A DNA stretch of 64,000 nucleotides from Roseburia sp. (GTDB taxonomy: Bacteria > Bacillota > Clostridia > Lachnospirales > Lachnospiraceae), in contig JAGBEG010000010.1 of the NCBI GenBank assembly GCA_017937095.1, positions 1-64,000 of the forward strand, read 5' to 3'. Position 1 is the stretch's first letter. The number at the start of each line of letters is the position of its first letter. The notes beneath the pieces are model-generated. The model ran no database searches. It saw nothing but the letters and a program-made list of their open reading frames with translations, and was not told where the DNA came from. Both the position numbers and the translations under genes were made by a program. Positions 1 through 64,000 of the stretch are shown one piece after another.

Positions 1-28
1 ATTTGTTCATAATAATCAGTAAAAATGG

Positions 29-60
29 ATTGTAAAATATTCATAATAGAATTTTACAAT
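29..60. repeat. Perfect 10-bp inverted repeat near window start
   Basis: ATTGTAAAAT at 29-38 is repeated as its exact reverse complement at 51-60 with a 12-nt AT-rich spacer. It could be an operator or part of a promoter (TACAAT at 55-60 is -10-like). No gene in the window can be tied to it with certainty. Confidence 0.4.
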
Positions 61-79
61 AAAGTAGCACAAAGAAAAA

Positions 80-110
80 CCCCTTCCCCTCATGAATGAG
101 GGGTTAGGGG
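80..110 (-). terminator. G/C-rich hairpin, terminator-like on the minus strand
   Basis: CCCCTCA (86-92), loop TGAA, TGAGGGG (97-103), extended by CCCC/GGGG at 80-83 and 107-110. Read on the minus strand it is followed by TTTTTC, so it would terminate leftward transcription. On the plus strand there is no T tract. Confidence 0.45.
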
Positions 111-114
111 AGTT

Positions 115-140
115 GAGAGTGTGCGAAGCACACTTTGTTC
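115..140 (+). repeat. 3' fragment of dispersed repeat family A
   Basis: This 26-bp stretch is identical to the last 26 bp of the 193-bp repeats at 29488-29680 and 48362-48554. It contains the hairpin AGTGTGC-GAA-GCACACT. Only the end of the element is present here. It shows that a longer reading frame starting upstream of the adjacent small gene would be repeat sequence rather than coding sequence. Confidence 0.75.
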
Positions 141-193
141 CAATAGAAAAGTCTTATGCGCATATCGAATGGAAAGTAAGGGAGGGAAAGAAA

Positions 194-427
194 GTGAAAC
201 GAATCAGAGAATTTTTCAGTGATCTGTCAGAGACGATAACCGTCACGAAGCTGGACGGCGTATTGATTGTTGCGGTCAGTGTGCTTGCCGGAATGTTTCT
301 TGGAATGCTGTGTTCGCCGAGAAAGACGACGCGCTGGTACAACGGAAATCAGATTTACCGCAACGGCGCGGAGGGAGAATTGCCGGAAAGCGACGGGACA
401 GATGAGGAGACGATTTCCTTCCGCTAA
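194..427 (+). CDS. Small single-pass membrane protein of unknown function (77 aa)
   Basis: GTG start chosen because GGAGGG lies 7 nt upstream and because the longer frame from position 92 would run through repeat DNA. Residues about 18-36 form one hydrophobic segment (VLIVAVSVLAGMFLGML) followed by SPRK, a layout that recalls YtxH-like small membrane proteins, though I cannot assign a family. The tail is polar and acidic (ELPESDGTDEE). It sits alone 110 bp before thrS and may be cotranscribed with it. Function unknown. Confidence 0.6.
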   Translation: MKRIREFFSDLSETITVTKLDGVLIVAVSVLAGMFLGMLCSPRKTTRWYNGNQIYRNGAEGELPESDGTDEETISFR

Positions 428-537
428 GAGGCTTGGAGCGGAGTGAACAGCAAATGACAGACAGATGTCGAAAATGCACTTTGCGCTGCGAATGAAATGA
501 AAAAAAGAGTATAAAATAAAAGGGAGGATATTAGAAC

Positions 538-2505
538 ATGAAAATCACATTAAAAGACGGCTCCGTGAAGGAGTATTCCGAAAAAATGAGCGTGTATGAT
601 ATCGCAAAGGATATCAGCGAAGGACTTGCGAGAGTGGCATGTGCCGGAGAGGTAAACGGTGAGATCGTTGATCTGCGCACCGAGCTTAACGAGGATTGCG
701 AGCTGAACATCGTAACGGCAAATGACCCGGAGGGACTGAAGGTCATCCGTCATACCACGTCTCACGTGCTGGCGCAGGCGGTAAAGCGTCTGTTCCCGGA
801 GGCGAAGGTGACGATCGGTCCGGCAATCGAGGATGGCTTCTATTATGACTTTGATGCAGAGCCGTTTTCCAGAGAGGATCTTGACAGGCTCGAGGCGGAG
901 ATGAAGAAGATCATCAAGGAAGGACATGAGTTAAAGAGATTTACGCTTCCGAGAGAAGAGGCGATCAAATTCATGCAGGAGAAGGGTGAGCCGTACAAGG
1001 TAGAGCTGATCGAGGATCTGCCGGAAGGTTCTGAGATTTCCTTCTACGATCAGGGCGAGTTCGTCGATCTGTGCGCGGGACCGCATTTGATGAGCACCAA
1101 GGGCATCAAGGCATTTAAGCTGACTTCCTCTTCGATGGCGTACTGGAGAGGCGATTCCAACAAGGCGCGCCTGCAGAGAATCTACGGAACAGCTTACAAT
1201 AAGAAGGAGGAGCTTGCTGCGCACTTGGAGCGCATGGAGGATGCAAAGCGCCGCGATCACAACAAGCTCGGAAGAGAGATGGAGCTTTTTACCACGGTGG
1301 ATGTCATCGGACAGGGGCTTCCGCTGTTCACTCCGAAGGGAACCAAGATGATCATGAAGCTCCAGCGCTGGATTGAGGATCTGGAAGACAATGAGTGGGG
1401 CTATGTGCGCACACGTACACCGCTTATGGCAAAGTCCGATCTCTATAAGATTTCCGGTCACTGGGATCACTACAAGGACGGTATGTTCGTGCTCGGAGAC
1501 GAGGAGGTGGACAAGGAAGTGTTCGCGCTTCGTCCGATGACCTGTCCGTTCCAGTATTATGTATACAAGAACACACAGAAATCCTACCGCGACCTGCCGT
1601 ACCGCATGGGCGAGACGTCGACACTGTTCCGCGCGGAGGATTCCGGGGAAATGCACGGTCTGACCCGTGTGCGCCAGTTCACGATTTCCGAGGGACATCT
1701 TGTGATCCGTCCGGATCAGGCGGAGGAAGAGTTAAAAGGCTGTCTGGATCTTGCATATTATGTGCTTGATACCTTAGGACTTGCGGAGGACGTGACCTTC
1801 CGTCTCTCCAAGTGGGACCCCGAGAACCGCGAGAAGTATCTCGGGGACGAGGAGTACTGGGAGTCCACACAGAATGCGCTGCGTGAGGTCTTAAAGGAGA
1901 AGAATCTTCCGTTCGTCGAGGCGGAAGGCGAGGCGGCGTTCTACGGACCGAAGATCGATATTCAGGCGAAGAACGTCTACGGCAAGGAAGATACGATGAT
2001 TACGATCCAGCTTGACTGCGCGATTGCCGAGAACTTCGATATGTACTATATCGATCAGAACGGCGAGAAGATTCGTCCTTATATTATCCACAGAACTTCT
2101 CTTGGCTGCTACGAGAGAACGCTTGCATGGCTGATTGAGAAATATGCCGGCAAGTTCCCGACCTGGTTATGCCCGGAACAGGTGCGCGTACTTCCGATTT
2201 CCGACAAGTATGAGGCATATGCCGGAGAGGTGCTTAAGGAGTTAAAGGCAAACGGAATTGATGCGACGGCGGATAACCGCTCGGAGAAGATCGGCTTTAA
2301 GATTCGTGAGGCGAGACTGGATAAGCTTCCGTATATGCTTGTAGTCGGACAGCAGGAGGAGACAGACCACACGGTATCTGTCCGCAGCCGCTTTGCGGGC
2401 GATGAGGGCGTAAAGCCGCTTGCACAGTTTATCGATGATATCTGTAAGGAAATCCGCACGAAGGAAATCCGCAAGGAGATTCCGGAGGAAGAACGAAATA
2501 AATAA
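538..2505 (+). CDS. thrS: Threonyl-tRNA synthetase
   Basis: Class II aminoacyl-tRNA synthetase charging tRNA-Thr in the cytoplasm. 655 aa, normal for the family. In order: TGS domain (about 1-62), editing domain with the zinc-type HTTSH motif near residue 73 and DLCAGPH near 180, catalytic core with the class II motif MTCPFQYY, motif 2 region FRAEDSGEMHGLTRVRQF, motif 3 GCYERTLAWL, then the anticodon-binding domain from about 545. The start follows GGGAGG 11 nt upstream. Firmicute thrS genes often carry a T-box leader, but the 110-nt upstream gap is too short and lacks the AGGGTGG-type T-box core; only a -10-like TATAAA near 510 is visible. Confidence 0.97.
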   Translation: MKITLKDGSVKEYSEKMSVYDIAKDISEGLARVACAGEVNGEIVDLRTELNEDCELNIVTANDPEGLKVIRHTTSHVLAQAVKRLFPEAKVTIGPAIEDGFYYDFDAEPFSREDLDRLEAEMKKIIKEGHELKRFTLPREEAIKFMQEKGEPYKVELIEDLPEGSEISFYDQGEFVDLCAGPHLMSTKGIKAFKLTSSSMAYWRGDSNKARLQRIYGTAYNKKEELAAHLERMEDAKRRDHNKLGREMELFTTVDVIGQGLPLFTPKGTKMIMKLQRWIEDLEDNEWGYVRTRTPLMAKSDLYKISGHWDHYKDGMFVLGDEEVDKEVFALRPMTCPFQYYVYKNTQKSYRDLPYRMGETSTLFRAEDSGEMHGLTRVRQFTISEGHLVIRPDQAEEELKGCLDLAYYVLDTLGLAEDVTFRLSKWDPENREKYLGDEEYWESTQNALREVLKEKNLPFVEAEGEAAFYGPKIDIQAKNVYGKEDTMITIQLDCAIAENFDMYYIDQNGEKIRPYIIHRTSLGCYERTLAWLIEKYAGKFPTWLCPEQVRVLPISDKYEAYAGEVLKELKANGIDATADNRSEKIGFKIREARLDKLPYMLVVGQQEETDHTVSVRSRFAGDEGVKPLAQFIDDICKEIRTKEIRKEIPEEERNK

Positions 2506-2513
2506 TTTTTTTG

Positions 2514-2546
2514 AAAAGCCGCATCCGTAAAATGGATGCGGCTTTT
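2514..2546 (+). terminator. Rho-independent terminator after thrS
   Basis: Thirteen-bp perfect stem AAAAGCCGCATCC / GGATGCGGCTTTT with a 7-nt loop. T tracts lie on both sides, so it may act in both directions. Confidence 0.85.
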
Positions 2547-2644
2547 CCTCCACTTCCCACCACCGTAAAAATGTTTTGGCGCTTTCGCCCGGTATAAAAC
2601 CGATGTGCTGAGAAATACTAAGTGCGAAAGGGGGTGGAGAAACA

Positions 2645-2962
2645 ATGACATTATTGGATTGTTCTGTAACCAGTTGTGTATACAATGAGGATCGCTGCTG
2701 CTGTAAGGGTGATATTCAGGTAGAAGGCGAAAAGGCGGTACACAATGAAGAGACCTGCTGCGGCAGCTTTAAGGAACGCCGCGGAGGCGCGGGGAGAAAC
2801 GGGCAGGGACGTATTTCCAAGATGATCGATGTGGCGTGCGAGGCGTGCAAGTGCGTGTTCAATGAGGACAGAAAGTGTGGTGCCGACCATATCGGTATCG
2901 CCGGAGGAGAAGCCTGTTCCTGCGGCGAGACGGAGTGCGCAAGCTTTCGCTGCAATGCTTAA
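2645..2962 (+). CDS. Cysteine-rich protein with two DUF1540 domains
   Basis: 105 aa with two repeats of the DUF1540 pattern: residues 6-41 (CSVTSCVYN...CCCKGDIQVEG...CCGSF) and about 64-103 (CEACKCVFN...CGADHIGIAGG...CASF). Each repeat carries about five cysteines, which suggests metal or Fe-S binding, but the family has no established biochemical role. A good ribosome site (GGGGTGGAG) precedes the ATG. It stands as a single gene between two terminators. The linker (ERRGGAGRNGQG) is basic and glycine-rich. Confidence 0.85.
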   Translation: MTLLDCSVTSCVYNEDRCCCKGDIQVEGEKAVHNEETCCGSFKERRGGAGRNGQGRISKMIDVACEACKCVFNEDRKCGADHIGIAGGEACSCGETECASFRCNA

Positions 2963-2972
2963 TTAACAGGAG

Positions 2973-3017
2973 AGCAGGAATCCATGTCCTAAGATGACAA
3001 AAGATTCCTGCTTTTTT
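2973..3017 (+). terminator. Rho-independent terminator
   Basis: Stem AGCAGGAATC (2973-2982) with GATTCCTGCT (3003-3012), followed by TTTTT. It ends the DUF1540 transcript. Confidence 0.85.
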
Positions 3018-3098
3018 CTATAAATTTTTCTTGTAAAGCACAGCGCGTAGAATTACAATAAAACAGGAAGAAAGTCACAGATACGCAAGGAGGGAAAC

Positions 3099-3728
3099 AT
3101 GAGGAAGAAATCACATATCTCATTGGCGCGTTACATGGTGGAGAACCTGGGAGACGAGGAACTGAAGCACCACAAATTTTCTTTTTATCTGGGCAGCATA
3201 CTGCCGGACATCAAGCCGTCGTTTCTCTATAAGCGGCATGAGATGAGCGGCACGTTTCCCTCTATCAGCAGGCATATCAAGCGTTTGTCCGAGGGGCAGA
3301 AGGTCATTGAGAAGGCAGGCCGCAAGTATTATATGGATCTGGGGCAGATCAGCCATTATCTGGCGGATTACTTTACGTTTCCACATAATACGATCTATCC
3401 GGGCAGCTTAAAGGATCACTGCACTTACGAGGAAAAGCTCAAGAACGATCTGCGCGCTTATCTAAAGAGCGGCGAGGCGAAACGGTATCACGGACGGAAG
3501 CTTGCCGCAGAGTGGACGCCGCCGAAGAACGGAGCAAGGGAGGAAGGCTTTGGCGATGCGGATGCAATCTGCAGTTATATTAAGGCGGCACATGCCCAGT
3601 ATCTGGAGCAGAAGCATAATGTGAAGGATGATATTGAGCATATTGTCGAAATTAATCACAAGGCGCTTCGCGCGATGATTAGTCTGCTTGCCCAGAGGCG
3701 CAGTGAATGGCAGCTTAGCCAGTCATGA
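3099..3728 (+). CDS. Zinc-dependent phospholipase C-like protein
   Basis: 209 aa. The N-terminus (HISLARYMVENL, then HHKFSFYLGSILPDIKPSF) and later histidines and aspartates (MDLGQISHYLADYFTFPHN at about 79-97) match the Zn_dep_PLPC/S1-P1-like fold, in which His and Asp residues bind zinc. Bacterial members of this compact type are common in Clostridia and mostly uncharacterised; the substrate is unknown. No signal peptide is visible, so it is probably cytoplasmic, unlike secreted clostridial alpha-toxins. Ribosome site AAGGAGGG precedes the ATG by about 5 nt. Confidence 0.75.
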   Translation: MRKKSHISLARYMVENLGDEELKHHKFSFYLGSILPDIKPSFLYKRHEMSGTFPSISRHIKRLSEGQKVIEKAGRKYYMDLGQISHYLADYFTFPHNTIYPGSLKDHCTYEEKLKNDLRAYLKSGEAKRYHGRKLAAEWTPPKNGAREEGFGDADAICSYIKAAHAQYLEQKHNVKDDIEHIVEINHKALRAMISLLAQRRSEWQLSQS

Positions 3729-3891
3729 TGTCGAAAATTGGCGTGTGGTTTTCGTTGATTTTCGGAAGAAAAAAGAGTAATATAGGATATGGATGAAGCC
3801 AGTGGCGTAAGAGTGCTCTGCCGTGGATGCTGCGTATGGCGTCTGAGGGAGACAGACATAGGATTCTTGGCGATTTTAAGGAGGATTCAGG

Positions 3892-4056
3892 ATGAAAAGG
3901 ATCTATGAGCTGCAAAAGAAGATAGAGACGGCACGACATGAATTGGACGAAGCGCTTCTGAAGGAAGACGAGTTCGAATACTATTACGAGAAAAGTACCA
4001 GGTTAGACAAGCTGATCGAGGAGTACCTCGAGCGAAAAGAAAAGATTGGTACGTGA
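3892..4056 (+). CDS. Spo0E-like aspartyl-phosphate phosphatase (54 aa)
   Basis: Short frame with AAGGAGG at 3878-3884 and ATG 7 nt later. The protein is a helical hairpin: helix 1 (IYELQKKIETARHELDEALL), turn, helix 2 (YYYEKSTRLDKLIEEYL). The signature S-x-x-L-D-x-L-I at residues 35-42 (STRLDKLI) is that of the Spo0E family, which dephosphorylates Spo0A~P and delays sporulation. This fits the many sporulation genes in the window. Family assignment is by motif; the target is inferred. Confidence 0.82.
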   Translation: MKRIYELQKKIETARHELDEALLKEDEFEYYYEKSTRLDKLIEEYLERKEKIGT

Positions 4057-4075
4057 GGAATCATTTAATATTGGC

Positions 4076-4136
4076 GGCAGGTCAGAATTTCTGACCTGCC
4101 GATTTTTTTGCCCAAAAGTCTCTTTTGGGCTTTTTT
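4076..4136 (+). terminator. Two tandem rho-independent terminators
   Basis: First stem GGCAGGTCAG / CTGACCTGCC (4076-4100) followed by TTTTTTT; second stem GCCCAAAAG / CTTTTGGGC (4110-4130) followed by TTTTTT. They insulate the dcw cluster from upstream transcription. Confidence 0.88.
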
Positions 4137-4139
4137 CTA

Positions 4140-4168
4140 TTGCTTTTTTCCGAAAAGTGGGGTAATAT
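4140..4168 (+). promoter_or_regulatory. SigA-type promoter of the dcw cluster
   Basis: -35 TTGCTT (4140-4145), 17-bp spacer, -10 TAATAT (4163-4168), directly after the tandem terminators and about 95 bp before mraZ. Confidence 0.6.
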
Positions 4169-4235
4169 TATCATACGAGTGGAGGAAAGTGGTGGAGAAT
4201 GGTACAAAGTGGTGGATAAGTTCATAACTTTGTGG
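4157..4235 (+). promoter_or_regulatory. GTGG repeat array, probable MraZ operator
   Basis: GTGG occurs at 4157, 4179, 4189, 4192, 4209, 4212 and 4232, several in the context AAAGTGG, with spacings close to one or two helical turns (10, 20, 22, 23 bp). MraZ is known to bind direct repeats of short GTGG/TGGG-type boxes upstream of its own gene and to repress the cluster. The array overlaps and follows the promoter, as expected for autorepression. Confidence 0.65.
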
Positions 4236-4263
4236 AAAACCACTGGAGGCAGGTGTTTGTGTT

Positions 4264-4698
4264 ATGTTCATGGGAGAATACAATCACACAGTGGACCCAA
4301 AGGGCAGACTGATCGTTCCATCCAAATTCAGAGAGCAGTTAGGCAATGAATTTGTGGTTACCAAGGGACTGGATGGATGCTTATTTGTGTACCCTGCAGA
4401 TGAGTGGCATAACATCGAAGAGAAGTTTCGCAGCATCTCCATGACCTCCAAGGATGCGAGAAAGTTCTCGCGTTTTTTCTTCGCAGGAGCAGCCGCAGTC
4501 GAACTGGACAAGCAGGGAAGAATTTTGCTCCCTCCGGTTTTGCGGGAATATGCCTCCCTGCAGAAGGACGTCGTCTTAGTCGGTGTCTTAAGCAGAGTCG
4601 AGATCTGGGATAAGGACAGATGGCAGGAGAATACCTATGATGAAGATGAGATGGACGAGATCGCAGAGCATATGGCGGAGTTAGGATTCAGTATCTAG
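4264..4698 (+). CDS. mraZ: Transcriptional regulator MraZ
   Basis: 144 aa, typical length. Two SpoVT/AbrB-like halves: [20 protein letters not shown] (3-22) and a second [16 protein letters not shown] (about 80-95), each with the conserved D-x-K/Q-G-R-(L/I) motif. MraZ forms a ring-shaped oligomer on DNA and represses the division/cell wall cluster. It is the first gene of that cluster here and is preceded by matching GTGG boxes. The start follows GGAGG by 14 nt; an ATG two codons later is a possible alternative. Confidence 0.95.
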
Positions 4699-4709
4699 GA
4701 GGAGCATCG

Positions 4710-5651
4710 TTGGAGTTTAAGCATTATTCCGTACTTTTGAATGAGACAATCGAACAGCTTAACATCAGACCGGACGGAATCTATGTGGATGGGACTTTAG
4801 GCGGTGCCGGACATGCCAGCCGGGTTGCGGAAAGACTTTCCGATAAAGGGCGCCTGATTGGAATCGATCAGGATGCGGACGCGATTGCGGCGGCGGGAGA
4901 GCGTCTTCGCAGATTCGGTGACCGCGTTACGATTATCCGCAGCAACTATGCCAATATGAAGGAAGAACTGCATGCAATCGGCATTGATAGCGTCGACGGG
5001 ATCGTGCTGGATCTTGGCGTGTCGTCGTTTCAGCTCGATACGCCGGAGCGGGGCTTTACCTACCGTGAGGAGGACGCGCCTCTTGACATGCGCATGGATG
5101 ACAGACAGACATTGACGGCGAGAGACATTGTCAATGATTACAGTGAAATGGACTTATACCGGATCATTCGTGATTACGGTGAAGATAAATTTGCAAAGAA
5201 TATCGCAAAGCATATTGTAAGCGAAAGAGCGAAAAAGCCGATCGAGACGGCGGGGCAGCTCTCCGAAATTATCCGGGAATCCATCCCGATGAAGGTGCAG
5301 AAGACCGGAGGACATCCGGCGAAGCGCACCTTTCAGGCGATTCGGATTGAGCTTAACCGCGAGCTTGAGGTATTGCAGAACAGTCTGGATGAGATGATCG
5401 ATCTGTTAAGCCCGGGTGGAAGAATCTGTATTATCACCTTCCATTCGCTCGAAGACCGGATCGTTAAGACAAACTTTAAGAGAAATGAGAATCCGTGTAC
5501 CTGCCCGGCAGATTTTCCGGTGTGCGTATGCGGGAATGTTTCCAAGGGAAAGGTGATAACGAGAAAGCCGATTCTGCCGGGGGAGAAGGAATTGGCGGAG
5601 AACTCAAGATCAAAGAGCGCGAAGCTTCGCGTGTTTGAAAAGAAAGCGTGA
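4710..5651 (+). CDS. rsmH: 16S rRNA (cytosine1402-N4)-methyltransferase
   Basis: 313 aa RsmH/MraW. The AdoMet-binding loop is [12 protein letters not shown] near residues 28-39, followed by [11 protein letters not shown]. Later conserved blocks are [41 protein letters not shown] and [12 protein letters not shown]. It methylates C1402 in the ribosomal decoding centre. It starts at TTG, supported by AGGAGG 6 nt upstream and by the conserved N-terminus ([12 protein letters not shown]). The gene begins 11 nt after mraZ, in the usual dcw order. Confidence 0.96.
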
Positions 5652-5667
5652 AAAGGAAGTGACAGCT

Positions 5668-6204
5668 ATGAGAAATGAGACGGGAAGAGGAACGGCAGGG
5701 AATGGTTCACGCCGCCGGGCGCCGGAGAGAGATTATTACGTAGACGGCAACACGGTCCGCAGGGCGGAGGCGGCTCCGGTCCGCAGACCGCAGCGAGAGC
5801 CGAATGAGCGTCAGAGGCGCGAGCACGAGGAGGAGCTTCGCGGCAGAAAGCGCGCGGCGCGACGGAATCAGGAACGTGCGCTTCGCATGAGCCGAAGCTA
5901 TGTGGCGTTCCTCACAATGGCGGTTGTCGTGTTCGGCGCTTTCGCGGGTCTTTATATCCATATTCAGTCGGATGTGACGGCGCGGATGAAGACGATTTCA
6001 AGTCTTGAGAGCCAGATTGCAGATTTAAAGGCGGACAACGACGAGGCATACAAGAGAATCAATACGGCAGTCGATCTTGACAGCATCCGTGATACGGCGA
6101 TGCTGCAGCTTGGAATGTGCTATGCAAAGGAGTCACAGATTATTTACTATTCCGTCGGAGACGATGATTACATGAATCAGTACAGTGAGATTCCGAGTGA
6201 GTAG
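5668..6204 (+). CDS. ftsL: FtsL-like cell division protein
   Basis: 178 aa. Long, basic, Arg-rich cytoplasmic N-terminus (about 1-75), one membrane segment (YVAFLTMAVVVFGAFAGLYI, about 84-103), then a coiled-coil extracellular stretch (TARMKTISSLESQIADLKADNDEAYKRI). Topology and place between rsmH and the PBP gene are those of FtsL, the septal scaffold that with DivIC and DivIB activates FtsW/PBP. Sequence identity in this family is very low, so naming rests on position and topology. The start is set at an ATG 17 nt after the rsmH stop; a longer frame would overlap rsmH. Confidence 0.75.
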   Translation: MRNETGRGTAGNGSRRRAPERDYYVDGNTVRRAEAAPVRRPQREPNERQRREHEEELRGRKRAARRNQERALRMSRSYVAFLTMAVVVFGAFAGLYIHIQSDVTARMKTISSLESQIADLKADNDEAYKRINTAVDLDSIRDTAMLQLGMCYAKESQIIYYSVGDDDYMNQYSEIPSE

Positions 6205-6221
6205 GACAGGCAGGAGTTGCG

Positions 6222-8465
6222 ATGGCGAAAAAGAAAAGAAAACCTCTGCTGAAATTCCCGAGGCGTATGCAGAAAAAGCTGATCGTCATGTTTGGAATCG
6301 TGGCGCTTATGCTGATGGGGCTGGTCGGAAGACTGATGTACATTGAGTACACGAGCGGAGAAAAATACGAGAAAATTGTACTGTCACAGCAGGAGTATGA
6401 CAGTCAGACGATTTCCTATCAGCGCGGCGATATCGTGGATTCCAAGGGGACGGTGATGGCGACCAGTATTGCGGTTTACAACGTGATACTGGATTGTTCT
6501 ATTGTAACGAGCGACGAGGACTATATCGATCCGACGATTCAGGCGCTGACGCAGTGCTTTCCGGATCTTAGCGCGGATGAACTGTACGGTTATGTCAGGG
6601 ATGACCCGGACAACAGATATATTATATTGAAGAAAAAGGCGTCCTATGAGGAGATACAGCCCTTCGTGGAGCTTCAGGAAGCGGAGGATGAGAAGGGAAA
6701 CAAAAGCAATCCCAATATAAAGGGCGTGTGGTTCGAGAAGGAATACCAGAGAGAATATCCGTATGGATCGCTTGCAAGCTCCGTCATCGGCTTTACCGCG
6801 TCGGGAAATGTCGGCGTCAACGGGCTGGAGAATTATTACAACGACACGTTAAACGGTATTAACGGCAGGGAATACGGCTATCTGAATACCGACAATAATT
6901 TTGAGAAGGTCATCAAGCAGGCGGAGAACGGATACAATGTAGTAATGACAATTGACGCGAATATTCAGTCGATCGTGGAGACAAAGATCGCGGATTTCAA
7001 CACCGCGTATACGAACGCGTACCGGGAAGGGGACGCGGGAGCGACGCACATCGGAGTCGTAATCATGGATCCGAACAACGGGGATGTGCTTGCGATGGCG
7101 AATTACCCGAACTTTGATCTGAGCAATCCGCGCGATCTCTCCGCATATTATACGGAGGAAGAACTTGCAGCAATGGACGATGACGCGAAGATGGACGCTT
7201 TAAATACATTGTGGCAGAACTTTTGCGTCAGCTACACCTATGAGCCGGGATCTACGGCAAAGCCTTTTACCGTGGCGGCGGGTCTTGAGACGGGGACGGT
7301 ATCGACCCAGAATACCTATTATTGCGACGGTCACGAGCATGTGGGCGGTCATGACATACATTGTGTGAACCGGAACGGACACGGGATGCAGACCTTAGAG
7401 CAGACACTTATGAATTCCTGCAACGATGCGCTCATGCAGATGTCTTATACCATCGGAAAGGATAATTTCGTAAAGTATCAGCAGGTGTTTGGCTTCGGAC
7501 AGAGAACCAATATCGATCTGCCGGGCGAGGCGCGGACCGATTCCCTGATCTATACAGCGGATAATATGACGCCGACTGACCTTGCGACAAACGTCTTCGG
7601 ACAGAATTTTAACACAACAATGATTCAGCTTGCGACGGCATATTGTTCGCTGGTAAACGGCGGAAAGCTCTACCAGCCGCATATGGTAAAACGCATTACA
7701 GACGAGAATGGCAATGTGATTGAAGAGACAAAGTCTACGCTGCTGCGCCAGACGGTGTCGGAGAGTACCTGCGAGACATTGAAGCAGTATATGTATTCGA
7801 CCGTCACCTCGGGTACGGGAAACACGGCGAAGGTGGACGGCTATTCGATGGGCGGCAAGACGGGCACGGCGCAGAAGGTGCCGCGTGACGGTGTGAATTA
7901 TCTGGTGTCCTTTATCGGATTTGCGCCGGTGGATGATCCGCAGCTTGTCATCTACTGCGTGGTCGATGAGCCGAATGCCGAGGAACAGTATCACAGCACC
8001 TTTGCACAGAACATTGTGCGCGAGATTTTGGAGGAAGTCCTTCCTTATATGAATATCTACCGCGATGAGGAGACGACCGGGATTCATTCCGGCTGGGACA
8101 TCAAGGGAGAAGAAGCGGGAGCACTTGCAATGACGGATCTTGTGAACGCCGAGCTTCCGGTGGAGGACGGACTTACCGATGTGCCCGATACGACAGACGG
8201 GCTCGCAGGAAATGAGGAGGGAGCCGATAACGGAACAGCATCCGGCGGAGACGGAACGTCCCCGCCCGCCGATACCGGAGGAACTTCCGATACACCGCCT
8301 GCAGAGGGGGGAGACGGTACGCAGCCTGCGGATGGAGGGGACGGCACAACGCCTGCGGATGGCACAGGAGACGGCGCGCAGCCTGCGGACGGTACCGGAG
8401 AGAGCCCGCCTGCGGATATGCCGCCCGCTGTGACAGACGAGCCCGTGGAAGGAAACGGACAGTAA
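6222..8465 (+). CDS. Class B penicillin-binding protein (FtsI/SpoVD type) with Pro/Gly/Asp-rich tail
   Basis: 747 aa. Cytoplasmic N-tail, membrane anchor (LIVMFGIVALMLMGLVGRLMYI, about 21-42), dimerisation domain, then the transpeptidase domain with S-x-x-K (GSTAK), S-x-N (NSCNDAL) and K-T-G (GGKTGTAQK). Cross-links septal peptidoglycan with FtsW. No PASTA domain; residues from about 655 form a low-complexity acidic tail built of PADGG/GDGTQP-like repeats that should lie outside the cell. Repetition is also visible at DNA level (GCCTGCGGATG units). Position in the dcw cluster favours the division PBP, but SpoVD cannot be excluded because two such genes are adjacent. Confidence 0.88.
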   Translation: MAKKKRKPLLKFPRRMQKKLIVMFGIVALMLMGLVGRLMYIEYTSGEKYEKIVLSQQEYDSQTISYQRGDIVDSKGTVMATSIAVYNVILDCSIVTSDEDYIDPTIQALTQCFPDLSADELYGYVRDDPDNRYIILKKKASYEEIQPFVELQEAEDEKGNKSNPNIKGVWFEKEYQREYPYGSLASSVIGFTASGNVGVNGLENYYNDTLNGINGREYGYLNTDNNFEKVIKQAENGYNVVMTIDANIQSIVETKIADFNTAYTNAYREGDAGATHIGVVIMDPNNGDVLAMANYPNFDLSNPRDLSAYYTEEELAAMDDDAKMDALNTLWQNFCVSYTYEPGSTAKPFTVAAGLETGTVSTQNTYYCDGHEHVGGHDIHCVNRNGHGMQTLEQTLMNSCNDALMQMSYTIGKDNFVKYQQVFGFGQRTNIDLPGEARTDSLIYTADNMTPTDLATNVFGQNFNTTMIQLATAYCSLVNGGKLYQPHMVKRITDENGNVIEETKSTLLRQTVSESTCETLKQYMYSTVTSGTGNTAKVDGYSMGGKTGTAQKVPRDGVNYLVSFIGFAPVDDPQLVIYCVVDEPNAEEQYHSTFAQNIVREILEEVLPYMNIYRDEETTGIHSGWDIKGEEAGALAMTDLVNAELPVEDGLTDVPDTTDGLAGNEEGADNGTASGGDGTSPPADTGGTSDTPPAEGGDGTQPADGGDGTTPADGTGDGAQPADGTGESPPADMPPAVTDEPVEGNGQ

Positions 8466-8495
8466 CGCGCTGGCGGATTGCAACAAACGATGTAT

Positions 8496-8546
8496 AACCT
8501 CACGAAAGGATGAATAAAATTTCATGGAGAACTTTCGTGAGGTTTT
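8496..8546 (+). terminator. 13-bp hairpin with T tract between the two PBP genes
   Basis: AACCTCACGAAAG (8496-8508) pairs with CTTTCGTGAGGTT (8532-8544) across a 23-nt loop and is followed by more T residues. It can act as an intercistronic terminator or attenuator. Its 3' arm also contains GTGAGG, the likely ribosome site of the next gene, so folding would hide that site. Confidence 0.6.
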
Positions 8547-8551
8547 TGTAT

Positions 8552-10306
8552 ATGTCACAAGAGCATGTGTTTTACAGGAGCAAGACCTTTAACCGCAAGA
8601 AGATTTTTATCATGTTCCTTGCAGTCTTTTTTGTATTAATGTTTCTGATCGGGAGGCTTGTGTATCTGATGGTATTCTGTTCGGAATATTACGGACAGAA
8701 AGCGGAGAACCTTCACGAGAGGGAGCGCGACATCAAGGCGGCGCGCGGCAGGATCATAGACGCCACGGGAACGGTGCTCGCGACGAACAAGTCCGTCTGT
8801 ACGATTTCCGTGATTCACAGCCAGATCGAGGAACCGGAGAAGGTCATTGACGCGCTGGTAAAGGAACTCGGACTTTCGGAAGATGAGGTGCGGGCGCGGG
8901 TCGAGAAGGTCAGTTCGATCGAGCGCGTCAAAACAAATGTGGATAAGGAAGTGGGAGACCGCATCCGTGCGTATGGACTTGCGGGCGTGAAGGTAGACGA
9001 GGATTATAAGCGCTATTATCCGTATGAGTCGATGGCGTCATCCGTTCTCGGCTTTACCGGAGCAGACAATCAGGGGATTCTGGGACTGGAAGTAAAATAC
9101 GACTCCTATCTGCAGGGAACGAACGGGCAGATTCTAACGCTTACCGATGCGCGCGGCATAGAGATTGAGAATGCGGGCGAGACGCGGATGGAGCCAATCA
9201 ACGGCTATGATCTTTGCATTTCCATGGATGTGAACATTCAGCAGTACTGCGAGCAGGCGGCAGAGAAAGCCTATTTAAAGAAGCAGGCGGACAGTGTGTC
9301 CATTATCGTTATCAATCCGCAGAACGGGGAGCTGATGGCGATGGTCAATTACCCGGAATTTAATCTGAACGAACCGTTTACACTGACCGACGAGATGCTT
9401 TCCGGCGTAGAGGACGCTTCGGCGCTTAACGCAGAGCAAAAGCAGGATCTTTTGAACCAGATGTGGAGAAATCAGTGTATCAGCGATACCTATGAGCCGG
9501 GATCGACGTTCAAGATCATCACGGCGTCGGCGGCGCTCGAGGAGGGCGTCGTCTCACTCACGGATCAATTCTACTGTCCGGGCTACAAGATGGTGGAGGA
9601 CCGGAGAATACGCTGCGCCAAGACGAGCGGCCACGGCGCGGAGACATTTGAGACGGGGATTATGAATTCCTGTAATCCGGTCTTTATCGAGCTTGGCGAG
9701 CGGCTTGGCGTGGACAATTATTATAAGTATTTTAACCAGTTCGGGCTGCTTGAGAAGACGCATATCGATCTTCCGGGCGAGGCGGCGACGATCATGCACA
9801 AGAAGGAAAATGTCGGTCCGGTGGAGCTTGCGACGATTTCTTTCGGACAGTCGTTCCAGATTACGCCGATCCAGCTTGTGACGACTGTTTCTTCTATTAT
9901 AAATGGGGGAACGCGCATCACGCCGCATTTCGGCGTGGAAATCCGGGATGAGAAGGGCAATCTCGTCGAGAAGCTGAAATATGATACCACAGAGGGAATC
10001 TGCAGCGAGGAGACGTCGGAGACGATGCAGTACCTGTTAGAAAAGGTCGTCTCCGAGGGCGGCGGTAAGAATGCGAAGATCGAGGGCTATTCGATCGGCG
10101 GCAAGACCGCGACCTCGCAGACGCTGCCGCGAAGCGAGCACCGTTACATATCGTCTTTTCTGGGCTTTGCACCTGCGGACGATCCGCAGGTTCTGGTGCT
10201 TGCGATCATAAGAAATCCGCAGGGAACCTACTACGGAGGTATGATCGCGGCTCCGGTCGTAAAGGAAATTATGGAAAACATTTTGCCCTACCTTGATAAA
10301 TCATGA
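8552..10306 (+). CDS. Second class B penicillin-binding protein
   Basis: 584 aa from ATG 8552, chosen because GTGAGG lies 9 nt upstream; the in-frame ATG at 8510 would fall in a strong hairpin loop. Membrane anchor (IFIMFLAVFFVLMFLIGRLVYLMVF), dimerisation domain, transpeptidase with GSTFK, NSCNPVF and, instead of the usual K-T-G, a KTA (GGKTATSQT). Paralogue of the preceding gene, lacking the repeat tail. Pairs of class B PBPs in Firmicute dcw clusters are usually a vegetative septal enzyme and the sporulation enzyme SpoVD; which is which cannot be read from sequence alone. Confidence 0.88.
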   Translation: MSQEHVFYRSKTFNRKKIFIMFLAVFFVLMFLIGRLVYLMVFCSEYYGQKAENLHERERDIKAARGRIIDATGTVLATNKSVCTISVIHSQIEEPEKVIDALVKELGLSEDEVRARVEKVSSIERVKTNVDKEVGDRIRAYGLAGVKVDEDYKRYYPYESMASSVLGFTGADNQGILGLEVKYDSYLQGTNGQILTLTDARGIEIENAGETRMEPINGYDLCISMDVNIQQYCEQAAEKAYLKKQADSVSIIVINPQNGELMAMVNYPEFNLNEPFTLTDEMLSGVEDASALNAEQKQDLLNQMWRNQCISDTYEPGSTFKIITASAALEEGVVSLTDQFYCPGYKMVEDRRIRCAKTSGHGAETFETGIMNSCNPVFIELGERLGVDNYYKYFNQFGLLEKTHIDLPGEAATIMHKKENVGPVELATISFGQSFQITPIQLVTTVSSIINGGTRITPHFGVEIRDEKGNLVEKLKYDTTEGICSEETSETMQYLLEKVVSEGGGKNAKIEGYSIGGKTATSQTLPRSEHRYISSFLGFAPADDPQVLVLAIIRNPQGTYYGGMIAAPVVKEIMENILPYLDKS

Positions 10307-10321
10307 AAAATAACGTATACT
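10293..10321 (+). promoter_or_regulatory. Internal SigA-type promoter before mraY
   Basis: -35 TTGATA (10293-10298), 17-bp spacer, -10 TATACT (10316-10321). It overlaps the last codons of the PBP gene and would drive mraY-murD-ftsW-divIB independently of the mraZ promoter. Confidence 0.6.
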
Positions 10322-10364
10322 AGATGGGTTAAATAGCGAGATAAAATACAAGAGGTGTTTAATT

Positions 10365-11318
10365 ATGACGTATGAAATCGTAATTCCGGTAATTGTATCT
10401 TTTGCAATCAGCGCTTTGCTTGGTCCGATTGTCATTCCGTTTCTGCGGAGACTTAAGGTGGGGCAGACCGAGCGGAAGGAGCTGGAATCCCATTTGAAGA
10501 AAAACGGTACGCCGACGATGGGCGGGCTGATGATACTGGCAAGTATTGTGATTACTTCCGTATTTTACGTGAAGGACTACCCGAAAATCGTTCCGATCCT
10601 GTTTATGACGGTCGGATTCGGCGTGATCGGATTTCTGGATGACTACCTAAAGGTCGTGTTGCGCAGATCGGACGGACTGCTTCCGTGGCAGAAGATGCTC
10701 TGTCAGATCGTGCTAACGACTGTGTTTGCCGTTTATATGGTGCGGTACTCGGGAATTTCCCTCTCTATGCTGATTCCGTTTTCGGGCGGCAAGTACTTAG
10801 ACCTTGGATGGCTTGCAATTCCGGTGCTCTATATTGCCGTGATCGGAACGGTAAACGGAACGAACTTTACAGACGGACTGGACGGACTGGCGTCGAGTGT
10901 GACAATCATGGTCGCAACCTTTTTCTCGGTTGTGGCAATCGGCACGGATGCCGGAATTGCCCCGATTACCTGTGCGGTCGTAGGCGCGCTGCTCGGATTC
11001 CTTCTATTTAATGTATATCCGGCGAGCGTGTTCATGGGAGACACCGGTTCGCTGGCGCTTGGCGGCTTTGTGGTATCGACGGCGTATATGATGCAGATGC
11101 CGTTGTTTATCCTGATTGTGGGACTGATCTATCTGGTCGAGGTGCTTTCGGTCATCATTCAGGTGACATATTATAAGAAGACGGGCGGCAAGCGCATCTT
11201 CCGCATGGCGCCGATTCATCATCACTTCGAACTCGGCGGATGGTCGGAGACAAGAGTCGTTGCAGTGTTTTCCATCACGACGGCGATTTTGTGCATGATT
11301 GCATTGTTAGCACTGTAA
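10365..11318 (+). CDS. mraY: Phospho-N-acetylmuramoyl-pentapeptide-transferase
   Basis: 317 aa integral membrane enzyme that makes lipid I from UDP-MurNAc-pentapeptide and undecaprenyl phosphate. About ten membrane segments. Conserved catalytic motifs: KKNGTPTMGG (about 45-54), FLDDYLKV (about 89-96, the DD pair), NGTNFTDGLDGLA (about 165-177) and MAPIHHHFELGGWSE near the C-terminus (HHH motif). Ribosome site AGAGGTG precedes the ATG. Confidence 0.97.
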   Translation: MTYEIVIPVIVSFAISALLGPIVIPFLRRLKVGQTERKELESHLKKNGTPTMGGLMILASIVITSVFYVKDYPKIVPILFMTVGFGVIGFLDDYLKVVLRRSDGLLPWQKMLCQIVLTTVFAVYMVRYSGISLSMLIPFSGGKYLDLGWLAIPVLYIAVIGTVNGTNFTDGLDGLASSVTIMVATFFSVVAIGTDAGIAPITCAVVGALLGFLLFNVYPASVFMGDTGSLALGGFVVSTAYMMQMPLFILIVGLIYLVEVLSVIIQVTYYKKTGGKRIFRMAPIHHHFELGGWSETRVVAVFSITTAILCMIALLAL

Positions 11319-11338
11319 AGCGAAAAGAAAAACTAAGA

Positions 11339-11360
11339 CATTGCATCAAGGGATGCAATG
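11339..11360 (+). other. Small hairpin in the mraY-murD spacer
   Basis: CATTGCATC / GATGCAATG with a 4-nt loop; no T tract follows, so it is more likely an mRNA processing or stability element than a terminator. Confidence 0.45.
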
Positions 11361-11382
11361 CCTAAGAATAGAGGTGTAGAAT

Positions 11383-12747
11383 ATGGATTTGACAGGTAAG
11401 ACGGTGCTTGTAGCCGGCTCTGGCGTAAGCGGAGTGGCGGCAGCAGAACTTTTGAAGAAGAAACAGGTAAAGACGATATTGTTTGACGGCAACCGCGAGC
11501 TGGATGTCGCGGCGCTTAAGGAGAAGCATCCGGTATTCTCCGATATGGAGATCATTCTCGGTGAGCTTTCCGATGCGGATATGGAGCATTTTGACCTTGT
11601 GGTCTTAAGTCCCGGCGTTCCGACGGATCTTCCGATGGTAAATGCCATAAGGGAGCGGGGGATTCCGATCTGGGGAGAGATTGAGCTTGCCTATTTCTTT
11701 GCAAAGGGACGCGTCGCGGCAATCACCGGAACGAACGGCAAGACGACGACGACGGCGCTTACCGGGGAGATTATGGCGAACTACTACAAGGATGTGAAGG
11801 TGGTCGGAAATATCGGAATCCCTTATACTTCCGTAGCGGCGGAGACGACGGAGGAGACGGTGACGGTCGCTGAGATCAGCAGCTTCCAGCTTGAGACGAT
11901 TCACACCTTCCATCCGGCGGTGTCGGCGATTTTAAACATCACGCCGGATCATCTGAACCGCCACCACACGATGGAGTGTTACATCCGGACGAAGGAGCGC
12001 ATCGCAGAGAATCAGGATGCGGGCGATACCTGTGTCTTAAATTACGAGGACGAGGTGCTGCGGGCGTTCGGGGAGCAGCTTCAGACGAACGTACTGTTCT
12101 TCTCGAGTGAGAGAAAGCTTGATAAGGGACTTTATCTCGACGGAGACGACATTTTCTACGCAGACGGAAATGAGACGGTAAAGATCATCAACGTGAACGA
12201 GCTGAATATCCTTGGGAAGCACAACTACGAGAATGTGATGGCAGCGTGCGGCATGGCGGTTTCCATGGGCGTGCCCATTCCAAAGATCGTCGAGGTCTTA
12301 AAGCGGTTTCAGGCGGTCGAGCACCGCATCGAGTATGTGACAGAGAAGCGCGGCGTAAAGTTCTACAATGATTCCAAGGGAACGAATCCCGATGCGGCGA
12401 TCAAGGGCATCTGCGCGATGAACCGTCCGACATTTCTGATCGGCGGGGGCTATGACAAGCAGTCGGAGTACGATGCGTGGATCGAAAGCTTTGGCGGCAA
12501 GGTGAAAAAGCTGGTGCTTATCGGACAGACGAGGGAGAAGATTGCGGAGTGCGCCAGAAAGCACGGATTTACGGACATTGTGCTGTGCGATACCTTAGAG
12601 GAGGCAATCGACGTGTGCTACCGGAACGCAGAGCCGGGCGACGCGGTGCTCTTATCACCCGCGTGCGCAAGCTGGGGAATGTTCAAAAATTACGAGGAAC
12701 GCGGACGCATCTTTAAGGAATATGTGCGTGCTTTGAAAGAAGACTGA
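11383..12747 (+). CDS. murD: UDP-N-acetylmuramoylalanine--D-glutamate ligase
   Basis: 454 aa ATP-dependent Mur ligase adding D-Glu to UDP-MurNAc-L-Ala. N-terminal Rossmann-like domain (KTVLVAGSGVSGVAA), central ATP-binding loop G116-TNGKTTT, then ITPDHLNRH, and the C-terminal domain with FYNDSKGTNPDA and the terminal SPACASWGMFKNYEERG block. All hallmark Mur-ligase motifs are intact. It lies between mraY and ftsW as in many Firmicutes. Confidence 0.97.
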   Translation: MDLTGKTVLVAGSGVSGVAAAELLKKKQVKTILFDGNRELDVAALKEKHPVFSDMEIILGELSDADMEHFDLVVLSPGVPTDLPMVNAIRERGIPIWGEIELAYFFAKGRVAAITGTNGKTTTTALTGEIMANYYKDVKVVGNIGIPYTSVAAETTEETVTVAEISSFQLETIHTFHPAVSAILNITPDHLNRHHTMECYIRTKERIAENQDAGDTCVLNYEDEVLRAFGEQLQTNVLFFSSERKLDKGLYLDGDDIFYADGNETVKIINVNELNILGKHNYENVMAACGMAVSMGVPIPKIVEVLKRFQAVEHRIEYVTEKRGVKFYNDSKGTNPDAAIKGICAMNRPTFLIGGGYDKQSEYDAWIESFGGKVKKLVLIGQTREKIAECARKHGFTDIVLCDTLEEAIDVCYRNAEPGDAVLLSPACASWGMFKNYEERGRIFKEYVRALKED

Positions 12748-12779
12748 CGGGTGAGAACAAATTCTAAGAGAGGTTGTAA

Positions 12780-13898
12780 ATGGCGCGAGGGCAGGAAAAA
12801 GAAAAAAAGCAAAAACCAATTCGATATTTTGACTACAGCCTGCTGTTTCTGATTATATTTTTGCTGTGCTTTGGACTGATCATGCTCTACAGTACCAGTT
12901 CCTATTATGGCTCGACCAGATTTGGCGACGCGGCATATTATCTGAAAAAGCAGTTGTTCGCGACAAGCCTTGGAATCGTCGCGATGATCATCGTATCGCG
13001 GATTCCCTACCGGTTCTGGATGAATTTGAGCGGGGCTGCGTATCTAGCGGCGCTTGGACTTTGTACATTCGTTATTTTCGGCGGAAGAGAGGTAAAGGGT
13101 CAGGCGCGCTGGATCTACATAGGTCCCCTGTCGTTCCAGCCGTCCGAGTTCGCAAAGCTTGCGGTCATCATTTTTCTGGCGCTGATTATCTATAAGACCT
13201 CCAAGCAGGTCGGGGAATTTAAGACGCTGGTAAAGGTCATGCTCATTGTGCTTCCGATTGTCGGCGTGGTTGCATATAATAACTTAAGTACGGCAATTAT
13301 TATCCTCGGTATCGCGGTGTGTATGCTGTTCGTGGCAAGCCCCAAATATTCGCATTTCTTCGTCGTAGGTCTTGTTGTGCTGGTGGTGGGCGTGGTCTTT
13401 ATCGCGCTGGCTTCCTACCGCGCGGAGCGAATCCAGATCTGGCTGCACCCGGAGGAGCACGAGAAAGGCTATCAGACGCTGCAGGGGCTTTATGCAATCG
13501 GTTCCGGCGGACTTTTCGGAAAAGGGCTTGGGGAGAGTATGCAAAAGCTCGGTTTTATCCCGGAGGCGCAGAATGATATGATTTTCTCGGTCATCTGTGA
13601 GGAACTGGGACTTTTTGGGGCAGTCTGCCTTATCCTGCTGTATCTGCTGATGATCTGGCGGTTTATGGTGATTGCCAACAATGCGGCTGATTTATACGGC
13701 GCGCTCATTGTAGTCGGCATCATGGCGCATATTTCCATTCAGGTGGTCTTAAATATCGCCGTTGTGACGAATACGATTCCCAATACCGGAATTTCACTTC
13801 CGTTCATCAGCTACGGCGGAACTTCGATTCTGTTCCTGCTTTCGGAAATGGGGCTTGCGCTGTCTGTATCGCGGGGGATTACGTTTGAGGTTACCTGA
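12780..13898 (+). CDS. ftsW: Lipid II glycan polymerase FtsW
   Basis: 372 aa SEDS-family membrane protein with about ten membrane segments. Motifs: GLIMLYSTSS in the first segment, KGQARWIYIGPLSFQPSEFAKLA (the conserved W-I and PSE region), then GEELG-type loop residues (ICEELGLFGAV) and NTGISLPFISYGGTS near the end. It polymerises lipid II at the septum together with its cognate class B PBP. Position next to murD and divIB favours FtsW over RodA or SpoVE. Confidence 0.9.
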   Translation: MARGQEKEKKQKPIRYFDYSLLFLIIFLLCFGLIMLYSTSSYYGSTRFGDAAYYLKKQLFATSLGIVAMIIVSRIPYRFWMNLSGAAYLAALGLCTFVIFGGREVKGQARWIYIGPLSFQPSEFAKLAVIIFLALIIYKTSKQVGEFKTLVKVMLIVLPIVGVVAYNNLSTAIIILGIAVCMLFVASPKYSHFFVVGLVVLVVGVVFIALASYRAERIQIWLHPEEHEKGYQTLQGLYAIGSGGLFGKGLGESMQKLGFIPEAQNDMIFSVICEELGLFGAVCLILLYLLMIWRFMVIANNAADLYGALIVVGIMAHISIQVVLNIAVVTNTIPNTGISLPFISYGGTSILFLLSEMGLALSVSRGITFEVT

Positions 13899-13900
13899 TT

Positions 13901-14650
13901 ATGATTAGAGAGCAGAGAAGAAGGAAAAAAAGAAGAAAGATCGGCCTTATCATTTTTCTGATTTTTGTGCTGCTTGTAGCATTGGCGGCGCTTGTGGTCT
14001 GGAAGGTGTTCACCGTGAAGAATGTGGAAGTGGAGGGCAATGAGCTTTACTCCTCCGAACAGATTGAGCAGCTTGTGTTGGATGACGAGTATTCCTGGAA
14101 TTCCCTCTATGTCCTGTTAAAGCACCGTTTTGTGGATATGGGAGAGGTACCGTTCGTCGATACGATGGAGGTGAGCCTTAAGGATCCGCATACCGTGCGG
14201 ATTTCGGTCAGTGAGAAGGGAATCCTGGGCTGTCTTTACATTGATTCCATCGGGCAGTACGCCTATTTTGACAAGGATGGTTTTGTCGTGGAGACTTCCG
14301 CGGAGGAAATCCCGGACGTGCCGAAGGTGACAGGTGTAAACTGCGAGGAGGTCGTGCTCTATGAGCAGCTTCCGCTGGAGCGCGGGGAGGTGCTTAAGGA
14401 TCTTTTGAATTTAACGCAGATGCTCAAGAAATATGATCTTCTGCCGCAGGAGATCCACTATGACGATAAGCTCATGCCGACCCTGACTTATGGGGGGACG
14501 CGGGTGGTCGTCGGGTCGGATGATTATCTCTCGCAGAAGGTTGTGAGGTTGTCGGCAATTCTCCCGCAGCTATCGGGACTTTCGGGGACGCTGTATCTGA
14601 ATACATGGACGCCGGACACGACGGATATCGTTTTTGAGCGGGATGAATAA
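13901..14650 (+). CDS. divIB: Cell division protein DivIB/FtsQ
   Basis: 249 aa. Basic N-terminus (REQRRRKKRRKIG), a single membrane segment (LIIFLIFVLLVALAALVVW), then the POTRA region (FTVKNVEVEGNELYSSEQIEQL) and beta domain (VPKVTGV...). Starts 2 nt after the ftsW stop, so translation is coupled. DivIB stabilises FtsL/DivIC at the septum. murG, often found between ftsW and this gene, is absent. Confidence 0.88.
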   Translation: MIREQRRRKKRRKIGLIIFLIFVLLVALAALVVWKVFTVKNVEVEGNELYSSEQIEQLVLDDEYSWNSLYVLLKHRFVDMGEVPFVDTMEVSLKDPHTVRISVSEKGILGCLYIDSIGQYAYFDKDGFVVETSAEEIPDVPKVTGVNCEEVVLYEQLPLERGEVLKDLLNLTQMLKKYDLLPQEIHYDDKLMPTLTYGGTRVVVGSDDYLSQKVVRLSAILPQLSGLSGTLYLNTWTPDTTDIVFERDE

Positions 14651-14682
14651 CCCTTTTTTGAACAAAAAAATGAAAAAATTAG

Positions 14683-14711
14683 TTGATTAATTGAAAGAAA
14701 GATTATATTAT
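14683..14711 (+). promoter_or_regulatory. Promoter of ftsZ
   Basis: -35 TTGATT (14683-14688), 17-bp spacer, -10 TATTAT (14706-14711) in a very AT-rich stretch. It gives ftsZ its own long leader of about 165 nt, in which I see only a small hairpin (GGCAT/ATGCC) and no recognisable riboswitch. Confidence 0.65.
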
Positions 14712-14881
14712 AGTGTATATGAGTTTAAAAACGAGTACTGTGTACGCGTGGCTCATCTGATATATGACAGATAGTGGAACAGAAGGCATGGAATGCCGGA
14801 CGATTCGTTGATAGATGGTGCGGTTTGGCGCCACTTTACCACGGGATATAATTAATGGGAGAGAATGAAGGAGGAACTACC

Positions 14882-16084
14882 TTGCTGGAGATTATGACAA
14901 CAGAAGCAGATACCAGTGCAAAAATCATTGTAATCGGAGTCGGAGGAGCTGGTAATAACGCTGTAAATAGAATGATTGATGAGAATATCGGCGGAGTGGA
15001 GTTCATCGGAATCAATACCGATAAGCAGGCACTCACCCTCTGCAAGGCGCCGACGCTGATTCAGATCGGTGAGAAGCTTACCAAGGGGCTTGGCGCGGGC
15101 GCGCAGCCTGAGATTGGCGAGAAGGCGGCAGAGGAGAGCATGGAGGAGCTTTCTTCCGCGGTAAAGGGCGCAGACATGGTATTCGTCACCTGTGGTATGG
15201 GCGGCGGAACCGGTACAGGTGCGGCTCCGGTTGTCGCAAGGATTGCAAAGGAGCAGGGAATCCTTACAGTCGGTGTTGTGACAAAGCCCTTCAAGTTCGA
15301 GGCAAAGCAGCGCATGGTGAATGCGCTTTCCGGTATTGACCGCTTAAAGGACAGCGTCGATACCTTAATTGTGATACCGAACGATAAGCTGCTTGAGATT
15401 GTGGACAGGCGTACCACGATGCCGGATGCCTTAAAGAAGGCGGACGAAGTGTTACAGCAGGCGGTACAGGGAATCACGGATCTGATTAACCTGCCGGCAC
15501 TGATCAACCTCGACTTCGCAGATGTGTCGACTGTCATGAAGGACAAGGGAATGGCGCATATCGGTATCGGAAACGCCAAGGGAGACGACAAGGCAATCGA
15601 AGCGGTCAAGCTTGCAGTTGCCAGCCCGCTGCTCGAGACGACGATCAATGGGGCGACCCATGTCATTATCAATATTTCCGGAGATATTTCTCTTATGGAT
15701 GCGAACGACGCGGCAAGCTATGTACAGGATCTTGCCGGGGATAATGCCAATATCATCTTCGGTGCGAAGTACGACGAGTCCATGACGGATGAGGCGACCA
15801 TCACGGTTATCGCGACCGGACTTGAGAGCCCGGCAGGCGGAAGCAAGATCATGCCGAAGCTTAACTATGCGAACACTACGCCGACCAGACCGGTGACCGG
15901 ATCGACGCTTGGCAGGACGATGGCAGGCGGAACGGCGGCAGGCTATACGGCGCCGACGCAGACGGCAGGACAGACCGTGTCTGCACCGACGTTTTCGGGC
16001 ATCCAGAAGCCGCGTCAGCCGGAGAGCACGGTACCGCAGATGGATATTAAGATTCCGGATTTCTTAAAGAATTCCCGCAAGTAG
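14882..16084 (+). CDS. ftsZ: Cell division GTPase FtsZ
   Basis: 400 aa from a TTG start, chosen because AAGGAGG ends 7 nt upstream and because the protein then begins MLEI, as in related FtsZ proteins; an upstream in-frame ATG at 14855 precedes the ribosome site. GTP-binding tubulin motif GGGTGTG at residues 107-113, T7 loop with [16 protein letters not shown], a flexible linker rich in T, G and A, and the C-terminal conserved peptide ([13 protein letters not shown]) that binds membrane tethers. Forms the Z ring. Confidence 0.96.
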
Positions 16085-16907
16085 ATTTTCGAAGCCTATG
16101 GGGCGTTGTTCCATAGGCTTTTTTAAATTCGCGGATAAATACCTTGTAGTTAGTGATGCCGTGCTTCCCTAACAGATAGGTAACGCTTTCGTCCGTGTGG
16201 ATAAGATCCTCATAAAAGTATAGAAGCCGCACCTGATTCACATAGGTAAAAAAGGTCTGCCCCGTATATTTTCGGAAAATCCGGCAGAAATATTCCGGTG
16301 TTAAGGAGAGCTCCTTTGCAACGTCCTCCAGAGAGATCTGTTTCCGGTAATTCTTCTTCACATACTGCATACTCTGTTCGATGCGCAGAAAATCCCGCTC
16401 GGTCTTGCTCTGGCTTTTGGCGCTTAAGCGGGTGGAATCCTGTTTGTAGAGAAGATATAAAAGCTCATAAATCTGTGCCAAAAAGAGCAGACGGTAGCCC
16501 GGAGCCTGCTCCTGATCCAATCGGAATAACGCTTCTAAGATGAGAGACAGACTGTGATTGACGGAAGCATTATCGGCGGAAGCGGGTAAGTACTCCCCGA
16601 AATGAAGCAGCTTCCAGTCGTTGTCGATTAACGCGAGGTGGGCGGCGGGAATCTGCAGCAGATAGTAGCGGCAGTTATCTCTGACGTGCGTAGTATGAAT
16701 GTCCCTGGGATTTACAATTAAGATATCGCCGTGCGTCAGTGCGTAAGAGCGGTCATGGATGTAAGCGGTCATTGCCCCTGTTACGATATAAAGGATTTCC
16801 AGATGGTTGTGCCAATGCAGGGGCAGGGATTGATTGACGGCGTATACGTCCGTAAAATGAAGCTGCAGAAAATTATCGTCCTGAATGGTTTCATGTGTAA
16901 TCGACAT
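16047..16907 (-). CDS. AraC-family transcriptional regulator
   Basis: 286 aa. N-terminal cupin sensor ([25 protein letters not shown]...[14 protein letters not shown], residues about 28-75), C-terminal double helix-turn-helix ([38 protein letters not shown] and the following [12 protein letters not shown]). Divergent from the GH3 glycosidase gene, so it most likely activates it in response to a plant or host glycan; this is inferred from position. The frame overlaps the 3' end of ftsZ by 38 bp tail to tail. Ribosome site GGAG lies upstream of the ATG. Confidence 0.88.
16092..16124 (+). terminator. Rho-independent terminator after ftsZ
   Basis: AAGCCTATGG / CCATAGGCTT with a 9-nt loop, then TTTT. 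It lies inside the 3' end of the opposing araC-like gene. Confidence 0.8.
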
Positions 16908-16945
16908 AGGCTGTTCTCCGTTCGTTTGTGAATGTCTCTGGTTAC

Positions 16946-16974
16946 ACTATAGCGTCAAACAGAAAAAATATCAA
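16946..16974 (-). promoter_or_regulatory. Promoter of the araC-like gene
   Basis: Minus strand -35 TTGATA (16969-16974), 17-bp spacer, -10 TATAGT (16946-16951). For the divergent GH3 gene only a -10-like TACAAT (17029-17034) without a good -35 is visible, which is typical of an activator-dependent promoter. Confidence 0.6.
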
Positions 16975-17098
16975 GATTGACCTATAATTTCGGCAATATC
17001 ATATATGGCGTAAAGAAGCGGAACTGACTACAATAAAGCTACAGAAACGAAAACCAAAAGAAATATAAATGGCAGAAACTGCCGGAAATGAGGTCAAA

Positions 17099-19513
17099 AT
17101 GAACAAGTGGAGCAGAGTATTATATCAACCGAATCTTCCGCTGATGCCGGGCAAATATGTTACCGCCGGGGAGGAGCATATTGCAATTTCCAGGACGGCT
17201 GCAGAAGAGGGTATGGTGCTGCTGAAGAATGAGAAGAATCTGCTGCCCCTTAGCGAGGGAAGCAGAGTGGCGTTATTCGGAAAGGGAAGCTTTGATTATG
17301 TAAAGGGAGGCGGCGGCAGCGGCGATGTAAATACCGTCTATGTCCGCAATCTCTATGAAGGACTTAAGATCGTAAATACGGTATCTGTCTATGAACCGCT
17401 TTCCGACTTTTACCGGGAGAACGTAAAGGAACAGTATGACGCCGGGGCAGCGCCGGGGATGACGGTGGAACCAGAGCTTACAGACGAATTGCTCGCCGGG
17501 GCTAAGGCATACACAGACACCGCAGTAATCGTCTTGAGCCGTTTTTCCGGGGAGGGCTGGGATCGTTCCAGTATAGAATATAACGGGGAGTACAATCCGT
17601 GGGAGACGGAGACGAGCATGCCGCAGATTTCCGGTAAGATTTTCCCGAAGGGAGACTTTTATCTGACGAGTGAGGAAGAGAAACTGATTGGACAGGTAAA
17701 GGAGAACTTCGCGAAAATTGCGGTGGTATTAAATATCGGCGGCGTGATAGATACCAGATGGATCAAGCAGGACGAAAAGATCTCCTCAGCCCTTGTTATG
17801 TGGCAGGGCGGCATGGAAGGCGGATTAGCGGCGGCGGAGATTCTCTGCGGAAAGGTAAATCCATCCGGCAGGCTTACCGACACCTTCGCGGGATGCGTGG
17901 AGGACTATCCTTCTACGGCGGGCTTTCACGAGTCTGTGGAGTATGTAGATTATACCGAAGATATTTACGTCGGCTACCGTTATTTTGAGACGCTGCCCAA
18001 TGCGGCGGAGAAGGTATGCTATCCCTTCGGGTTCGGGCTTTCCTATACAAGCTTTGCGCTTAAAGAGGCGGGAATTGCGGAAGAGGACGGCATGATAAAG
18101 CTGCTGGTGCAGGTGACAAATACCGGCAGCATGGCGGGCAAAGAGGTGGTGCAGGTCTATTACAGCGCGCCTCAGGGCAAATTAAAGAAGCCGGCAAAAG
18201 AGCTTGCCGCCTTTGCCAAGACAAGAAATCTCCTGCCGGGGGAGAGCCAGACAGTTTCTCTCGAATTTGCGCGGGCATCCATGGCGTCTTATGATGATCT
18301 GGGAAAGATCGCCAAATCCGCATATGTGCTGGAAAAGGGGACATATGAACTGTTTTTCGGTACTTCCGTGAGAGATGTGAAGAAGCTGGACTACGTGATA
18401 AATATTGCAGAGGATGAGGTGACAGAGCAGTTAAGCGCCAAAGCTGCGCCGACGAGCCTCAAACAGAGAATGCTCTCGGACGGAAGCTTTGAAGAACTGC
18501 CACAGGCAGAGCCGAACGATCCGAATGCCTGTGTGCTGGTGAAGATGGAGCCGGGAACGGAGGAGGCAATGACGCCGCAGGTACGGTTCCGGGACAGATA
18601 TCTTCTCGTCAGCCCGTATGCGAAAGGTGTTCATCCCCTGATTGAGGTGGCAGAGGGCAAGGTGACAATGGAAGAGTTCTTAGCGCAGCTTAGCGACGAG
18701 CAGTTGATAGAGCTTTTGGGCGGACAGCCGAATACCGGCGTCGCGAATACCTATGGATATGGAAATCTGCCGGAATACGGTGTGCCGTCTGTCATGACGG
18801 CGGACGGACCGGCGGGACTGCGCATCGGCGCGGAATGCGGCGTTAAGACAACCGCATGGCCCTGCGCAACGCTGCTTGCAGCCACGTGGAATACCGAGCT
18901 GATCGAGCAGGTGGGAAAAGCGGGTGCCGAGGAGGTCAAGGAGAACAACATCGCAGTGTGGCTCACGCCTGCGGTCAATATTCACAGAAACCCGCTCTGC
19001 GGAAGAAACTTCGAATATTATTCGGAGGACCCGTATCTGACCGGAAAGATGGGAGCTGCCATGGTGCGCGGAATCCAGTCGCAGCACATTGCGGCGGCAG
19101 TGAAGCATTTTGCATGCAACAATAAGGAGACGAACCGGAAGCACAGCGATTCGAGAGTGTCCGAGCGGGCGCTGCGCGAGATCTACTTAAAAGGTTTTGA
19201 GATCATTGTAAAAGAGGCAGACCCTTGGGTCATCATGTCTGCCTACAATATCATCAACGGACACCGGGCATCGGAAAACCGCGAGCTGTTGGAGGATATC
19301 CTGCGGGGCGAGTGGCATTTTGGCGGTATGGTGACCTCCGACTGGTGGACCCGCGGGGAACACTATAAGGAGATTAAGGCAGGAAATGATGCGAAGATGG
19401 CATGCGGATATCCGGAGCGCGTGAAGGAAGCGATGGAAAAGGGTGCGATTACCCGGCCGGAGTTGGAGCGCTGCGCAAGACGTGTACTGGAGCTAATTTT
19501 AAAAATTGACTGA
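17099..19513 (+). CDS. Glycoside hydrolase family 3 enzyme with swapped domain order
   Basis: 804 aa, no signal peptide, so probably an intracellular beta-glucosidase-type enzyme. The order is inverted relative to most GH3 enzymes: the GH3 C-terminal alpha/beta domain comes first (EEGMVLLKNEKNLLPLSEGSRV), then the fibronectin III-like domain (from YPFGFGLSYTSF, with KEVVQVYYSAP), then the (beta/alpha)8 catalytic domain (VMTADGPAGLRIG..., VKHFACNN, nucleophile D748 in VTSDWW). Such permuted GH3 enzymes are known from Ruminococcus and Butyrivibrio. Start set at 17099, behind GAGGTC; 17069 is an alternative. The natural substrate is not readable from sequence. Confidence 0.92.
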   Translation: MNKWSRVLYQPNLPLMPGKYVTAGEEHIAISRTAAEEGMVLLKNEKNLLPLSEGSRVALFGKGSFDYVKGGGGSGDVNTVYVRNLYEGLKIVNTVSVYEPLSDFYRENVKEQYDAGAAPGMTVEPELTDELLAGAKAYTDTAVIVLSRFSGEGWDRSSIEYNGEYNPWETETSMPQISGKIFPKGDFYLTSEEEKLIGQVKENFAKIAVVLNIGGVIDTRWIKQDEKISSALVMWQGGMEGGLAAAEILCGKVNPSGRLTDTFAGCVEDYPSTAGFHESVEYVDYTEDIYVGYRYFETLPNAAEKVCYPFGFGLSYTSFALKEAGIAEEDGMIKLLVQVTNTGSMAGKEVVQVYYSAPQGKLKKPAKELAAFAKTRNLLPGESQTVSLEFARASMASYDDLGKIAKSAYVLEKGTYELFFGTSVRDVKKLDYVINIAEDEVTEQLSAKAAPTSLKQRMLSDGSFEELPQAEPNDPNACVLVKMEPGTEEAMTPQVRFRDRYLLVSPYAKGVHPLIEVAEGKVTMEEFLAQLSDEQLIELLGGQPNTGVANTYGYGNLPEYGVPSVMTADGPAGLRIGAECGVKTTAWPCATLLAATWNTELIEQVGKAGAEEVKENNIAVWLTPAVNIHRNPLCGRNFEYYSEDPYLTGKMGAAMVRGIQSQHIAAAVKHFACNNKETNRKHSDSRVSERALREIYLKGFEIIVKEADPWVIMSAYNIINGHRASENRELLEDILRGEWHFGGMVTSDWWTRGEHYKEIKAGNDAKMACGYPERVKEAMEKGAITRPELERCARRVLELILKID

Positions 19514-19514
19514 T

Positions 19515-19550
19515 GAAAAGGGAAGTGCCGTTTGCCGGCGCTTCCCTTTT
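19515..19550 (+). terminator. Rho-independent terminator after the GH3 gene
   Basis: Fifteen-bp stem AAAAGGGAAGTGCCG / CGGCGCTTCCCTTTT with one G-T pair and a 5-nt loop, followed by T. Confidence 0.88.
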
Positions 19551-19589
19551 TGGGTACAATTCCAAAAGTCACATTCTGTCATAAAAGGG

Positions 19590-19652
19590 TGACGAATCCC
19601 AAATTCTCTGTCTCCTGTTTTGACAAAAAATCCGCGCCCCCCGGCTTATAAT
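19590..19652 (+). promoter_or_regulatory. Spo0A-type spoIIG promoter
   Basis: A perfect 0A box TGACGAA (consensus TGNCGAA) at 19590-19596, a second 0A-like TGACAAA at 19621-19627 overlapping -35 TTGACA (19620-19625), then a 21-bp spacer and a perfect -10 TATAAT (19647-19652). An over-long spacer with Spo0A boxes at the -35 region is the known architecture of the Bacillus subtilis spoIIG promoter, which needs Spo0A~P. Confidence 0.75.
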
Positions 19653-19687
19653 AAAGGCATGTCGGAGAAAAATCGAGGTGAGAAGAG

Positions 19688-20464
19688 ATTTATGTATTTT
19701 ATGCGGATGTATTCCTGCTGCAGAATTTCATCATGGATCTGATCGCGGTTTGTGGAGCAAATTACTTTTTGAAACGGCGCAAAAAATACCGCAGGCTGAT
19801 TCCTGCCGCGGCAGTCACTTCTTTTCTGGGGCTTGTGCTGCTGGTTTTCATCCGGAATTATCTGCTCTATTGTCTGATTACGCATTTTTTATTAAATACC
19901 TTTATGACCGCGCTCTGTTTCGGAAGATGCGGCAAAAAGGAATTTATAGAAAACTTTGCCGTCATTTATTTTGTTGTTATCTTGCTGGGCGGTATTCTGG
20001 AATGGCTGCAGGGCAGCGGAATGTTTCCGCAAAATTTTTTCCTGATGGCGCTTGCCGGAATCGCGGGAATCTGCGTAGCTCTCTTCTATCTTATGCGAAG
20101 AAAGAATTTCGGCAACCATATCGTTGAGGTGAGAATCTGCAAGGATTGCCGCAATATGGAACTAAGAGGGTACTGGGACAGCGGAAATCAGTTGAGAGAT
20201 CCTTATACAGGACAGGGAATCAGTATTTTAAGCCACGCGAAGGCGCGTGAATTTGTGGATGAAAAAAAGGATCGCATCCGTTTTGTGCCGTATCGTTCGC
20301 TGGGGGAGACGGAGGGACTTCTTGCAGTCCTCGATGTGGATGAAATGGTGCTTAAGGACGGCAAGAAACGGCAGGAGCTTCGCCATATGGCAATCGGGAT
20401 CGCGCAGAAGGGACTGCTCGAGGATAAGGCATATGATCTGATTCTGCACGCTTCGCTGGGGTAA
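19688..20464 (+). CDS. spoIIGA: Sigma-E processing peptidase SpoIIGA
   Basis: 258 aa if read from ATT 19688. N-terminal five-segment membrane domain, then a cytoplasmic aspartyl protease half-site: GYWDSGNQLRDPYTGQGISI with catalytic D164. It cleaves the pro-sequence of SigE in the mother cell when signalled by SpoIIR. The first ATG (19733) would cut off YVFYADVFLLQNFI, which is part of the conserved first membrane segment; a stop codon lies three codons before ATT 19688, and GAGGTGAG ends 5 nt before that ATT, so a rare ATT start is the best reading. Followed by sigE, the standard spoIIG order. Confidence 0.88.
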   Translation: MYVFYADVFLLQNFIMDLIAVCGANYFLKRRKKYRRLIPAAAVTSFLGLVLLVFIRNYLLYCLITHFLLNTFMTALCFGRCGKKEFIENFAVIYFVVILLGGILEWLQGSGMFPQNFFLMALAGIAGICVALFYLMRRKNFGNHIVEVRICKDCRNMELRGYWDSGNQLRDPYTGQGISILSHAKAREFVDEKKDRIRFVPYRSLGETEGLLAVLDVDEMVLKDGKKRQELRHMAIGIAQKGLLEDKAYDLILHASLG

Positions 20465-20549
20465 CAGCGCGGGAAGAAAACCGAGTGTGCACAGAAATCG
20501 GCAGGCATTGGGAGATATGGGATTATTATAAGAAAGGAATGTGGTGGAT

Positions 20550-21290
20550 ATGTACATAAAGTTGGCAGTTCCGGAATACCGGATGCGGGGAATATGGGCG
20601 GGAATCAGCCGCTTTTTCCTGAAAGAAGAGGATGAGGTGCACTATATCGGGGGCGCGGAGGTCCTTCCGCCGCCGCTCGCAGGGGAGGAGGAGAGCGCCT
20701 GCATAAAGATGCTGGCAGGAGACGATCCTGAGGCGGCGCGGGGAAAGCTGATTGAACATAATCTGCGTCTTGTCGTCTACATAGCGAAGAAATTTGATAA
20801 CACGGGCGTAGGGGTGGAGGATCTGATCTCGATCGGGACGATCGGTCTGATCAAGGCGATCAATACCTTTAATCCCGGGAAAAACATCAAGCTTGCCACC
20901 TATGCTTCGCGCTGCATTGAAAATGAAATCCTCATGTATCTGCGCCGGAATAATAAGACGAAACTGGAGGTCTCCATCGACGAGCCGCTCAATGTGGACT
21001 GGGACGGCAACGAGCTGCTCTTGTCCGATATTCTGGGAACAGATGAGGATGTGATCTACCGTGATATTGAGACGGATGTAGAACGTATGCTGTTAAAAAA
21101 GGCGATTGCAAGGCTCTCCGGCAGGGAACGCATGATTATCGAGCTGCGTTTTGGGCTCAACTCCGCAAATGGGGAGGAGAAGACGCAGAAGGAGGTGGCG
21201 GATATGCTCGGCATTTCCCAGTCTTATATTTCGAGGCTTGAAAAGAAGATCATGGGACGTCTGAAAAAGGAAATTGTCCGTTTCGAGTAA
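20550..21290 (+). CDS. sigE: Sporulation sigma factor SigE (pro-SigE)
   Basis: About 246 aa. The pro-sequence (about 1-25, hydrophobic/basic, ending before [16 protein letters not shown]) is the part removed by SpoIIGA. Region 2 ([39 protein letters not shown]...[19 protein letters not shown]), region 3 and region 4 helix-turn-helix ([24 protein letters not shown]) are intact. Directs early mother-cell transcription, including the spoIIIA operon further right. Start uncertain among GTG 20541, GTG 20544 and ATG 20550, since the ribosome site AAAGGA fits 20544 or 20550. Confidence 0.96.
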
Positions 21291-21364
21291 CGTAAGGGCT
21301 GTTTTCTGATGGTTTGCCGTGCGCTTGACAGTAAGATTGTGAAAAGAATGACAAGGGAAAAGAA

Positions 21365-21393
21365 TTGTAACCGGCATGAAAACATAGTATAAT
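21365..21393 (+). promoter_or_regulatory. SigA-type promoter of the beta-CASP gene
   Basis: -35 TTGTAA (21365-21370), 17-bp spacer, perfect -10 TATAAT (21388-21393), 33 bp before the start codon. Confidence 0.75.
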
Positions 21394-21426
21394 TGTACCA
21401 GAAAGAAAAAGCTTGGGGGAAGGCAT

Positions 21427-23034
21427 ATGATACTTGAATTTTTAGGAGCAGCACACGAGGTGACAGGAAGCTGTCATTATCTGGAGTTCGCAGGAAAGCA
21501 TGTTCTTGTGGACTGCGGTATGGAGCAGGGAGCGGATATTTATGTGAATCAGGAGATTCCGGTCAATGCGGCGACAATTGACTATGTGTTTGTGACGCAT
21601 GCGCATATCGATCATTCGGGACTTCTGCCGCTGTTATACAATCACGGTTTCCGCGGGCAGATTTTTGCGACGAAGGCGACGCACCAGCTCTGCGAGATCA
21701 TGTTAAAGGACAGCGCCCATATCCAGATGTTCGAGGCGGAGTGGAAGAACCGCAAGGCAAAGCGTGCCGGAAAACCGGAAGTCGTACCGATGTATGATAT
21801 GAATGATGCGATGGGAGTTCTCACACATTTTGTGTCCTGTGATTATCAGAAGATCATACAGGTCTGCGAGGGACTGAAGGTCCGGTTCGTGGACGCGGGA
21901 CATCTGCTTGGCTCGTCGAGTATTGAGATGTGGATTGCCGAGGAGACAGAAAGCGGAAGGGAAGAGCGCAAGATCGTATTTTCCGGCGATATCGGTCCGG
22001 GAAACAGACCGCTTATCAAGGACCCGGAATACATAAAGGAAGCGGATTACGTCGTGATGGAATCCACATACGGCGACCGCACCCACGCCGCGCCGCCGGA
22101 TTTTGCGGTAGAGCTTGCGAGAGTGATCGCAGATACGTTTTCGCGCGGCGGCAATCTCGTAATTCCTGCGTTTTCTGTCGGGCGCACACAGGAGATGCTT
22201 TATTTTATCCGAAGAATCAAGATGGAGGATATGCTAAAGGGCTATCCGGATTTTGAGGTGTATGTGGACAGCCCGCTTGCGGTTGAGGCGACGACCATTT
22301 TCAATAAGAATGTTGCGGACTGCTTTGACGACGAGGCGATGGAGCTGGTCAATCAGGGAATCAACCCGATCGGTTTTCCGGGGCTTCGGATGGCGATTAC
22401 CAGCGATGAGTCCAAAATGATTAATTTTGATGAGAGACCCAAGGTCATCATTTCCGCATCCGGCATGTGCGAGGCGGGGCGTATCAGACATCATCTAAAG
22501 CACAACCTCTGGCGTAAGGATTCCACGATTCTGTTCGTCGGCTATCAGGTTCCGGGAACGCTTGGAAATTCCCTGCTCGGCGGGGCGAAGGAGGTGCGCC
22601 TGTTCGGTGAGACGGTCGAAGTACAGGCAAAGATCGAAAATTTGCCGGGCATCAGCGGGCACGCGGATGTGAATCAGCTCACGAAATGGGTCGGCGCGTT
22701 TGAGACAAAGCCGAAGCGCGTATTTGTTGTCCACGGGGAGGACAAGGTCACGGAACAGTTCGCGGATCATATCCAACGGGAACTGGGGCTTTCTTCTTAT
22801 GCGCCGTACAGCGGCGACGCGTTTGATCTGCTGACGGGCGCATGTATAAGAGAGGGCTCCAGGGAAGCGGCAGTAAAGAAGAAGAGCCGCGCATCGAGCA
22901 ATGTCTTTGCAAGGCTGCTCGCGGCAGGAGAGCGCCTGATTGCTGTGATTCAAAAGTGCGAGGGAATGCCAAACCGGGAGCTCGGCAAGTTCGCAGATCA
23001 GATCAACGAGCTGTGCAACAAGTGGGACAGATAG
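21427..23034 (+). CDS. Metallo-beta-lactamase/beta-CASP family ribonuclease-like protein
   Basis: 535 aa. Metallo-beta-lactamase core with THAHIDHSG at residues 57-65, a later DAGHLLGSSSIEM, then the beta-CASP insert (GRTQEMLYFIRRI...VYVDSPLA), motif ISASGMCEAGRIRHHLKHNL and a C-terminal RMMBL-like segment ending GISGHADVNQL...FVVHGE. This is the CPSF/YSH1-like branch of RNA-processing nucleases rather than RNase J. It has its own promoter. In many Clostridia sigG directly follows sigE; here this gene sits between them. RNA substrate unknown. Confidence 0.88.
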   Translation: MILEFLGAAHEVTGSCHYLEFAGKHVLVDCGMEQGADIYVNQEIPVNAATIDYVFVTHAHIDHSGLLPLLYNHGFRGQIFATKATHQLCEIMLKDSAHIQMFEAEWKNRKAKRAGKPEVVPMYDMNDAMGVLTHFVSCDYQKIIQVCEGLKVRFVDAGHLLGSSSIEMWIAEETESGREERKIVFSGDIGPGNRPLIKDPEYIKEADYVVMESTYGDRTHAAPPDFAVELARVIADTFSRGGNLVIPAFSVGRTQEMLYFIRRIKMEDMLKGYPDFEVYVDSPLAVEATTIFNKNVADCFDDEAMELVNQGINPIGFPGLRMAITSDESKMINFDERPKVIISASGMCEAGRIRHHLKHNLWRKDSTILFVGYQVPGTLGNSLLGGAKEVRLFGETVEVQAKIENLPGISGHADVNQLTKWVGAFETKPKRVFVVHGEDKVTEQFADHIQRELGLSSYAPYSGDAFDLLTGACIREGSREAAVKKKSRASSNVFARLLAAGERLIAVIQKCEGMPNRELGKFADQINELCNKWDR

Positions 23035-23060
23035 ACGCGGCGGCAGCGTGAGGGAAGGTC

Positions 23061-23840
23061 CTACAGAGAGAGATAGTTGCGGATGGATTTGAGCGCAGAC
23101 TTTTCCAGGCGGCTGACCTGTGCCTGGGAAATATGGATTTCCTCCGCAACCTCCATCTGTGTTTTGCCCTCAAAGAACCGCAGCTTAAGGATGTAGTTTT
23201 CGCGTTCGTTCAGGTGGTCCATGGCGTCGCTTAACGACAGCTCTTCGATCCAGTTGTCCTCGCGGTTCTTCTTGTCGCTGATTTGATCCATGACATAGAG
23301 GGTATCGCCGCCGTCGGTGTACACGGGATCGTAGAGGCTGACCGGGCTTTGAATCGCATCCAGTGCAAAGACGATCTCCTCCGTAGTAAGACCGGATTCT
23401 CTGGCAATCTCTTCAATGGTCGGTTCTTTGTCGGAGGTTCTTGCGAGAAGCTCTCTGGTGTGGATTGCCTTGTATGCGGTGTCCCTTAAGGAGCGGCTGA
23501 CGCGGATAGAATTGTTGTCGCGCAGATAGCGCCGGATTTCCCCGATAATCATGGGAACGGCGTAGGTGGAGAATTTGACGCCCATGGTCGGGTCAAAGTT
23601 ATCAATAGACTTGATAAGTCCGATGCATCCGATCTGGAAGAGATCGTCCACGTTTTCGTGATTGCCGGAAAAGCGCTTGATGACGCTTAGGACAAGGCGG
23701 AGGTTTCCCTTGATATAGGTCTCGCGGGCCTTTGTATCTCCCTGCTTGATGCGGACGAAGAGGGCTTCTTTTTCCTCCTCCTTTAAGATTGGGAGCTTGG
23801 CGGTATTGACGCCGCAGATTTCAACTTTGTATGAAGCCAT
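23061..23840 (-). CDS. sigG: Forespore sigma factor SigG
   Basis: 259 aa. The N-terminal KVEICGVNTAKLPIL is diagnostic of SigG. Region 2 (NLRLVLSVIKRFSGNHENVDDLFQIGCIGLIKSIDNFDP), region 3 and region 4 (TQMEVAEEIHISQAQVSRLEKSALKSI) are complete. Drives late forespore transcription after engulfment. It is encoded on the opposite strand, convergent with the beta-CASP gene, whereas spoIIGA-sigE-sigG is collinear in the usual arrangement. Ribosome site CTGGAGG lies upstream of the ATG. Confidence 0.95.
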   Translation of the reverse strand: MASYKVEICGVNTAKLPILKEEEKEALFVRIKQGDTKARETYIKGNLRLVLSVIKRFSGNHENVDDLFQIGCIGLIKSIDNFDPTMGVKFSTYAVPMIIGEIRRYLRDNNSIRVSRSLRDTAYKAIHTRELLARTSDKEPTIEEIARESGLTTEEIVFALDAIQSPVSLYDPVYTDGGDTLYVMDQISDKKNREDNWIEELSLSDAMDHLNERENYILKLRFFEGKTQMEVAEEIHISQAQVSRLEKSALKSIRNYLSL

Positions 23841-23872
23841 GATGGGTTCCTCCAGAATTTTTTTCTGTTAAA

Positions 23873-23902
23873 AAGGATGCTTCATTTGGAGGGATTTTAT
23901 TC
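23873..23902 (-). promoter_or_regulatory. Candidate SigG/SigF-type promoter of sigG
   Basis: Minus strand -35 GAATA (23898-23902), 18-bp spacer, -10 CATCCTT (23873-23879). This fits the SigG pattern GHATR-N17/18-CATNHTA with one mismatch and would allow autoregulation by SigG, as in Bacillus. Confidence 0.5.
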
Positions 23903-23996
23903 AGGGATTTTTCGGAAAGAAATACAGAAGAATATGGAAATAAAGATGAATTTGTAGTATAAATAATAGTAATAAAATAAGTGGGGCAGACGGAAT

Positions 23997-24329
23997 ATGA
24001 AAGATCGAATTGATGAGAGAAATGAGAGAGAGCGGATTGCAAAGAGCGTTGTCAAGTTCTGGAATGTGAACTATATTCCAAGACCGCAGTATGAGGAGCC
24101 GCAGGCCACAGAGGAGCAGGCGGGAATACAGCAGAATGCTGTCTGTACCGAGAATACGGCGGCGAAGGAGCATGAGGAAGCTTACAACGTCACCACAGGC
24201 TCTTATTCAGGAGAATATGGCAGGAGCGATGTGGAGGATGAGGTGACAAAGGGACAGATCGAGAAGATTCTTCACGAGAAGACAGATGCGATCCGCAGTC
24301 TGATTGAACAGAACGAGGAGCAGCAATAG
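23997..24329 (+). CDS. Hydrophilic protein of unknown function (110 aa)
   Basis: Acidic, charged, Glu/Gln/Ala-rich, with no membrane segment, signal peptide or cysteine motif (a single Cys). The N-terminus is basic and helical (MKDRIDERNERERIAKSVVKFWNVNYIPRPQYE); the C-terminus forms a likely coiled helix (GQIEKILHEKTDAIRSLIEQNEEQQ); the middle is disordered. It lies between the inverted sigG and dapF and ends 55 nt before dapF. The ribosome site is weak (GACGGA). I recognise no family. Confidence 0.6.
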   Translation: MKDRIDERNERERIAKSVVKFWNVNYIPRPQYEEPQATEEQAGIQQNAVCTENTAAKEHEEAYNVTTGSYSGEYGRSDVEDEVTKGQIEKILHEKTDAIRSLIEQNEEQQ

Positions 24330-24384
24330 GCACGCGGGAGCTCTTTGGCATATAATAGAATAAGAAAGGCTGTTGGAGGCGTTT

Positions 24385-25230
24385 ATGTCAGAGATAACGC
24401 TGCGCAAATATCATGGGCTTGGGAATGATTATCTGATTTATGACCCGAACCGCAATGACAATCTTTTGCAGGAGAGGCAGATTCAGGCACTCTGCAAGAG
24501 AAACATCGGGGTCGGGGCAGATGGGATTCTCTATGGTCCTTTTTTTGATGGAAAGGAGATGTGGGTACGGATCTTTAATCCGGACGGAAGCGAGGCAGAA
24601 AAGAGCGGAAACGGCATCCGCATTTTCTCAAGGTACTTAAAGGATGCGGGATATGTCAGGGAAGAAAGCTATACGCTGCATACGAAGGCGGGAGAGACAA
24701 AGGTGACGTTTCTGGACGATTGCGGAGACGTTATGCGGGTGGATATGGGATATGCGAGGTTTCTGGCGGAGGAGATTCCGGCAGTGGGATTCGGGGATGA
24801 AGTTGTAAATGAAGCCATCTTTTTTTGCGATAATTTCTACAATGCGACCTGTGTGTCCATGGGCAATCCGAACTGCGTGCTGATGCTGGAGGAAGTGAAT
24901 AAGAAAAAAGCGCTGCAGCTTGGGCCTTATGTGGAAAATTCGAGGTACTTTCCCAACCGTATCAATATGCAGCTCTGTCAGGTCTTAGATCGAAACAATA
25001 TCCAGATTGAAATCTACGAGCGCGGGGCGGGGTATACCTTTGCATCCGGAACGGGAGCCTGCGCCGCTGCCGCGGCGTCCCACAGGCTGGGACTGGTGGA
25101 TGACCGTGTGACGGTGCATATGCACGGCGGCGAGCTGCTGATCGAGTTTGATTCGGACGGAAGAATCGACATGACCGGACCTGTGGTCTATATAGGGAGC
25201 ATTACGCTGGCGGAGCAATTTCTCTCGTAG
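24385..25230 (+). CDS. dapF: Diaminopimelate epimerase family protein lacking the first catalytic cysteine
   Basis: 281 aa, normal DapF length with the two-lobed fold signatures KYHGLGNDYLIYD (8-20), GVGADGIL, FNPDGSEAEKSGNGIRIF and ASGTGACAAAAA. Canonical DapF has two catalytic cysteines; the first lies in a CGNG motif. Here that motif is KSGNG, so Ser74 replaces the cysteine, and the nearby R-C is R-I (Ile80). The second, in GTGACA, is kept. It may be a DapF variant or an epimerase/isomerase with another substrate. The start ATG is 5 nt after GGAGG; a longer TTG frame is rejected because TTG overlaps that ribosome site. Confidence 0.8.
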   Translation: MSEITLRKYHGLGNDYLIYDPNRNDNLLQERQIQALCKRNIGVGADGILYGPFFDGKEMWVRIFNPDGSEAEKSGNGIRIFSRYLKDAGYVREESYTLHTKAGETKVTFLDDCGDVMRVDMGYARFLAEEIPAVGFGDEVVNEAIFFCDNFYNATCVSMGNPNCVLMLEEVNKKKALQLGPYVENSRYFPNRINMQLCQVLDRNNIQIEIYERGAGYTFASGTGACAAAAASHRLGLVDDRVTVHMHGGELLIEFDSDGRIDMTGPVVYIGSITLAEQFLS

Positions 25231-25307
25231 CTTCCCGTCTGGTGCAGAGAATATGCAGAGAACAGCAGAAAGAAAACCAGACACAGTCAAAATGAAAAAG
25301 AGACGAA

Positions 25308-25323
25308 GCCCCATATTTGGGGC
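25308..25323 (+). other. Small GC hairpin downstream of dapF
   Basis: GCCCCA / TGGGGC with a 4-nt loop followed by ATTTCG; at best a weak terminator. The rest of the dapF-queT gap up to the preQ1 leader shows nothing else. Confidence 0.35.
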
Positions 25324-25437
25324 ATTTCGCCTCCCAATAATACAACTGAGCCGGATGGAATAAGAAATTTGATTGCAATTTGCCTGAGACTGTGTTAAAG
25401 TATAACCCGTTGCAGAAATTACTGCATCAACAGATAT

Positions 25438-25481
25438 ACGTCAGTTCGAGACCTTCCTGACGTAAAACAAAACTAAAGGAG
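25438..25481 (+). ncRNA. Candidate preQ1-I type riboswitch upstream of queT
   Basis: Stem ACGTCAG / CTGACGT (25438-25444 and 25457-25463) with a 12-nt loop containing CCTT (25452-25455), followed by an A-rich tail and AAGG (25476-25479) of the ribosome site. CCTT can pair with AAGG to give the H-type pseudoknot of preQ1-I riboswitches, which would hide the ribosome site when ligand is bound. Size, A-rich tail with CAAAACTAA and the downstream QueT gene all fit. Confidence 0.6.
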
Positions 25482-25489
25482 AAAAGAAT

Positions 25490-26005
25490 ATGAGAAATCG
25501 AAAGGTACAATTCATTGTGCAGGCCGCAATGATCGCGGCAATCTATGTCGTGTTGACTTATTTTATCAACGCGTTCAATCTTGCTTCCGGGGCAATTCAG
25601 GTCCGCATTTCGGAGGCGCTTACCATCTTACCGTATTTCACACCGGCGGCTATCCCGGGCTTGTTCGTGGGATGTCTGCTTGCCAATCTTCTGACAGGTG
25701 CGGCAGTCTATGACATTGTTTTCGGAAGTCTGGCGACACTGCTTGGCGCGGTCGGTACATATCTGCTGCGGAAGCATAAGTTCCTGTGCACGCTTGCGCC
25801 GGTAGCATCCAATGTCATCATTATTCCGTTTGTTCTGCGCTACGGGTACGGGCTTGTGATGGAGTACGGCGGAAGGGACTGGTCGATTCCGTTCTATATG
25901 CTGACTGTCGGAGCGGGAGAGGTCATCTGCTGCTGCATCCTGGGTACGATCCTTCTGAATGCACTGGCGAAGGTGCGCAATGTGATTTTCCGAGCGGAAA
26001 GCTGA
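25490..26005 (+). CDS. queT: Queuosine precursor transporter QueT
   Basis: 171 aa, five to six membrane segments. N-terminal IVQAAMIAAIYVVLTYFINAF followed by ASGAIQVRISEALTILPYFTPAAIPGLFVGCLLANL is typical of QueT, an ECF-type substrate-binding subunit for queuosine precursors (preQ1 or queuine). The candidate preQ1 leader directly upstream supports this. AAAGGAG ribosome site 8 nt before ATG. The energising ECF module is not in the window. Confidence 0.9.
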   Translation: MRNRKVQFIVQAAMIAAIYVVLTYFINAFNLASGAIQVRISEALTILPYFTPAAIPGLFVGCLLANLLTGAAVYDIVFGSLATLLGAVGTYLLRKHKFLCTLAPVASNVIIIPFVLRYGYGLVMEYGGRDWSIPFYMLTVGAGEVICCCILGTILLNALAKVRNVIFRAES

Positions 26006-26055
26006 ACTGTTACGAATAAAATTCTGCGTATTGCCTTGAAAAGGCGGGCAGAAGG

Positions 26056-26104
26056 GAAGAGAGTACCGGTTATAGGTTGAACCTATAGCCGGTACTCTCT
26101 TTTA
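26056..26104 (+). terminator. Strong terminator after queT
   Basis: Twenty-bp stem (26056-26075 with 26081-26100, one G-T pair), 5-nt loop, then TTT. Symmetry would also allow it to work leftward. Confidence 0.88.
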
Positions 26105-26136
26105 CATATTAGACAGGAAGAAATTTCCGTGCTATG

Positions 26137-26170
26137 ATTCCATTGTAATCAAGTAGGAATTATATAGTAT
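26137..26170 (+). promoter_or_regulatory. Promoter and dyad upstream of metY
   Basis: ATTCC (26137-26141) and GGAAT (26156-26160) form a dyad with a 14-nt spacer that covers a weak promoter (-35 TTGTAA 26143-26148, -10 TAGTAT 26165-26170). The placement and AT-rich GGAATTAT half-site resemble CymR-type sulfur-control operators, but this is only a resemblance. Confidence 0.35.
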
Positions 26171-26279
26171 AAGGCAAAGGAAAAACAAAATAAGCAAAAC
26201 AAGCAAAACAAGGAGGAAAATCCTCTGCTCCTGCAAAGGCAGTCGCATTTTGCTCCGCAAAACAAGGAGGATCATAATT

Positions 26280-27581
26280 ATGGGAAAAGCATTAAAGGAA
26301 AGAAAGTTGAGATTTGAGACATTACAGCTTCATGTAGGACAGGAGGAAGCAGACCCGGCTACCGGCGCGAGAGCCGTACCGATTTACCAGACGTCATCTT
26401 ATGTGTTTGACAACAGCGCGCATGCGGCGGCGCGGTTCGGACTGGCGGATGCGGGAAATATTTACGGAAGACTGACAAACCCGACCGAGGATGTGTTTGA
26501 GCAGAGAATCGCAGCGTTAGAGGGCGGCGTGGCGGCGCTTGCAGTCGCTTCCGGTGCGGCGGCGATTACATATGCGCTTCAGAATCTGGCGCACGCCGGG
26601 GAGCACATTGTGGCGGCGAAGAACATTTACGGCGGTACATACAATCTGCTGGCACACACATTTCCGGAGTATGGGATCACGACAACCTTCGTCGATCCGT
26701 TCAATTATGAGGAAGTGGAAAATGCAATTCAGGAGAATACGAGAGCAATCCATATTGAGACGCTCGGCAATCCCAATTCCGATGTGGTAGATATTGAAAA
26801 GCTGGCGGCAATCGCACACGCACATAAGATTCCGCTGGTCGTAGACAATACCTTTGCAACACCTTATCTGGTGCGTCCGATTGCGTATGGAGCCGACATC
26901 GTCGTACATTCCGCAACGAAGTTCATCGGAGGCCACGGAACGGCAATCGGCGGTGTGATTGTGGACAGCGGAAAATTTGACTGGGAGGCGAGCGGAAAAT
27001 TCCCGTCACTGACAGAACCGAATCCGAGCTACCACGGCATCAGCTTTACAAAGGCGGTCGGCGCGGCGGCATTTGTCACGAAGATTCGTGCGATTCTGCT
27101 TCGCGATACGGGCGCAACGGTGTCGCCGTTCCACTCCTTCCTGTTCTTACAGGGATTGGAAACGTTGTCTTTGCGCGTCGAGCGGCATGTGGAGAACGCA
27201 TTGAAGGTCGTGGAATACCTGAATGCAAATCCGAAGGTGGAAAAGGTGCATCATCCTTCCGTATCTGACGATCCGGTACAGAAGGAGCTTTATAAAAAGT
27301 ATTTCCCGAACGGCGGAGGCTCGATTTTTACTTTTGAGATCAAAGGGGACGAGCAGACGGCGAAGGATTTCATCGACCATCTGGAGCTGTTTTCGCTGCT
27401 TGCCAATGTGGCGGATGTAAAATCCCTTGTGATTCATCCGGCATCCACGACGCATTCCCAGCTTACGACGGAGGAGCTTTTGGAGCAGGGAATCAAACCG
27501 AACACGATCCGTCTGTCCATCGGAACGGAAAATATTGACGACATTATCGAGGATTTGGAGGAAGCATTTGCGGCAGTGTAG
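26280..27581 (+). CDS. metY: O-acetylhomoserine aminocarboxypropyltransferase/cysteine synthase
   Basis: 433 aa PLP enzyme of the Cys/Met metabolism family, which makes homocysteine (or methionine) from O-acetylhomoserine and a thiol. PLP lysine K214 in HSATKFIGGHG; other signatures are FETLQLHVGQ, PIYQTSSYVF, YGRLTNPTEDVFE, ASGAAAITYAL and RLSIGTENIDDIIEDL at the end. Start ATG 26280 follows AAGGAGG; the longer upstream frame begins before that site. The upstream leader holds two copies of AACAAGGAGG (about 26207 and 26261), the second being the ribosome site. The 3' end lies in a short tandem repeat. Confidence 0.93.
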   Translation: MGKALKERKLRFETLQLHVGQEEADPATGARAVPIYQTSSYVFDNSAHAAARFGLADAGNIYGRLTNPTEDVFEQRIAALEGGVAALAVASGAAAITYALQNLAHAGEHIVAAKNIYGGTYNLLAHTFPEYGITTTFVDPFNYEEVENAIQENTRAIHIETLGNPNSDVVDIEKLAAIAHAHKIPLVVDNTFATPYLVRPIAYGADIVVHSATKFIGGHGTAIGGVIVDSGKFDWEASGKFPSLTEPNPSYHGISFTKAVGAAAFVTKIRAILLRDTGATVSPFHSFLFLQGLETLSLRVERHVENALKVVEYLNANPKVEKVHHPSVSDDPVQKELYKKYFPNGGGSIFTFEIKGDEQTAKDFIDHLELFSLLANVADVKSLVIHPASTTHSQLTTEELLEQGIKPNTIRLSIGTENIDDIIEDLEEAFAAV

Positions 27582-27623
27582 GAGGCATTTGTGGCAGTGT
27601 AGGAGGCATTTGCGGCAGTGTAG
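27560..27623 (+). repeat. Three 21-bp tandem repeats across the metY stop codon
   Basis: A unit with core GCATTTGCGGCAGTGTAG occurs three times at a 21-bp period. The first copy encodes the last codons and stop of metY; the other two are noncoding copies, each again ending in TAG. One copy differs (GTGGC for GCGGC). Confidence 0.85.
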
Positions 27624-27698
27624 GAATGCGCTTGCCAGAAAGCATAGATGCGGGTATACTTTTTCTATCAGATTATGAGAAAAGGGAGAGTATCGGCT

Positions 27699-28484
27699 AT
27701 GCGTTTATTGATTGTAAGACACGGAGATCCGGATTACGAGAGAGATTCTCTGACGAAGAAAGGGTGGAGGGAAGCGGAGCTTTTAGCCGAGCGGCTGTCG
27801 AAGCTTACGGTGAAGGATTTTTATGTATCGCCGCTTGGGAGAGCGAGGGATACGGCTTCCCTGACATTAAAGAAAATGAACCGCACAGCGGAGGAATGCC
27901 AGTGGCTCAGGGAGTTTGACGTAAAGATTACGCGCCCCGACCGCCCGGACGCAGAGAGTATTGCATGGGACTGGCTTCCGCAGGACTGGACGAAGGAAGA
28001 GCGGTTTGGACGAAGTGATCTGTGGGCGGCAAACGAGGTGATGCAGGCGGGAAATACGCAGGGAACGCACGACGGAAACGGCATACGGATCGCGCGGAGC
28101 GCGGAGGGCGGAGCCGGTGCAGAGTACGGCTGGGTCGTGCAGAATCTGGATGCGCTGCTCGCTGAACACGGGTATGTCAGAGACGGCGCGAATTACCGTG
28201 TGGAGCGCGCGAACCGCGACACACTTGTGTTCTTCTGTCATTTCGGTCTGGAATGTGTGCTGCTGTCGCATCTGATGAATGTGTCGCCTATGGTGTTGTG
28301 GCATCACACCTGTGCGGCGCCGACTTCTGTGACGACCGTCTATACGGAAGAGCGCAGAAAGGGAATTGCATCTTTCCGCATCTGTGGCTTCGGGGACGTC
28401 TCGCATCTGTATGCCGGTGAAGAGGAACCTGCGTTTTCGGGGCGGTTCTGCGAAACATATGACAGTGAAGAACGGCATGACTAG
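27699..28484 (+). CDS. Histidine phosphatase family protein
   Basis: 261 aa. Phosphoglycerate mutase/acid phosphatase fold: catalytic LLIVRHGDPDY (3-13), YVSPLGRARDTA (arginine pocket), and the late FCHFG histidine. A 70-residue insert in the middle is acidic and Trp-rich (DWLPQDW). Substrate unknown; this clade is usually annotated only as histidine phosphatase. Start chosen at ATG 27699 behind AAGGGAGAG; an upstream in-frame ATG at 27648 lacks a ribosome site. Confidence 0.82.
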   Translation: MRLLIVRHGDPDYERDSLTKKGWREAELLAERLSKLTVKDFYVSPLGRARDTASLTLKKMNRTAEECQWLREFDVKITRPDRPDAESIAWDWLPQDWTKEERFGRSDLWAANEVMQAGNTQGTHDGNGIRIARSAEGGAGAEYGWVVQNLDALLAEHGYVRDGANYRVERANRDTLVFFCHFGLECVLLSHLMNVSPMVLWHHTCAAPTSVTTVYTEERRKGIASFRICGFGDVSHLYAGEEEPAFSGRFCETYDSEERHD

Positions 28485-28532
28485 AAACGCCATGCCTGCC
28501 ATGATTTACCGGTATCATTCATGTACCTTCCA

Positions 28533-28575
28533 TGTTACAATCTTTTTGTAACAAAGATGTAACAAATTTGTAACA
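28533..28575 (+). promoter_or_regulatory. Phased TGTAACA repeats before the CAP gene
   Basis: TGTTACAA (28533-28540) faces TTGTAACA (28546-28553) as a dyad, and the latter is repeated as ATGTAACA at 28557-28564 and TTGTAACA at 28568-28575, exactly 11 bp apart each time. A -10-like TACAAT sits at 28536-28541. The array lies just before the ribosome site and looks like a multi-site operator. Confidence 0.55.
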
Positions 28576-28591
28576 ACATAGGAGGTACAGA

Positions 28592-29407
28592 ATGAAGAGA
28601 GCAGTGATTTTTGCAGCAGCATTGATGATGGGACTGACGTTTACAGGGCAGACGAGCGGGGTGCAGGCTGCGACTGTGAATGCGAATACGATAAAGAAGG
28701 TTGTCATGGCGGATGGCGGCACGTTGAAGGAATGTCTGGAGTCATTGGAGAAGCAGCAGTTTGGAAATTGTGTGGTCATCACGCTTCCATGCAATCCGGG
28801 CGCAGGAGAGAAGCCGGAGACGCCGGACGACAGCAAGCCGGAGACACCGGACAACAAGCCGGAGACGCCGGACGACAGCACACCGGACAGCAAGCCGGAG
28901 ACGCCGGACGACAGCAAGCCGGAGACACCGGACAACAAGCCGGAGATGCCGGACAACAGCACGACAGAGACACCGGACAACAGCGCACCGGAAAACAAGC
29001 CGGGACAGGAGGAAGGCGCTGAGACAGAGTACCATGCGTATGTGCTCCGTGTCGTGGAGCTGGTCAATGAGGAGCGCGCAAAGGCAGGATTAAATCCGGT
29101 TACACTCCGGAAAAATATTTCTGCGGCAGCACAGGTGCGCGCACAGGAGACAGAGGTTTCTTTCTCGCACACCAGACCGGACGGGACGAAGTTTACAACC
29201 GCGCTTGCGCAGGCAGGCGTGACATATCGCGGCGCAGGGGAGAATATTGCGTGGGGACAGCGGACGCCGGAACAGGTAATGAACGGCTGGATGAACAGCG
29301 CCGGACACCGTGCGAATATTCTCAATGAGAAATTTACATCTATCGGCGTAGGCTACTATCAGAATGCAGCGGGAACAAACTACTGGACCCAGTTGTTCAC
29401 GTACTAA
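28592..29407 (+). CDS. Secreted CAP (SCP/PR-1-like) domain protein
   Basis: 271 aa. Signal peptide 1-26 (RAVIFAAALMMGLTFTGQTSGVQA), a short globular part, a repetitive linker of PETPDDSK/PETPDNK units (about 72-135), and a C-terminal CAP domain (about 146-271) with VNEERAKAGLNPVTL, SFSHTRPDG, GENIAWGQRTPEQVMNGWMNSAGHRANIL and FTSIGVGYY. Bacterial CAP proteins of this YkwD type are exported and have no settled enzymatic role. Ribosome site GGAGG 6 nt before ATG. The Pro-rich linker probably spans the cell wall. Confidence 0.92.
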   Translation: MKRAVIFAAALMMGLTFTGQTSGVQAATVNANTIKKVVMADGGTLKECLESLEKQQFGNCVVITLPCNPGAGEKPETPDDSKPETPDNKPETPDDSTPDSKPETPDDSKPETPDNKPEMPDNSTTETPDNSAPENKPGQEEGAETEYHAYVLRVVELVNEERAKAGLNPVTLRKNISAAAQVRAQETEVSFSHTRPDGTKFTTALAQAGVTYRGAGENIAWGQRTPEQVMNGWMNSAGHRANILNEKFTSIGVGYYQNAAGTNYWTQLFTY

Positions 29408-29440
29408 TATGACGCGCATGACTGCGCTTAAAACATAACA

Positions 29441-29487
29441 AAGAATGCACTGTGGAAAGATAAATGCCACAGCGCATTCTTTTTTTT
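29441..29487 (+). terminator. Terminator after the CAP gene
   Basis: AAGAATGCACTGTGG (29441-29455) pairs with CCACAGCGCATTCTT (29467-29481) with one A-C mismatch, followed by six further T (to 29487). It directly abuts a family A repeat. Confidence 0.88.
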
Positions 29488-29680
29488 ACTCTATAGAAAA
29501 TACCGTGTTGTTGTAAAGCGTGAAAGTACTGATTCCTATAGAGTAAAAAGCCCTGTCGGGCAGGATGCGCACCTCGCGGAGATGTAGATAGCCGTAAACG
29601 GCACCGCTCGGGCGCGGCAAAGTGTGCTTTGCATGTAAGTTGAAGCAAATTCGCGAGAGTGTGCGAAGCACACTTTGTTC
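29488..29680 (+). repeat. Dispersed repeat family A, full copy 1 (193 bp)
   Basis: Starts with ACTCTATAG whose complement CTATAGAGT is at 29536-29544; then GCCC-TGTC-GGGC and GCCG-TAAA-CGGC mini-hairpins, and near the end CAAAGTGTGC pairing with GCACACTTTG or, alternatively, the local hairpin GTGTGC-GAA-GCACAC. About 90% identical to the copy at 48362-48554 and of the same length. Read leftward, GCCC..GGGC is followed by TTTTT. The remaining 164 bp before the next gene is AT-rich with a dyad ATTCAATT/AATTGAAT (29754-29785) and no clear promoter. Confidence 0.85.
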
Positions 29681-29844
29681 TCCGATGCCATTATCTTCTC
29701 GCCGTTATTATTGCATCTCTTTTACTTCACCTCAAAAGAATATCAGATATTATATTCAATTAATATTACAGAAACAGAATTGAATTAAAAAGTAAATATT
29801 CAAAGGATATGATACAGACATGGAAGCGAAAGGAGAGCTTGAAA

Positions 29845-31248
29845 ATGGCGATTATTGAAAACATTGAAACATTTGCAGTAAAGACTGCGCTTGGCTATCT
29901 GGATAAAGATCCGGAGAAGAACCTGACGAAGCTGATGGACTGGTTTGACCGCTTTGACCGGAAGGGAACCCTGGAAGTGGAGAGAAAGGCAATCCGCAAG
30001 GTCATAGAAGATAAAGACAGCAACTGGTATCAGCTCATCATCAGCTTGTGGAAGGACATTGATCCGGGAGTCCGTAACCGTCTGTTTGAAAACTTCATTA
30101 TAAACGGATGTCTTTTGGGATACCAGAGACAGGTAGAAAATAAGGAGAAATACAACTGCAATATTCCGTGGGCGATTCTGCTTGATCCTACCAGCGCCTG
30201 CAACCTGCACTGTACCGGCTGCTGGGCAGCGGAATATGGGAACCACATGAACCTGACTTATGAAGAAATGGACGATATTGTAAGGCAGGGTGTGGAGCTT
30301 GGAACCTATGTGTATCTGTTTACCGGCGGAGAACCTCTTGTGAGAAAGAAAGACATCATCCGGCTGTGCGAGGAGCATCCCGACTGCGTGTTTTCTACGT
30401 TTACCAACGGAACTTTGATTGATGAAGCCTTTGCCGGGGAAATGCTGCGGGTAAAGAACTTCATGCCCGCCATCAGCATTGAAGGCTTTGAAGAAGCTAC
30501 CGATTCCAGACGGGGAAATGGAACTTACCAGAAGATTATCCGGGCGATGAATATCCTGAAGGAGAAAAAGCTGCCCTTTGGTATTTCCTGCTGCTATACA
30601 TCCGCCAATGCGGAGGTCATCGGAAGCGAGGAATATTTTGATCAGATGGTGGAAATGGGTGCAAAATTTGCATGGTTTTTTACCTATATGCCGGTAGGAA
30701 AAGGGGCGGTAACGGAACTGATGGCAACCGCTAAGCAGCGGGAAATGATGTACCATAAGATTCGGGAATACAGGAGAACGAAGCCGCTTTTCACTGTGGA
30801 TTTCTGGAATGACGGGGAGTATGTGGGCGGCTGTATCGCAGGCGGTCGGAGTTACCTGCATATCAATGCGAACGGGGACATTGAGCCATGTGCGTTTGTT
30901 CATTATTCGGATTCCAATATTCGTGAGAAAACACTTTTGGAGGCATACCGTTCTCCCCTGTTCATGGGGTATCACGATCATCAGCCATGGAATGAAAATA
31001 TGCTCCGCCCGTGTCCTGTTTTAGATAATCCGGGAAGGCTGACGGAGATTGTGGAAAAGAGTGGTGCAAAGAGTACCGACTATCAGAATCTGGAAAGTGC
31101 GAAAGAGTTTTCAGATAAGTGTGTAGCGACAGCGGAAAAATGGGCGCCGGTGGCAGACCGTTTATGGAAAGAAAACGGAAAACAAGTTTCCGAAGGTAAA
31201 TGTGCCGCTTGCGGCAAATGCGCTTCGTCGGGAGGTGTTTCCGATTAA
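29845..31248 (+). CDS. Radical SAM/SPASM domain protein
   Basis: 467 aa. About 100 residues of helical N-terminus precede the radical SAM core: C119-NLHC-TGC (cysteines 119, 123, 126) binds the AdoMet 4Fe-4S cluster, followed by TGGEPLV and IEGFEEATD. A SPASM-type C-terminal region holds further cysteines (GGCIAGGRSYLHINANGDIEPCAFVHYS, then RPCPV), and the tail ends in CAACGKCASSG. Substrate unknown; SPASM enzymes modify peptides, proteins or small molecules. Start at ATG 29845 behind AAAGGAGAG. First gene of the accessory block. Confidence 0.88.
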   Translation: MAIIENIETFAVKTALGYLDKDPEKNLTKLMDWFDRFDRKGTLEVERKAIRKVIEDKDSNWYQLIISLWKDIDPGVRNRLFENFIINGCLLGYQRQVENKEKYNCNIPWAILLDPTSACNLHCTGCWAAEYGNHMNLTYEEMDDIVRQGVELGTYVYLFTGGEPLVRKKDIIRLCEEHPDCVFSTFTNGTLIDEAFAGEMLRVKNFMPAISIEGFEEATDSRRGNGTYQKIIRAMNILKEKKLPFGISCCYTSANAEVIGSEEYFDQMVEMGAKFAWFFTYMPVGKGAVTELMATAKQREMMYHKIREYRRTKPLFTVDFWNDGEYVGGCIAGGRSYLHINANGDIEPCAFVHYSDSNIREKTLLEAYRSPLFMGYHDHQPWNENMLRPCPVLDNPGRLTEIVEKSGAKSTDYQNLESAKEFSDKCVATAEKWAPVADRLWKENGKQVSEGKCAACGKCASSGGVSD

Positions 31249-31252
31249 AAAG

Positions 31253-31330
31253 ATGGTCATGGTAATAGTTGCGCTTGCTGCAATTTGCGGGATTACGATT
31301 ACAGCAGTGTGTATGCCGCAGGACAGATAA
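31253..31330 (+). CDS. Tiny hydrophobic peptide after the radical SAM gene
   Basis: 25 codons from ATG (MVMVIVALAAICGITITAVC...), or 28 codons from ATT 31244, which would read MKKMVMVIV... and sits 8 nt after GGAGG. It resembles a bare signal peptide or one membrane segment with a lipobox-like ITAVC. It overlaps the radical SAM stop region if ATT is used. It may be a real small membrane peptide, the remnant of a secreted protein, or chance. Confidence 0.3.
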   Translation: MVMVIVALAAICGITITAVCMPQDR

Positions 31331-31344
31331 AGTGGAGCAGTTTT

Positions 31345-32004
31345 ATGGAATACTTGATTTGCGGATGTATCGGTTATGGTTTGGGATGCCTGAATCCGGC
31401 ATACTTTATTTTCAAATGGAAACATCAGGACATCAGGAAAGGAAATTCCCATCCGGCAATTTTTAAAAGGCTATATTCTGAGGAGGAGCAAGGGAGAATG
31501 AATGAAAACAGAAAGAGGACAATTACCGTCCTGCTGACCAGATATTGCAGCACATTTTCCAATTTTATTTACTGGGTTACCGGAAGGGGATATACGCACG
31601 CCTCTCTTGCGCTGAATGATGGGGAAGAATTTTTTTACAGCTTTAATTTTAAAGGCTTCCGGCATGAATATCCGGGAAGGCACATTCACAAATGCGTAAA
31701 AAGCATTTGCTATAAGCTGGAGGTATCGGAAGAAGCCTTTGAGAAGATAAGAAAACAGATTGAGGAAATGGAACAGAACAGGGAAAAGCTGCATTACTCA
31801 CGATTAGGCGTGTTGCTCTGTCTGCTGCATATTCCGTTTAAGATGGAAAACGGATATTTTTGCTCTCAGTTCGTTATGGAAATGCTGCAATTATCAGGGA
31901 GTATCGTGCTGGAAAAGAGCCCATCGCTGTATCTTCCGAACCAACTGCCGGAAATACTCGGCAGATGCGGATGCCTGAAAGAAATTATATGCAATCCGGT
32001 ATAG
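31345..32004 (+). CDS. Chimeric frame: PlsY N-terminal remnant joined to a papain-like (permuted NlpC/P60) protein
   Basis: 219 aa. Residues 1-40 (MEYLICGCIGYGLGCLNPAYFIFK, DIRKGNSHPA) resemble the first membrane segment and DIRK-G-S-N motif of glycerol-3-phosphate acyltransferase PlsY, which then stops abruptly. From about residue 52 the sequence is a papain-like hydrolase of the YiiX type with catalytic H85 (YTHASL) and C173 (FCSQFV). An in-frame ATG at 31498 with AGGAGG upstream could start the hydrolase alone (168 aa). Either a fusion protein or a plsY-like relic upstream of the true gene. Confidence 0.6.
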   Translation: MEYLICGCIGYGLGCLNPAYFIFKWKHQDIRKGNSHPAIFKRLYSEEEQGRMNENRKRTITVLLTRYCSTFSNFIYWVTGRGYTHASLALNDGEEFFYSFNFKGFRHEYPGRHIHKCVKSICYKLEVSEEAFEKIRKQIEEMEQNREKLHYSRLGVLLCLLHIPFKMENGYFCSQFVMEMLQLSGSIVLEKSPSLYLPNQLPEILGRCGCLKEIICNPV

Positions 32005-32017
32005 GGAGGTCATAAGC

Positions 32018-33073
32018 ATGGAAAAAAAGAAAAATTTTATCATCAATTTTGTGTACTTCCTTATGATCGGGGGGATTATTCTGGGGATATGCAAATATAT
32101 TCTTCCGGTAATGATACCGTTTATTCTCGCATTTTTTGCGGCGGCTCTGATTCAGATTCCGGTCAGGAAATTAGGAAAGGAAAAGATAAGGTGGAAGAAA
32201 GCACTGTCAGTGTTGTTCTGCTGTATATTTTATGTTCTGTTGTTTTTGGCGGTAGCGGTAGTCGGAGTAAAGATGCTTGGCGGGGCAGGGAAGCTGGTGG
32301 AAGCCGCTCCGATCATTTATCAGGATAAGATCGTTCCGTTTTTGGAAAATATATCTGACCGAATGGAAATGTCTGCAAATTCTGCGGGTATAGAACTGGC
32401 GGAGCAGATTGAAAATTCGTTTCAGGAATTTACACAGAATATAGGACAGTATGTATCTGAATTTTCCATGAAGGCAGTAAAAATTATTTCAGGCGGCATT
32501 ACGGAAATACCCGGTTTTATTGTAAAGGTGGTTGTCATGGTTGTTTCGACCTTCTTTATGGCGGCAGACTATGATAGAATCATGGCTTTTTTTAAAGAGC
32601 ATATACCGCAGGAAAAGGAAGTTGCCTTATGTGGGGGTGTGAATTATGTAAAAAATACCATTGGTATTTATGTCAAATCCTATAGTTTTTTGTTCCTGCT
32701 GACCTTTGCGGAGCTTAGTATTGGCTTTATGATTTTAAAGGTCCCATATCCGATCCTGCTGGGGCTGGCAATCGCAGTATTTGACATTCTTCCGGTATTA
32801 GGAACAGGAGGAATCCTGCTTCCCTGGGCAGTCATTTTGTTCTTTATGAAAAATACACCTCTGGCAGTGGGAATACTTGTGTTGTATCTGATTATTACAG
32901 TTATCAGAAACATAGTAGAGCCAAAGCTGGTAGGGAAACAGATTGGGCTGCATCCATTGGCGACTTTAATGGCGATGTTTTTAGGACTGAAATTGACAGG
33001 AATTGTGGGAATGATTATATTTCCAGTTGCTTTGGCTGTTGCTATGGGAGTTGTAAAAAATAAAAAGACATAA
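32018..33073 (+). CDS. AI-2E family transporter
   Basis: 351 aa membrane protein with about eight segments: an N-terminal pair, a long extracellular or cytoplasmic helical domain (about 100-170), and the C-terminal block with PYPILLGLAIAVFDILPVLGTGGILLPWAVI and VEPKLVGKQIGLHPLATLMAMFLGLK, which is diagnostic. Members export diverse small molecules or ions; the AI-2 label does not prove the substrate. It starts 13 nt after the papain-like gene, so the two are cotranscribed. Confidence 0.88.
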   Translation: MEKKKNFIINFVYFLMIGGIILGICKYILPVMIPFILAFFAAALIQIPVRKLGKEKIRWKKALSVLFCCIFYVLLFLAVAVVGVKMLGGAGKLVEAAPIIYQDKIVPFLENISDRMEMSANSAGIELAEQIENSFQEFTQNIGQYVSEFSMKAVKIISGGITEIPGFIVKVVVMVVSTFFMAADYDRIMAFFKEHIPQEKEVALCGGVNYVKNTIGIYVKSYSFLFLLTFAELSIGFMILKVPYPILLGLAIAVFDILPVLGTGGILLPWAVILFFMKNTPLAVGILVLYLIITVIRNIVEPKLVGKQIGLHPLATLMAMFLGLKLTGIVGMIIFPVALAVAMGVVKNKKT

Positions 33074-33176
33074 TTAATATTATACAAACAATTCTGAAAA
33101 AATCTGCTACAATAGTTGTGTCAAATAAAGGGCATACTTTATGCATTCTCAATTACTGTGGCGGAGGACATCGGAT

Positions 33177-33749
33177 ATGAACCCTTATCAATATATCACA
33201 AATGTAGAAAGAAAGACCAATACAGATGCACAGCGCGCTTTGCAGAAAGCCTTGATCGACTTGAATCAGCAGAAGGAAATTCATGTAATCTCTGTGAAAG
33301 ACCTGTGCAGTCAGGCTCATGTGGCGCGAAGCACATTTTACTCTTATTACGATAATGTGATACAGCTCAAAGAAGAAATTGAAGATATCTTGCTGTATCA
33401 ACTTCTTGAAGTCAATAAAGATTTTGGAGAGACGGCCATAGATTTTGAAACAGGATTTCCGTTTTTCCAAAATACCTGCCATCTCATTGAGCAAAACAAG
33501 CAGATTTTTTATGCCTTCCTGATCGCGAATCCGAATATTCAGTTTATTCAGAAATGGCAGACGGGAATAAAATACCATTTCTGGAATCAGCTTTTTCGTG
33601 GCGAAAGCATAAAAAATGAAAGCATGATATTGGAAATGATTTCAACGCTTTCCATTTCAGCCTTTGTCTATTGGCTGAAAAACCCTTATGATGTAGATAT
33701 TGACAGCATGAATCACCTGATTATAAAATCCTTTGAAATTTTTAAGTAG
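33177..33749 (+). CDS. TetR/AcrR family transcriptional regulator
   Basis: 190 aa. N-terminal helix-turn-helix (TDAQRALQKALIDLNQQKEIHVISVKDLCSQAHVARSTFYSYYDNVIQLKEEIE, about 15-70) and a helical ligand domain. Start ATG 33177 follows GGAGG; a -10-like TACAAT lies at 33108-33113. Probably controls the accessory block on either side, judged by position only. The gene is followed at once by a terminator. Confidence 0.85.
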   Translation: MNPYQYITNVERKTNTDAQRALQKALIDLNQQKEIHVISVKDLCSQAHVARSTFYSYYDNVIQLKEEIEDILLYQLLEVNKDFGETAIDFETGFPFFQNTCHLIEQNKQIFYAFLIANPNIQFIQKWQTGIKYHFWNQLFRGESIKNESMILEMISTLSISAFVYWLKNPYDVDIDSMNHLIIKSFEIFK

Positions 33750-33778
33750 AGCGGGGCCGTTGCGGTTCCGCTTTTTTT
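33750..33778 (+). terminator. Terminator after the tetR-like gene
   Basis: AGCGGGGCCG / CGGTTCCGCT with two central G-T pairs, 3-nt loop, then six T. Begins at the last base of the stop codon region. Confidence 0.82.
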
Positions 33779-33779
33779 C

Positions 33780-33844
33780 GCCCTGCCGGGCAGGATGCGC
33801 ACCTCGCGGAATGGAAGATAGCCGTAAACGGCGCCGCTCGGGCG
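33780..33844 (+). repeat. Dispersed repeat family A, core fragment
   Basis: These 65 bp match the central part of copies 1 and 2 nearly perfectly. The left arm is missing, and the right arm is replaced by another hairpin, AAAGAATCCG / CGGATTCTTT (33846-33872), in the place where the full copies have the AAAGTGTGC/GCACACTTT pairing. It sits directly after a terminator like the other copies. Confidence 0.8.
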
Positions 33845-34012
33845 TAAAGAATCCGTCAGCGCCGGATTCTTTGTACACAATCGCTGTTTATGTCGTTCCC
33901 ATCGGCAGCGCATACAAGTACACTGTTACATGGAAACAGAGTGAAATAGGACAGAAAAGAGGTTGCGACATATGAAAAATAAAAAATTCATCGCAACAAC
34001 AGGGAGAGAACA

Positions 34013-34855
34013 ATGGACAAGATTAGGATTCATGTATTCCATTGCGGGCGGGTATGCGTTTCTCCATATCTGCCTTTTGGCGGTAAACATTGCAGCCTGA
34101 TGAAAGCAGCAGGGCTGACAACAAGAAAAAAGGATCGGATATGGCTACCCGTTTCCGCTTATCTTGTGGAGCATCCAAAAGGAAAACTCCTGATTGACAC
34201 CGGCTGGAGCCGGGAAATCAGTCCTGGCGGAGTATATGATCGGATGGCGCAGATTCACCATATGTCGTTTCCGCTTTACGTTACAAATCAGGGAGAAATC
34301 GCAAAAGGCATGGCAGTCAACGAGCAGCTTCGGACATTGGGGATTCGCCCGGAAGATTTAGATTATGTACTGCTGACACATCTGGATTGCGACCATGCCA
34401 GCGGAGTAAAGCAGGTAAAAGGAGCAAAGCATATTCTCGTGTCGGAAGATGAAATCGCCTGCGCAGGGCGGCATCCCATCCGATACCGGGCTTCTATGTG
34501 GAAAGGCGTTCCCTTATCCGGTTTCTCCTTTGAAAACACAGGAATCGGTCCCTGTGGGAAATCCTTTGACCTGTTTGAAGATGGTTCGATCCAGTTGGTA
34601 AATATCCCCGGACATTCCGACGGGCTATACGCTGTTTTAATTACAGGAGACGGCGGGCGCTATGTCCTGCTGTATTCCGATGGAGGATATTCGTCTGGGT
34701 CATGGCGGCAGCTTATTTGTTCCGGAATCGCAACCGATAAAAAAAACCAGATAAAATCATTGGAATGGATTGCGAAAATGAGCAGAAATAAAAATTGTCT
34801 TGAATCTCTTGCGAACCATGACCCGGACGTGATTCCGCACACCATATTGTTATAA
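34013..34855 (+). CDS. Metallo-beta-lactamase-fold hydrolase, AHL-lactonase-like
   Basis: 280 aa. Zinc motif THLDCDHASG at 122-131, LLIDTGW earlier, GHSDGLYAVLI later, as in the N-acyl homoserine lactonase-like (AttM/AiiA) branch. The N-terminus (IHVFHCGRVCVSPYLPFGG) fits that branch. Gram-positive hosts do not make AHLs, so the true substrate is probably another lactone or ester. Ribosome site GGGAGAG. Upstream, GTTGCGA/TCGCAAC forms a dyad at about 33962-33997 and a 41-codon frame (from 33972) overlaps the start in another frame; I do not call it a gene. Confidence 0.83.
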   Translation: MDKIRIHVFHCGRVCVSPYLPFGGKHCSLMKAAGLTTRKKDRIWLPVSAYLVEHPKGKLLIDTGWSREISPGGVYDRMAQIHHMSFPLYVTNQGEIAKGMAVNEQLRTLGIRPEDLDYVLLTHLDCDHASGVKQVKGAKHILVSEDEIACAGRHPIRYRASMWKGVPLSGFSFENTGIGPCGKSFDLFEDGSIQLVNIPGHSDGLYAVLITGDGGRYVLLYSDGGYSSGSWRQLICSGIATDKKNQIKSLEWIAKMSRNKNCLESLANHDPDVIPHTILL

Positions 34856-34869
34856 GGAGGTAAACACAA

Positions 34870-35718
34870 ATGAAAACAGGAGTAGTTGACGTGGGCGGTG
34901 GTTTGCGTGGAATATACGGCGTTGGCATCATGGATTATTGTATGGATCAGGGGATTCATTTTGACTGCTGCATCGGTGTGTCAGCAGGGAGCGCGAACCT
35001 GATTACATATGTTGCCGGACAGCGGGGACGATGCAAAGAGTATTACTCAAATTACACATTCCGTAAAGAGTATATGGGATTTGGCAATCTGCTCCGAACA
35101 GGTTCTTACATTGGACTGGATTACATTTATGGCACGCTGAGTAATTCTGATGGGGAATATCCGTTGGATTATCCGGCGCTCATGGCAAATCCTGCAGAGT
35201 TATATGTTGTTGCAGAAAATGCGATTACGGGGGACGTCAAATATTTTTCAAAGGCAGACGTCCGTCAGGACGATTATAGGATTCTAATGGCTTCCTGCTG
35301 TATTCCGGGCGTTGATAAGCCATATGTCATTGACAAAACGCCTTATTTTGACGGGGCTTTGGCAGACCCGGTTCCGATACAGAAAGCCTTTGAACTTGGC
35401 TGTGACAGGGTCGTGCTCATCCTGAGCCGACCGGTATCTGTCTCAAGAAAACCGGGAAAAGACCTGACTCTGGCAAAGCTGATCCGCAGGCGATACCCTG
35501 TATCCGCGGAGAAGATTGCCAGACGCGCAGAGGTTTATAACGCTTCTGTGGAAGTGGCAAAGGAATATGAGCAGATGGGGAAAGTGTGTATCGTTGCGCC
35601 GGAAGATACAGACGGCGTATCGACACTTTCCAGAAAGAAAGAGAATTTGGAAAAATTATATCAAAGAGGGTATCGGGATGGCGCTGCGATCAGCAGATGG
35701 CTGGAACACACTACCTGA
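34870..35718 (+). CDS. Patatin-like phospholipase
   Basis: 282 aa. Oxyanion motif GGGLRGIYGVGI (9-20), nucleophile elbow GVSAGSAN with S38, and catalytic dyad aspartate D161 in YFDGALADP. Cytoplasmic lipid acyl hydrolase of the YjjU/RssA type. It follows the lactonase-like gene by 14 nt and precedes the FMN-binding lipoprotein gene by 20 nt, so the three are one transcription unit with the MATE gene. Confidence 0.88.
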   Translation: MKTGVVDVGGGLRGIYGVGIMDYCMDQGIHFDCCIGVSAGSANLITYVAGQRGRCKEYYSNYTFRKEYMGFGNLLRTGSYIGLDYIYGTLSNSDGEYPLDYPALMANPAELYVVAENAITGDVKYFSKADVRQDDYRILMASCCIPGVDKPYVIDKTPYFDGALADPVPIQKAFELGCDRVVLILSRPVSVSRKPGKDLTLAKLIRRRYPVSAEKIARRAEVYNASVEVAKEYEQMGKVCIVAPEDTDGVSTLSRKKENLEKLYQRGYRDGAAISRWLEHTT

Positions 35719-35738
35719 ATTGGTTTGGAGGATTGAAT

Positions 35739-36125
35739 ATGAAAAGACAGACAATTGTAATTATCAGTCTGCTGGCAGCCAGCCTGACGGTCTTATCCGG
35801 GTGCGGCGCTTCTGATGCGGACATGAAAACGGCTTATGAAATCGGGGAATCCGGGACATGGACAGATGGCACTTATACAGAAACAGCGAAAGGGAAAAAC
35901 GGAAGTTTTGATGTCACGGTTCTCATTGAGGACGGAACGATTTCCGGTGTAACAGTCGGAGATAACAAGGAAACGCCCGACAGAGGAGGCGTTGCGATCA
36001 GTCAGCTTCCCGGTCAGATTGTGGAAGCACAGTCTTATGAGGTAGACGCTGTCTCCGGCGCTACCGTAACTTCAGATGGAATTAAGGATGCCGTAGCAAG
36101 ATGCCTTGAAAAAGCATCGAAATAG
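35739..36125 (+). CDS. FMN-binding domain lipoprotein
   Basis: 128 aa from ATG 35739 (GGAGG ribosome site); a longer frame overlaps the patatin gene. Lipoprotein signal with lipobox LSGC at about residues 19-22, then a single FMN_bind domain with DAVSGATVTS, the site where a flavin transferase attaches FMN to the threonine (T109). Such proteins carry electrons on the outer membrane face in flavin-based extracellular electron transfer or reductase systems. No ApbE flavin transferase gene is in the window. Confidence 0.88.
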   Translation: MKRQTIVIISLLAASLTVLSGCGASDADMKTAYEIGESGTWTDGTYTETAKGKNGSFDVTVLIEDGTISGVTVGDNKETPDRGGVAISQLPGQIVEAQSYEVDAVSGATVTSDGIKDAVARCLEKASK

Positions 36126-36160
36126 AGGGTATAATGCTCTGAAAGAAAAGGAGATGAAAA

Positions 36161-37531
36161 ATGGGAATGACAAGCCATTCAAAAACAGCCTTATTTGAAG
36201 AAAAACCTGTGCCCGAGGCGGTTATGAAACTTGCGGTTCCGACCATGATCAGCTCGCTGGTCATGGTAATTTATAACCTTTCGGACACCTATTTTGTGGG
36301 AATGTTAAATGACCCGATCCAAAATGCAGCAGTCACACTGGCTGCCCCCATGTTATTAGCTTTTAATGCCATTAACAATCTGTTCGGAGTGGGCAGCTCC
36401 AGCATGATGAGCCGCGCATTGGGGAGAAAAGACTATGATACCGTATACCGCAGTTCCGCCTTTGGCTTTTACCTGGCTTTGTTCTGCGGCATCCTGTTTT
36501 CCGTGATCTATACGGTCTTTCACGGTTCTTTTTTGAACCTGCTCGGTACATCTTCCGATACCGCTGCGGCAACAGCCGGGTACCTGAAATGGACAGTAAC
36601 CTGCGGGGCTGCTCCGGCAATCTTAAATGTCGTAATGGCTTATCTTGTGCGTTCCGAGGGTGCAACGCTTCACGCAAGCATTGGCACCATGAGCGGATGT
36701 CTGCTCAACATCCTGTTAGACCCTGTTTTCATTCTTCCGTGGGGACTTGACATGGGAGCAACCGGAGCAGGACTTGCCACATTTCTTTCCAACTGTGCCG
36801 CCTGTATCTACTTTTTTATTTTACTGTTTGTAAAGCGAAAAAGTACCTATGTCTGTATTCGCCCGTCTATGTTTGGCTTTCGGAAAGATATTGTGGCTGG
36901 CGTATGCGGCGTGGGCATCCCGGCGGCTATCCAGAACATTCTGAATGTCACAGGAATGACGATTCTGAACAATTTTACTTCGTCCTACGGTTCGGAAGCG
37001 GTGGCGGCAATGGGGATCGCGCAAAAGATCAATATGGTTCCCCTCTATATTGCGCAAGGATTTTCACAGGGGATCATGCCTTTGATCAGCTACAACTACG
37101 CGAGTAAAAATAGTAAGCGAATGAAGCAGGCGACGGTTTTTTCCATGAAAGTATCAGTTTCTTTTATGACGGTTTCCTTATTGGCTTTCCATTTTGGCGC
37201 GGGTTTTCTTGTGTCGCTCTTTATGAAGAATGAGGCGATTATTGCGTATGGAAGCCAGTTCCTCAAAGGACTTTCCCTGGCGCTGCCATTTCTCGCACTG
37301 GATTTCCTTGCGGTCGGAGTATTTACAGCCTGCGGTATGGGACAGAAAACGCTTGTGTTTGCCGTTCTTCGTAAAATCGTATTGGAAATACCGGCTTTAT
37401 TCGTTTTGGATAAGCTGTTCCCGCTTTACGGTTTGGCATATGCCCAATTTACAGCCGAATTGATACTGTCAGCAATCGGTTTGATTGTTCTGATTCGGCT
37501 TTTTAAGAATTTTAATGCCGGTTTAGCGTAA
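36161..37531 (+). CDS. MATE family efflux transporter
   Basis: 456 aa with twelve membrane segments in two related halves. The start of each half is typical (KLAVPTMISSLVMVIYNLSDTYFVGML; then VGIPAAIQNILNVTGMTILNNFTSSYGSEAVAAMGIA, followed by GIMPLISYNYASKN). Na+ or H+ driven drug/metabolite exporter, substrate unknown. Last gene of the accessory block; I see no convincing terminator after it, and the next promoter begins 35 bp downstream. Confidence 0.9.
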   Translation: MGMTSHSKTALFEEKPVPEAVMKLAVPTMISSLVMVIYNLSDTYFVGMLNDPIQNAAVTLAAPMLLAFNAINNLFGVGSSSMMSRALGRKDYDTVYRSSAFGFYLALFCGILFSVIYTVFHGSFLNLLGTSSDTAAATAGYLKWTVTCGAAPAILNVVMAYLVRSEGATLHASIGTMSGCLLNILLDPVFILPWGLDMGATGAGLATFLSNCAACIYFFILLFVKRKSTYVCIRPSMFGFRKDIVAGVCGVGIPAAIQNILNVTGMTILNNFTSSYGSEAVAAMGIAQKINMVPLYIAQGFSQGIMPLISYNYASKNSKRMKQATVFSMKVSVSFMTVSLLAFHFGAGFLVSLFMKNEAIIAYGSQFLKGLSLALPFLALDFLAVGVFTACGMGQKTLVFAVLRKIVLEIPALFVLDKLFPLYGLAYAQFTAELILSAIGLIVLIRLFKNFNAGLA

Positions 37532-37565
37532 AGAACAGGCAGCATTTTGCAAAATCCTTTTTCTG

Positions 37566-37594
37566 TTGTTAAATTACCATCTTAATGATATAAT
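37566..37594 (+). promoter_or_regulatory. Promoter of the argS leader
   Basis: -35 TTGTTA (37566-37571), 17-bp spacer, perfect -10 TATAAT (37589-37594). The predicted start of transcription falls at the first bases of the family B leader. Confidence 0.7.
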
Positions 37595-37604
37595 TGTGCA
37601 CGTA

Positions 37605-37753
37605 AGCAATGAGCAGTGCCAAGACGTGAAGAAACAAATATCCGTGCTTGCACGAGGATATTTGTTTTTTTGCGGATTGATAGGGCGAACCGCCCAAGCG
37701 TCAGCAAAGTCGCCGCCCGAGCGGGCTCTGCTCGCGAGTTCGCACTGCGGGGT
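37605..37753 (+). ncRNA. Conserved leader RNA (family B), copy upstream of argS
   Basis: First 85 nt (37605-37689) are identical to the leader at 42742-42658 (minus) except for two bases. Elements: GCAGTGC (37613-37619) complementary to GCACTGC (37742-37748); a long hairpin AAACAAATATC...GATATTTGTTT (37632-37667) followed by T7, terminator-like; GGGCG-AAC-CGCCC; and GAGC...GCTC before the conserved TCGCGAGTTCGCACTGCGG. It ends 76 nt before argS. No T-box features. See findings. Confidence 0.65.
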
Positions 37754-37828
37754 AAATAATTTAGCGGAGCGATAGCGCGAACCGCCCCAAGTAAACATTG
37801 CTATGAAAAAAGAAAAGGAATATTTGGC

Positions 37829-39616
37829 ATGAAGAAAATATTAGATTTGATTACAGATGAAGTCACAGAGGCGTTTGCCTCCTGCGGCTACGACTCCAAA
37901 TACGGAAAGGTCACGCTGTCCAACCGACCGGATCTCTGCGAGTATCAGTGCAACGGTGCGATGGCAGCGGCGAAGGAATATAAGAAAGCGCCTTTTATGA
38001 TTGCAGACGAGGTGGCTGCAAAGCTTTGCGGGAATGAGATGTTTTCCATGGTAGAATCCGTAAAGCCCGGCTTCTTAAATTTCAAACTGAGTGAGACATA
38101 TCTGGCGGAATATGTAGAAGAGATGCAGAAGGATGAAGGGCGCTTCGGCTGTGAGGAGACGAAAGCGCCTAAGACGATCATGATCGATTACGGCGGGCCG
38201 AATGTGGCGAAGCCGCTTCATGTCGGACATCTGCGCTCCGCCATCATCGGAGAGAGCATCAAGCGCATCGGCCGTTTCATGGGACATAAGGTAATCGGTG
38301 ACGTACATTTAGGCGACTGGGGCTTACAGATGGGACTTATCATCACAGAGCTTAAGGAGAGAAAACCAGAGCTTGTGTACTTCGATGAAAAATATGAGGG
38401 AGAATATCCGGCGGAAGCGCCGTTTACCATTTCCGAGCTTGAGGAGATTTATCCGACGGCGAGCGGGAAATCAAAGGAGGACGCTGCATATAAGGAAGCT
38501 GCAATGCAGGCGACCTTCGAGCTGCAGCATGGCAGAAGAGGATATCAGGCGCTTTTGTCCCACATTTTAAATGTGTCCGTGACAGACTTAAAGCGCAACT
38601 ATGAGAATCTGGACGTTTCCTTTGATCTGTGGAAGGGAGAATCCGACGCGCAGCCGTATATTCCCGACATGGTGCAGAAGATGAAGGACGACGGCTTTGC
38701 GTACATCAGCGACGGCGCGCTCGTCGTGGACGTAAAAGAGGACACAGACACCAAGGAAATCCCGCCGTGCATGATTCTGAAATCGGACGGAGCTTCGCTT
38801 TATAATACGACCGATCTGGCGACGATTGTCTGGCGCATGAAGGATTACAATCCGGATAAATTGATCTATGTCGTGGACAAGCGGCAGGAGCTTTATTTCA
38901 CACAGGTATTCCGCTGCGCGAGAAAGACAGGACTGGTAAAGCCGGAGACAGAACTTCAGTTTCAGGGCTTTGGCACGATGAACGGCAAGGATGGCAAGCC
39001 GTTTAAGACGCGTGAGGGCGGTGTGATGCGTTTGCAGTATCTGCTCGAGAGCGTCAATGAGGAGATGCTTAAGAAGATTACGGAGAACCAGAAGTCCAAG
39101 GAAAATCTGGATATCAGCGAGGACGAGGCAAACGAGACGGCGAAGACGATCGCGCTTGCGGCAATCAAGTACGGAGATCTCTCCAATCAGGCGAGCAAGG
39201 ACTATATTTTTGATATTGACCGCTTTACATCGTTTGAAGGAAATACAGGTCCTTATATTCTCTATACGATCGTGCGTATCAAGTCCATTTTGAATAAGTA
39301 TCACGGTACGGGAAAAGATGAGGGCGGCGCGAAGATCGAGGCGGCGCATTCCCAGAGCGAGAAAAATCTGATGCTCGTGCTTGCAGGCTTTAATTCGATG
39401 ATGGAGAACGCTTATGAGGAGACAGCGCCGCATAAGATCTGCTCTTATATCTATGAGCTTGCCAATGCGTTCAACAGTTTCTACCACGAGACAAAGATCA
39501 TGTCAGAGGAGAACGAGACGGTACAGAAGTCATACATCAGACTTCTGACACTGACAAAATCTGTGCTTGAGACCTGTATTCATCTGCTTGGATTTGAAGC
39601 GCCGGAACGGATGTAG
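37829..39616 (+). CDS. argS: Arginyl-tRNA synthetase
   Basis: 595 aa class I synthetase charging tRNA-Arg. N-terminal Add-1-like domain, HIGH-type motif in PNVAKPLHVGHLRS (about 126-139), IGDVHLGDWGLQMGLII, then DGASLYNTTDLA and YVVDKRQELYF, MNGKDGKPFKTREGG in place of a KMSKS loop (common in ArgRS), and a C-terminal anticodon-binding helical domain. The ribosome site is weak (AAGGAA). Preceded by the family B leader; 81 nt separates it from the DUF4261 gene, which probably shares its transcript. Confidence 0.96.
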   Translation: MKKILDLITDEVTEAFASCGYDSKYGKVTLSNRPDLCEYQCNGAMAAAKEYKKAPFMIADEVAAKLCGNEMFSMVESVKPGFLNFKLSETYLAEYVEEMQKDEGRFGCEETKAPKTIMIDYGGPNVAKPLHVGHLRSAIIGESIKRIGRFMGHKVIGDVHLGDWGLQMGLIITELKERKPELVYFDEKYEGEYPAEAPFTISELEEIYPTASGKSKEDAAYKEAAMQATFELQHGRRGYQALLSHILNVSVTDLKRNYENLDVSFDLWKGESDAQPYIPDMVQKMKDDGFAYISDGALVVDVKEDTDTKEIPPCMILKSDGASLYNTTDLATIVWRMKDYNPDKLIYVVDKRQELYFTQVFRCARKTGLVKPETELQFQGFGTMNGKDGKPFKTREGGVMRLQYLLESVNEEMLKKITENQKSKENLDISEDEANETAKTIALAAIKYGDLSNQASKDYIFDIDRFTSFEGNTGPYILYTIVRIKSILNKYHGTGKDEGGAKIEAAHSQSEKNLMLVLAGFNSMMENAYEETAPHKICSYIYELANAFNSFYHETKIMSEENETVQKSYIRLLTLTKSVLETCIHLLGFEAPERM

Positions 39617-39697
39617 GGCGTAAGCCGCTTTGTATCAAATGCGATAAAGAAAAATGTGTTTTCTGCGGAAAGTGCAAAAAGGATGTTGGAGTAAAAC

Positions 39698-40864
39698 ATG
39701 AGTAAAAGTTTGGAACAAAAGTCTGCACAGGCGGCAATTGAGGATATGGTGCACTGGCTTTCGGATGAGCATGAGCTTGGAAAAGCACCCGCAAAAATAG
39801 AGGTCGCAGGAGAATTTGATTACGACGACTGTCATTACTATATCCTGAAGTACAAAGAGAAAGTGCTGGGGAAATGGATGGTCGGCGTGTGCGGCGTGGA
39901 CGAGGACGGAACACCCTGCGGTTATACCTTCAGCGAATTTGAGAAATACGAGGCGGCGACGGCACAGGAAAAATGTGTCGCGATGATTGAATATTTAAAA
40001 TCCTACTGGAAGAACCGTGCGCGGGCGGAAATGGAGCGGCGCGGTGTGACAGAGGAAGAATTTGCGCAGATGAGCGACGAGGAGTGGGCGAAAAAGGGCG
40101 ACGAAGCGAATGCGCGCGAGCAGGAGAGCGGTGTCGGCAAACGACAGGGCTTTGTATTGCTTTCGGACGCTTCCTTTGATCTGGAACGCCTCGTGGAAGA
40201 TTTAAAGGCGGACTGGAAGCTGCTGCCGGAAGACGGCGTCGAGAGGAAGGACGGCAATCTTGTGTTCGATGCCGGAAACAATCTGGTCGCGGTGGCGCTT
40301 ATGGAAATGCCCGTGCCGGATGGTGAGGCGGAATATTTTGCTGCGGCGAATTATCTGTGGAAGGAAGCTGTCGAGACGACAAAGCGTCATAAGGCGCATC
40401 TGGTCGTATTTACCGTGAATCGTGACAACGATGCGGTTGCGGCGGGCTTGTGCTTTTCCAAAGTGGTTTCCTCCTGTCTGAATCAGAAGAACGCGCTCGG
40501 CGTATATACATCGGGGACGGTATTTCAGCCTGAATTTTATCAGAAGGCATGCGCGGGGATGAGGGAAGGGGAACTTCCGGTCGGCGCATGGATCTATGTC
40601 GGACTGATCGGTGATGAAAACGGCTGCTGTGCCTATACCTATGGGCTTTCGCAGTTCGGAAAGCTTGAAGTTGAAATCATAGACACGAAACGCACGCCGG
40701 AGGAAGCCCTTAGCTTCCTTTACATGGTATCGGATTATATCATTAAGAACAATATGAGTTTCCACGACGGGGAGACGTTGAGCTTTACATCGGAAATGCA
40801 GTTTACGATTACGAAGTCGGCGGCGGTACATCTGGACGGGGAGACATTTAAAATCGCATACTAA
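39698..40864 (+). CDS. DUF4261 domain protein
   Basis: 388 aa, soluble, acidic. The N-terminal third (DYDDCHYYILKYKEKVLGKWMVGVCG) looks like a small alpha/beta domain; the C-terminal half (from about residue 150: FVLLSDASFDLERLVEDLKADW..., NLVAVALMEMPVPDGEAEYFAAANYLW, HKAHLVVFT) matches DUF4261, a family without known function. Preceded by GTTGGAG ribosome site. The spacer before it holds cysteine codons in another frame but no gene I can support. Confidence 0.7.
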   Translation: MSKSLEQKSAQAAIEDMVHWLSDEHELGKAPAKIEVAGEFDYDDCHYYILKYKEKVLGKWMVGVCGVDEDGTPCGYTFSEFEKYEAATAQEKCVAMIEYLKSYWKNRARAEMERRGVTEEEFAQMSDEEWAKKGDEANAREQESGVGKRQGFVLLSDASFDLERLVEDLKADWKLLPEDGVERKDGNLVFDAGNNLVAVALMEMPVPDGEAEYFAAANYLWKEAVETTKRHKAHLVVFTVNRDNDAVAAGLCFSKVVSSCLNQKNALGVYTSGTVFQPEFYQKACAGMREGELPVGAWIYVGLIGDENGCCAYTYGLSQFGKLEVEIIDTKRTPEEALSFLYMVSDYIIKNNMSFHDGETLSFTSEMQFTITKSAAVHLDGETFKIAY

Positions 40865-40893
40865 GGTACTGGCGAAAACAGTACAACATAAAT

Positions 40894-40933
40894 ATGCCGC
40901 ATTCCAGAGTAACAATGGAATGCGGCATTATTT
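40894..40933 (+). terminator. Terminator after the DUF4261 gene
   Basis: ATGCCGCATTCCA (40894-40906) pairs perfectly with TGGAATGCGGCAT (40916-40928); the T tract is weak (TATTTG). Confidence 0.75.
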
Positions 40934-41025
40934 GTTGGAATAAAATCCGGCGTTCATACGACAACGCCCTGTTTTTATGCAATAAGAAATATCAGTCAGA
41001 AATGTAATTACAAAATAGCAGCTAT

Positions 41026-42567
41026 TTACGCGGTATATTTTGCAATTAATTCCTCAAGCGCATCCGGGTGCGCAGCGACCCACGTCTCATAGGTCATGTT
41101 TTCTGCGGAAATCATTTTTCCGAGCTCGACGAGGAATAACGGGATTTCCTCCACCGTGATCGCTTTTCCGGTATCGGCAATGCGTTCCTTGCCCTGCAGG
41201 GCGCATCCGCCGACGAAAATCGCAAACGCAGGCTTCGGACCGTCCGGCGTCTGCTTTACCGCGCCGCGGAAACCGATGTCGCCTGTCTGGTGTGCGGCAC
41301 AGGAGGAAGGACAGCCGGAAATATGAATCTTCGGGAGGACGCCGTTGGCAAAATTCTCCTTTTGCACAGCATCGACGCAGGAGCGAAGAAGCGCCTGGGA
41401 ATTGCCGACACCGACCTGACAAATGGAATTGCCGATACAGGCGACAGATGTCTCGAAAATTGTATTTGCACCGTCAGCGGTGTGGGCGAGGACTTCCTTT
41501 GCCTCGTCTCCGTTGCAGTTGATGACATAAAGCCCCTCCTCCGGGGTGAGACGGATCTCGACGTCTTCCATATCCGAAATCAGTTCATAGAGCTCTTTCG
41601 CCTTGGCAGGGGAGAGAACGCCGCCGATCGGCTGATAGAAAACGGAATAAAGCCCGTCCTGCTTCTGGGCCGTTACACGGCGGTCTGTTATCGCAGAACC
41701 GTTTCCTTTTTTCTGAATCCCGGGGATTACCGGGTCGATGTCAAGCTTCTCTGTCTTTTGCACTTCATCAAGCTTCTCGTTGTAGGCGGCAATAAAGCCC
41801 TCGGTTCCGAGCGTTTCCTGCATGAAGCGTGTCCTTGCGCGTCCGCGGTTCTCGTAATTGCCGTAGGTGGTAAAGGTGTCTACCATTGCCTTGATATAGT
41901 AGAGAATCTTCGTCGGATCAACTGCGGTTGCGACGCATGCGCCAAGGCTTGGCTTGTTTCCGAGCCCTCCGGCAGCGTATACGTCGAAGGTTCCATCCGG
42001 TCTTGACACAAAGCCAAGGTCACGGAAGGTCGCATGCGGCTCGTTGGCAGGAGAATTGGAGAAGCAGACCTTTAGCTTGCGCGGGAACTTTACGGCTTTG
42101 ATAAAGCCCATGAGGTATTCGCCGGCTTCCTTTGCGTAGGGGAGCACGTCGAAATTCTCATCCGCCTGTACGCCGGAGAGCGGGGACGCCATGACATTGC
42201 GCGGAAAATCTCCGCCGCCTCCGCGGGAAATCATTCCTGCTTTCCATGCCTCGCCGATTATCTCACAGAGGTCTTCGGCTTCTAAGTTGTGAAGCTGGAT
42301 CGACTGGCAGGTCGTAAGCTTGATCAGATCAATATGATACTGCTCACATACGTCTACGACAAATTTGAGACGCTCCTTTGTGAGCTGTCCGCCAGCCATG
42401 CGCAGGCGCAGCATATGCTTTTCGCCGCCGCGCTGTGCGTAGCTTCCGAATCCGCCGGAAAAGCCTTTGTACTCCGGTACGGTCATCTCTTTATTGTGAA
42501 ATTTCATTGTTTTTTCTTTAAATTCTTCCAGATCGGGAAGAAATTCCGTCAAATAGTCTCTGGACAT
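41026..42567 (-). CDS. Siroheme-dependent nitrite/sulfite reductase
   Basis: 513 aa. Two ferredoxin-like half domains (about 45-110 and 310-375) alternate with two siroheme/4Fe-4S domains; the cluster cysteines are in CIGNSIC (C-x5-C) and ISGCPSSC (C-x3-C), which together hold the 4Fe-4S/siroheme centre. Single-subunit form as in ferredoxin-dependent assimilatory enzymes; sulfite versus nitrite cannot be decided. Siroheme derives from precorrin-2, shared with the B12 pathway to the right. Start supported by AAGGAGG. Transcribed leftward from the family B leader. Confidence 0.88.
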   Translation of the reverse strand: MSRDYLTEFLPDLEEFKEKTMKFHNKEMTVPEYKGFSGGFGSYAQRGGEKHMLRLRMAGGQLTKERLKFVVDVCEQYHIDLIKLTTCQSIQLHNLEAEDLCEIIGEAWKAGMISRGGGGDFPRNVMASPLSGVQADENFDVLPYAKEAGEYLMGFIKAVKFPRKLKVCFSNSPANEPHATFRDLGFVSRPDGTFDVYAAGGLGNKPSLGACVATAVDPTKILYYIKAMVDTFTTYGNYENRGRARTRFMQETLGTEGFIAAYNEKLDEVQKTEKLDIDPVIPGIQKKGNGSAITDRRVTAQKQDGLYSVFYQPIGGVLSPAKAKELYELISDMEDVEIRLTPEEGLYVINCNGDEAKEVLAHTADGANTIFETSVACIGNSICQVGVGNSQALLRSCVDAVQKENFANGVLPKIHISGCPSSCAAHQTGDIGFRGAVKQTPDGPKPAFAIFVGGCALQGKERIADTGKAITVEEIPLFLVELGKMISAENMTYETWVAAHPDALEELIAKYTA

Positions 42568-42612
42568 ATGATCCTCCTTTTATTTTGCCCTGGCAGTTTG
42601 CAAAGAAACGTA

Positions 42613-42742
42613 CACCGCAGTGCGAACTCGCGAACATAGTTCGCTCGTTCACGGGCGTTCGCCCTATCAATCCGCAAAGAAACAAATATCTTCGTGCAAG
42701 CACGGATATTTGTTTCTTCACGTCTTGGCACTGCTCATTGCT
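42613..42742 (-). ncRNA. Conserved leader RNA (family B), copy upstream of the nitrite/sulfite reductase
   Basis: Same orientation relative to its gene as the argS copy. Shared 85-nt block at 42742-42658 (two differences), GCAGTGC (42734-42728 on the minus strand) able to pair with GCACTGC (42623-42617), AAACAAATATC/GATATTTGTTT hairpin (42715-42680) with a broken T tract (TTTCTTT). The middle differs in sequence but keeps hairpins: GGGCG-AA-CGCCC and GCGAAC-TAT-GTTCGC. Confidence 0.65.
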
Positions 42743-42751
42743 TTCCTGTAC

Positions 42752-42757
42752 ATTATA
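42752..42757 (-). promoter_or_regulatory. -10 element of the reductase leader promoter
   Basis: Minus strand TATAAT preceded by TGG (extended -10 pattern TGN-TATAAT). No good -35 17 bp upstream. Nine nt lie between it and the first base of the family B leader, against ten at argS. Confidence 0.55.
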
Positions 42758-42857
42758 CCATGCCCGTTTTTTTTATTCTATAAAGTATGAAAAAATATAC
42801 AAAGCGGATTGCGGGATTATGGGGATAGGTTTTCCGGAAATCTTTTTAAAAATTCCA

Positions 42858-42886
42858 GTCATAAAAAATAAGACAAGTCATAGAAT
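42858..42886 (+). promoter_or_regulatory. SigE-type promoter of the spoIIIA operon
   Basis: TCATAAA at the -35 (42859-42865), 15-nt spacer after TCATA, -10 CATAGAAT (42879-42886), close to the Bacillus SigE consensus (ATA-type -35, CATACAAT-like -10). spoIIIA is SigE-dependent in Bacillus. Confidence 0.65.
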
Positions 42887-42926
42887 TAGACATAGCAAAA
42901 AGGGAGGGAAGGAGGCAAAACGGTGC

Positions 42927-43880
42927 ATGGAGATTGCAAAAATTTTTCCGGGGCATATGCGGGAGGCGCTTGCCAGGGACGATTGGCAGGAGGGATTGGA
43001 GGAGATTCGCGTCCGTGTGGGACAGCCTGTGGAATTTTTTTATGATATGGGGTGTAAATATCTGCTGCGGACGGAGACGGGCAGCGTGTTTGCCGGGGCG
43101 CTGCCCGGAGAAGCAGACAGGCAGGAGAGCGGCATGAGCATGACGGATATTACAGAAATGCTCAATTATATCAGCAATTATTCGCTCTATGCGTACAGCG
43201 AGGAACTAAAACAGGGGTATATCACGATCGAAGGGGGACACCGCATCGGGCTGGCGGGAAGCGTGGCGCGGGAAAACGGGAAAATTTCCGGTCTGCATCA
43301 TGTGGCTTTTTTAAATATCCGTATTGCGCATGAGAAAAAGGGATGCGCAGAGGAAATCATGCGTTTTATACGAAACGGGGAGAGCGTATATAACACGCTG
43401 GTTCTCTCCGAGCCCGGGGCGGGAAAGACGACGCTTTTAAGAGACTGCATCCGGCAGCTTTCGGAGGGAACGGGGGATGCGGACGGAATGAAGGTCTGCG
43501 TTGTGGACGAGCGCTCGGAGATTGCGGCGTCTCACCTTGGCGTACCGCAGAACGATCTGGGACCGCGGACGGATGTCCTTGACGGCTGCGGCAAGCCGGA
43601 GGGAATGCGGATGCTGCTGCGCGCAATGTCGCCGCAGGTGATCGCGGTGGATGAGCTTGGAGGCGAGGAGGATTTCCTTGCGGTGGAGCAGGCGCTCTAT
43701 TCCGGGAGCAGAGTCATCGGTACGATCCATGCGGGAAGCGTCCGCGAGCTTTCGGAGAAGCCCTTTTTACAAAAATGGGTGGAAAAGCGGATGTTCGGGC
43801 GCTACATATGGATCAGGCGTATGGCGGACGGCAGGCGGTGTACGCAGGTGTTCGATGCACAGATGGAGAGATTATGTTAA
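42927..43880 (+). CDS. spoIIIAA: Stage III sporulation protein AA (ATPase)
   Basis: 317 aa AAA+/secretion-ATPase-like protein. N-terminal LEEIRVRVGQPVEFF and ISNYSLYAYSEELKQGYITIEGGHRIGLAG are family hallmarks; Walker A is EPGAGKTTLLRD, with a Walker B-like QVIAVDELGGEED. Powers the SpoIIIA-SpoIIQ channel between mother cell and forespore. Start ATG 42927 lies 11 nt after AAGGAGG; longer frames would run through the promoter and repeat DNA. Overlaps spoIIIAB by 7 nt. Confidence 0.95.
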   Translation: MEIAKIFPGHMREALARDDWQEGLEEIRVRVGQPVEFFYDMGCKYLLRTETGSVFAGALPGEADRQESGMSMTDITEMLNYISNYSLYAYSEELKQGYITIEGGHRIGLAGSVARENGKISGLHHVAFLNIRIAHEKKGCAEEIMRFIRNGESVYNTLVLSEPGAGKTTLLRDCIRQLSEGTGDADGMKVCVVDERSEIAASHLGVPQNDLGPRTDVLDGCGKPEGMRMLLRAMSPQVIAVDELGGEEDFLAVEQALYSGSRVIGTIHAGSVRELSEKPFLQKWVEKRMFGRYIWIRRMADGRRCTQVFDAQMERLC

Positions 43881-44392
43881 AGATCATCGGGAGTATTTTA
43901 ATCGTTACGGCAGCCGTCGGAATTGCAGGGAGCATCCGAAGGGAGCTGGCGGACCACCTCACCGTGTTGTACGAGCTTCGGAGACTTTTTGTGGACTTAT
44001 CGTGTGCCGGAAACGGCACGCTGCAGCCGGTAGAAGTTCTGCTGGGCTGCTTTGTGCGCACGCAGGATGCCCGTCTGAATGATATCTGCGGGGAGATTGC
44101 AGAGCGGCTGATGGAAAAGCGTGAAGGGCAGGGCGAAGAGGTGTGGAGAAAGGTGTTTGCGGCCGGCAGGAAAGAACTCGGACTCTCCGCCGAGGAAGGG
44201 GAACTGATTGAGGATGCGGGCAGCGCCTTTTTTGGGAAAAGCCTTGAGGAGAACAAAAGACGGCTTTCCCTCACACTGGAGCGGCTGGATTTTCTGATTG
44301 AGACGGCAAGGCGCGAGCAGAAGGAAAAGCAGAAGGTATATGGGATGGTCAGCATCTTAGGCGGACTTATGCTGGTAATCCTGCTGGTATAA
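43874..44392 (+). CDS. spoIIIAB: Stage III sporulation protein AB
   Basis: 172 aa with a membrane segment at each end (LKIIGSILIVTAAVGIAGSI; VYGMVSILGGLMLVILLV) and a helical, type II secretion GspF-like middle (LTVLYELRRLFVDLSCA...LGLSAEEGELIEDAGSAFFGKSLEENKRRLSLTLERLD). Translation is coupled to spoIIIAA through the 7-nt overlap. Confidence 0.92.
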   Translation: MLKIIGSILIVTAAVGIAGSIRRELADHLTVLYELRRLFVDLSCAGNGTLQPVEVLLGCFVRTQDARLNDICGEIAERLMEKREGQGEEVWRKVFAAGRKELGLSAEEGELIEDAGSAFFGKSLEENKRRLSLTLERLDFLIETARREQKEKQKVYGMVSILGGLMLVILLV

Positions 44393-44427
44393 ATACAAGA
44401 CAAGGGAAAGAGAGAGGATGCCAAGCG

Positions 44428-44622
44428 ATGAGCGTAAATTTGATATTTAAGATAGCGGCAGTCGGGATTCTTGTGACAGTCATCAGCCAGGTGCTAAAGC
44501 ACAGCGGCAGGGAGGAACATGCATTTCTGACAAGCCTTGCGGGACTTATCATCGTACTGTTCTGGATTGTGCCGTATATTTATGAGTTGTTTGAAACGAT
44601 GCAGTCTCTGTTCGCGCTGTAG
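44428..44622 (+). CDS. spoIIIAC: Stage III sporulation protein AC
   Basis: 64 aa with two membrane segments, VNLIFKIAAVGILVTVISQVLK and FLTSLAGLIIVLFWIVPYIYELF. Length, topology and operon position identify SpoIIIAC. Confidence 0.93.
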   Translation: MSVNLIFKIAAVGILVTVISQVLKHSGREEHAFLTSLAGLIIVLFWIVPYIYELFETMQSLFAL

Positions 44623-44666
44623 ACATTTATTCTTTGGCATGGTTTGTCTGGGGCGGGGAGGGTTCG

Positions 44667-45050
44667 ATGGATATAGTTAAAATTGCGATTCTGGGAATCG
44701 CCGGGGTACTGATTGCGCTCCCGCTCAAAAGAGAGAAGAGCGAGTACAGTACATTTATCGCGATGGTGGTCTGTATCTGTATTTTTGTCTATCTGCTGAC
44801 AAAGGTAGAGACGATTCTTAATTTTGTGGAAGAATTAAAGTCGGTCATCGTGGTGGACGGCAGATATATCGGGCTGGTCGTAAAGATGGTGGGAATTACA
44901 TATGTAGCGGAATTTGCGACAAATATCTGTAAGGATGCGGGCTACGCGGCAATCGGAAGCCAGATTGAGATTTTTGCAAAATTATCCATTCTGGTCGTAA
45001 GCGTGCCGGTTCTGGGTGCGTTTCTGGAGACGATAGGGAGCTTTTTATGA
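44667..45050 (+). CDS. spoIIIAD: Stage III sporulation protein AD
   Basis: 127 aa, three to four membrane segments, related to SpoIIIAC in its second half (YVAEFATNICKDAGYAAIGSQIEIFAKLSILVVSVPVL). Start ATG 44667 behind GGGAGGG; the longer frame from 44634 lacks a ribosome site. Overlaps spoIIIAE by 4 nt (ATGA). Confidence 0.92.
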   Translation: MDIVKIAILGIAGVLIALPLKREKSEYSTFIAMVVCICIFVYLLTKVETILNFVEELKSVIVVDGRYIGLVVKMVGITYVAEFATNICKDAGYAAIGSQIEIFAKLSILVVSVPVLGAFLETIGSFL

Positions 45051-46240
45051 GAAAAAACAGTGTGGCGGCAGTATGCCTTTTCATTCTTTTGATTCTGCTC
45101 ATTCCATCTCCGGTGCTGGCGGCGGAAACAGACGGAAGGATGGGGGAGACGCCGGAGGAGACGGGAGAGGGGTATCTGGACCGTTTTATGGGGGAACTCG
45201 ACTTTACGGAACTGGACGAGCTGATCGACACGGAGCTTTTCCCCGCGCAGCAGGAGAAGATCCGTTTTTCCGATGTGGTGGAGAAGCTTTTGACCGACGG
45301 CGCGGATGGGTTTGACGCATCCATCGTAAAGGAATGGATTTTTGACGCATTGTTTTACGAGATGGACGCAGGAAAAACGCTTATGGTCGAGGCCGTGCTG
45401 CTTGCGGTAGGCTTTTCGTTGTTAAAAAATTTCTCGGGCGCGTTTAAGCAGGCGTACATATCGGAAATCTGTTTTCTGCTCGTGTACGGTATTCTTGCAG
45501 TGCTGCTGCTGCAATCTTTCGCCATTTTTGAAGAGATTGCAGCAGAGGCGATTTCCGGCAGCGTGGATTTTATGAAGGCGCTGATACCGACCTTCTGCGT
45601 CAGTATGGTGTTCTCGTCGGGACCGGAATCCTCGGCAGGATTTTATCAGCTCGCGTTTCTTGTGATCTATCTGGTACAATGGCTGTTTTTGAAGGTCCTG
45701 ATTCCGCTCATACAGATTTATGTGGTGCTTGAGCTGTTCAATCATTTCTTCGAGGATGAAAAGTTCCAGAATCTCACGGAACTCGTGTACGGAGCCGTAA
45801 ACTGGGGGATGAAGAGCGCGGGGGTGCTTGTGCTCGGGCTAAATGCGGTTCAGAGTATGCTGTCTCCTGCAAAGGACCGTTTGACGAGCGGCGCGGTAAG
45901 TCAGGCGGCGGCGTTCGTTCCGGGGGTCGGGAATCTGTTGAACGGGGTGGGCGAACTGATTCTGGGCGCGGGTATTTTGATCAAGAATTGTGTGGGCGTT
46001 GCGGCGCTGCTGTTTCTGCTCGTGATAGGACTTGCCCCGGTGTTAAAGATACTCGGGATGTCCGTCATCTATAAGCTTGCGGCAGCCGTCTCTGAGCCTG
46101 TGGCGGACAAACGGATTGCGGGATGTATGCGGGGAATGGCACAGGGAGGAATGTTGTATCTGAAGCTGGTAATCTACTGCCTTGCGCTGTTCTTCGTGAC
46201 GATAGCGCTCACGACGGCGGCGTCAGGATTTATGCGTTAG
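45047..46240 (+). CDS. spoIIIAE: Stage III sporulation protein AE
   Basis: 397 aa polytopic membrane protein with a signal-like N-terminus (AAVCLFILLILLIPSPVLA), an acidic extracellular stretch (about 25-100) and about seven membrane segments. Typical regions: GAVNWGMKSAGVLVLGLNAVQSMLSPAKDRLTSGAVSQAAAFVPGVGNLLNGVGELILGAGILIKNCVG. Part of the channel core with AA and AG. Confidence 0.94.
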   Translation: MRKNSVAAVCLFILLILLIPSPVLAAETDGRMGETPEETGEGYLDRFMGELDFTELDELIDTELFPAQQEKIRFSDVVEKLLTDGADGFDASIVKEWIFDALFYEMDAGKTLMVEAVLLAVGFSLLKNFSGAFKQAYISEICFLLVYGILAVLLLQSFAIFEEIAAEAISGSVDFMKALIPTFCVSMVFSSGPESSAGFYQLAFLVIYLVQWLFLKVLIPLIQIYVVLELFNHFFEDEKFQNLTELVYGAVNWGMKSAGVLVLGLNAVQSMLSPAKDRLTSGAVSQAAAFVPGVGNLLNGVGELILGAGILIKNCVGVAALLFLLVIGLAPVLKILGMSVIYKLAAAVSEPVADKRIAGCMRGMAQGGMLYLKLVIYCLALFFVTIALTTAASGFMR

Positions 46241-46269
46241 GCGGCAAAGAGGTTGAAAGGAGGTGGCAC

Positions 46270-46839
46270 ATGCTTTCGTATATCAGAGGATTTATCGTAC
46301 TGTTCGTACTGCTTGCGCTGCTTATGTATCTGCCGCCGGGAAAGGAATATCAGAAATATATCCGTTTTTTTGCGCAGCTATTGCTTGCGCTCTCCATTTT
46401 GTCGCCGTTCTTTTCAATCGTCTGCGGAAATGAGGAATTTATGGATAAGATCGCATATGAAGAATTTATGGAAAATCTGGATGAATTATCGCGCGATACA
46501 CAGAAAATCGAGTATATGCAGAATGATTACTACAGGGAGGAGTACGAATTTGTAATCGCGCAGGATGTGCGGCAGACGGCGGGGCAGATGCTTTCGGAAT
46601 ACGGGCTTTTTGCACAGGACGTGACGGTGCGGATGGGAGAGGATTACACGATTGAGGAGATAAATGTACAGATCGCCGAAATGGAGGCGGATGATATCAG
46701 GGTCGGGGAGATTCTGATTTCGGGGGATGCAAAGGAAAAAGAGGATGACGCCGTCTATGCCGGATTAAGGCAGCGGCTTGCGGATTACTATCAGATGGAA
46801 GAGAAACAGATTAAGATACAGTACGCGAATGCGGGATAG
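46270..46839 (+). CDS. spoIIIAF: Stage III sporulation protein AF
   Basis: 189 aa. Two N-terminal membrane segments (YIRGFIVLFVLLALLMYLPPG; YIRFFAQLLLALSILSPFF), then a soluble ring-building-like domain. Start ATG 46270 behind AGGAGG; the longer frame overlaps spoIIIAE. Confidence 0.92.
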   Translation: MLSYIRGFIVLFVLLALLMYLPPGKEYQKYIRFFAQLLLALSILSPFFSIVCGNEEFMDKIAYEEFMENLDELSRDTQKIEYMQNDYYREEYEFVIAQDVRQTAGQMLSEYGLFAQDVTVRMGEDYTIEEINVQIAEMEADDIRVGEILISGDAKEKEDDAVYAGLRQRLADYYQMEEKQIKIQYANAG

Positions 46840-46847
46840 GAGGGAGT

Positions 46848-47501
46848 ATGCCGTCTAAATTAAAGGAATTTATCGAACAGGGAAAATGGAAGCAGATGAA
46901 AAAAAGCGACTGGGCAGTGCTGGCGCTGGTGGGGATTCTGCTGCTCGTTGTAGCGATGCCGCTTGGAGAAAAAGAAAAGACAAATGAAAACGGGATGCCT
47001 GCCGTTGTCAATACAGAGGGGGAAAACGGCGGGCAGCAGGGGAGCGGGATGGGAAGCGGGAGTGCGGGCGGCAACGCCCGGGATATGGGACAGGAGGAGT
47101 ATGTAGAATATCTGGAGGAAAAGCTTACAAAGGTACTGTCACAGATGGATGGCGTCGGAAAGGTGGAGGTGATGCTCACTGTTTCCGATGCGGGTGAGTC
47201 TGTCGTGGAGAAGGACAAAAAGGCAGAGAGTACGGTGACCTCCGAGAATGACAGCGGCGGGGGCACGCGCACAGTGACAGAGAGCAGCAGTGAGGGTACA
47301 ACGGTTTATATTGAGACAGAGGATGGGACATATCCTTATATACAGAAGGAGAAACTGCCGACCGTCGAGGGCGTCGTCGTGGTGGCAGAGGGCGGGGGAA
47401 ATCCGGTCGTGGTTTCTGAGATTTCGGAATCCGTAAAGGCATTATTAAAGGTAGAGGCGCATAGGATTAGAGTAGTTAAGATGTGTTCCAAGGAGGAATA
47501 G
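46848..47501 (+). CDS. spoIIIAG: Stage III sporulation protein AG
   Basis: 217 aa. One membrane segment (WAVLALVGILLLVVAMPLG), a Gly-rich linker, then the ring-forming domain (EYLEEKLTKVLSQMDGVGKVEVMLTV ... YPYIQKEKLPTVEGVVVVAEGGGNPVVVSEISESVKALLKVEAHRI). SpoIIIAG makes the large channel ring in the intermembrane space; its domain resembles type III secretion ring proteins. Confidence 0.94.
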   Translation: MPSKLKEFIEQGKWKQMKKSDWAVLALVGILLLVVAMPLGEKEKTNENGMPAVVNTEGENGGQQGSGMGSGSAGGNARDMGQEEYVEYLEEKLTKVLSQMDGVGKVEVMLTVSDAGESVVEKDKKAESTVTSENDSGGGTRTVTESSSEGTTVYIETEDGTYPYIQKEKLPTVEGVVVVAEGGGNPVVVSEISESVKALLKVEAHRIRVVKMCSKEE

Positions 47502-47503
47502 AC

Positions 47504-48313
47504 GTGAAAAAAATATTTCGGAAAAACCAACTGGTGATTACGGCATTGGCACTTATGATTGCAGTAGCAGGCTATTTCAGCTACATGAATAATAACATGG
47601 AGGATGATCAGGTGACGGCTGAGGCGAGTGCCGGCGTGGATGTACTGGAAGGTGCGTATGAGATATCGGATGAAGATACGCTGATGGAAGGCGAGATTTT
47701 CACCGACGAGGGAACGGGTGAGGAGCTTGCAGTAGTAGAGGGCACGGAGACGGCTTCTGCAGATGAAGCGCAGTCAGATGCGGCGGCAGAGACAGCGCAG
47801 GGAGAGACGGCAGCAGACGCGGCAGAGACAGCAGACGCGGCAGAAGCGGCGGAGGTCGCAGCGAACGAGGACGGCGTCACCAATGTGGAAAATCCGGGTG
47901 AGGCGGTGCTTACAAGCACCTCAGTCGCCAATCTCGACTATGCGGCGGAGATGAAGCTGAACCGTGAGCAGATTCGTTCCAAGAATAAGGAGGCGCTGCT
48001 TGAAATCGTAAACAATACTTCCATCGAGGAAAGCTTAAAGCAGGACGCGGTAAACAAGATGATTGCAATGACCGATATTTCCGAGCGTGAGGCGGCAGCC
48101 GAAATGCTTTTGGAGGCAAAAGGCTTTACCGATGTGGTGGTGAGCATCACGGATGACAACTGCGACGTTGTCTTAAATATGGGGGAGGTCACGGATGCGA
48201 AGCGCGCGCAGGTCGAGGACATTGTAAAGCGCAAGACCAATATCTCGGCGGAGAAGATCGTAATTACTCCGATTGTAGTAGGAGAAGCGGACCAAGAGGC
48301 GGCTGCGGAGTAG
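47504..48313 (+). CDS. spoIIIAH: Stage III sporulation protein AH
   Basis: 269 aa from a GTG start behind AAGGAGG (7-nt spacing). One membrane segment (QLVITALALMIAVAGYFSYM), an acidic Ala/Glu/Asp/Thr low-complexity linker (about 70-130, with AETADAAEAAE repeats), then the YscJ-like ring domain (LNREQIRSKNKEALLEIVNNTSIEESLKQDAVNKM ... AKRAQVEDIVKRKTNISAEKIVITP). Pairs with forespore SpoIIQ to bridge the two membranes. The long acidic linker is a local peculiarity. Confidence 0.93.
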   Translation: MKKIFRKNQLVITALALMIAVAGYFSYMNNNMEDDQVTAEASAGVDVLEGAYEISDEDTLMEGEIFTDEGTGEELAVVEGTETASADEAQSDAAAETAQGETAADAAETADAAEAAEVAANEDGVTNVENPGEAVLTSTSVANLDYAAEMKLNREQIRSKNKEALLEIVNNTSIEESLKQDAVNKMIAMTDISEREAAAEMLLEAKGFTDVVVSITDDNCDVVLNMGEVTDAKRAQVEDIVKRKTNISAEKIVITPIVVGEADQEAAAE

Positions 48314-48332
48314 ACAGGCGCTTTCGGGCGCG

Positions 48333-48361
48333 AAAGTGCCAGGCAGTCTGGCACTTTTTTT
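48333..48361 (+). terminator. Terminator of the spoIIIA operon
   Basis: AAAGTGCCAG / CTGGCACTTT with a 5-nt loop and further T residues (to 48361); abuts family A copy 2. Confidence 0.9.
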
Positions 48362-48554
48362 GCTCTATAGGAAATACCGCGTTGCTGTGAAGCGTGAAAG
48401 TATTGATCCCTATAGAGCAAAAAGCCCTGCCGGGCAGGATGCGCACCTCGCGGAATGGAAGATAGCCGTAAACGGCACCGCTCGGGCGCGGCAAAGTGTG
48501 CTCCGCATGTAAGTTGAAGCAAATTCGCGAGAGTGTGCGAAGCACACTTTGTTC
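48362..48554 (+). repeat. Dispersed repeat family A, full copy 2 (193 bp)
   Basis: Same length and layout as the copy at 29488. The opening helix is GCTCTATAG / CTATAGAGC (48362-48370, 48410-48418) where copy 1 has ACTCTATAG / CTATAGAGT, a compensatory change. Mini-hairpins GCCC-TGCC-GGGC and GCCG-TAAA-CGGC and the terminal AAGTGTGC/GCACACTT region are kept. Directly follows a terminator. Confidence 0.85.
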
Positions 48555-48654
48555 CAGCAGGAAATCGTGTCCCCAATCCCTCAAATGATAAAAAATGCTG
48601 GTAAAAAGGCAGGATATATAGTATAATCCGTTCATGATAGCCATTACAGCTAAA

Positions 48655-48835
48655 TACGCATAAGGTGCCGGAAGACAAGTGATTTGTCGTTCTGGTGAAA
48701 AGGGAAACAGGTGCAAATCCTGTACGAACTCGTCACTGTGATAAGGGAGCTTCGGCAAATACGTCACTGATGCAAATCGGGAAGACTGCCGCAGGCGTTG
48801 AACTTTCAGCCAGGAGACCTGCCTTGTGTGAAGAA
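48655..48835 (+). ncRNA. Cobalamin riboswitch
   Basis: Conserved AdoCbl-riboswitch elements in order: AGGTGCC near 48663, AGGGAAACAGGTGCAAATCC (48701-48720), GTCACTG near 48734, and the B12 box AGCCAGGAGACCTGCC (48808-48823). A -10 TATAAT lies upstream at 48622-48627. It controls the cobalamin operon that begins at cbiP, very probably through the terminator that follows. Confidence 0.93.
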
Positions 48836-48901
48836 GAAACAGCCACGAGTAACTGGTCTGGTAATACATAGACGGGGATATCATACCCACGACTAACGCT
48901 G

Positions 48902-48934
48902 CCTCCATGCCATTTGTGGCATGGAGGTTTTTTT
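48902..48934 (+). terminator. Riboswitch-controlled terminator
   Basis: CCTCCATGCCA / TGGCATGGAGG with loop TTTG, then T7. It is the expression platform of the B12 riboswitch: ligand binding should favour this hairpin and stop transcription. Confidence 0.88.
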
Positions 48935-49061
48935 GCGCGAATATGCAGAGGAAGATAACCGGGAATGCGACTGCTTCTGCTTGCAGAAAAGCAGGCACAT
49001 TCCCGGTTATCTGACGAGCAACGCGAGTCTCAGACTTTGTCTGAGACCTGCATATTTGCGC
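48935..49061 (+). ncRNA. Three-way-junction RNA structure between riboswitch terminator and cbiP
   Basis: Outer helix 48935-48948 with 49048-49061 (14 bp, one G-U); arm 1 AGATAACCGGGAATG (48953-48967) with CATTCCCGGTTATCT (48998-49012), 15 perfect bp, continued by a CTGCTTCTGC/GCAG..AAGCAG inner helix; arm 2 GTCTCAGAC-TTT-GTCTGAGAC (49027-49047). Only about 20 of 127 nt are unpaired outside loops. No known RNA family recognised; a small palindromic insertion element is the alternative. Confidence 0.65.
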
Positions 49062-49089
49062 AAAATTCAACCGTATAAGAGGAGAACAC

Positions 49090-50592
49090 ATGGCAAAACG
49101 TATCATGATACAGGGGACGATGTCGGCTGCGGGCAAGAGCCTGCTTGTGGCGGGGCTTTGCCGGATTTTTAAGCAGGATGGATACCGCGTCGCACCGTTT
49201 AAATCACAGAATATGGCGTTAAATTCCTTTATCACGGGCGAAGGGCTTGAGATGGGACGCGCGCAGGTCATGCAGGCGGAGGCGGCGGGAATAGCGCCGT
49301 CGGTCTTCATGAACCCCATTTTGTTAAAGCCGACGAACGATACCGGTTCGCAGGTCATCGTAAACGGCGAGGTCGTCGGCAATATGAGCGCAAGGGAATA
49401 TTTTGCGTACAAGAAAAAACTGATTCCCGACATTCTTGCTGCCTGCCGGAAGTTAGAGGAGCAGGCGGATATCATTGTGATCGAGGGGGCGGGCAGCCCT
49501 GCGGAGATCAATCTTAAGGAAAACGACATTGTAAATATGGGACTGGCGGAGCTTTTGGACGCTCCGGTGTTCATTGTCGGCGATATTGACCGGGGAGGCG
49601 TGTTCGCACAGCTTTTGGGAACGCAGCTTTTACTGGAGGAGAGGGAGCGCGCGCGCGTAAAAGGATTTATCATCAATAAATTCCGCGGCGATCTTTCCAT
49701 ATTAACGCCGGGAATAGAGATGTTGGAGGAGAAGGGCGGCATTCCCGTAGTCGGTGTCGTGCCTTATATGCAGATTTCGCTGGAGGACGAGGACAGCCTT
49801 ACGACACGCTTTGCGGCGCCAACGGCGCAGGGGGAAGGGCTGATTGATATTGCGGTGATCCGGTTCCCGCGCATTGCCAATTTTACGGATTTTTCCGTAT
49901 TCGAGCAGTTCGGGGACGTTTCCCTCAGGTATGTCGATTCCGTGGAAAAGTTGGGAAATCCCGATATGATTCTCCTTCCGGGGAGCAAGAATACGATGGA
50001 GGATTTAAAGTGGATGCGCCAGAACGGGTTGGAAGCAGCCATTAAAAAGCGCCGGAATGATATCCCGATTTTCGGCATCTGCGGCGGTTATCAGATGCTT
50101 GGGGAGCGAATCGAGGATCCGCACGGCGTGGAGTACGGCGGTGTGATTCGCGGGATGGAGCTGCTTCCGGTCAAAACGACGCTGATGGAGCAAAAGACCA
50201 GAAGCCAGGTGACGGGAGAAATCCTTTGCGGCGCGCTTGCCGGAATGGAACTCGCCGGGTATGAAATCCATATGGGAAAAAGCGAGCGTACCGCGTCGTG
50301 CGCTGCACTTTGCCGTATTACAGACCGGATGACCGGGGAGGTAAAAGAGGACGGTGCGGTCTGCGGAACTGTCTGCGGCACTTATGTACACGGCATTTTC
50401 GACTATGGAACAATCGCGGGAAAGCTGATCGAATTTCTGGCAGCGCGCAAGGGGATTGCGTGGAATGAGCAGGACGGCGCGGACTATGCGGGGTTTAAGG
50501 AACAACAGTATGATCTGCTTGCGGATACGCTGCGGGAATATCTCGATATGAAAGCAGTGTACCGCGTGTTGGAGACACAGTCAGAGAACTGA
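49090..50592 (+). CDS. cbiP: Cobyric acid synthase
   Basis: 500 aa glutamine amidotransferase that amidates four carboxylates of adenosyl-cobyrinic acid a,c-diamide. N-terminal ATP-binding dethiobiotin synthetase-like domain ([37 protein letters not shown]), C-terminal class I amidotransferase domain with [10 protein letters not shown] (nucleophile Cys) and YVHGIFD. First gene of the operon; ribosome site AGAGGAG. Confidence 0.96.
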
Positions 50593-50619
50593 CAGAATCA
50601 TGCAAGAGGAAGAAATTAT

Positions 50620-51684
50620 ATGCTGACCAAAAGAGAATTGGAACAATTAAAGATCACGCCGCCCGATAAGGCGCTGTATAAGGCCGTAAAAGACAACTGG
50701 GATGCGGTTGCAAAGCCGCTTGACAGCATGGGAGAATTTGAGCCTCTGCTGTCGCGCATCGGTGCGATCCTTGGGGATGTGTCGCTTGATATCGAAAAAA
50801 AGGCGGTTGTCGTCATGTGTGCGGACAACGGAATCGTGGAAGAGCACATCAGCCAGTCGGGGCAGGAGGTCACGGCAAAGGTCGCAGCGTCCATGGGCAG
50901 GCGGACAAGCTCGGTCTGCCGGATGGCGGCAGCCGTCGGGGCGGATGTGTTCCCGGTGGACATTGGGGTGAACAGCAAAGAACGGATTCCGGGAGTGACG
51001 GATCGAAAGGTGCGCCGTGGAACAGGAAATTTCTTAAAGGAGTCCGCGATGACGGAAGAGGAGGCGCTTCGGGCAATCGGAACAGGGATGCAGCTTGTCG
51101 CAGAGTTAAAGCGCGACGGCTATAAGCTGATTGCGACCGGAGAGATGGGCATCGGCAACACGACGACGAGCAGTGCCGTGGCAGCGGCGCTTCTCTCCTG
51201 TGAGGTGGAAGAGATTACGGGCAGGGGCGCAGGCTTAAGTGATGCGGGACTTTCGCATAAGATTGAAGTGATACGGCAGGCGCTGCGCTTTCATGGGCTG
51301 AAAGAGAATGAGCCGCTTCGCATCTTAAGTACGGTTGGCGGACTCGATATCGCAGGGCTGACCGGCGTGTTCATAGGCGGCGCCGTGCATCACATCCCGA
51401 TCGTAATCGACGGAGTGATCAGCGCTGTGGCGGCGCTGACTGCCGAGCGGCTTGTACCCGGAGTGAAGGAGTACGTGATTCCGTCCCACAGCAGCAGAGA
51501 GCCGGCGGCGCTGCATATTTTAGAGGAGCTTGGCGTAAGACCGGTAATTGACGCCGGGCTTGCCCTCGGCGAGGGAACCGGAGCTGTCATGATGTTCGGG
51601 CTTTTGGATATTGCGCGCACAGTCTACGGAGAACGGACGACATTTGCAGATATTGATATGGAGCCATACGAGAGATTCTGCTAA
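50620..51684 (+). CDS. cobT: Nicotinate-nucleotide--dimethylbenzimidazole phosphoribosyltransferase
   Basis: 354 aa. Activates the lower ligand base to alpha-ribazole phosphate. Signatures: LDSMGEFEPLLSRIGAI, MCADNGIVEEHISQSG, GEMGIGNTTTSSAVAAAL, GRGAGLSDAGLSHK and PVIDAGLALGEGTGAVM, with the catalytic Glu in the last block. No bluB gene is in the window, so the base may come from outside or from other genes. Confidence 0.95.
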   Translation: MLTKRELEQLKITPPDKALYKAVKDNWDAVAKPLDSMGEFEPLLSRIGAILGDVSLDIEKKAVVVMCADNGIVEEHISQSGQEVTAKVAASMGRRTSSVCRMAAAVGADVFPVDIGVNSKERIPGVTDRKVRRGTGNFLKESAMTEEEALRAIGTGMQLVAELKRDGYKLIATGEMGIGNTTTSSAVAAALLSCEVEEITGRGAGLSDAGLSHKIEVIRQALRFHGLKENEPLRILSTVGGLDIAGLTGVFIGGAVHHIPIVIDGVISAVAALTAERLVPGVKEYVIPSHSSREPAALHILEELGVRPVIDAGLALGEGTGAVMMFGLLDIARTVYGERTTFADIDMEPYERFC

Positions 51685-51726
51685 ATGCCGGAGCGTTGGC
51701 GTTATGGCATGAGGCATTGAGAGCTG

Positions 51727-51806
51727 ACACATGGAACGAATCACAGAGGACTCATGGAACGAAACACAGAGAACCGGCACATGAAACGAATCACTGGGAG
51801 GAGCAC
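51727..51806 (+). repeat. Imperfect tandem repeats before cobU
   Basis: Three units beginning CATGGAACGAATCACAGAG, CATGGAACGAAACACAGAG and CATGAAACGAATCACTGGG at 51730, 51753 and 51780, followed by a fourth CATG that is the cobU start. Units are 23-27 bp; the third supplies the ribosome site GGGAGGAG. Confidence 0.75.
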
Positions 51807-52340
51807 ATGATACTTATCATCGGAGGAAGTGCAAGCGGCAAATCAGCGTTTGCAGAGCAGACCGCTATCGCGCGCGGCAGGGGTATGCCGTTATATTATC
51901 TGGCGACGATGCAGATTTATGATGCGGAGGGAGAGGCGAAAGTAGAGCGTCATCGGAGACTCCGCGCGGGAAAGGGTTTTGCCACGATCGAGCAGCCGAG
52001 AGAAATAGCAGAAAGCCTTAACGAAATGACAGAACCCGGGACGGTGCTTTTAGAGTGCATGTCGAATCTCGTTGCCAATGAGATGTTCGGGGAGGAAAAA
52101 CAAAAGTCTGCCGACGCCGTCGCCGATAAGGTCGTAACAGAGATTCTTGCGCTGTGTCAGGGAACAAGAGAGCTGATTGTCGTGACAAACAATGTGTTCG
52201 AGGACGGAATCCGCTACGACGCTTCCACGATGGAATATCTGCGGGCGCTCGGTGCGGTAAACTGCCGTCTGGCGGAGACGGCGGAGACGGTCGCAGAGGT
52301 CATTGCCGGCATCCCGGTGGTGCGGAAGGGAGCGTTATGA
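51807..52340 (+). CDS. cobU: Adenosylcobinamide kinase/guanylyltransferase
   Basis: 177 aa. P-loop GGSASGKS (5-12), RHRRLRAGKGF with the guanylylated histidine region, LLECMSNLVANEMF and VTNNVFEDGIRY. Phosphorylates adenosylcobinamide and activates it with GMP. The C-terminus after VTNNVFEDG differs from classical CobU (usually NEVGxGIVP). Start at ATG 51807; the longer upstream frame only translates the tandem repeats. Overlaps cobS by 4 nt. Confidence 0.88.
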   Translation: MILIIGGSASGKSAFAEQTAIARGRGMPLYYLATMQIYDAEGEAKVERHRRLRAGKGFATIEQPREIAESLNEMTEPGTVLLECMSNLVANEMFGEEKQKSADAVADKVVTEILALCQGTRELIVVTNNVFEDGIRYDASTMEYLRALGAVNCRLAETAETVAEVIAGIPVVRKGAL

Positions 52341-53098
52341 CAGTTATCAAATCATTTTTTATCGCGTTTTCAATTTACTCCAAAATCCCGGTGCCGCAGT
52401 TCCCGTGGAAGGAGGAGGACATGCGCTATACGCTCTGTTTTTTTCCATGGGTCGGAGCGGTGATCGGAATACTTGCGGTGGCGTGGAATCGTTTTGCGGT
52501 GGCAGTTGCACTGCCGGATGTGGCATATGCCGCGATCGGAACGGTCATTCCGCTTGTGGTCTCAGGAGGCTTTCATGTGGACGGCTTTTTGGACACGGCG
52601 GATGCGCTGCACTCGTATCAGGACAGGGAAAAAAAGCTTGCGATCCTAAAGGACGCGCATATCGGTGCATTTGCAGTGATTCATCTTGTAATATATTACC
52701 TGATCTATCTCGGCGCATTTTCTTTGATCCGGGAAGGAGAGCAGATATGGATGCTTGCGGCGGGATATTTTCTCTCCCGCACCTTAAGCGGGATTGGCGT
52801 GGTATCTCTTCGTTGTGCCAAAAAGGACGGGATGCTCTTCTTGTTTGCAAGCGAGGCGCATAAGAAGGTCGTACTTATCACGCTGTACCTGCAGCTTGCG
52901 TTCTATATCGGATGCATGCTGTATATATCGCCGTATCTGGGTGCGATTACAAGTGCAGGAGCAGTACTTACCTTTGGATATTACCGCTATCGCAGTTACA
53001 GGGAATTTGGCGGCATCACCGGAGATACCGCAGGATATTTTGTGACGCTGTGCGAGGGTGTAATGGCGGTGCTCGTTGCAGCGTGGAGCATAGTGTGA
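52337..53098 (+). CDS. cobS: Adenosylcobinamide-GDP ribazoletransferase (cobalamin synthase)
   Basis: 253 aa, about six membrane segments. FFIAFSIYSKIPVPQFPW, FFPWVGAVIG, GGFHVDGFLDTADALHSYQDREKKLAILKDAHIGAFAV (the conserved DGxxDxxD metal site) identify CobS, which joins the nucleotide loop to adenosylcobinamide-GDP. Overlap with cobU indicates translational coupling. Confidence 0.95.
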   Translation: MTVIKSFFIAFSIYSKIPVPQFPWKEEDMRYTLCFFPWVGAVIGILAVAWNRFAVAVALPDVAYAAIGTVIPLVVSGGFHVDGFLDTADALHSYQDREKKLAILKDAHIGAFAVIHLVIYYLIYLGAFSLIREGEQIWMLAAGYFLSRTLSGIGVVSLRCAKKDGMLFLFASEAHKKVVLITLYLQLAFYIGCMLYISPYLGAITSAGAVLTFGYYRYRSYREFGGITGDTAGYFVTLCEGVMAVLVAAWSIV

Positions 53099-53115
53099 GA
53101 AGAGAGGTGGCGGAT

Positions 53116-53496
53116 ATGGAGCTTTATATCGGCGGATATGCGCAGGGCAAGCTTGCGTATGTGCAAAAGAAATATCCCGCGTGGGAGACAATCGACGGGG
53201 CAAAAGAGGAATTTGCCGGGCAGGAGGGCTGTGGAAACCGGATTTTCAATCATTTCCATCTTTGGGTGAGACGCCATCTTGAAGCTGGGGAGGATGTAGA
53301 AAAGCTTGTGGAGTCTCTGCTTGCCGGGCAGCCGGATTGCATCATCCTAAGCGATGAGATCGGAAACGGCATTGTTCCGGTCGACTCCGCAGAGCGGGAA
53401 TACCGGGAGCAGACGGGAAGAATGCTCTGTGAACTGGCGGAGAAAGCTTCGCATGTGGAGAGAATTGTATGTGGAATCGGAGAGCAGATCAAATAG
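53116..53496 (+). CDS. Small CobU-like protein
   Basis: 126 aa. The N-terminus MELYIGGYAQGKLAYV is a P-loop-like GGxxxGK region without the usual GKS/T; the C-terminal part, ILSDEIGNGIVPVDSAEREYREQTGRMLCELAEKASHVERIVCGIGEQIK, matches the C-terminal end of classical CobU (NEVGxGIVP ... GRxNQ). It lacks the middle region with the guanylylation site. Coupled between cobS and cobC. Together with the preceding cobU it may divide the kinase and guanylyltransferase jobs, or be an accessory subunit; function unproven. Start ATG 53116 behind GAGGTGG. Confidence 0.7.
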   Translation: MELYIGGYAQGKLAYVQKKYPAWETIDGAKEEFAGQEGCGNRIFNHFHLWVRRHLEAGEDVEKLVESLLAGQPDCIILSDEIGNGIVPVDSAEREYREQTGRMLCELAEKASHVERIVCGIGEQIK

Positions 53497-54173
53497 AATG
53501 TCAGATACGCCTGACCCTCATCCGTCACGGAAAAACACCCGGCAATGAGGAACACCGCTACATCGGAAGGACGGATGAAGCGCTTTCGGACGGCGGAAGG
53601 GCGGAATTAAAAGAAAAGAAAAAAGCCGGATATTATCCCGATGCGGATATGCTTGCGGTAAGTCCTATGAAGCGGTGCAGGCAGACCGCAGAGATTTTAT
53701 ATCCCGAAAAAGAGCAGATTTGCGTTACGGCACTCCGGGAAATGGATTTCGGTGAATTTGAAGGAAAAAATTACGAAGAACTGCAGGGCGACACGCGGTA
53801 TCAGGCGTGGATCGACAGCGGCGGAGCGCTGGCATTTCCGGGAGGCGAGAGCAGGGAGGCGTTTACCGCGCGCTGCAGGGACGGGCTTTTCTCGCTTCTG
53901 GAGGAACTGGGAAAGACAAAGAAGCGCCCGGAGCACATTGCGGCGGTCGTACACGGCGGTACGATTATGGCGCTGCTTTCCTCCTGCGACGTACAAGCTG
54001 TGGACGAAGTGTCCGGTGTCCGCGGGCAAACGGACGAAGAAATGCATTACTATGACTATCAGTGCGCAAACGGCGAGGGCTTTACGGGGATTTTTTCCGG
54101 TACCTTCCGGGAGGACGGAACGCTCTGCCGGGAGTCTGCCGCGATCACAGATATCAGGAGGCTTGTATGTTGA
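53469..54173 (+). CDS. cobC: Alpha-ribazole phosphatase-like histidine phosphatase
   Basis: 234 aa. LTLIRHGKTPGNEEHRYIGRTDEALSDGG (15-43), VSPMKRCRQTAEIL, EMDFGEFEGKNYEEL and VVHGGTIMALL are the CobC signatures; removes phosphate from alpha-ribazole-5'-phosphate or cobalamin-5'-phosphate. The only usable in-frame start is ATG 53469 behind GGAGAG, giving a 28-nt overlap with the preceding gene and a 14-residue extension before the catalytic motif. Overlaps cbiB by 7 nt. Confidence 0.87.
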   Translation: MWNRRADQIECQIRLTLIRHGKTPGNEEHRYIGRTDEALSDGGRAELKEKKKAGYYPDADMLAVSPMKRCRQTAEILYPEKEQICVTALREMDFGEFEGKNYEELQGDTRYQAWIDSGGALAFPGGESREAFTARCRDGLFSLLEELGKTKKRPEHIAAVVHGGTIMALLSSCDVQAVDEVSGVRGQTDEEMHYYDYQCANGEGFTGIFSGTFREDGTLCRESAAITDIRRLVC

Positions 54174-55366
54174 AGTATCATATGACTGCGTTCGTCGCAG
54201 GCTTTGTGCTCGATCTTCTTTTCGGAGATCCCTACTGGCTGCCGCATCCCATACGTCTCATCGGGCGCTGGATCGGCTGGCTGGATCGGGCGCTGCTTGG
54301 CGATGTGCCGGGGCGCGGAGAGCATGATGGAAATGCGGGGAACGGCGGCATAATGGAGCATGATGGAAATGCCGGGAGCGATAGCACAATGGAGCATGGT
54401 GGAAACGTCGCAAGCAGCACTGGAGAGAGCGCCGGAAACGCAGGGAGAAGCATTGGAGAGAGCGCCGGAAACGCAGGGAGAAGCACGGGAGAGAGCGTCG
54501 GAAATGCGGAGAGCGGCGGCGCAGGAGAGCCGCGGGATGCGCGAAGGGAAGTGCGGCGCGGCGTACTGCTTGTACTGCTCGTAACGATTCCCGTCACCCT
54601 CATAGCCTGCGGCATTCTGTATCTGGGATATTATCTGCACCCGATAGCGGGGATTGTGCTTGAGGGCATCATGACTTATCAGCTTCTGGCGTTAAAGTGC
54701 CTTCGGGTGGAGAGCGTCAGGGTATATGACAGATTAAAGGAAAAGGACTTGCCCGGCGCCAGAAAAGCGGTTTCTATGATTGTAGGGAGAGATGCCGCGC
54801 AGCTTACCGAGGAGGGCGTTGCCAAAGCCGCCGTCGAGACGGTGGCGGAAAATGCGTCCGACGGTGTGATCGCGCCGATGCTCTATCTGGCGCTTTTCGG
54901 TCCTGCGGGCGGATTTTTCTATAAGGCAGTTAATACGATGGATTCGATGGTCGGCTATAAGAACGAGCGGTATCTTTTCTTTGGGCGGGCGGCGGCAAAG
55001 CTGGACGATGCGGTCAATTATCTTCCGGCGCGCATCAGCGCACTGCTCATGATTTTGGCGGCGGCTCTGCCCGGAAGGGAATTTGACGGAAAAGGCGCAT
55101 GGAGCATTTTTAAGAGAGACAGATATCAGCACGCCAGCCCCAATTCGGCGCAGACGGAAAGTGTCTGTGCGGGAGCGCTCGGCGTCCGGCTTGCAGGAAA
55201 TGCCAGCTATTTTGGCAAAATCGTGGAGAAGCCCTATATCGGGGATGAGACGAGAGCCGTCGAGGCAGAGGATATTTTAAGGGCGAACTGCCTGCTCTAC
55301 CGGACGGCATTTCTGGGAGAAGGAATCTGCGCTGCCGTGATGGCGCTTGTGCTGCTGGCAGGATAA
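54167..55366 (+). CDS. cbiB: Adenosylcobinamide-phosphate synthase CbiB with a repeat insertion
   Basis: 399 aa, longer than usual. Membrane protein joining aminopropanol phosphate to cobyric acid. Conserved LDLLFGDPYWLPHPIRLIGRWIGWLD (first part), VETVAENASDGVIAPMLYLALFGPAGGFFYKAVNTMDSMVGYKNERY and SPNSAQTESVCAGALGVRLAG are intact. Residues about 49-123 are an inserted low-complexity region of 11-12 aa repeats (EHDGNAG..., STGESAGNAGR). Start ATG 54167, AGGAGG 5 nt upstream. The 3' end lies in a 41-bp tandem repeat. Confidence 0.93.
   Translation: MLKYHMTAFVAGFVLDLLFGDPYWLPHPIRLIGRWIGWLDRALLGDVPGRGEHDGNAGNGGIMEHDGNAGSDSTMEHGGNVASSTGESAGNAGRSIGESAGNAGRSTGESVGNAESGGAGEPRDARREVRRGVLLVLLVTIPVTLIACGILYLGYYLHPIAGIVLEGIMTYQLLALKCLRVESVRVYDRLKEKDLPGARKAVSMIVGRDAAQLTEEGVAKAAVETVAENASDGVIAPMLYLALFGPAGGFFYKAVNTMDSMVGYKNERYLFFGRAAAKLDDAVNYLPARISALLMILAAALPGREFDGKGAWSIFKRDRYQHASPNSAQTESVCAGALGVRLAGNASYFGKIVEKPYIGDETRAVEAEDILRANCLLYRTAFLGEGICAAVMALVLLAG
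54310..54535 (+). repeat. In-frame minisatellite within cbiB
   Basis: Two 36-bp-type units encoding EHDGNAG.. motifs, then three 33-bp units with core GGAGAGAGCGCCGGAAACGC encoding S(T/I)GESAGNAGR. Both periods are multiples of 3, so the frame stays open. Confidence 0.85.
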
Positions 55367-55449
55367 TTTGCGCTGCCGTGATGGCGCTTGTGCTGCTGGC
55401 AGGATAATTTGCGCTGCCGTGATGGCGCTTGTGCTGCTGGCGGGATAAT
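55329..55449 (+). repeat. Three 41-bp tandem repeats across the cbiB stop codon
   Basis: Unit with core GCTGCCGTGATGGCGCTTGT begins at 55331, 55372 and 55413. The first copy codes for the end of CbiB (CAAVMALVLLAG, stop); copies two and three are noncoding. Copies are nearly identical (one A to G change in the last), which implies recent duplication. Confidence 0.92.
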
Positions 55450-55469
55450 CTGCGGATAAGGAGAAAAGC

Positions 55470-57275
55470 ATGGAAGCATATAAAGCTGTGGAACAACTGA
55501 AGAATGAGAAGAACAGCCTGCATGGCGGCGACATCTACCGCAACCGGGTCGAACTGGATTTTTCTGTGAATATCAATCCGTTCGGCGTTCCGCAGCGCGT
55601 AAAGGAAGCGCTGCATCTGGCGGCAGAACAGTGTGAGCAGTACCCTGATCCGTGCGCCAAGGCGCTGTACCATGCGATTGCCGGAATGCACCGGATAGCA
55701 GAGGAGCGGCTTGTCTGCGGAAACGGCGCTTCCGAGCTTTTTTCGGCAATTTTGCAGGCGATGCGCCCGAAGCGTGTACTTATCCCGGTTCCGTCTTTTT
55801 ACGGTTATGAACATGCCGCAGAGGCAGCAGGCGCAGAAATCGTTTTTTATGAGATGAAGGAGTGCGACGGCTTTGTGCTGACGGAGGATTTCCTTTCGGT
55901 GCTGACAAAGGAGGTTGATCTCGTGTTTCTGGCGAATCCGAACAACCCGGTGGGAAATTTAATCGAGCCGCAGCTTCTTTGCACTATTGCCAAGGTATGC
56001 CGCAGACAGAACATTACACTGGTTCTTGACGAGTGTTTCCTGCCGTTTTCCGGGGAGGAGGAAACGGCATCCTTCCTTGGACAAAGCGGGGAATACCCGA
56101 ATGTGATCGTTGTCCGCGCGTTTACGAAGCTGTTTGCGATACCGGGTGTGCGGCTCGGGTATCTGGCGTGTCAGGATGCGGGAACTGCCGCGCGCATCCG
56201 AAGTGTTCTGCCCGAATGGAATCTGTCTGTGTTTGCGCAGCAGGCGGGAATTGCAGCGTGCAAAGAAGATACGTATGTGCAGGAGTCGGAAGCGTTCGTT
56301 GTAAGAGAGCGGGAGTGGCTCGTCGGAGAACTTAAAAAGCATGGAATCAGGGTGTTCCCGTCAAAGGCGGACTTTTTACTGCTTTATACCAGGCATCCGC
56401 TTGCGAAGGGGCTTCTGGCAGAGCGGATTTTAATCCGCGACTGCAGCAATTTCAGAGGGCTTTCGGAGGGCTATTACCGTGTCGCCGTAAAGAAGCGGGA
56501 GGAAAATATGCGTCTGCTCGACGCGGTCGCAAAGGCTTGCGGGGCAAAGGATGCCAACGTGCGGAAGCAATCCGTAGGAGCGCAGGAGGCAGCGGCTGCA
56601 AGCAGACATATGTCGGAAGAAGAGGCTTCATCGAAGATGCCTGAAATCGAATACGTGCTTCCGGGAGAGATTGAACAGCGCAGCTTTGCCATTATCGGAG
56701 AGGAGTTAAGGCAGCGGCAAATTAGCTTAAGCGAGACAGAAGCGATGGTGACAAAGCGGGTCATCCATACGAGCGCGGATTTCTCCTATGCAGAGACGAT
56801 GACATTTTCAAAGGATGCGGTACAGATCGCAAAGGAACTGATAAAATCCGGAGCCGATATCGTGACTGATACGAACATGGCGCTTGCGGGGATCAACAAA
56901 CGGGTGCTTGCGCGCTACGGCGGTACGGCGCATTGTTTTATGGCGGATGAGGAGACGGCAAAACGGGCGAAGGAGCGCGGGGTCACAAGGGCGACGGTCA
57001 GCATGGAGCGTGCGGCGGAAATAAAAAAGCCGGTCATTTATGCGGTAGGAAATGCGCCGACGGCGCTCATTTCCCTTTATGAAATGATAGGGAACGGTTA
57101 TCGCCCGGCGTTTATCATCGGCGTACCGGTCGGCTTCGTCAATGTGGAGGCGGCAAAGGAGCTGATTTTAAAGACGGACATTCCCCACATCGTAAACCGG
57201 GGCAGAAAGGGCGGCAGCAATGTGGCGGCGGCGATCTGCAATGCCATCCTCTATGAATTAGGACGGGAGGGATAA
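55470..57275 (+). CDS. Fused threonine-phosphate decarboxylase (CobD) and cobalt-precorrin-8 methylmutase (CbiC)
   Basis: 601 aa. Residues 1-360: PLP aminotransferase fold of CobD (HGGDIYRNRVELDFSVNINPFGVP; FLANPNNPVGNL; PLP lysine K220 in RAFTKLFAIPGVRLGY), making aminopropanol phosphate for CbiB. After a linker of about 30 residues, residues 390-601 are CbiC (IEYVLPGEIEQRSFAII, RVIHTSADFSYAE with the conserved His, DTNMALAGINK, GVPVGFVNVEAAKE, GRKGGSNVAAAICNA), the C11-to-C12 methyl mutase of the ring. The two steps are far apart in the pathway, so the fusion probably serves co-expression. Confidence 0.92.
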   Translation: MEAYKAVEQLKNEKNSLHGGDIYRNRVELDFSVNINPFGVPQRVKEALHLAAEQCEQYPDPCAKALYHAIAGMHRIAEERLVCGNGASELFSAILQAMRPKRVLIPVPSFYGYEHAAEAAGAEIVFYEMKECDGFVLTEDFLSVLTKEVDLVFLANPNNPVGNLIEPQLLCTIAKVCRRQNITLVLDECFLPFSGEEETASFLGQSGEYPNVIVVRAFTKLFAIPGVRLGYLACQDAGTAARIRSVLPEWNLSVFAQQAGIAACKEDTYVQESEAFVVREREWLVGELKKHGIRVFPSKADFLLLYTRHPLAKGLLAERILIRDCSNFRGLSEGYYRVAVKKREENMRLLDAVAKACGAKDANVRKQSVGAQEAAAASRHMSEEEASSKMPEIEYVLPGEIEQRSFAIIGEELRQRQISLSETEAMVTKRVIHTSADFSYAETMTFSKDAVQIAKELIKSGADIVTDTNMALAGINKRVLARYGGTAHCFMADEETAKRAKERGVTRATVSMERAAEIKKPVIYAVGNAPTALISLYEMIGNGYRPAFIIGVPVGFVNVEAAKELILKTDIPHIVNRGRKGGSNVAAAICNAILYELGREG

Positions 57276-57279
57276 GGCG

Positions 57280-58404
57280 GTGCGCTATGGATTTACGACG
57301 GGAAGCTGTGCGGCGGCAGCGGCAAAGGCGGCGGCATACATGCTTTTGACCGGAAAGCGGAAAGAGCAGATTACGATTGAGACGCCAAAGGGCATTCCGT
57401 ATCATGCAAGGATAGAAGAAATTGAAATCACAGAGCGGGCAGTGCGCTGCGCCGTAAGGAAAGACGGCGGGGACGATCCCGACGTGACGACGGGGATTCT
57501 GATCGCTGCGGAGGTGTCAGAACTGCAAACGTCACAGCGGTTGAAGGCGGACGCACCGCACATTGAGATTGCGGGAGGAACAGGCGTAGGCATAGTGACA
57601 AGACCGGGGCTTGACCAGCCCGTCGGGGCGGCGGCAATCAACCATGTGCCAAGGGAAATGATCGAGCGGGAGGTCGCGGAGGTATGCAGGCTGGCGGACT
57701 ATGCAGGCGGGCTTCTGGTCGAAATCTTTGTGCCGGAGGGAAAGGAACTTGCGGAAAAGACCTTTAATCCAAGGCTTGGCATTGTCGGGGGAATTTCGAT
57801 TCTGGGTACAACGGGAATTGTGGAGCCGATGAGCAGTCAGGCACTGCTCGATACGATCCGGGTGGAACTTCGCCAGAGGCGTGCGGAGGGAGCAGAGACC
57901 GCGGTCATTTCGCCCGGGAATTACGGGCTTGACTTTATGAAGCGCGCCTATGGCTTTGATCTCACACAGAGTGTCAAATGTAGCAATTTTATCGGGCAGA
58001 CGCTTGATATGGCGGCAGAGCTTGGCTACAGGGAACTGCTGCTCGTGGGACATATCGGGAAGCTGGTAAAGCTTGCAGGGGGCATTATGAATACGCATTC
58101 GAAAGAGGCGGACTGCCGGATGGAGCTTCTTGCGGCGGCGGCGCTAAAGGGCGGCGTAAAGCTTCAGACATTGCAGGAGATGTTAGCGTGTCTGACAACG
58201 GAGGAGGCGCTTGCGCTCATACAAAAGGAGGGCAGGCTGGAACGCGTTATGGAACTTCTCATGGAGCGGATCATGTTTTATTTAAGTAGGCGCGCCGGGG
58301 AAGCGCTTCGTGTGGAATGCATCGTTTATGCAAATGAGTTTGGCGAACTGGCAAAAAGCGGCGGTGCGCTGGAACTTCTTGAAAAGGCAAAAGGTGACTG
58401 GTAG
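57280..58404 (+). CDS. cbiD: Cobalt-precorrin-5B (C1)-methyltransferase
   Basis: 374 aa. RYGFTTGSCAAAAAKAAAYML at the N-terminus (TTGxCAxAAxKAA signature), DDPDVTTG, GGTGVGIVTRPGLDQPVGAAAINHVPREMI, and LVGHIGKLVKLAGGIMNTHS identify CbiD, the anaerobic-route C1 methylase. GTG start 4 nt after the previous stop, GGGAGG upstream. Confidence 0.96.
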   Translation: MRYGFTTGSCAAAAAKAAAYMLLTGKRKEQITIETPKGIPYHARIEEIEITERAVRCAVRKDGGDDPDVTTGILIAAEVSELQTSQRLKADAPHIEIAGGTGVGIVTRPGLDQPVGAAAINHVPREMIEREVAEVCRLADYAGGLLVEIFVPEGKELAEKTFNPRLGIVGGISILGTTGIVEPMSSQALLDTIRVELRQRRAEGAETAVISPGNYGLDFMKRAYGFDLTQSVKCSNFIGQTLDMAAELGYRELLLVGHIGKLVKLAGGIMNTHSKEADCRMELLAAAALKGGVKLQTLQEMLACLTTEEALALIQKEGRLERVMELLMERIMFYLSRRAGEALRVECIVYANEFGELAKSGGALELLEKAKGDW

Positions 58405-58416
58405 GAGGAGAAAGAT

Positions 58417-59190
58417 ATGGTACATTTCGTTGGAGCGGGACCGGGAGCGGAGGATCTGATCACCGTCCGGGGAATGCGTCTGCTAAAGGCTGCGGACGTT
58501 ATCATCTACGCTGGCTCGCTGGTGAATCCGGCGCTGCTTTCCTATGCGAAGGAGGAGTGCAGGATATATGACAGCGCAAAACTGACACTGGAGGAAGTAT
58601 TAGAGATCATAAAGCGTGCATGGGGGGAGCAGCGGGAGGTGGTGCGTCTGCACACGGGAGAGCCGAGCATTTACGGCGCCGTCAGAGAGCAGATGGACGC
58701 GCTGGATGCGCTTGGAATCGACTATGACAGTTGTCCGGGTGTCAGTGCCTGCTTCGGTGCGGCGTCGTCGCTGAATCTGGAATATACCCTGCCGGGGCTT
58801 TCCCAGAGCCTTATCATCACGAGGATGGCGGGGAGAACCGCAGTCCCGGAAAAGGAGAGCATCGAGTCCTTTGCGGCGCATCAGGCGACGATGGCGGTCT
58901 ATCTGAGCACCGGAATGTTAAAGGAACTGGAAGAGCGGCTGATCGCGGGAGGCTATGCACCGGACACTCCGGCGGCGCTTGTCTACAAGGCGACATGGCC
59001 GGAGGAAGAAGCCTGTATCTGTACGGTCGATACGCTAAACCGCACAGCAAAGGAGCATGGCATCACAAAGACGGCGCTGATTCTGGTCGGTGAGGTCATT
59101 GGAAAACAGGGGTATTCCCGTTCGAAGCTGTACGATCCGTCATTTGAGACAGAATACCGCAGTGCAAAGAAAACGGAGAAGGAGGCATAA
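58417..59190 (+). CDS. cbiF: Cobalt-precorrin-4 C11-methyltransferase
   Basis: 257 aa tetrapyrrole methylase. MVHFVGAGPGAEDLITVRGMRLLKAADVIIYAGSLVN is the CbiF/CobM N-terminus; RLHTGEPSIYGAVREQMDAL and YDSCPGVSACFGAASSLNLEYTLPG follow. Uses AdoMet to methylate C11. 12-nt spacing from cbiD. Confidence 0.95.
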   Translation: MVHFVGAGPGAEDLITVRGMRLLKAADVIIYAGSLVNPALLSYAKEECRIYDSAKLTLEEVLEIIKRAWGEQREVVRLHTGEPSIYGAVREQMDALDALGIDYDSCPGVSACFGAASSLNLEYTLPGLSQSLIITRMAGRTAVPEKESIESFAAHQATMAVYLSTGMLKELEERLIAGGYAPDTPAALVYKATWPEEEACICTVDTLNRTAKEHGITKTALILVGEVIGKQGYSRSKLYDPSFETEYRSAKKTEKEA

Positions 59191-59220
59191 GCCGCAGGAG
59201 GATAAGGCGGGGAGAACCTT

Positions 59221-60351
59221 ATGGAGAAAAAGGGACAGATGGAGGAAAAAGTGAACAGCACGAGAAAGCTTGCGGTCATCAGTTTTACGGAGCGCGGCGA
59301 GGCGCTTGCGGGCAGGGTAAAGGCGGCGCTTTCAGATTCCGCAGATTCCGTGGAGTCTGTAGAATGTATGCTGTATACAAAACGCAGCAGCTCCGGTGTT
59401 CACAAGGAACCGGGACAGCCCGAAGCAAAAAAGGTGACGGAACCGCTCGGTGTGTGGGCGGGGCGGCAGTTTAAAGCCGGGAACGCCATCCTTTTTATCG
59501 GGGCGTGCGGCATTGCGGTGCGCAGTATTGCCGGACATGTGCGCGACAAGCTTTCGGACGTTCCGGTGCTTGTGATGGATGAGGCGGGGAAATATGTGAT
59601 TCCGCTGCTCTCCGGTCATTACGGCGGGGCGAACGAGCTGGCGGAATTGATTGCCGGGCGGCTTTTTGCAGCGGCAGTGATCACGACGGCAACCGACGTC
59701 AACGGGCTGTTTGCGGTGGATGTGTTTGCGAGGAAGAACGGTCTTTGGATTGCAGACCGGAACGGAATTGCCCGCGTGTCTGCGAAGCTCCTTGACAAAG
59801 GGCAGATTACAATGTCGGTTTCCGGGGCGTGTGTGGGAGAAATTCCGCCTGAAGTCACATTGGTTCCTTATCCGCCGAAGGGCGATGTGGATGTGCTCGT
59901 CGCACCGGAAAGACCGGAGGGCGTCGATGCCGGGCTGTTCCTTGTACCGCGCTGTATTGTGCTTGGTATGGGATGTAAGAAGGGAAAGCCGGAGGCGGAG
60001 GTGGAAGCCTTTGTCCGCGCAGCTTTGGACGGGCTTCATATTCCGATGCAGGCGGTAACGGCGCTTGCGACGATCGACAGAAAGGCGGAGGAGAAAGGAT
60101 TTCTTGATTTTGTTAAGAAGCAGGGAATTTCGTTTAAGACCTATCCGCCGGAGACGCTTGCGGCAGTAAAGGGAGAATTTCAGATATCCTCGTTTGTGGA
60201 GGAGACGGTCGGCGTAGAGAATGTATGCGAGCGCGCCGCAATGTGCGCGGCGGGAGAGGCTGCAAGGCTTCTGCTGCACAAGACAGCGGAGGATGGAAAG
60301 ACCCTCGCAGTCGCAGAAAGACAATGGAGCGTGAAGTTTGATGAAGCATGA
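59221..60351 (+). CDS. cbiG: Cobalt-precorrin-5A hydrolase
   Basis: 376 aa. Opens the ring lactone and releases acetaldehyde in the anaerobic route. N-terminal domain (RKLAVISFTERGEALAGRV), central FIGACGIAVRSIAGHVRDKLSDVPVLVMDEAGKYVIPLLSGHYGGANELAELIA, and C-terminal domain with VLGMGCKKGKPEAEVEAFV and LATIDRKAEEKGFLDF. An extra polar stretch (SVESVECMLYTKRSSSGVHKEPGQPEAKK) sits near the N-terminus. Overlaps cbiH by 11 nt. Confidence 0.95.
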   Translation: MEKKGQMEEKVNSTRKLAVISFTERGEALAGRVKAALSDSADSVESVECMLYTKRSSSGVHKEPGQPEAKKVTEPLGVWAGRQFKAGNAILFIGACGIAVRSIAGHVRDKLSDVPVLVMDEAGKYVIPLLSGHYGGANELAELIAGRLFAAAVITTATDVNGLFAVDVFARKNGLWIADRNGIARVSAKLLDKGQITMSVSGACVGEIPPEVTLVPYPPKGDVDVLVAPERPEGVDAGLFLVPRCIVLGMGCKKGKPEAEVEAFVRAALDGLHIPMQAVTALATIDRKAEEKGFLDFVKKQGISFKTYPPETLAAVKGEFQISSFVEETVGVENVCERAAMCAAGEAARLLLHKTAEDGKTLAVAERQWSVKFDEA

Positions 60352-61075
60352 GATTTATATTGTAGGAATCGGACCGGGGGCGGAGGAAATGATGACGGAG
60401 CAGGCGCTTCGCGTGCTGGAGGAATGCGACGTTATCGTCGGCTACACGGTATATTTAAAATTGATTTCCGGGCGTTTTGCGGGCAAGGAGTTTCTCTCCA
60501 CACCGATGAAGCAGGAAATTGAGCGCTGTCACCTCTGTTTTCGGGAGGCGCAGAAAGGGAAAAAGGCTGCGATGGTGTGCAGCGGGGATGCAGGCGTATA
60601 TGGTATGGCGTCACTGATGTATGAAATCAGTGCGGATTACCCGGACTGTACGCTTACTGTAGTTCCGGGAATCACGGCGGCGGTAAGCGGCGCCGCGCTT
60701 CTTGGCGCACCGCTCAATCACGATTTCTGCGTGATCAGCTTAAGCGATCTTTTAACGCCGTGGGAGCGCATTGAGGCGAGGCTTCGCGCGGCGGTCATGG
60801 GGGATTTTGCAATCGCCCTTTACAATCCTTCGAGCAAAAAGCGGGCGGATTATCTGAAACGCGCCTGTGATATCCTGCTTGAGGCGGGGGCAGATGGGAA
60901 GCGCGCCTGCGGCTATGTGGAAAATATCGGAAGGGACGGGGAAACGGCGCATACCTGTACGCTTGCCGAATTGCGGGAGAAAGAGGTCAATATGTTCACG
61001 ACCGTATTTATCGGAAATTCCCAGTCGCAGCTTATCGGCGGTAAGCTGATTACAAAGCGCGGGTACAGACTATGA
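60341..61075 (+). CDS. cbiH: Cobalt-precorrin-3 C17-methyltransferase
   Basis: 244 aa tetrapyrrole methylase: IYIVGIGPGAEEMMTEQALRVLEECDVIVGYTVYLKLI, MVCSGDAGVYGMASLMYE, VVPGITAAVSGAALLGAPLNHDFCVISLSDLLTPWERIEARLRAA and IALYNPSSKKRADYL are the CobJ/CbiH hallmarks. Methylates C17 with ring contraction. Start ATG 60341 within the cbiG end; TTG 60338 is an alternative. Confidence 0.95.
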   Translation: MKHEIYIVGIGPGAEEMMTEQALRVLEECDVIVGYTVYLKLISGRFAGKEFLSTPMKQEIERCHLCFREAQKGKKAAMVCSGDAGVYGMASLMYEISADYPDCTLTVVPGITAAVSGAALLGAPLNHDFCVISLSDLLTPWERIEARLRAAVMGDFAIALYNPSSKKRADYLKRACDILLEAGADGKRACGYVENIGRDGETAHTCTLAELREKEVNMFTTVFIGNSQSQLIGGKLITKRGYRL

Positions 61076-61180
61076 GGGTGTGAGCAGATTCCATTTGCGC
61101 GGCGCATTCTGGGATTTGCAAACGCTGCTTTAAACGGAGTGGTCAGTAAGGATGGAGCGAACGGTAGGGACGGAGGAAGT

Positions 61181-63418
61181 ATGCAGCGGATATTGATTTT
61201 TGCAGGGACAACAGAGGGCAGGAATCTGGCGGAGACACTTGATAAGGCGGGCTTTTTCTGCGAGGTGTGCGTGGCGACCGAATACGGCAGAGAGGTCATG
61301 CCGGAGGGCAGGAATCTTCGCGTCAGAGAGGGACGGATGGGAGAAGACGGGATGGAAGCGCTGATGCGGCAGGAGCACTTTCTCGCCGTCGTGGACGCTA
61401 CGCATCCCTATGCGGTCGAGGTCACGGAACACATCAGACACAGCGCAGCGCGCACAGGACTTCCATATTTGCGCTTAAGCCGTGACACAAAGACGGAGCC
61501 AGAAGGAGCAGAACATATGCCGTATATCCGCTATGCGGACAGTGCCGCGGAGAGCATCTGTTACCTGAAGGAATTGCCGGGAAATATCCTGCTTACGACG
61601 GGCAGCAAGGAGCTTTCCCTGTATACAGGAGAGCCGTCGCTTCGGGACAGGCTTTACGTGCGCGTACTGCCGGGGCTTGAGAGTATTGCAATCTGCAAGG
61701 AACAGGGCTTGCCCGGAAAACAGATCATCGCAATGCAGGGACCTTTTTCGGAGAAACTGAATGAAGCGCTGATAGAGCAGTTTGAAATCGGCGTGCTTGT
61801 CACGAAAGAGAGCGGACATGCAGGAGGCTTTCCGGAAAAAATAAGAGCGGCGGAGCACGCGGGGATTCCGGTCATCGTCATTAAAAACCCGGAGAAAGAT
61901 CAGGGCGATACGTGGGAGGAGGTGCTTGCAGAAATCCGGCGCCTGTCAGAGGCGGCGGAGAAATCCGAGGGAGGCACAACCGACGAGGGAGCGGCATTCC
62001 GGTTGGAAGCGGTGTCCGAAAGCGGGCACAGGAAACCGGATATGCATGACATTACACTTGTAGGAATCGGAATGGGAAATCCCGGGCTGCTGACCGGGGA
62101 GGCGCGGAGCGCCATTGCGGAGGCGGATTATCTGTTCGGGGCGAAACGTCTTCTTGAGGCGGTCGCGGAACTGAAAAAGCCGGATGCAGTGCAGAAAGCG
62201 GCGTATCTGCCCGGGCAGATTCTGCCGGAGCTTAAGGACATACAGGAAAAACAGCGCCCGGCGAAGGCGGCGCTTTTGTTTTCCGGCGATACGGGCTTCT
62301 ACAGCGGCGCCGCCGCAATGCATGAGGCGCTGAAAGATGCGCTTGCCGCGGGGGAACTTGCGGGAAAGCTTAAAATCTGTCCGGGAATTTCCTCGCTGTC
62401 GTATCTTGCGGCGCGTGCCGGAATGAGCTGGCAGGACGCAAGGATTGTGAGCACGCATGGGAAGGAGACGGACGTGGCAGGCGTCGTCCGCAAGGAGAAG
62501 AAGGTATTCCTTATTGTATCCGGTGCAGAGGATATGAGAAAACTTGCGGGAGAACTGACAGCGTCCGGTCTTGACAGCGTGCGTCTTACCGTGGGATATC
62601 AGATGTCATACCCGAACGAGTGGATCTTTGAGGCGACGCCAAAAGAGTGCGAAGGGCTCTGTGAGGAAGGTCTTTACGCCTGCATGATAGAGAATCCGGC
62701 GGTCAGGCTGCCGGATTGCGGGAAGGACGGGTGCATGGCTTTGCCGGAGCTTTCGGCGTGTGTGCAGACGGATGCCGCGCCTTATAACGGACCTTTGACG
62801 CCGGGGCTGCCCGATTCCTATTTCATCCGCGGGGAGGTCCCGATGACGAAGGAGGAGGTGCGGCAGGTTTCCCTGTGTAAACTTGGGCTGACGGAGCACG
62901 CGGTACTCTATGATATCGGAAGCGGAACGGGATCGATTGCAGTCGAGGCGGCGCGTCTGTCAGAGAATCTGACCGTGTACGCCATCGAACACAAAGAAAA
63001 GGCGCAGGAGCTGATTTTGAAAAATGCCGCTAAGGCAGGGCTGACAAATCTTAAACTGGTGGCAGGCGAGGCGCCGGAATGCCTTGCCGCGCTGCCCGCG
63101 CCGACGCACGCTTTTATTGGCGGAAGCGGCGGCAGGCTTGGGGAGATTCTTGGCTGTCTGTATGAAAAGAATCCGAATGTCCGCGTCGTGTTAAATGCGA
63201 TATCACTTGAGACGGTGGCGGAGGTGACAGGTCTGATCCAAAAGCTTCCAATCTGTGAGGAGAAAATCGTACAACTGTCGGTGGAACGTGCCAGACGTGC
63301 CGGAGGCTATCATCTGATGCAGGCGGAGAATCCGGTCTACATTTTCTCGTTTACATTTTCAGAATCCATGCGCCAAACGGAGGGTGAGGAAGAGAAGGGA
63401 GCGGAAAATGCGCGTTAA
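61181..63418 (+). CDS. Triple fusion: precorrin-6A reductase (CbiJ), CbiE and CbiT methyltransferases
   Basis: 745 aa. CbiJ at about 1-265 (ILIFAGTTEGRNLAETL; VVDATHPYAVEVTEHIR; GSKELSLYT; VTKESGHAGGFPEKI). CbiE at about 288-500 (ITLVGIGMGNPGLLTGEARSAI; LFSGDTGFYSGAA; CPGISSLSYLAARAG). CbiT at about 545-735 (DSYFIRGEVPMTKEEVRQVSLCKLGL; YDIGSGTGSIAVEAARL; FIGGSGG). Reduces the ring and methylates C5 and C15 with decarboxylation. CbiE-CbiT fusions (CobL type) are common; addition of CbiJ is less usual. Start ATG 61181 behind GGAGG. Ends overlapping cbiA. Confidence 0.94.
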   Translation: MQRILIFAGTTEGRNLAETLDKAGFFCEVCVATEYGREVMPEGRNLRVREGRMGEDGMEALMRQEHFLAVVDATHPYAVEVTEHIRHSAARTGLPYLRLSRDTKTEPEGAEHMPYIRYADSAAESICYLKELPGNILLTTGSKELSLYTGEPSLRDRLYVRVLPGLESIAICKEQGLPGKQIIAMQGPFSEKLNEALIEQFEIGVLVTKESGHAGGFPEKIRAAEHAGIPVIVIKNPEKDQGDTWEEVLAEIRRLSEAAEKSEGGTTDEGAAFRLEAVSESGHRKPDMHDITLVGIGMGNPGLLTGEARSAIAEADYLFGAKRLLEAVAELKKPDAVQKAAYLPGQILPELKDIQEKQRPAKAALLFSGDTGFYSGAAAMHEALKDALAAGELAGKLKICPGISSLSYLAARAGMSWQDARIVSTHGKETDVAGVVRKEKKVFLIVSGAEDMRKLAGELTASGLDSVRLTVGYQMSYPNEWIFEATPKECEGLCEEGLYACMIENPAVRLPDCGKDGCMALPELSACVQTDAAPYNGPLTPGLPDSYFIRGEVPMTKEEVRQVSLCKLGLTEHAVLYDIGSGTGSIAVEAARLSENLTVYAIEHKEKAQELILKNAAKAGLTNLKLVAGEAPECLAALPAPTHAFIGGSGGRLGEILGCLYEKNPNVRVVLNAISLETVAEVTGLIQKLPICEEKIVQLSVERARRAGGYHLMQAENPVYIFSFTFSESMRQTEGEEEKGAENAR

Positions 63419-64000
63419 GATACCGAGACTGATGATTGCGGCAACGGGCAGCGGCAGCGGAAAGACCGTGCTTACCTGTGCGCTGATCGCACTCTTAAAA
63501 GAGGAAAAAAAGAAGGTTGCCGCAGTCAAATGCGGACCGGACTATATTGACCCGATGTTCCATCAGAAGTTCCTCGGGGTACCGTCCAGAAATCTTGACA
63601 CCTTTTTTACCGGAGAAGATCTTACGAGAAGCCTGTTTGTACGCGCGGGCAGGGATGCCGATATCGTGGTGATGGAGGGGGTCATGGGGCTGTATGACGG
63701 CGTTGCCGGAATCAGGAAGGAAGGCTCGTCCTACCATCTGGCGGAGGTGACGAAGACACCTGTCATTCTGGTCGTGAATGCACATGGGATGGGGAAATCC
63801 ATTCTTCCGGTGATTCGCGGCTTTCTGGATTACGATACGGACGGGCGGATTGCAGGCGTGATTTTAAACCGGACGTCCAGACAATTCTTTGAGGTCATAC
63901 GACCGGAAATCGAGCGCGGGCTAAAGCTTCCGGTGCTAGGCTTTTTGCCAAAGCAAAAGGAGCTTCACATAGAGAGCAGGCACTTAGGGCTTGTGCTGCC
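63408..64000 (+). CDS. cbiA: Cobyrinic acid a,c-diamide synthase (partial, cut by window end)
   Basis: About 197 codons from ATG 63408, no stop before the window end. KIPRLMIAATGSGSGKTVLTCALIALL (P-loop GSGSGKT), VAAVKCGPDYIDPMFHQ, MEGVMGLYDGV and HLAEVTKTPVILVVNAHG are CbiA signatures. Amidates the a and c side chains of cobyrinate. The amidotransferase half lies beyond the edge. Starts inside the last codons of the preceding gene. Confidence 0.93.
   Translation, partial: MRVKIPRLMIAATGSGSGKTVLTCALIALLKEEKKKVAAVKCGPDYIDPMFHQKFLGVPSRNLDTFFTGEDLTRSLFVRAGRDADIVVMEGVMGLYDGVAGIRKEGSSYHLAEVTKTPVILVVNAHGMGKSILPVIRGFLDYDTDGRIAGVILNRTSRQFFEVIRPEIERGLKLPVLGFLPKQKELHIESRHLGLVL

Follow-up and report, generated by a model that had tools for sequence, protein, structure and literature searches.

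A structured element found directly past the -10 box of two genes in 64,000 nucleotides of Roseburia sp. DNA (the window) recurs at 28 loci of the same genome. Comparison of the copies establishes that it is dispersed, that it keeps a fixed position and orientation in its own genome, that its copies share a four-way-junction fold, and that it is present or absent between species. That it is a dispersed cassette whose single-strand fold is under selection appears highly probable from these comparisons. Our best explanation overall, held with middling confidence, is of a MITE-like dispersed cassette that has become a fixed 5' leader in this genome, probably with a generic role at the mRNA 5' end; the generic role taken by itself, which is suggested by position, fold and the diversity of the genes, is a tentative proposal.

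On this explanation the element, which is related to Clostridiales-1 RNA as a branch from the Roseburia lineage, would have spread through the genome in the fashion of MITEs. It would make up the initial ~130-150 nt of many unrelated transcripts or operon segments, beginning just past the -10 box or where the upstream gene ends. Transcription would start directly 5' of GCAATGAGC, and the compact fold may protect the mRNA from 5' decay, or insulate the ribosome-binding site from upstream sequence, without any sensing of a ligand.

The two copies in the window

A first-pass annotation of the window had reported two matching, sense-oriented leaders, one at argS on the plus strand and one at a reductase gene on the minus strand, and both were found as placed (Table 1). 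The repeat search pairs 37595-37690 with 42657-42752 (96 nt, 95% complementary) and 37718-37754 with 42611-42647. Both copies begin 9-10 nt past TATAAT, only two bases differ between them over the first 85 nt from AGCAATGAGC, and the second block, TCGCGAGTTCGCACTGCGG, is the same in A and B, all as had been described; the pairing of GCAGTGC with GCACTGC that had been proposed is present in the minimum free energy (MFE) folds of both leaders. Those folds have z scores of -4.92 and -4.77 (copies A and B), and none of 200 dinucleotide shuffles was as stable. The promoter scan accepts a two-hexamer site at copy A and none at copy B, where TATAAT is present and a good -35 is absent.

Table 1. Features of the window associated with the element.
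Feature	Position	Strand	Basis
Promoter-like site of argS, TTGTTA-17 nt-TATAAT (TATAAT 37589-37594)	37566..37594	+	Promoter scan and -10 spacing; directly 5' of copy A
Copy A of the structured element, 5' of argS	37605..37753	+	R1 match 37606-37750, 110.3 bits, E 8.6e-22
Copy A 5' tail, conserved, GCAATGAG	37606..37613	+	Column conservation
Copy A P1 5' strand, GCAGTGC	37613..37619	+	Fold and alignment
Copy A P2, long hairpin with CUUG loop, T7 run within its 3' arm	37620..37679	+	Repeat search and fold
Copy A P1 3' strand, GCACTGC	37742..37748	+	Fold and alignment
argS (arginine--tRNA ligase)	37829..39616	+	TIGR00456, 447.5 bits, cut-off 261.65
Copy B of the structured element, 5' of nitrite/sulfite reductase family gene	42611..42743	-	R1 match 42615-42741, 145.8 bits, E 5.8e-30
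Nitrite/sulfite reductase family gene 3' of copy B	41026..42567	-	PF01077 and PF03460 (NIR_SIR, NIR_SIR_ferr)

The identity of argS is borne out by a TIGR00456 score above cut-off. The gene 3' of copy B, annotated as a nitrite/sulfite reductase, has the domains of that family but scores below the NCBIfam cut-offs of the named enzymes it resembles. The terminator-like hairpin with T7 that had been described at argS does not survive: the T7 run belongs to the long P2 stem, in its 3' arm, rather than to a terminator tail, and it is absent from copy B. Scans of both window copies gave one terminator-like site each, on the antisense strand in both cases, and none on the sense strand; the T7 run was rejected as a terminator. 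Elsewhere in the window, a Cobalamin riboswitch (RF00174, 118.4 bits) lies at 48646-48840 on the plus strand.

Copies, positions and fold within the genome

Searched at the DNA level, the genome yields 66 matches at E <= 10, many of them partial or overlapping. The covariance-model search that had been suggested along with the first-pass annotation was carried out with a model, R1, built from 19 copies; it gives 33 matches at E <= 1e-3 (40 at E <= 0.05), which, less five that are tandem, make up the 28 loci, copies A and B included. Five entries (e20, e21, e28, e31 and e33) were excluded from one element set and the sets derived from it. At L068 (e20) and L069 (e21) all that the genome retains is the -10 block with the element's first ~25-30 nt, and the e21 site in the sister species G020 holds a full element. 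Copy B has no match among plasmids and phages (blastn, distant setting), nor does one exact pattern of the element among viral contigs.

At 18 of the 27 loci scored (e33 lay outside the scoring), a match of at least five in six to TATAAT is found 10-11 nt 5' of GCAAT. The block TATGGTATAATGTNCRCGTARGCAATGAGC is conserved in 28 promoter-type copies from this genome and its relatives; these copies were selected by their -10 box, with the stretch from -10 to GCAAT not a criterion, so that conservation of the hexamer is partly by choice. The -35 is weak, the mean best match in the same 28 copies being 3.68 of 6, where shuffles average 2.97 and reach 3.32 at most. At eight of the 28 loci (e07, e10, e14, e15, e26, e33, G000_C3 and G000_C13) a co-directional upstream frame has its stop about -2 to +10 nt from the 5' end of the element; e14b is a ninth case, in which such a frame enters the element by ~50 nt, while e09 falls in neither the promoter-type nor the upstream-stop group. 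The coding ends resemble the promoter block at e14, e15 and G000_C3 (0.0003, 0.0001 and 0.0024 of background) and are unlike it at e07, e26 and e09 (0.53, 0.87 and 0.88); over ten operon-internal sites, the resemblance has a combined p of 3e-8. Some operon-internal copies, at L062, L153 and other loci, reach back over the final codons of the gene before them or provide that gene with its stop (the TGA in GCAATGAG), and the copies at L360 and L173 immediately follow what looks like a tRNA gene's 3' end.

The next open frame is co-directional with the element at 26 of the 28 loci by an automatic rule and at all 28 on inspection. The two exceptions to the rule are e08, where an antisense frame of 147 aa covers the element and the next real gene, for L-threonylcarbamoyladenylate synthase, is in the sense orientation, and e24, where the only sense frame that fits is one of 75 aa, cut by the contig end and with no Pfam match.

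The four-way junction drawn from the 19 copies has 37 pairs, of which 29 show two-sided changes. In an alignment of 72 matches from this genome and its relatives the number rises to 35 of 37, against a shuffled mean of 25.1, and 94.6% of cells are paired against 72.1% in shuffles (none of 500 as high), figures that lean toward the model, since the alignment was fitted to R1; it also includes partial tandem units, and the shuffles do not preserve relatedness. Sliding the partner columns by 1-3 lowers pairing in that alignment to 49.5% or less. The structured sense leader adjoining a -10 box that had been proposed is thus supported, with strong covariation. G-U cells outnumber A-C cells by 110 to 28 (24 to 5 by pairs, and 80 to 24 after dropping pairs with G-U above 30%), in cells that are not independent and in the same model-fitted alignment; the excess points to selection on one strand, with RNA as the simplest reading of that strand and a single-stranded DNA stage also possible. 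The stems are free to vary in sequence, but the CUUG loop and the GGGCGAA stretch stay; likewise P2 diverges among copies, drifting with compensation, while the 5' block TATGGTATAATGTNCRCGTARGCAATGAGC is kept. The ends of the element are slightly more complementary within copies than across them (5.12 against 4.73, permutation p 0.009), an effect due to a few copies.

Orthologous sites and other genomes

At E <= 1e-3, 15 of 40 genomes have R1 matches, the richest relative being G020 with 16; with stricter filters and E <= 1e-5, 18 of 196 genomes from the order have them. This genome is counted in both totals. The 38 loci of relatives divide by the automatic rule into 28 co-directional, seven opposed and three without a gene, a count that omits G020_8b, G000_C8x and five single-match places in G004, G006, G007, G011 and G013. 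Three of them (G020_12, G023_1 and G002_3) are opposed on inspection as well, and some of the other opposed calls are small antisense frames. For other genera, 11 of the 31 places that the scan of the order gave outside this genome were read and 10 copies placed (L358 being unplaced): five face an opposed gene, four enter a called co-directional gene, two of these four looking orthologous, and one is cut by the contig end. A leader role is therefore not general, and the leader reading is limited to the Roseburia lineage. Random orientation had been named in the first-pass annotation among the results that would count against a leader; orientation is sense throughout this genome, and mixed in other genera.

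Judged by flanking proteins, G020 retains the element at argS, mutS2, the threonylcarbamoyladenylate synthase gene, two ABC transporter sites and others, and one ABC transporter site holds it in G000 (this genome), G020, G019 and G023. Among 98 argS loci R1 matches only L179 and L260, which are both the same G020 locus. L179 is also the best named match to the argS here, a MAG labelled R. hominis with 95% identity, and R. inulinivorans comes next with 86% (L180). At truA, this genome and G020 agree at 64 of 68 nt through the -10; the leader that follows is 217 nt long here and 32 nt in G020, where it has no R1 match of note. The addB and spoVAE sites of G020 hold what appear to be internally deleted remnants of the element. 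The reductase genes of the two species likewise align over 68 nt through the -10 (score 68, shuffled maximum 51), whereas their leaders, less the last 40 nt, do not (score 64, shuffled maximum 68). At the site of copy B, G020 has a different leader (L311:1326-1475) with ATATAATGAGCGC at both ends; it gave no Rfam match at E <= 2 and only 5.6 bits with R1 (E 3.6), and the fold of this one locus is modestly better than shuffles, 7 of 200 of which match it (z -2.2).

A broader and rather unlikely proposal would be that transcript starts in these bacteria hold exchangeable structured leader cassettes, unrelated families beginning directly past a locus-specific -10, swapping between sister species at the same gene, and inserting preferentially at a -10 or at the end of an upstream gene. 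If cassettes do exchange at the start site, this bears on the origin of 5' leaders.

Clostridiales-1 RNA and alternative readings

The element had been put forward as a candidate new cis-regulatory RNA, and it is not wholly new: by its alignments it is a relative of Clostridiales-1 RNA (RF01699), below the curated membership score. Copy A aligns with that model over its full length (1-166) on the element strand, at 23.6 bits (E 0.0052 in 501 bases), and six of 20 loci tested from the same genome match full length at E <= 0.5, with 25.4 to 41.6 bits and a best E of 9.8e-6; all these matches are on the element and on its strand, and neither copy A nor the best of the loci reaches the gathering score of 48 bits. 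A different element of the genome, G000:C14:152227, scores 62.8 bits. In the same search an unrelated miRNA model matches the element's long hairpin with E 0.001, so E-values for hairpins need care, and the link to Clostridiales-1 rests also on the full-length architecture. Two alignments and the folds give the same order of a closing P1, a long P2 with GCUUGC apex, P3 and P4; the internal loop of the family's P4 (GGGAG / CGGAG), in contrast, is not seen in the element by eye. The literature searched gave no description of this placement of the element among the matches listed.

In G014 and G016, 15 contexts of RF01699 matches were read (nine of 19 in G014, six of seven in G016), with 10 co-directional with the next gene and five opposed, some being orthologous pairs. 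Ten closely similar copies have a sharp left end, TGATTAA or a one-base variant, and left flanks that, outside a single orthologous pair, are unrelated. TTAATCA is the right end of eight, and about seven extend into a further common stretch. From these ends and flanks the RF01699 copies of the two genomes (L280-L294) look mobile and MITE-like.

MITEs and small palindromic repeats of the REP/REPIN type are dispersed and structured. The element is like them in both respects and in the end complementarity of a few copies, and it shows the combination expected of a MITE, dispersed copies with presence and absence between relatives; it differs in being sense-only at transcript starts in its own genome, and no target duplication was identified. 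It may be no more than selfish DNA of this kind, its hairpins serving transposition (e.g., as single-stranded DNA) with no benefit to the host and its insertion favouring the stretch after the -10. The number of copies in this genome, the differences at truA and among the argS loci, the opposed copies in other genera, and the two orientations and sharp left end of the Clostridiales-1 copies are all in line with that idea, which we nevertheless consider somewhat unlikely, given the uniform sense orientation here, the retention of the 5' block while P2 drifts with compensation, and the copies kept at orthologous sites such as the ABC transporter site of four genomes. The alternative offered in the first-pass annotation, of a repeat carried beside promoters, fits better than its preferred one: there are 28 loci, presence and absence between sister species, and mixed orientation elsewhere. 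The leader cassette that we favour could be an example of a mobile repeat turned standard piece of mRNA.

An independent small RNA with its own transcript, incidentally placed 5' of genes, is improbable. Rfam files Clostridiales-1 as an sRNA gene, the accessible text of the 2010 paper describes the motif as a likely RNA marked not cis-regulatory (PMC2864571), and some copies do face an opposed gene; against this, neither window copy has a sense-strand terminator-like site around it in the scans of the two, and in this genome a co-directional frame comes next. Clostridiales-1 is an orphan RNA, with no function given by Rfam or in the accessible text of PMC2864571, and a sense-only leader in one lineage alongside mobile-looking copies in another offers a route to its function.

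The genes downstream were scanned for families at 27 of the 28 loci (all but G000_C13). They include argS, the NirA-like reductase, mutS2, aroA, ilvH, the threonylcarbamoyladenylate synthase gene and one for an adenylation-domain protein; an alpha-amylase family member, an EamA transporter, an NlpC/P60 protein, spoVAE-like, addB, truA-like and NfeD-like genes and SseB; and nrdD, a UvrD/PcrA helicase, a histidine kinase, an MscS-like channel, a LytTR protein and others. The frames at e05, e07 and e24 have family matches that are absent or below cut-off. No shared pathway or function is seen among the 27 scanned. The attenuator or riboswitch-like leader for a shared signal that the first-pass annotation had preferred would suit the sense 5' position and complex fold, but it is very improbable, the terminator-like sites of the window copies being antisense only, the downstream genes unrelated, the stems free to vary around a constant CUUG loop and GGGCGAA, and the element a remnant or missing at orthologous genes. 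The 5' stabiliser leaders, such as those of Bacillus aprE and E. coli ompA, are another known kind to compare: like them the element has a stable fold close to the presumed mRNA 5' end, though unlike them it is one family common to many genes.

A leader peptide was also considered and rejected. A start codon overlaps GCAATGAGC in most of 60 copies (ATG in 50, TTG in three, GTG in one), and TGATAG, found in 56 copies, lies at a distance divisible by three in 48 of them; however, 19 of the 60 frames end at codon 7, and as many of the distinct lengths are multiples of three (66, 69, 72, 81) as are not (67, 68, 70, 74).

A second repeat family, GGTATAATGTCGTTAGACATTATACC, has 11 matches in this genome at up to three mismatches, and none in a reversed control; it occurs at G000:C9:3346-3553 and other loci (L324-L334), and stands in tandem beside one copy of the element. 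Another Roseburia has a stretch similar to this repeat in its argS leader (L186).
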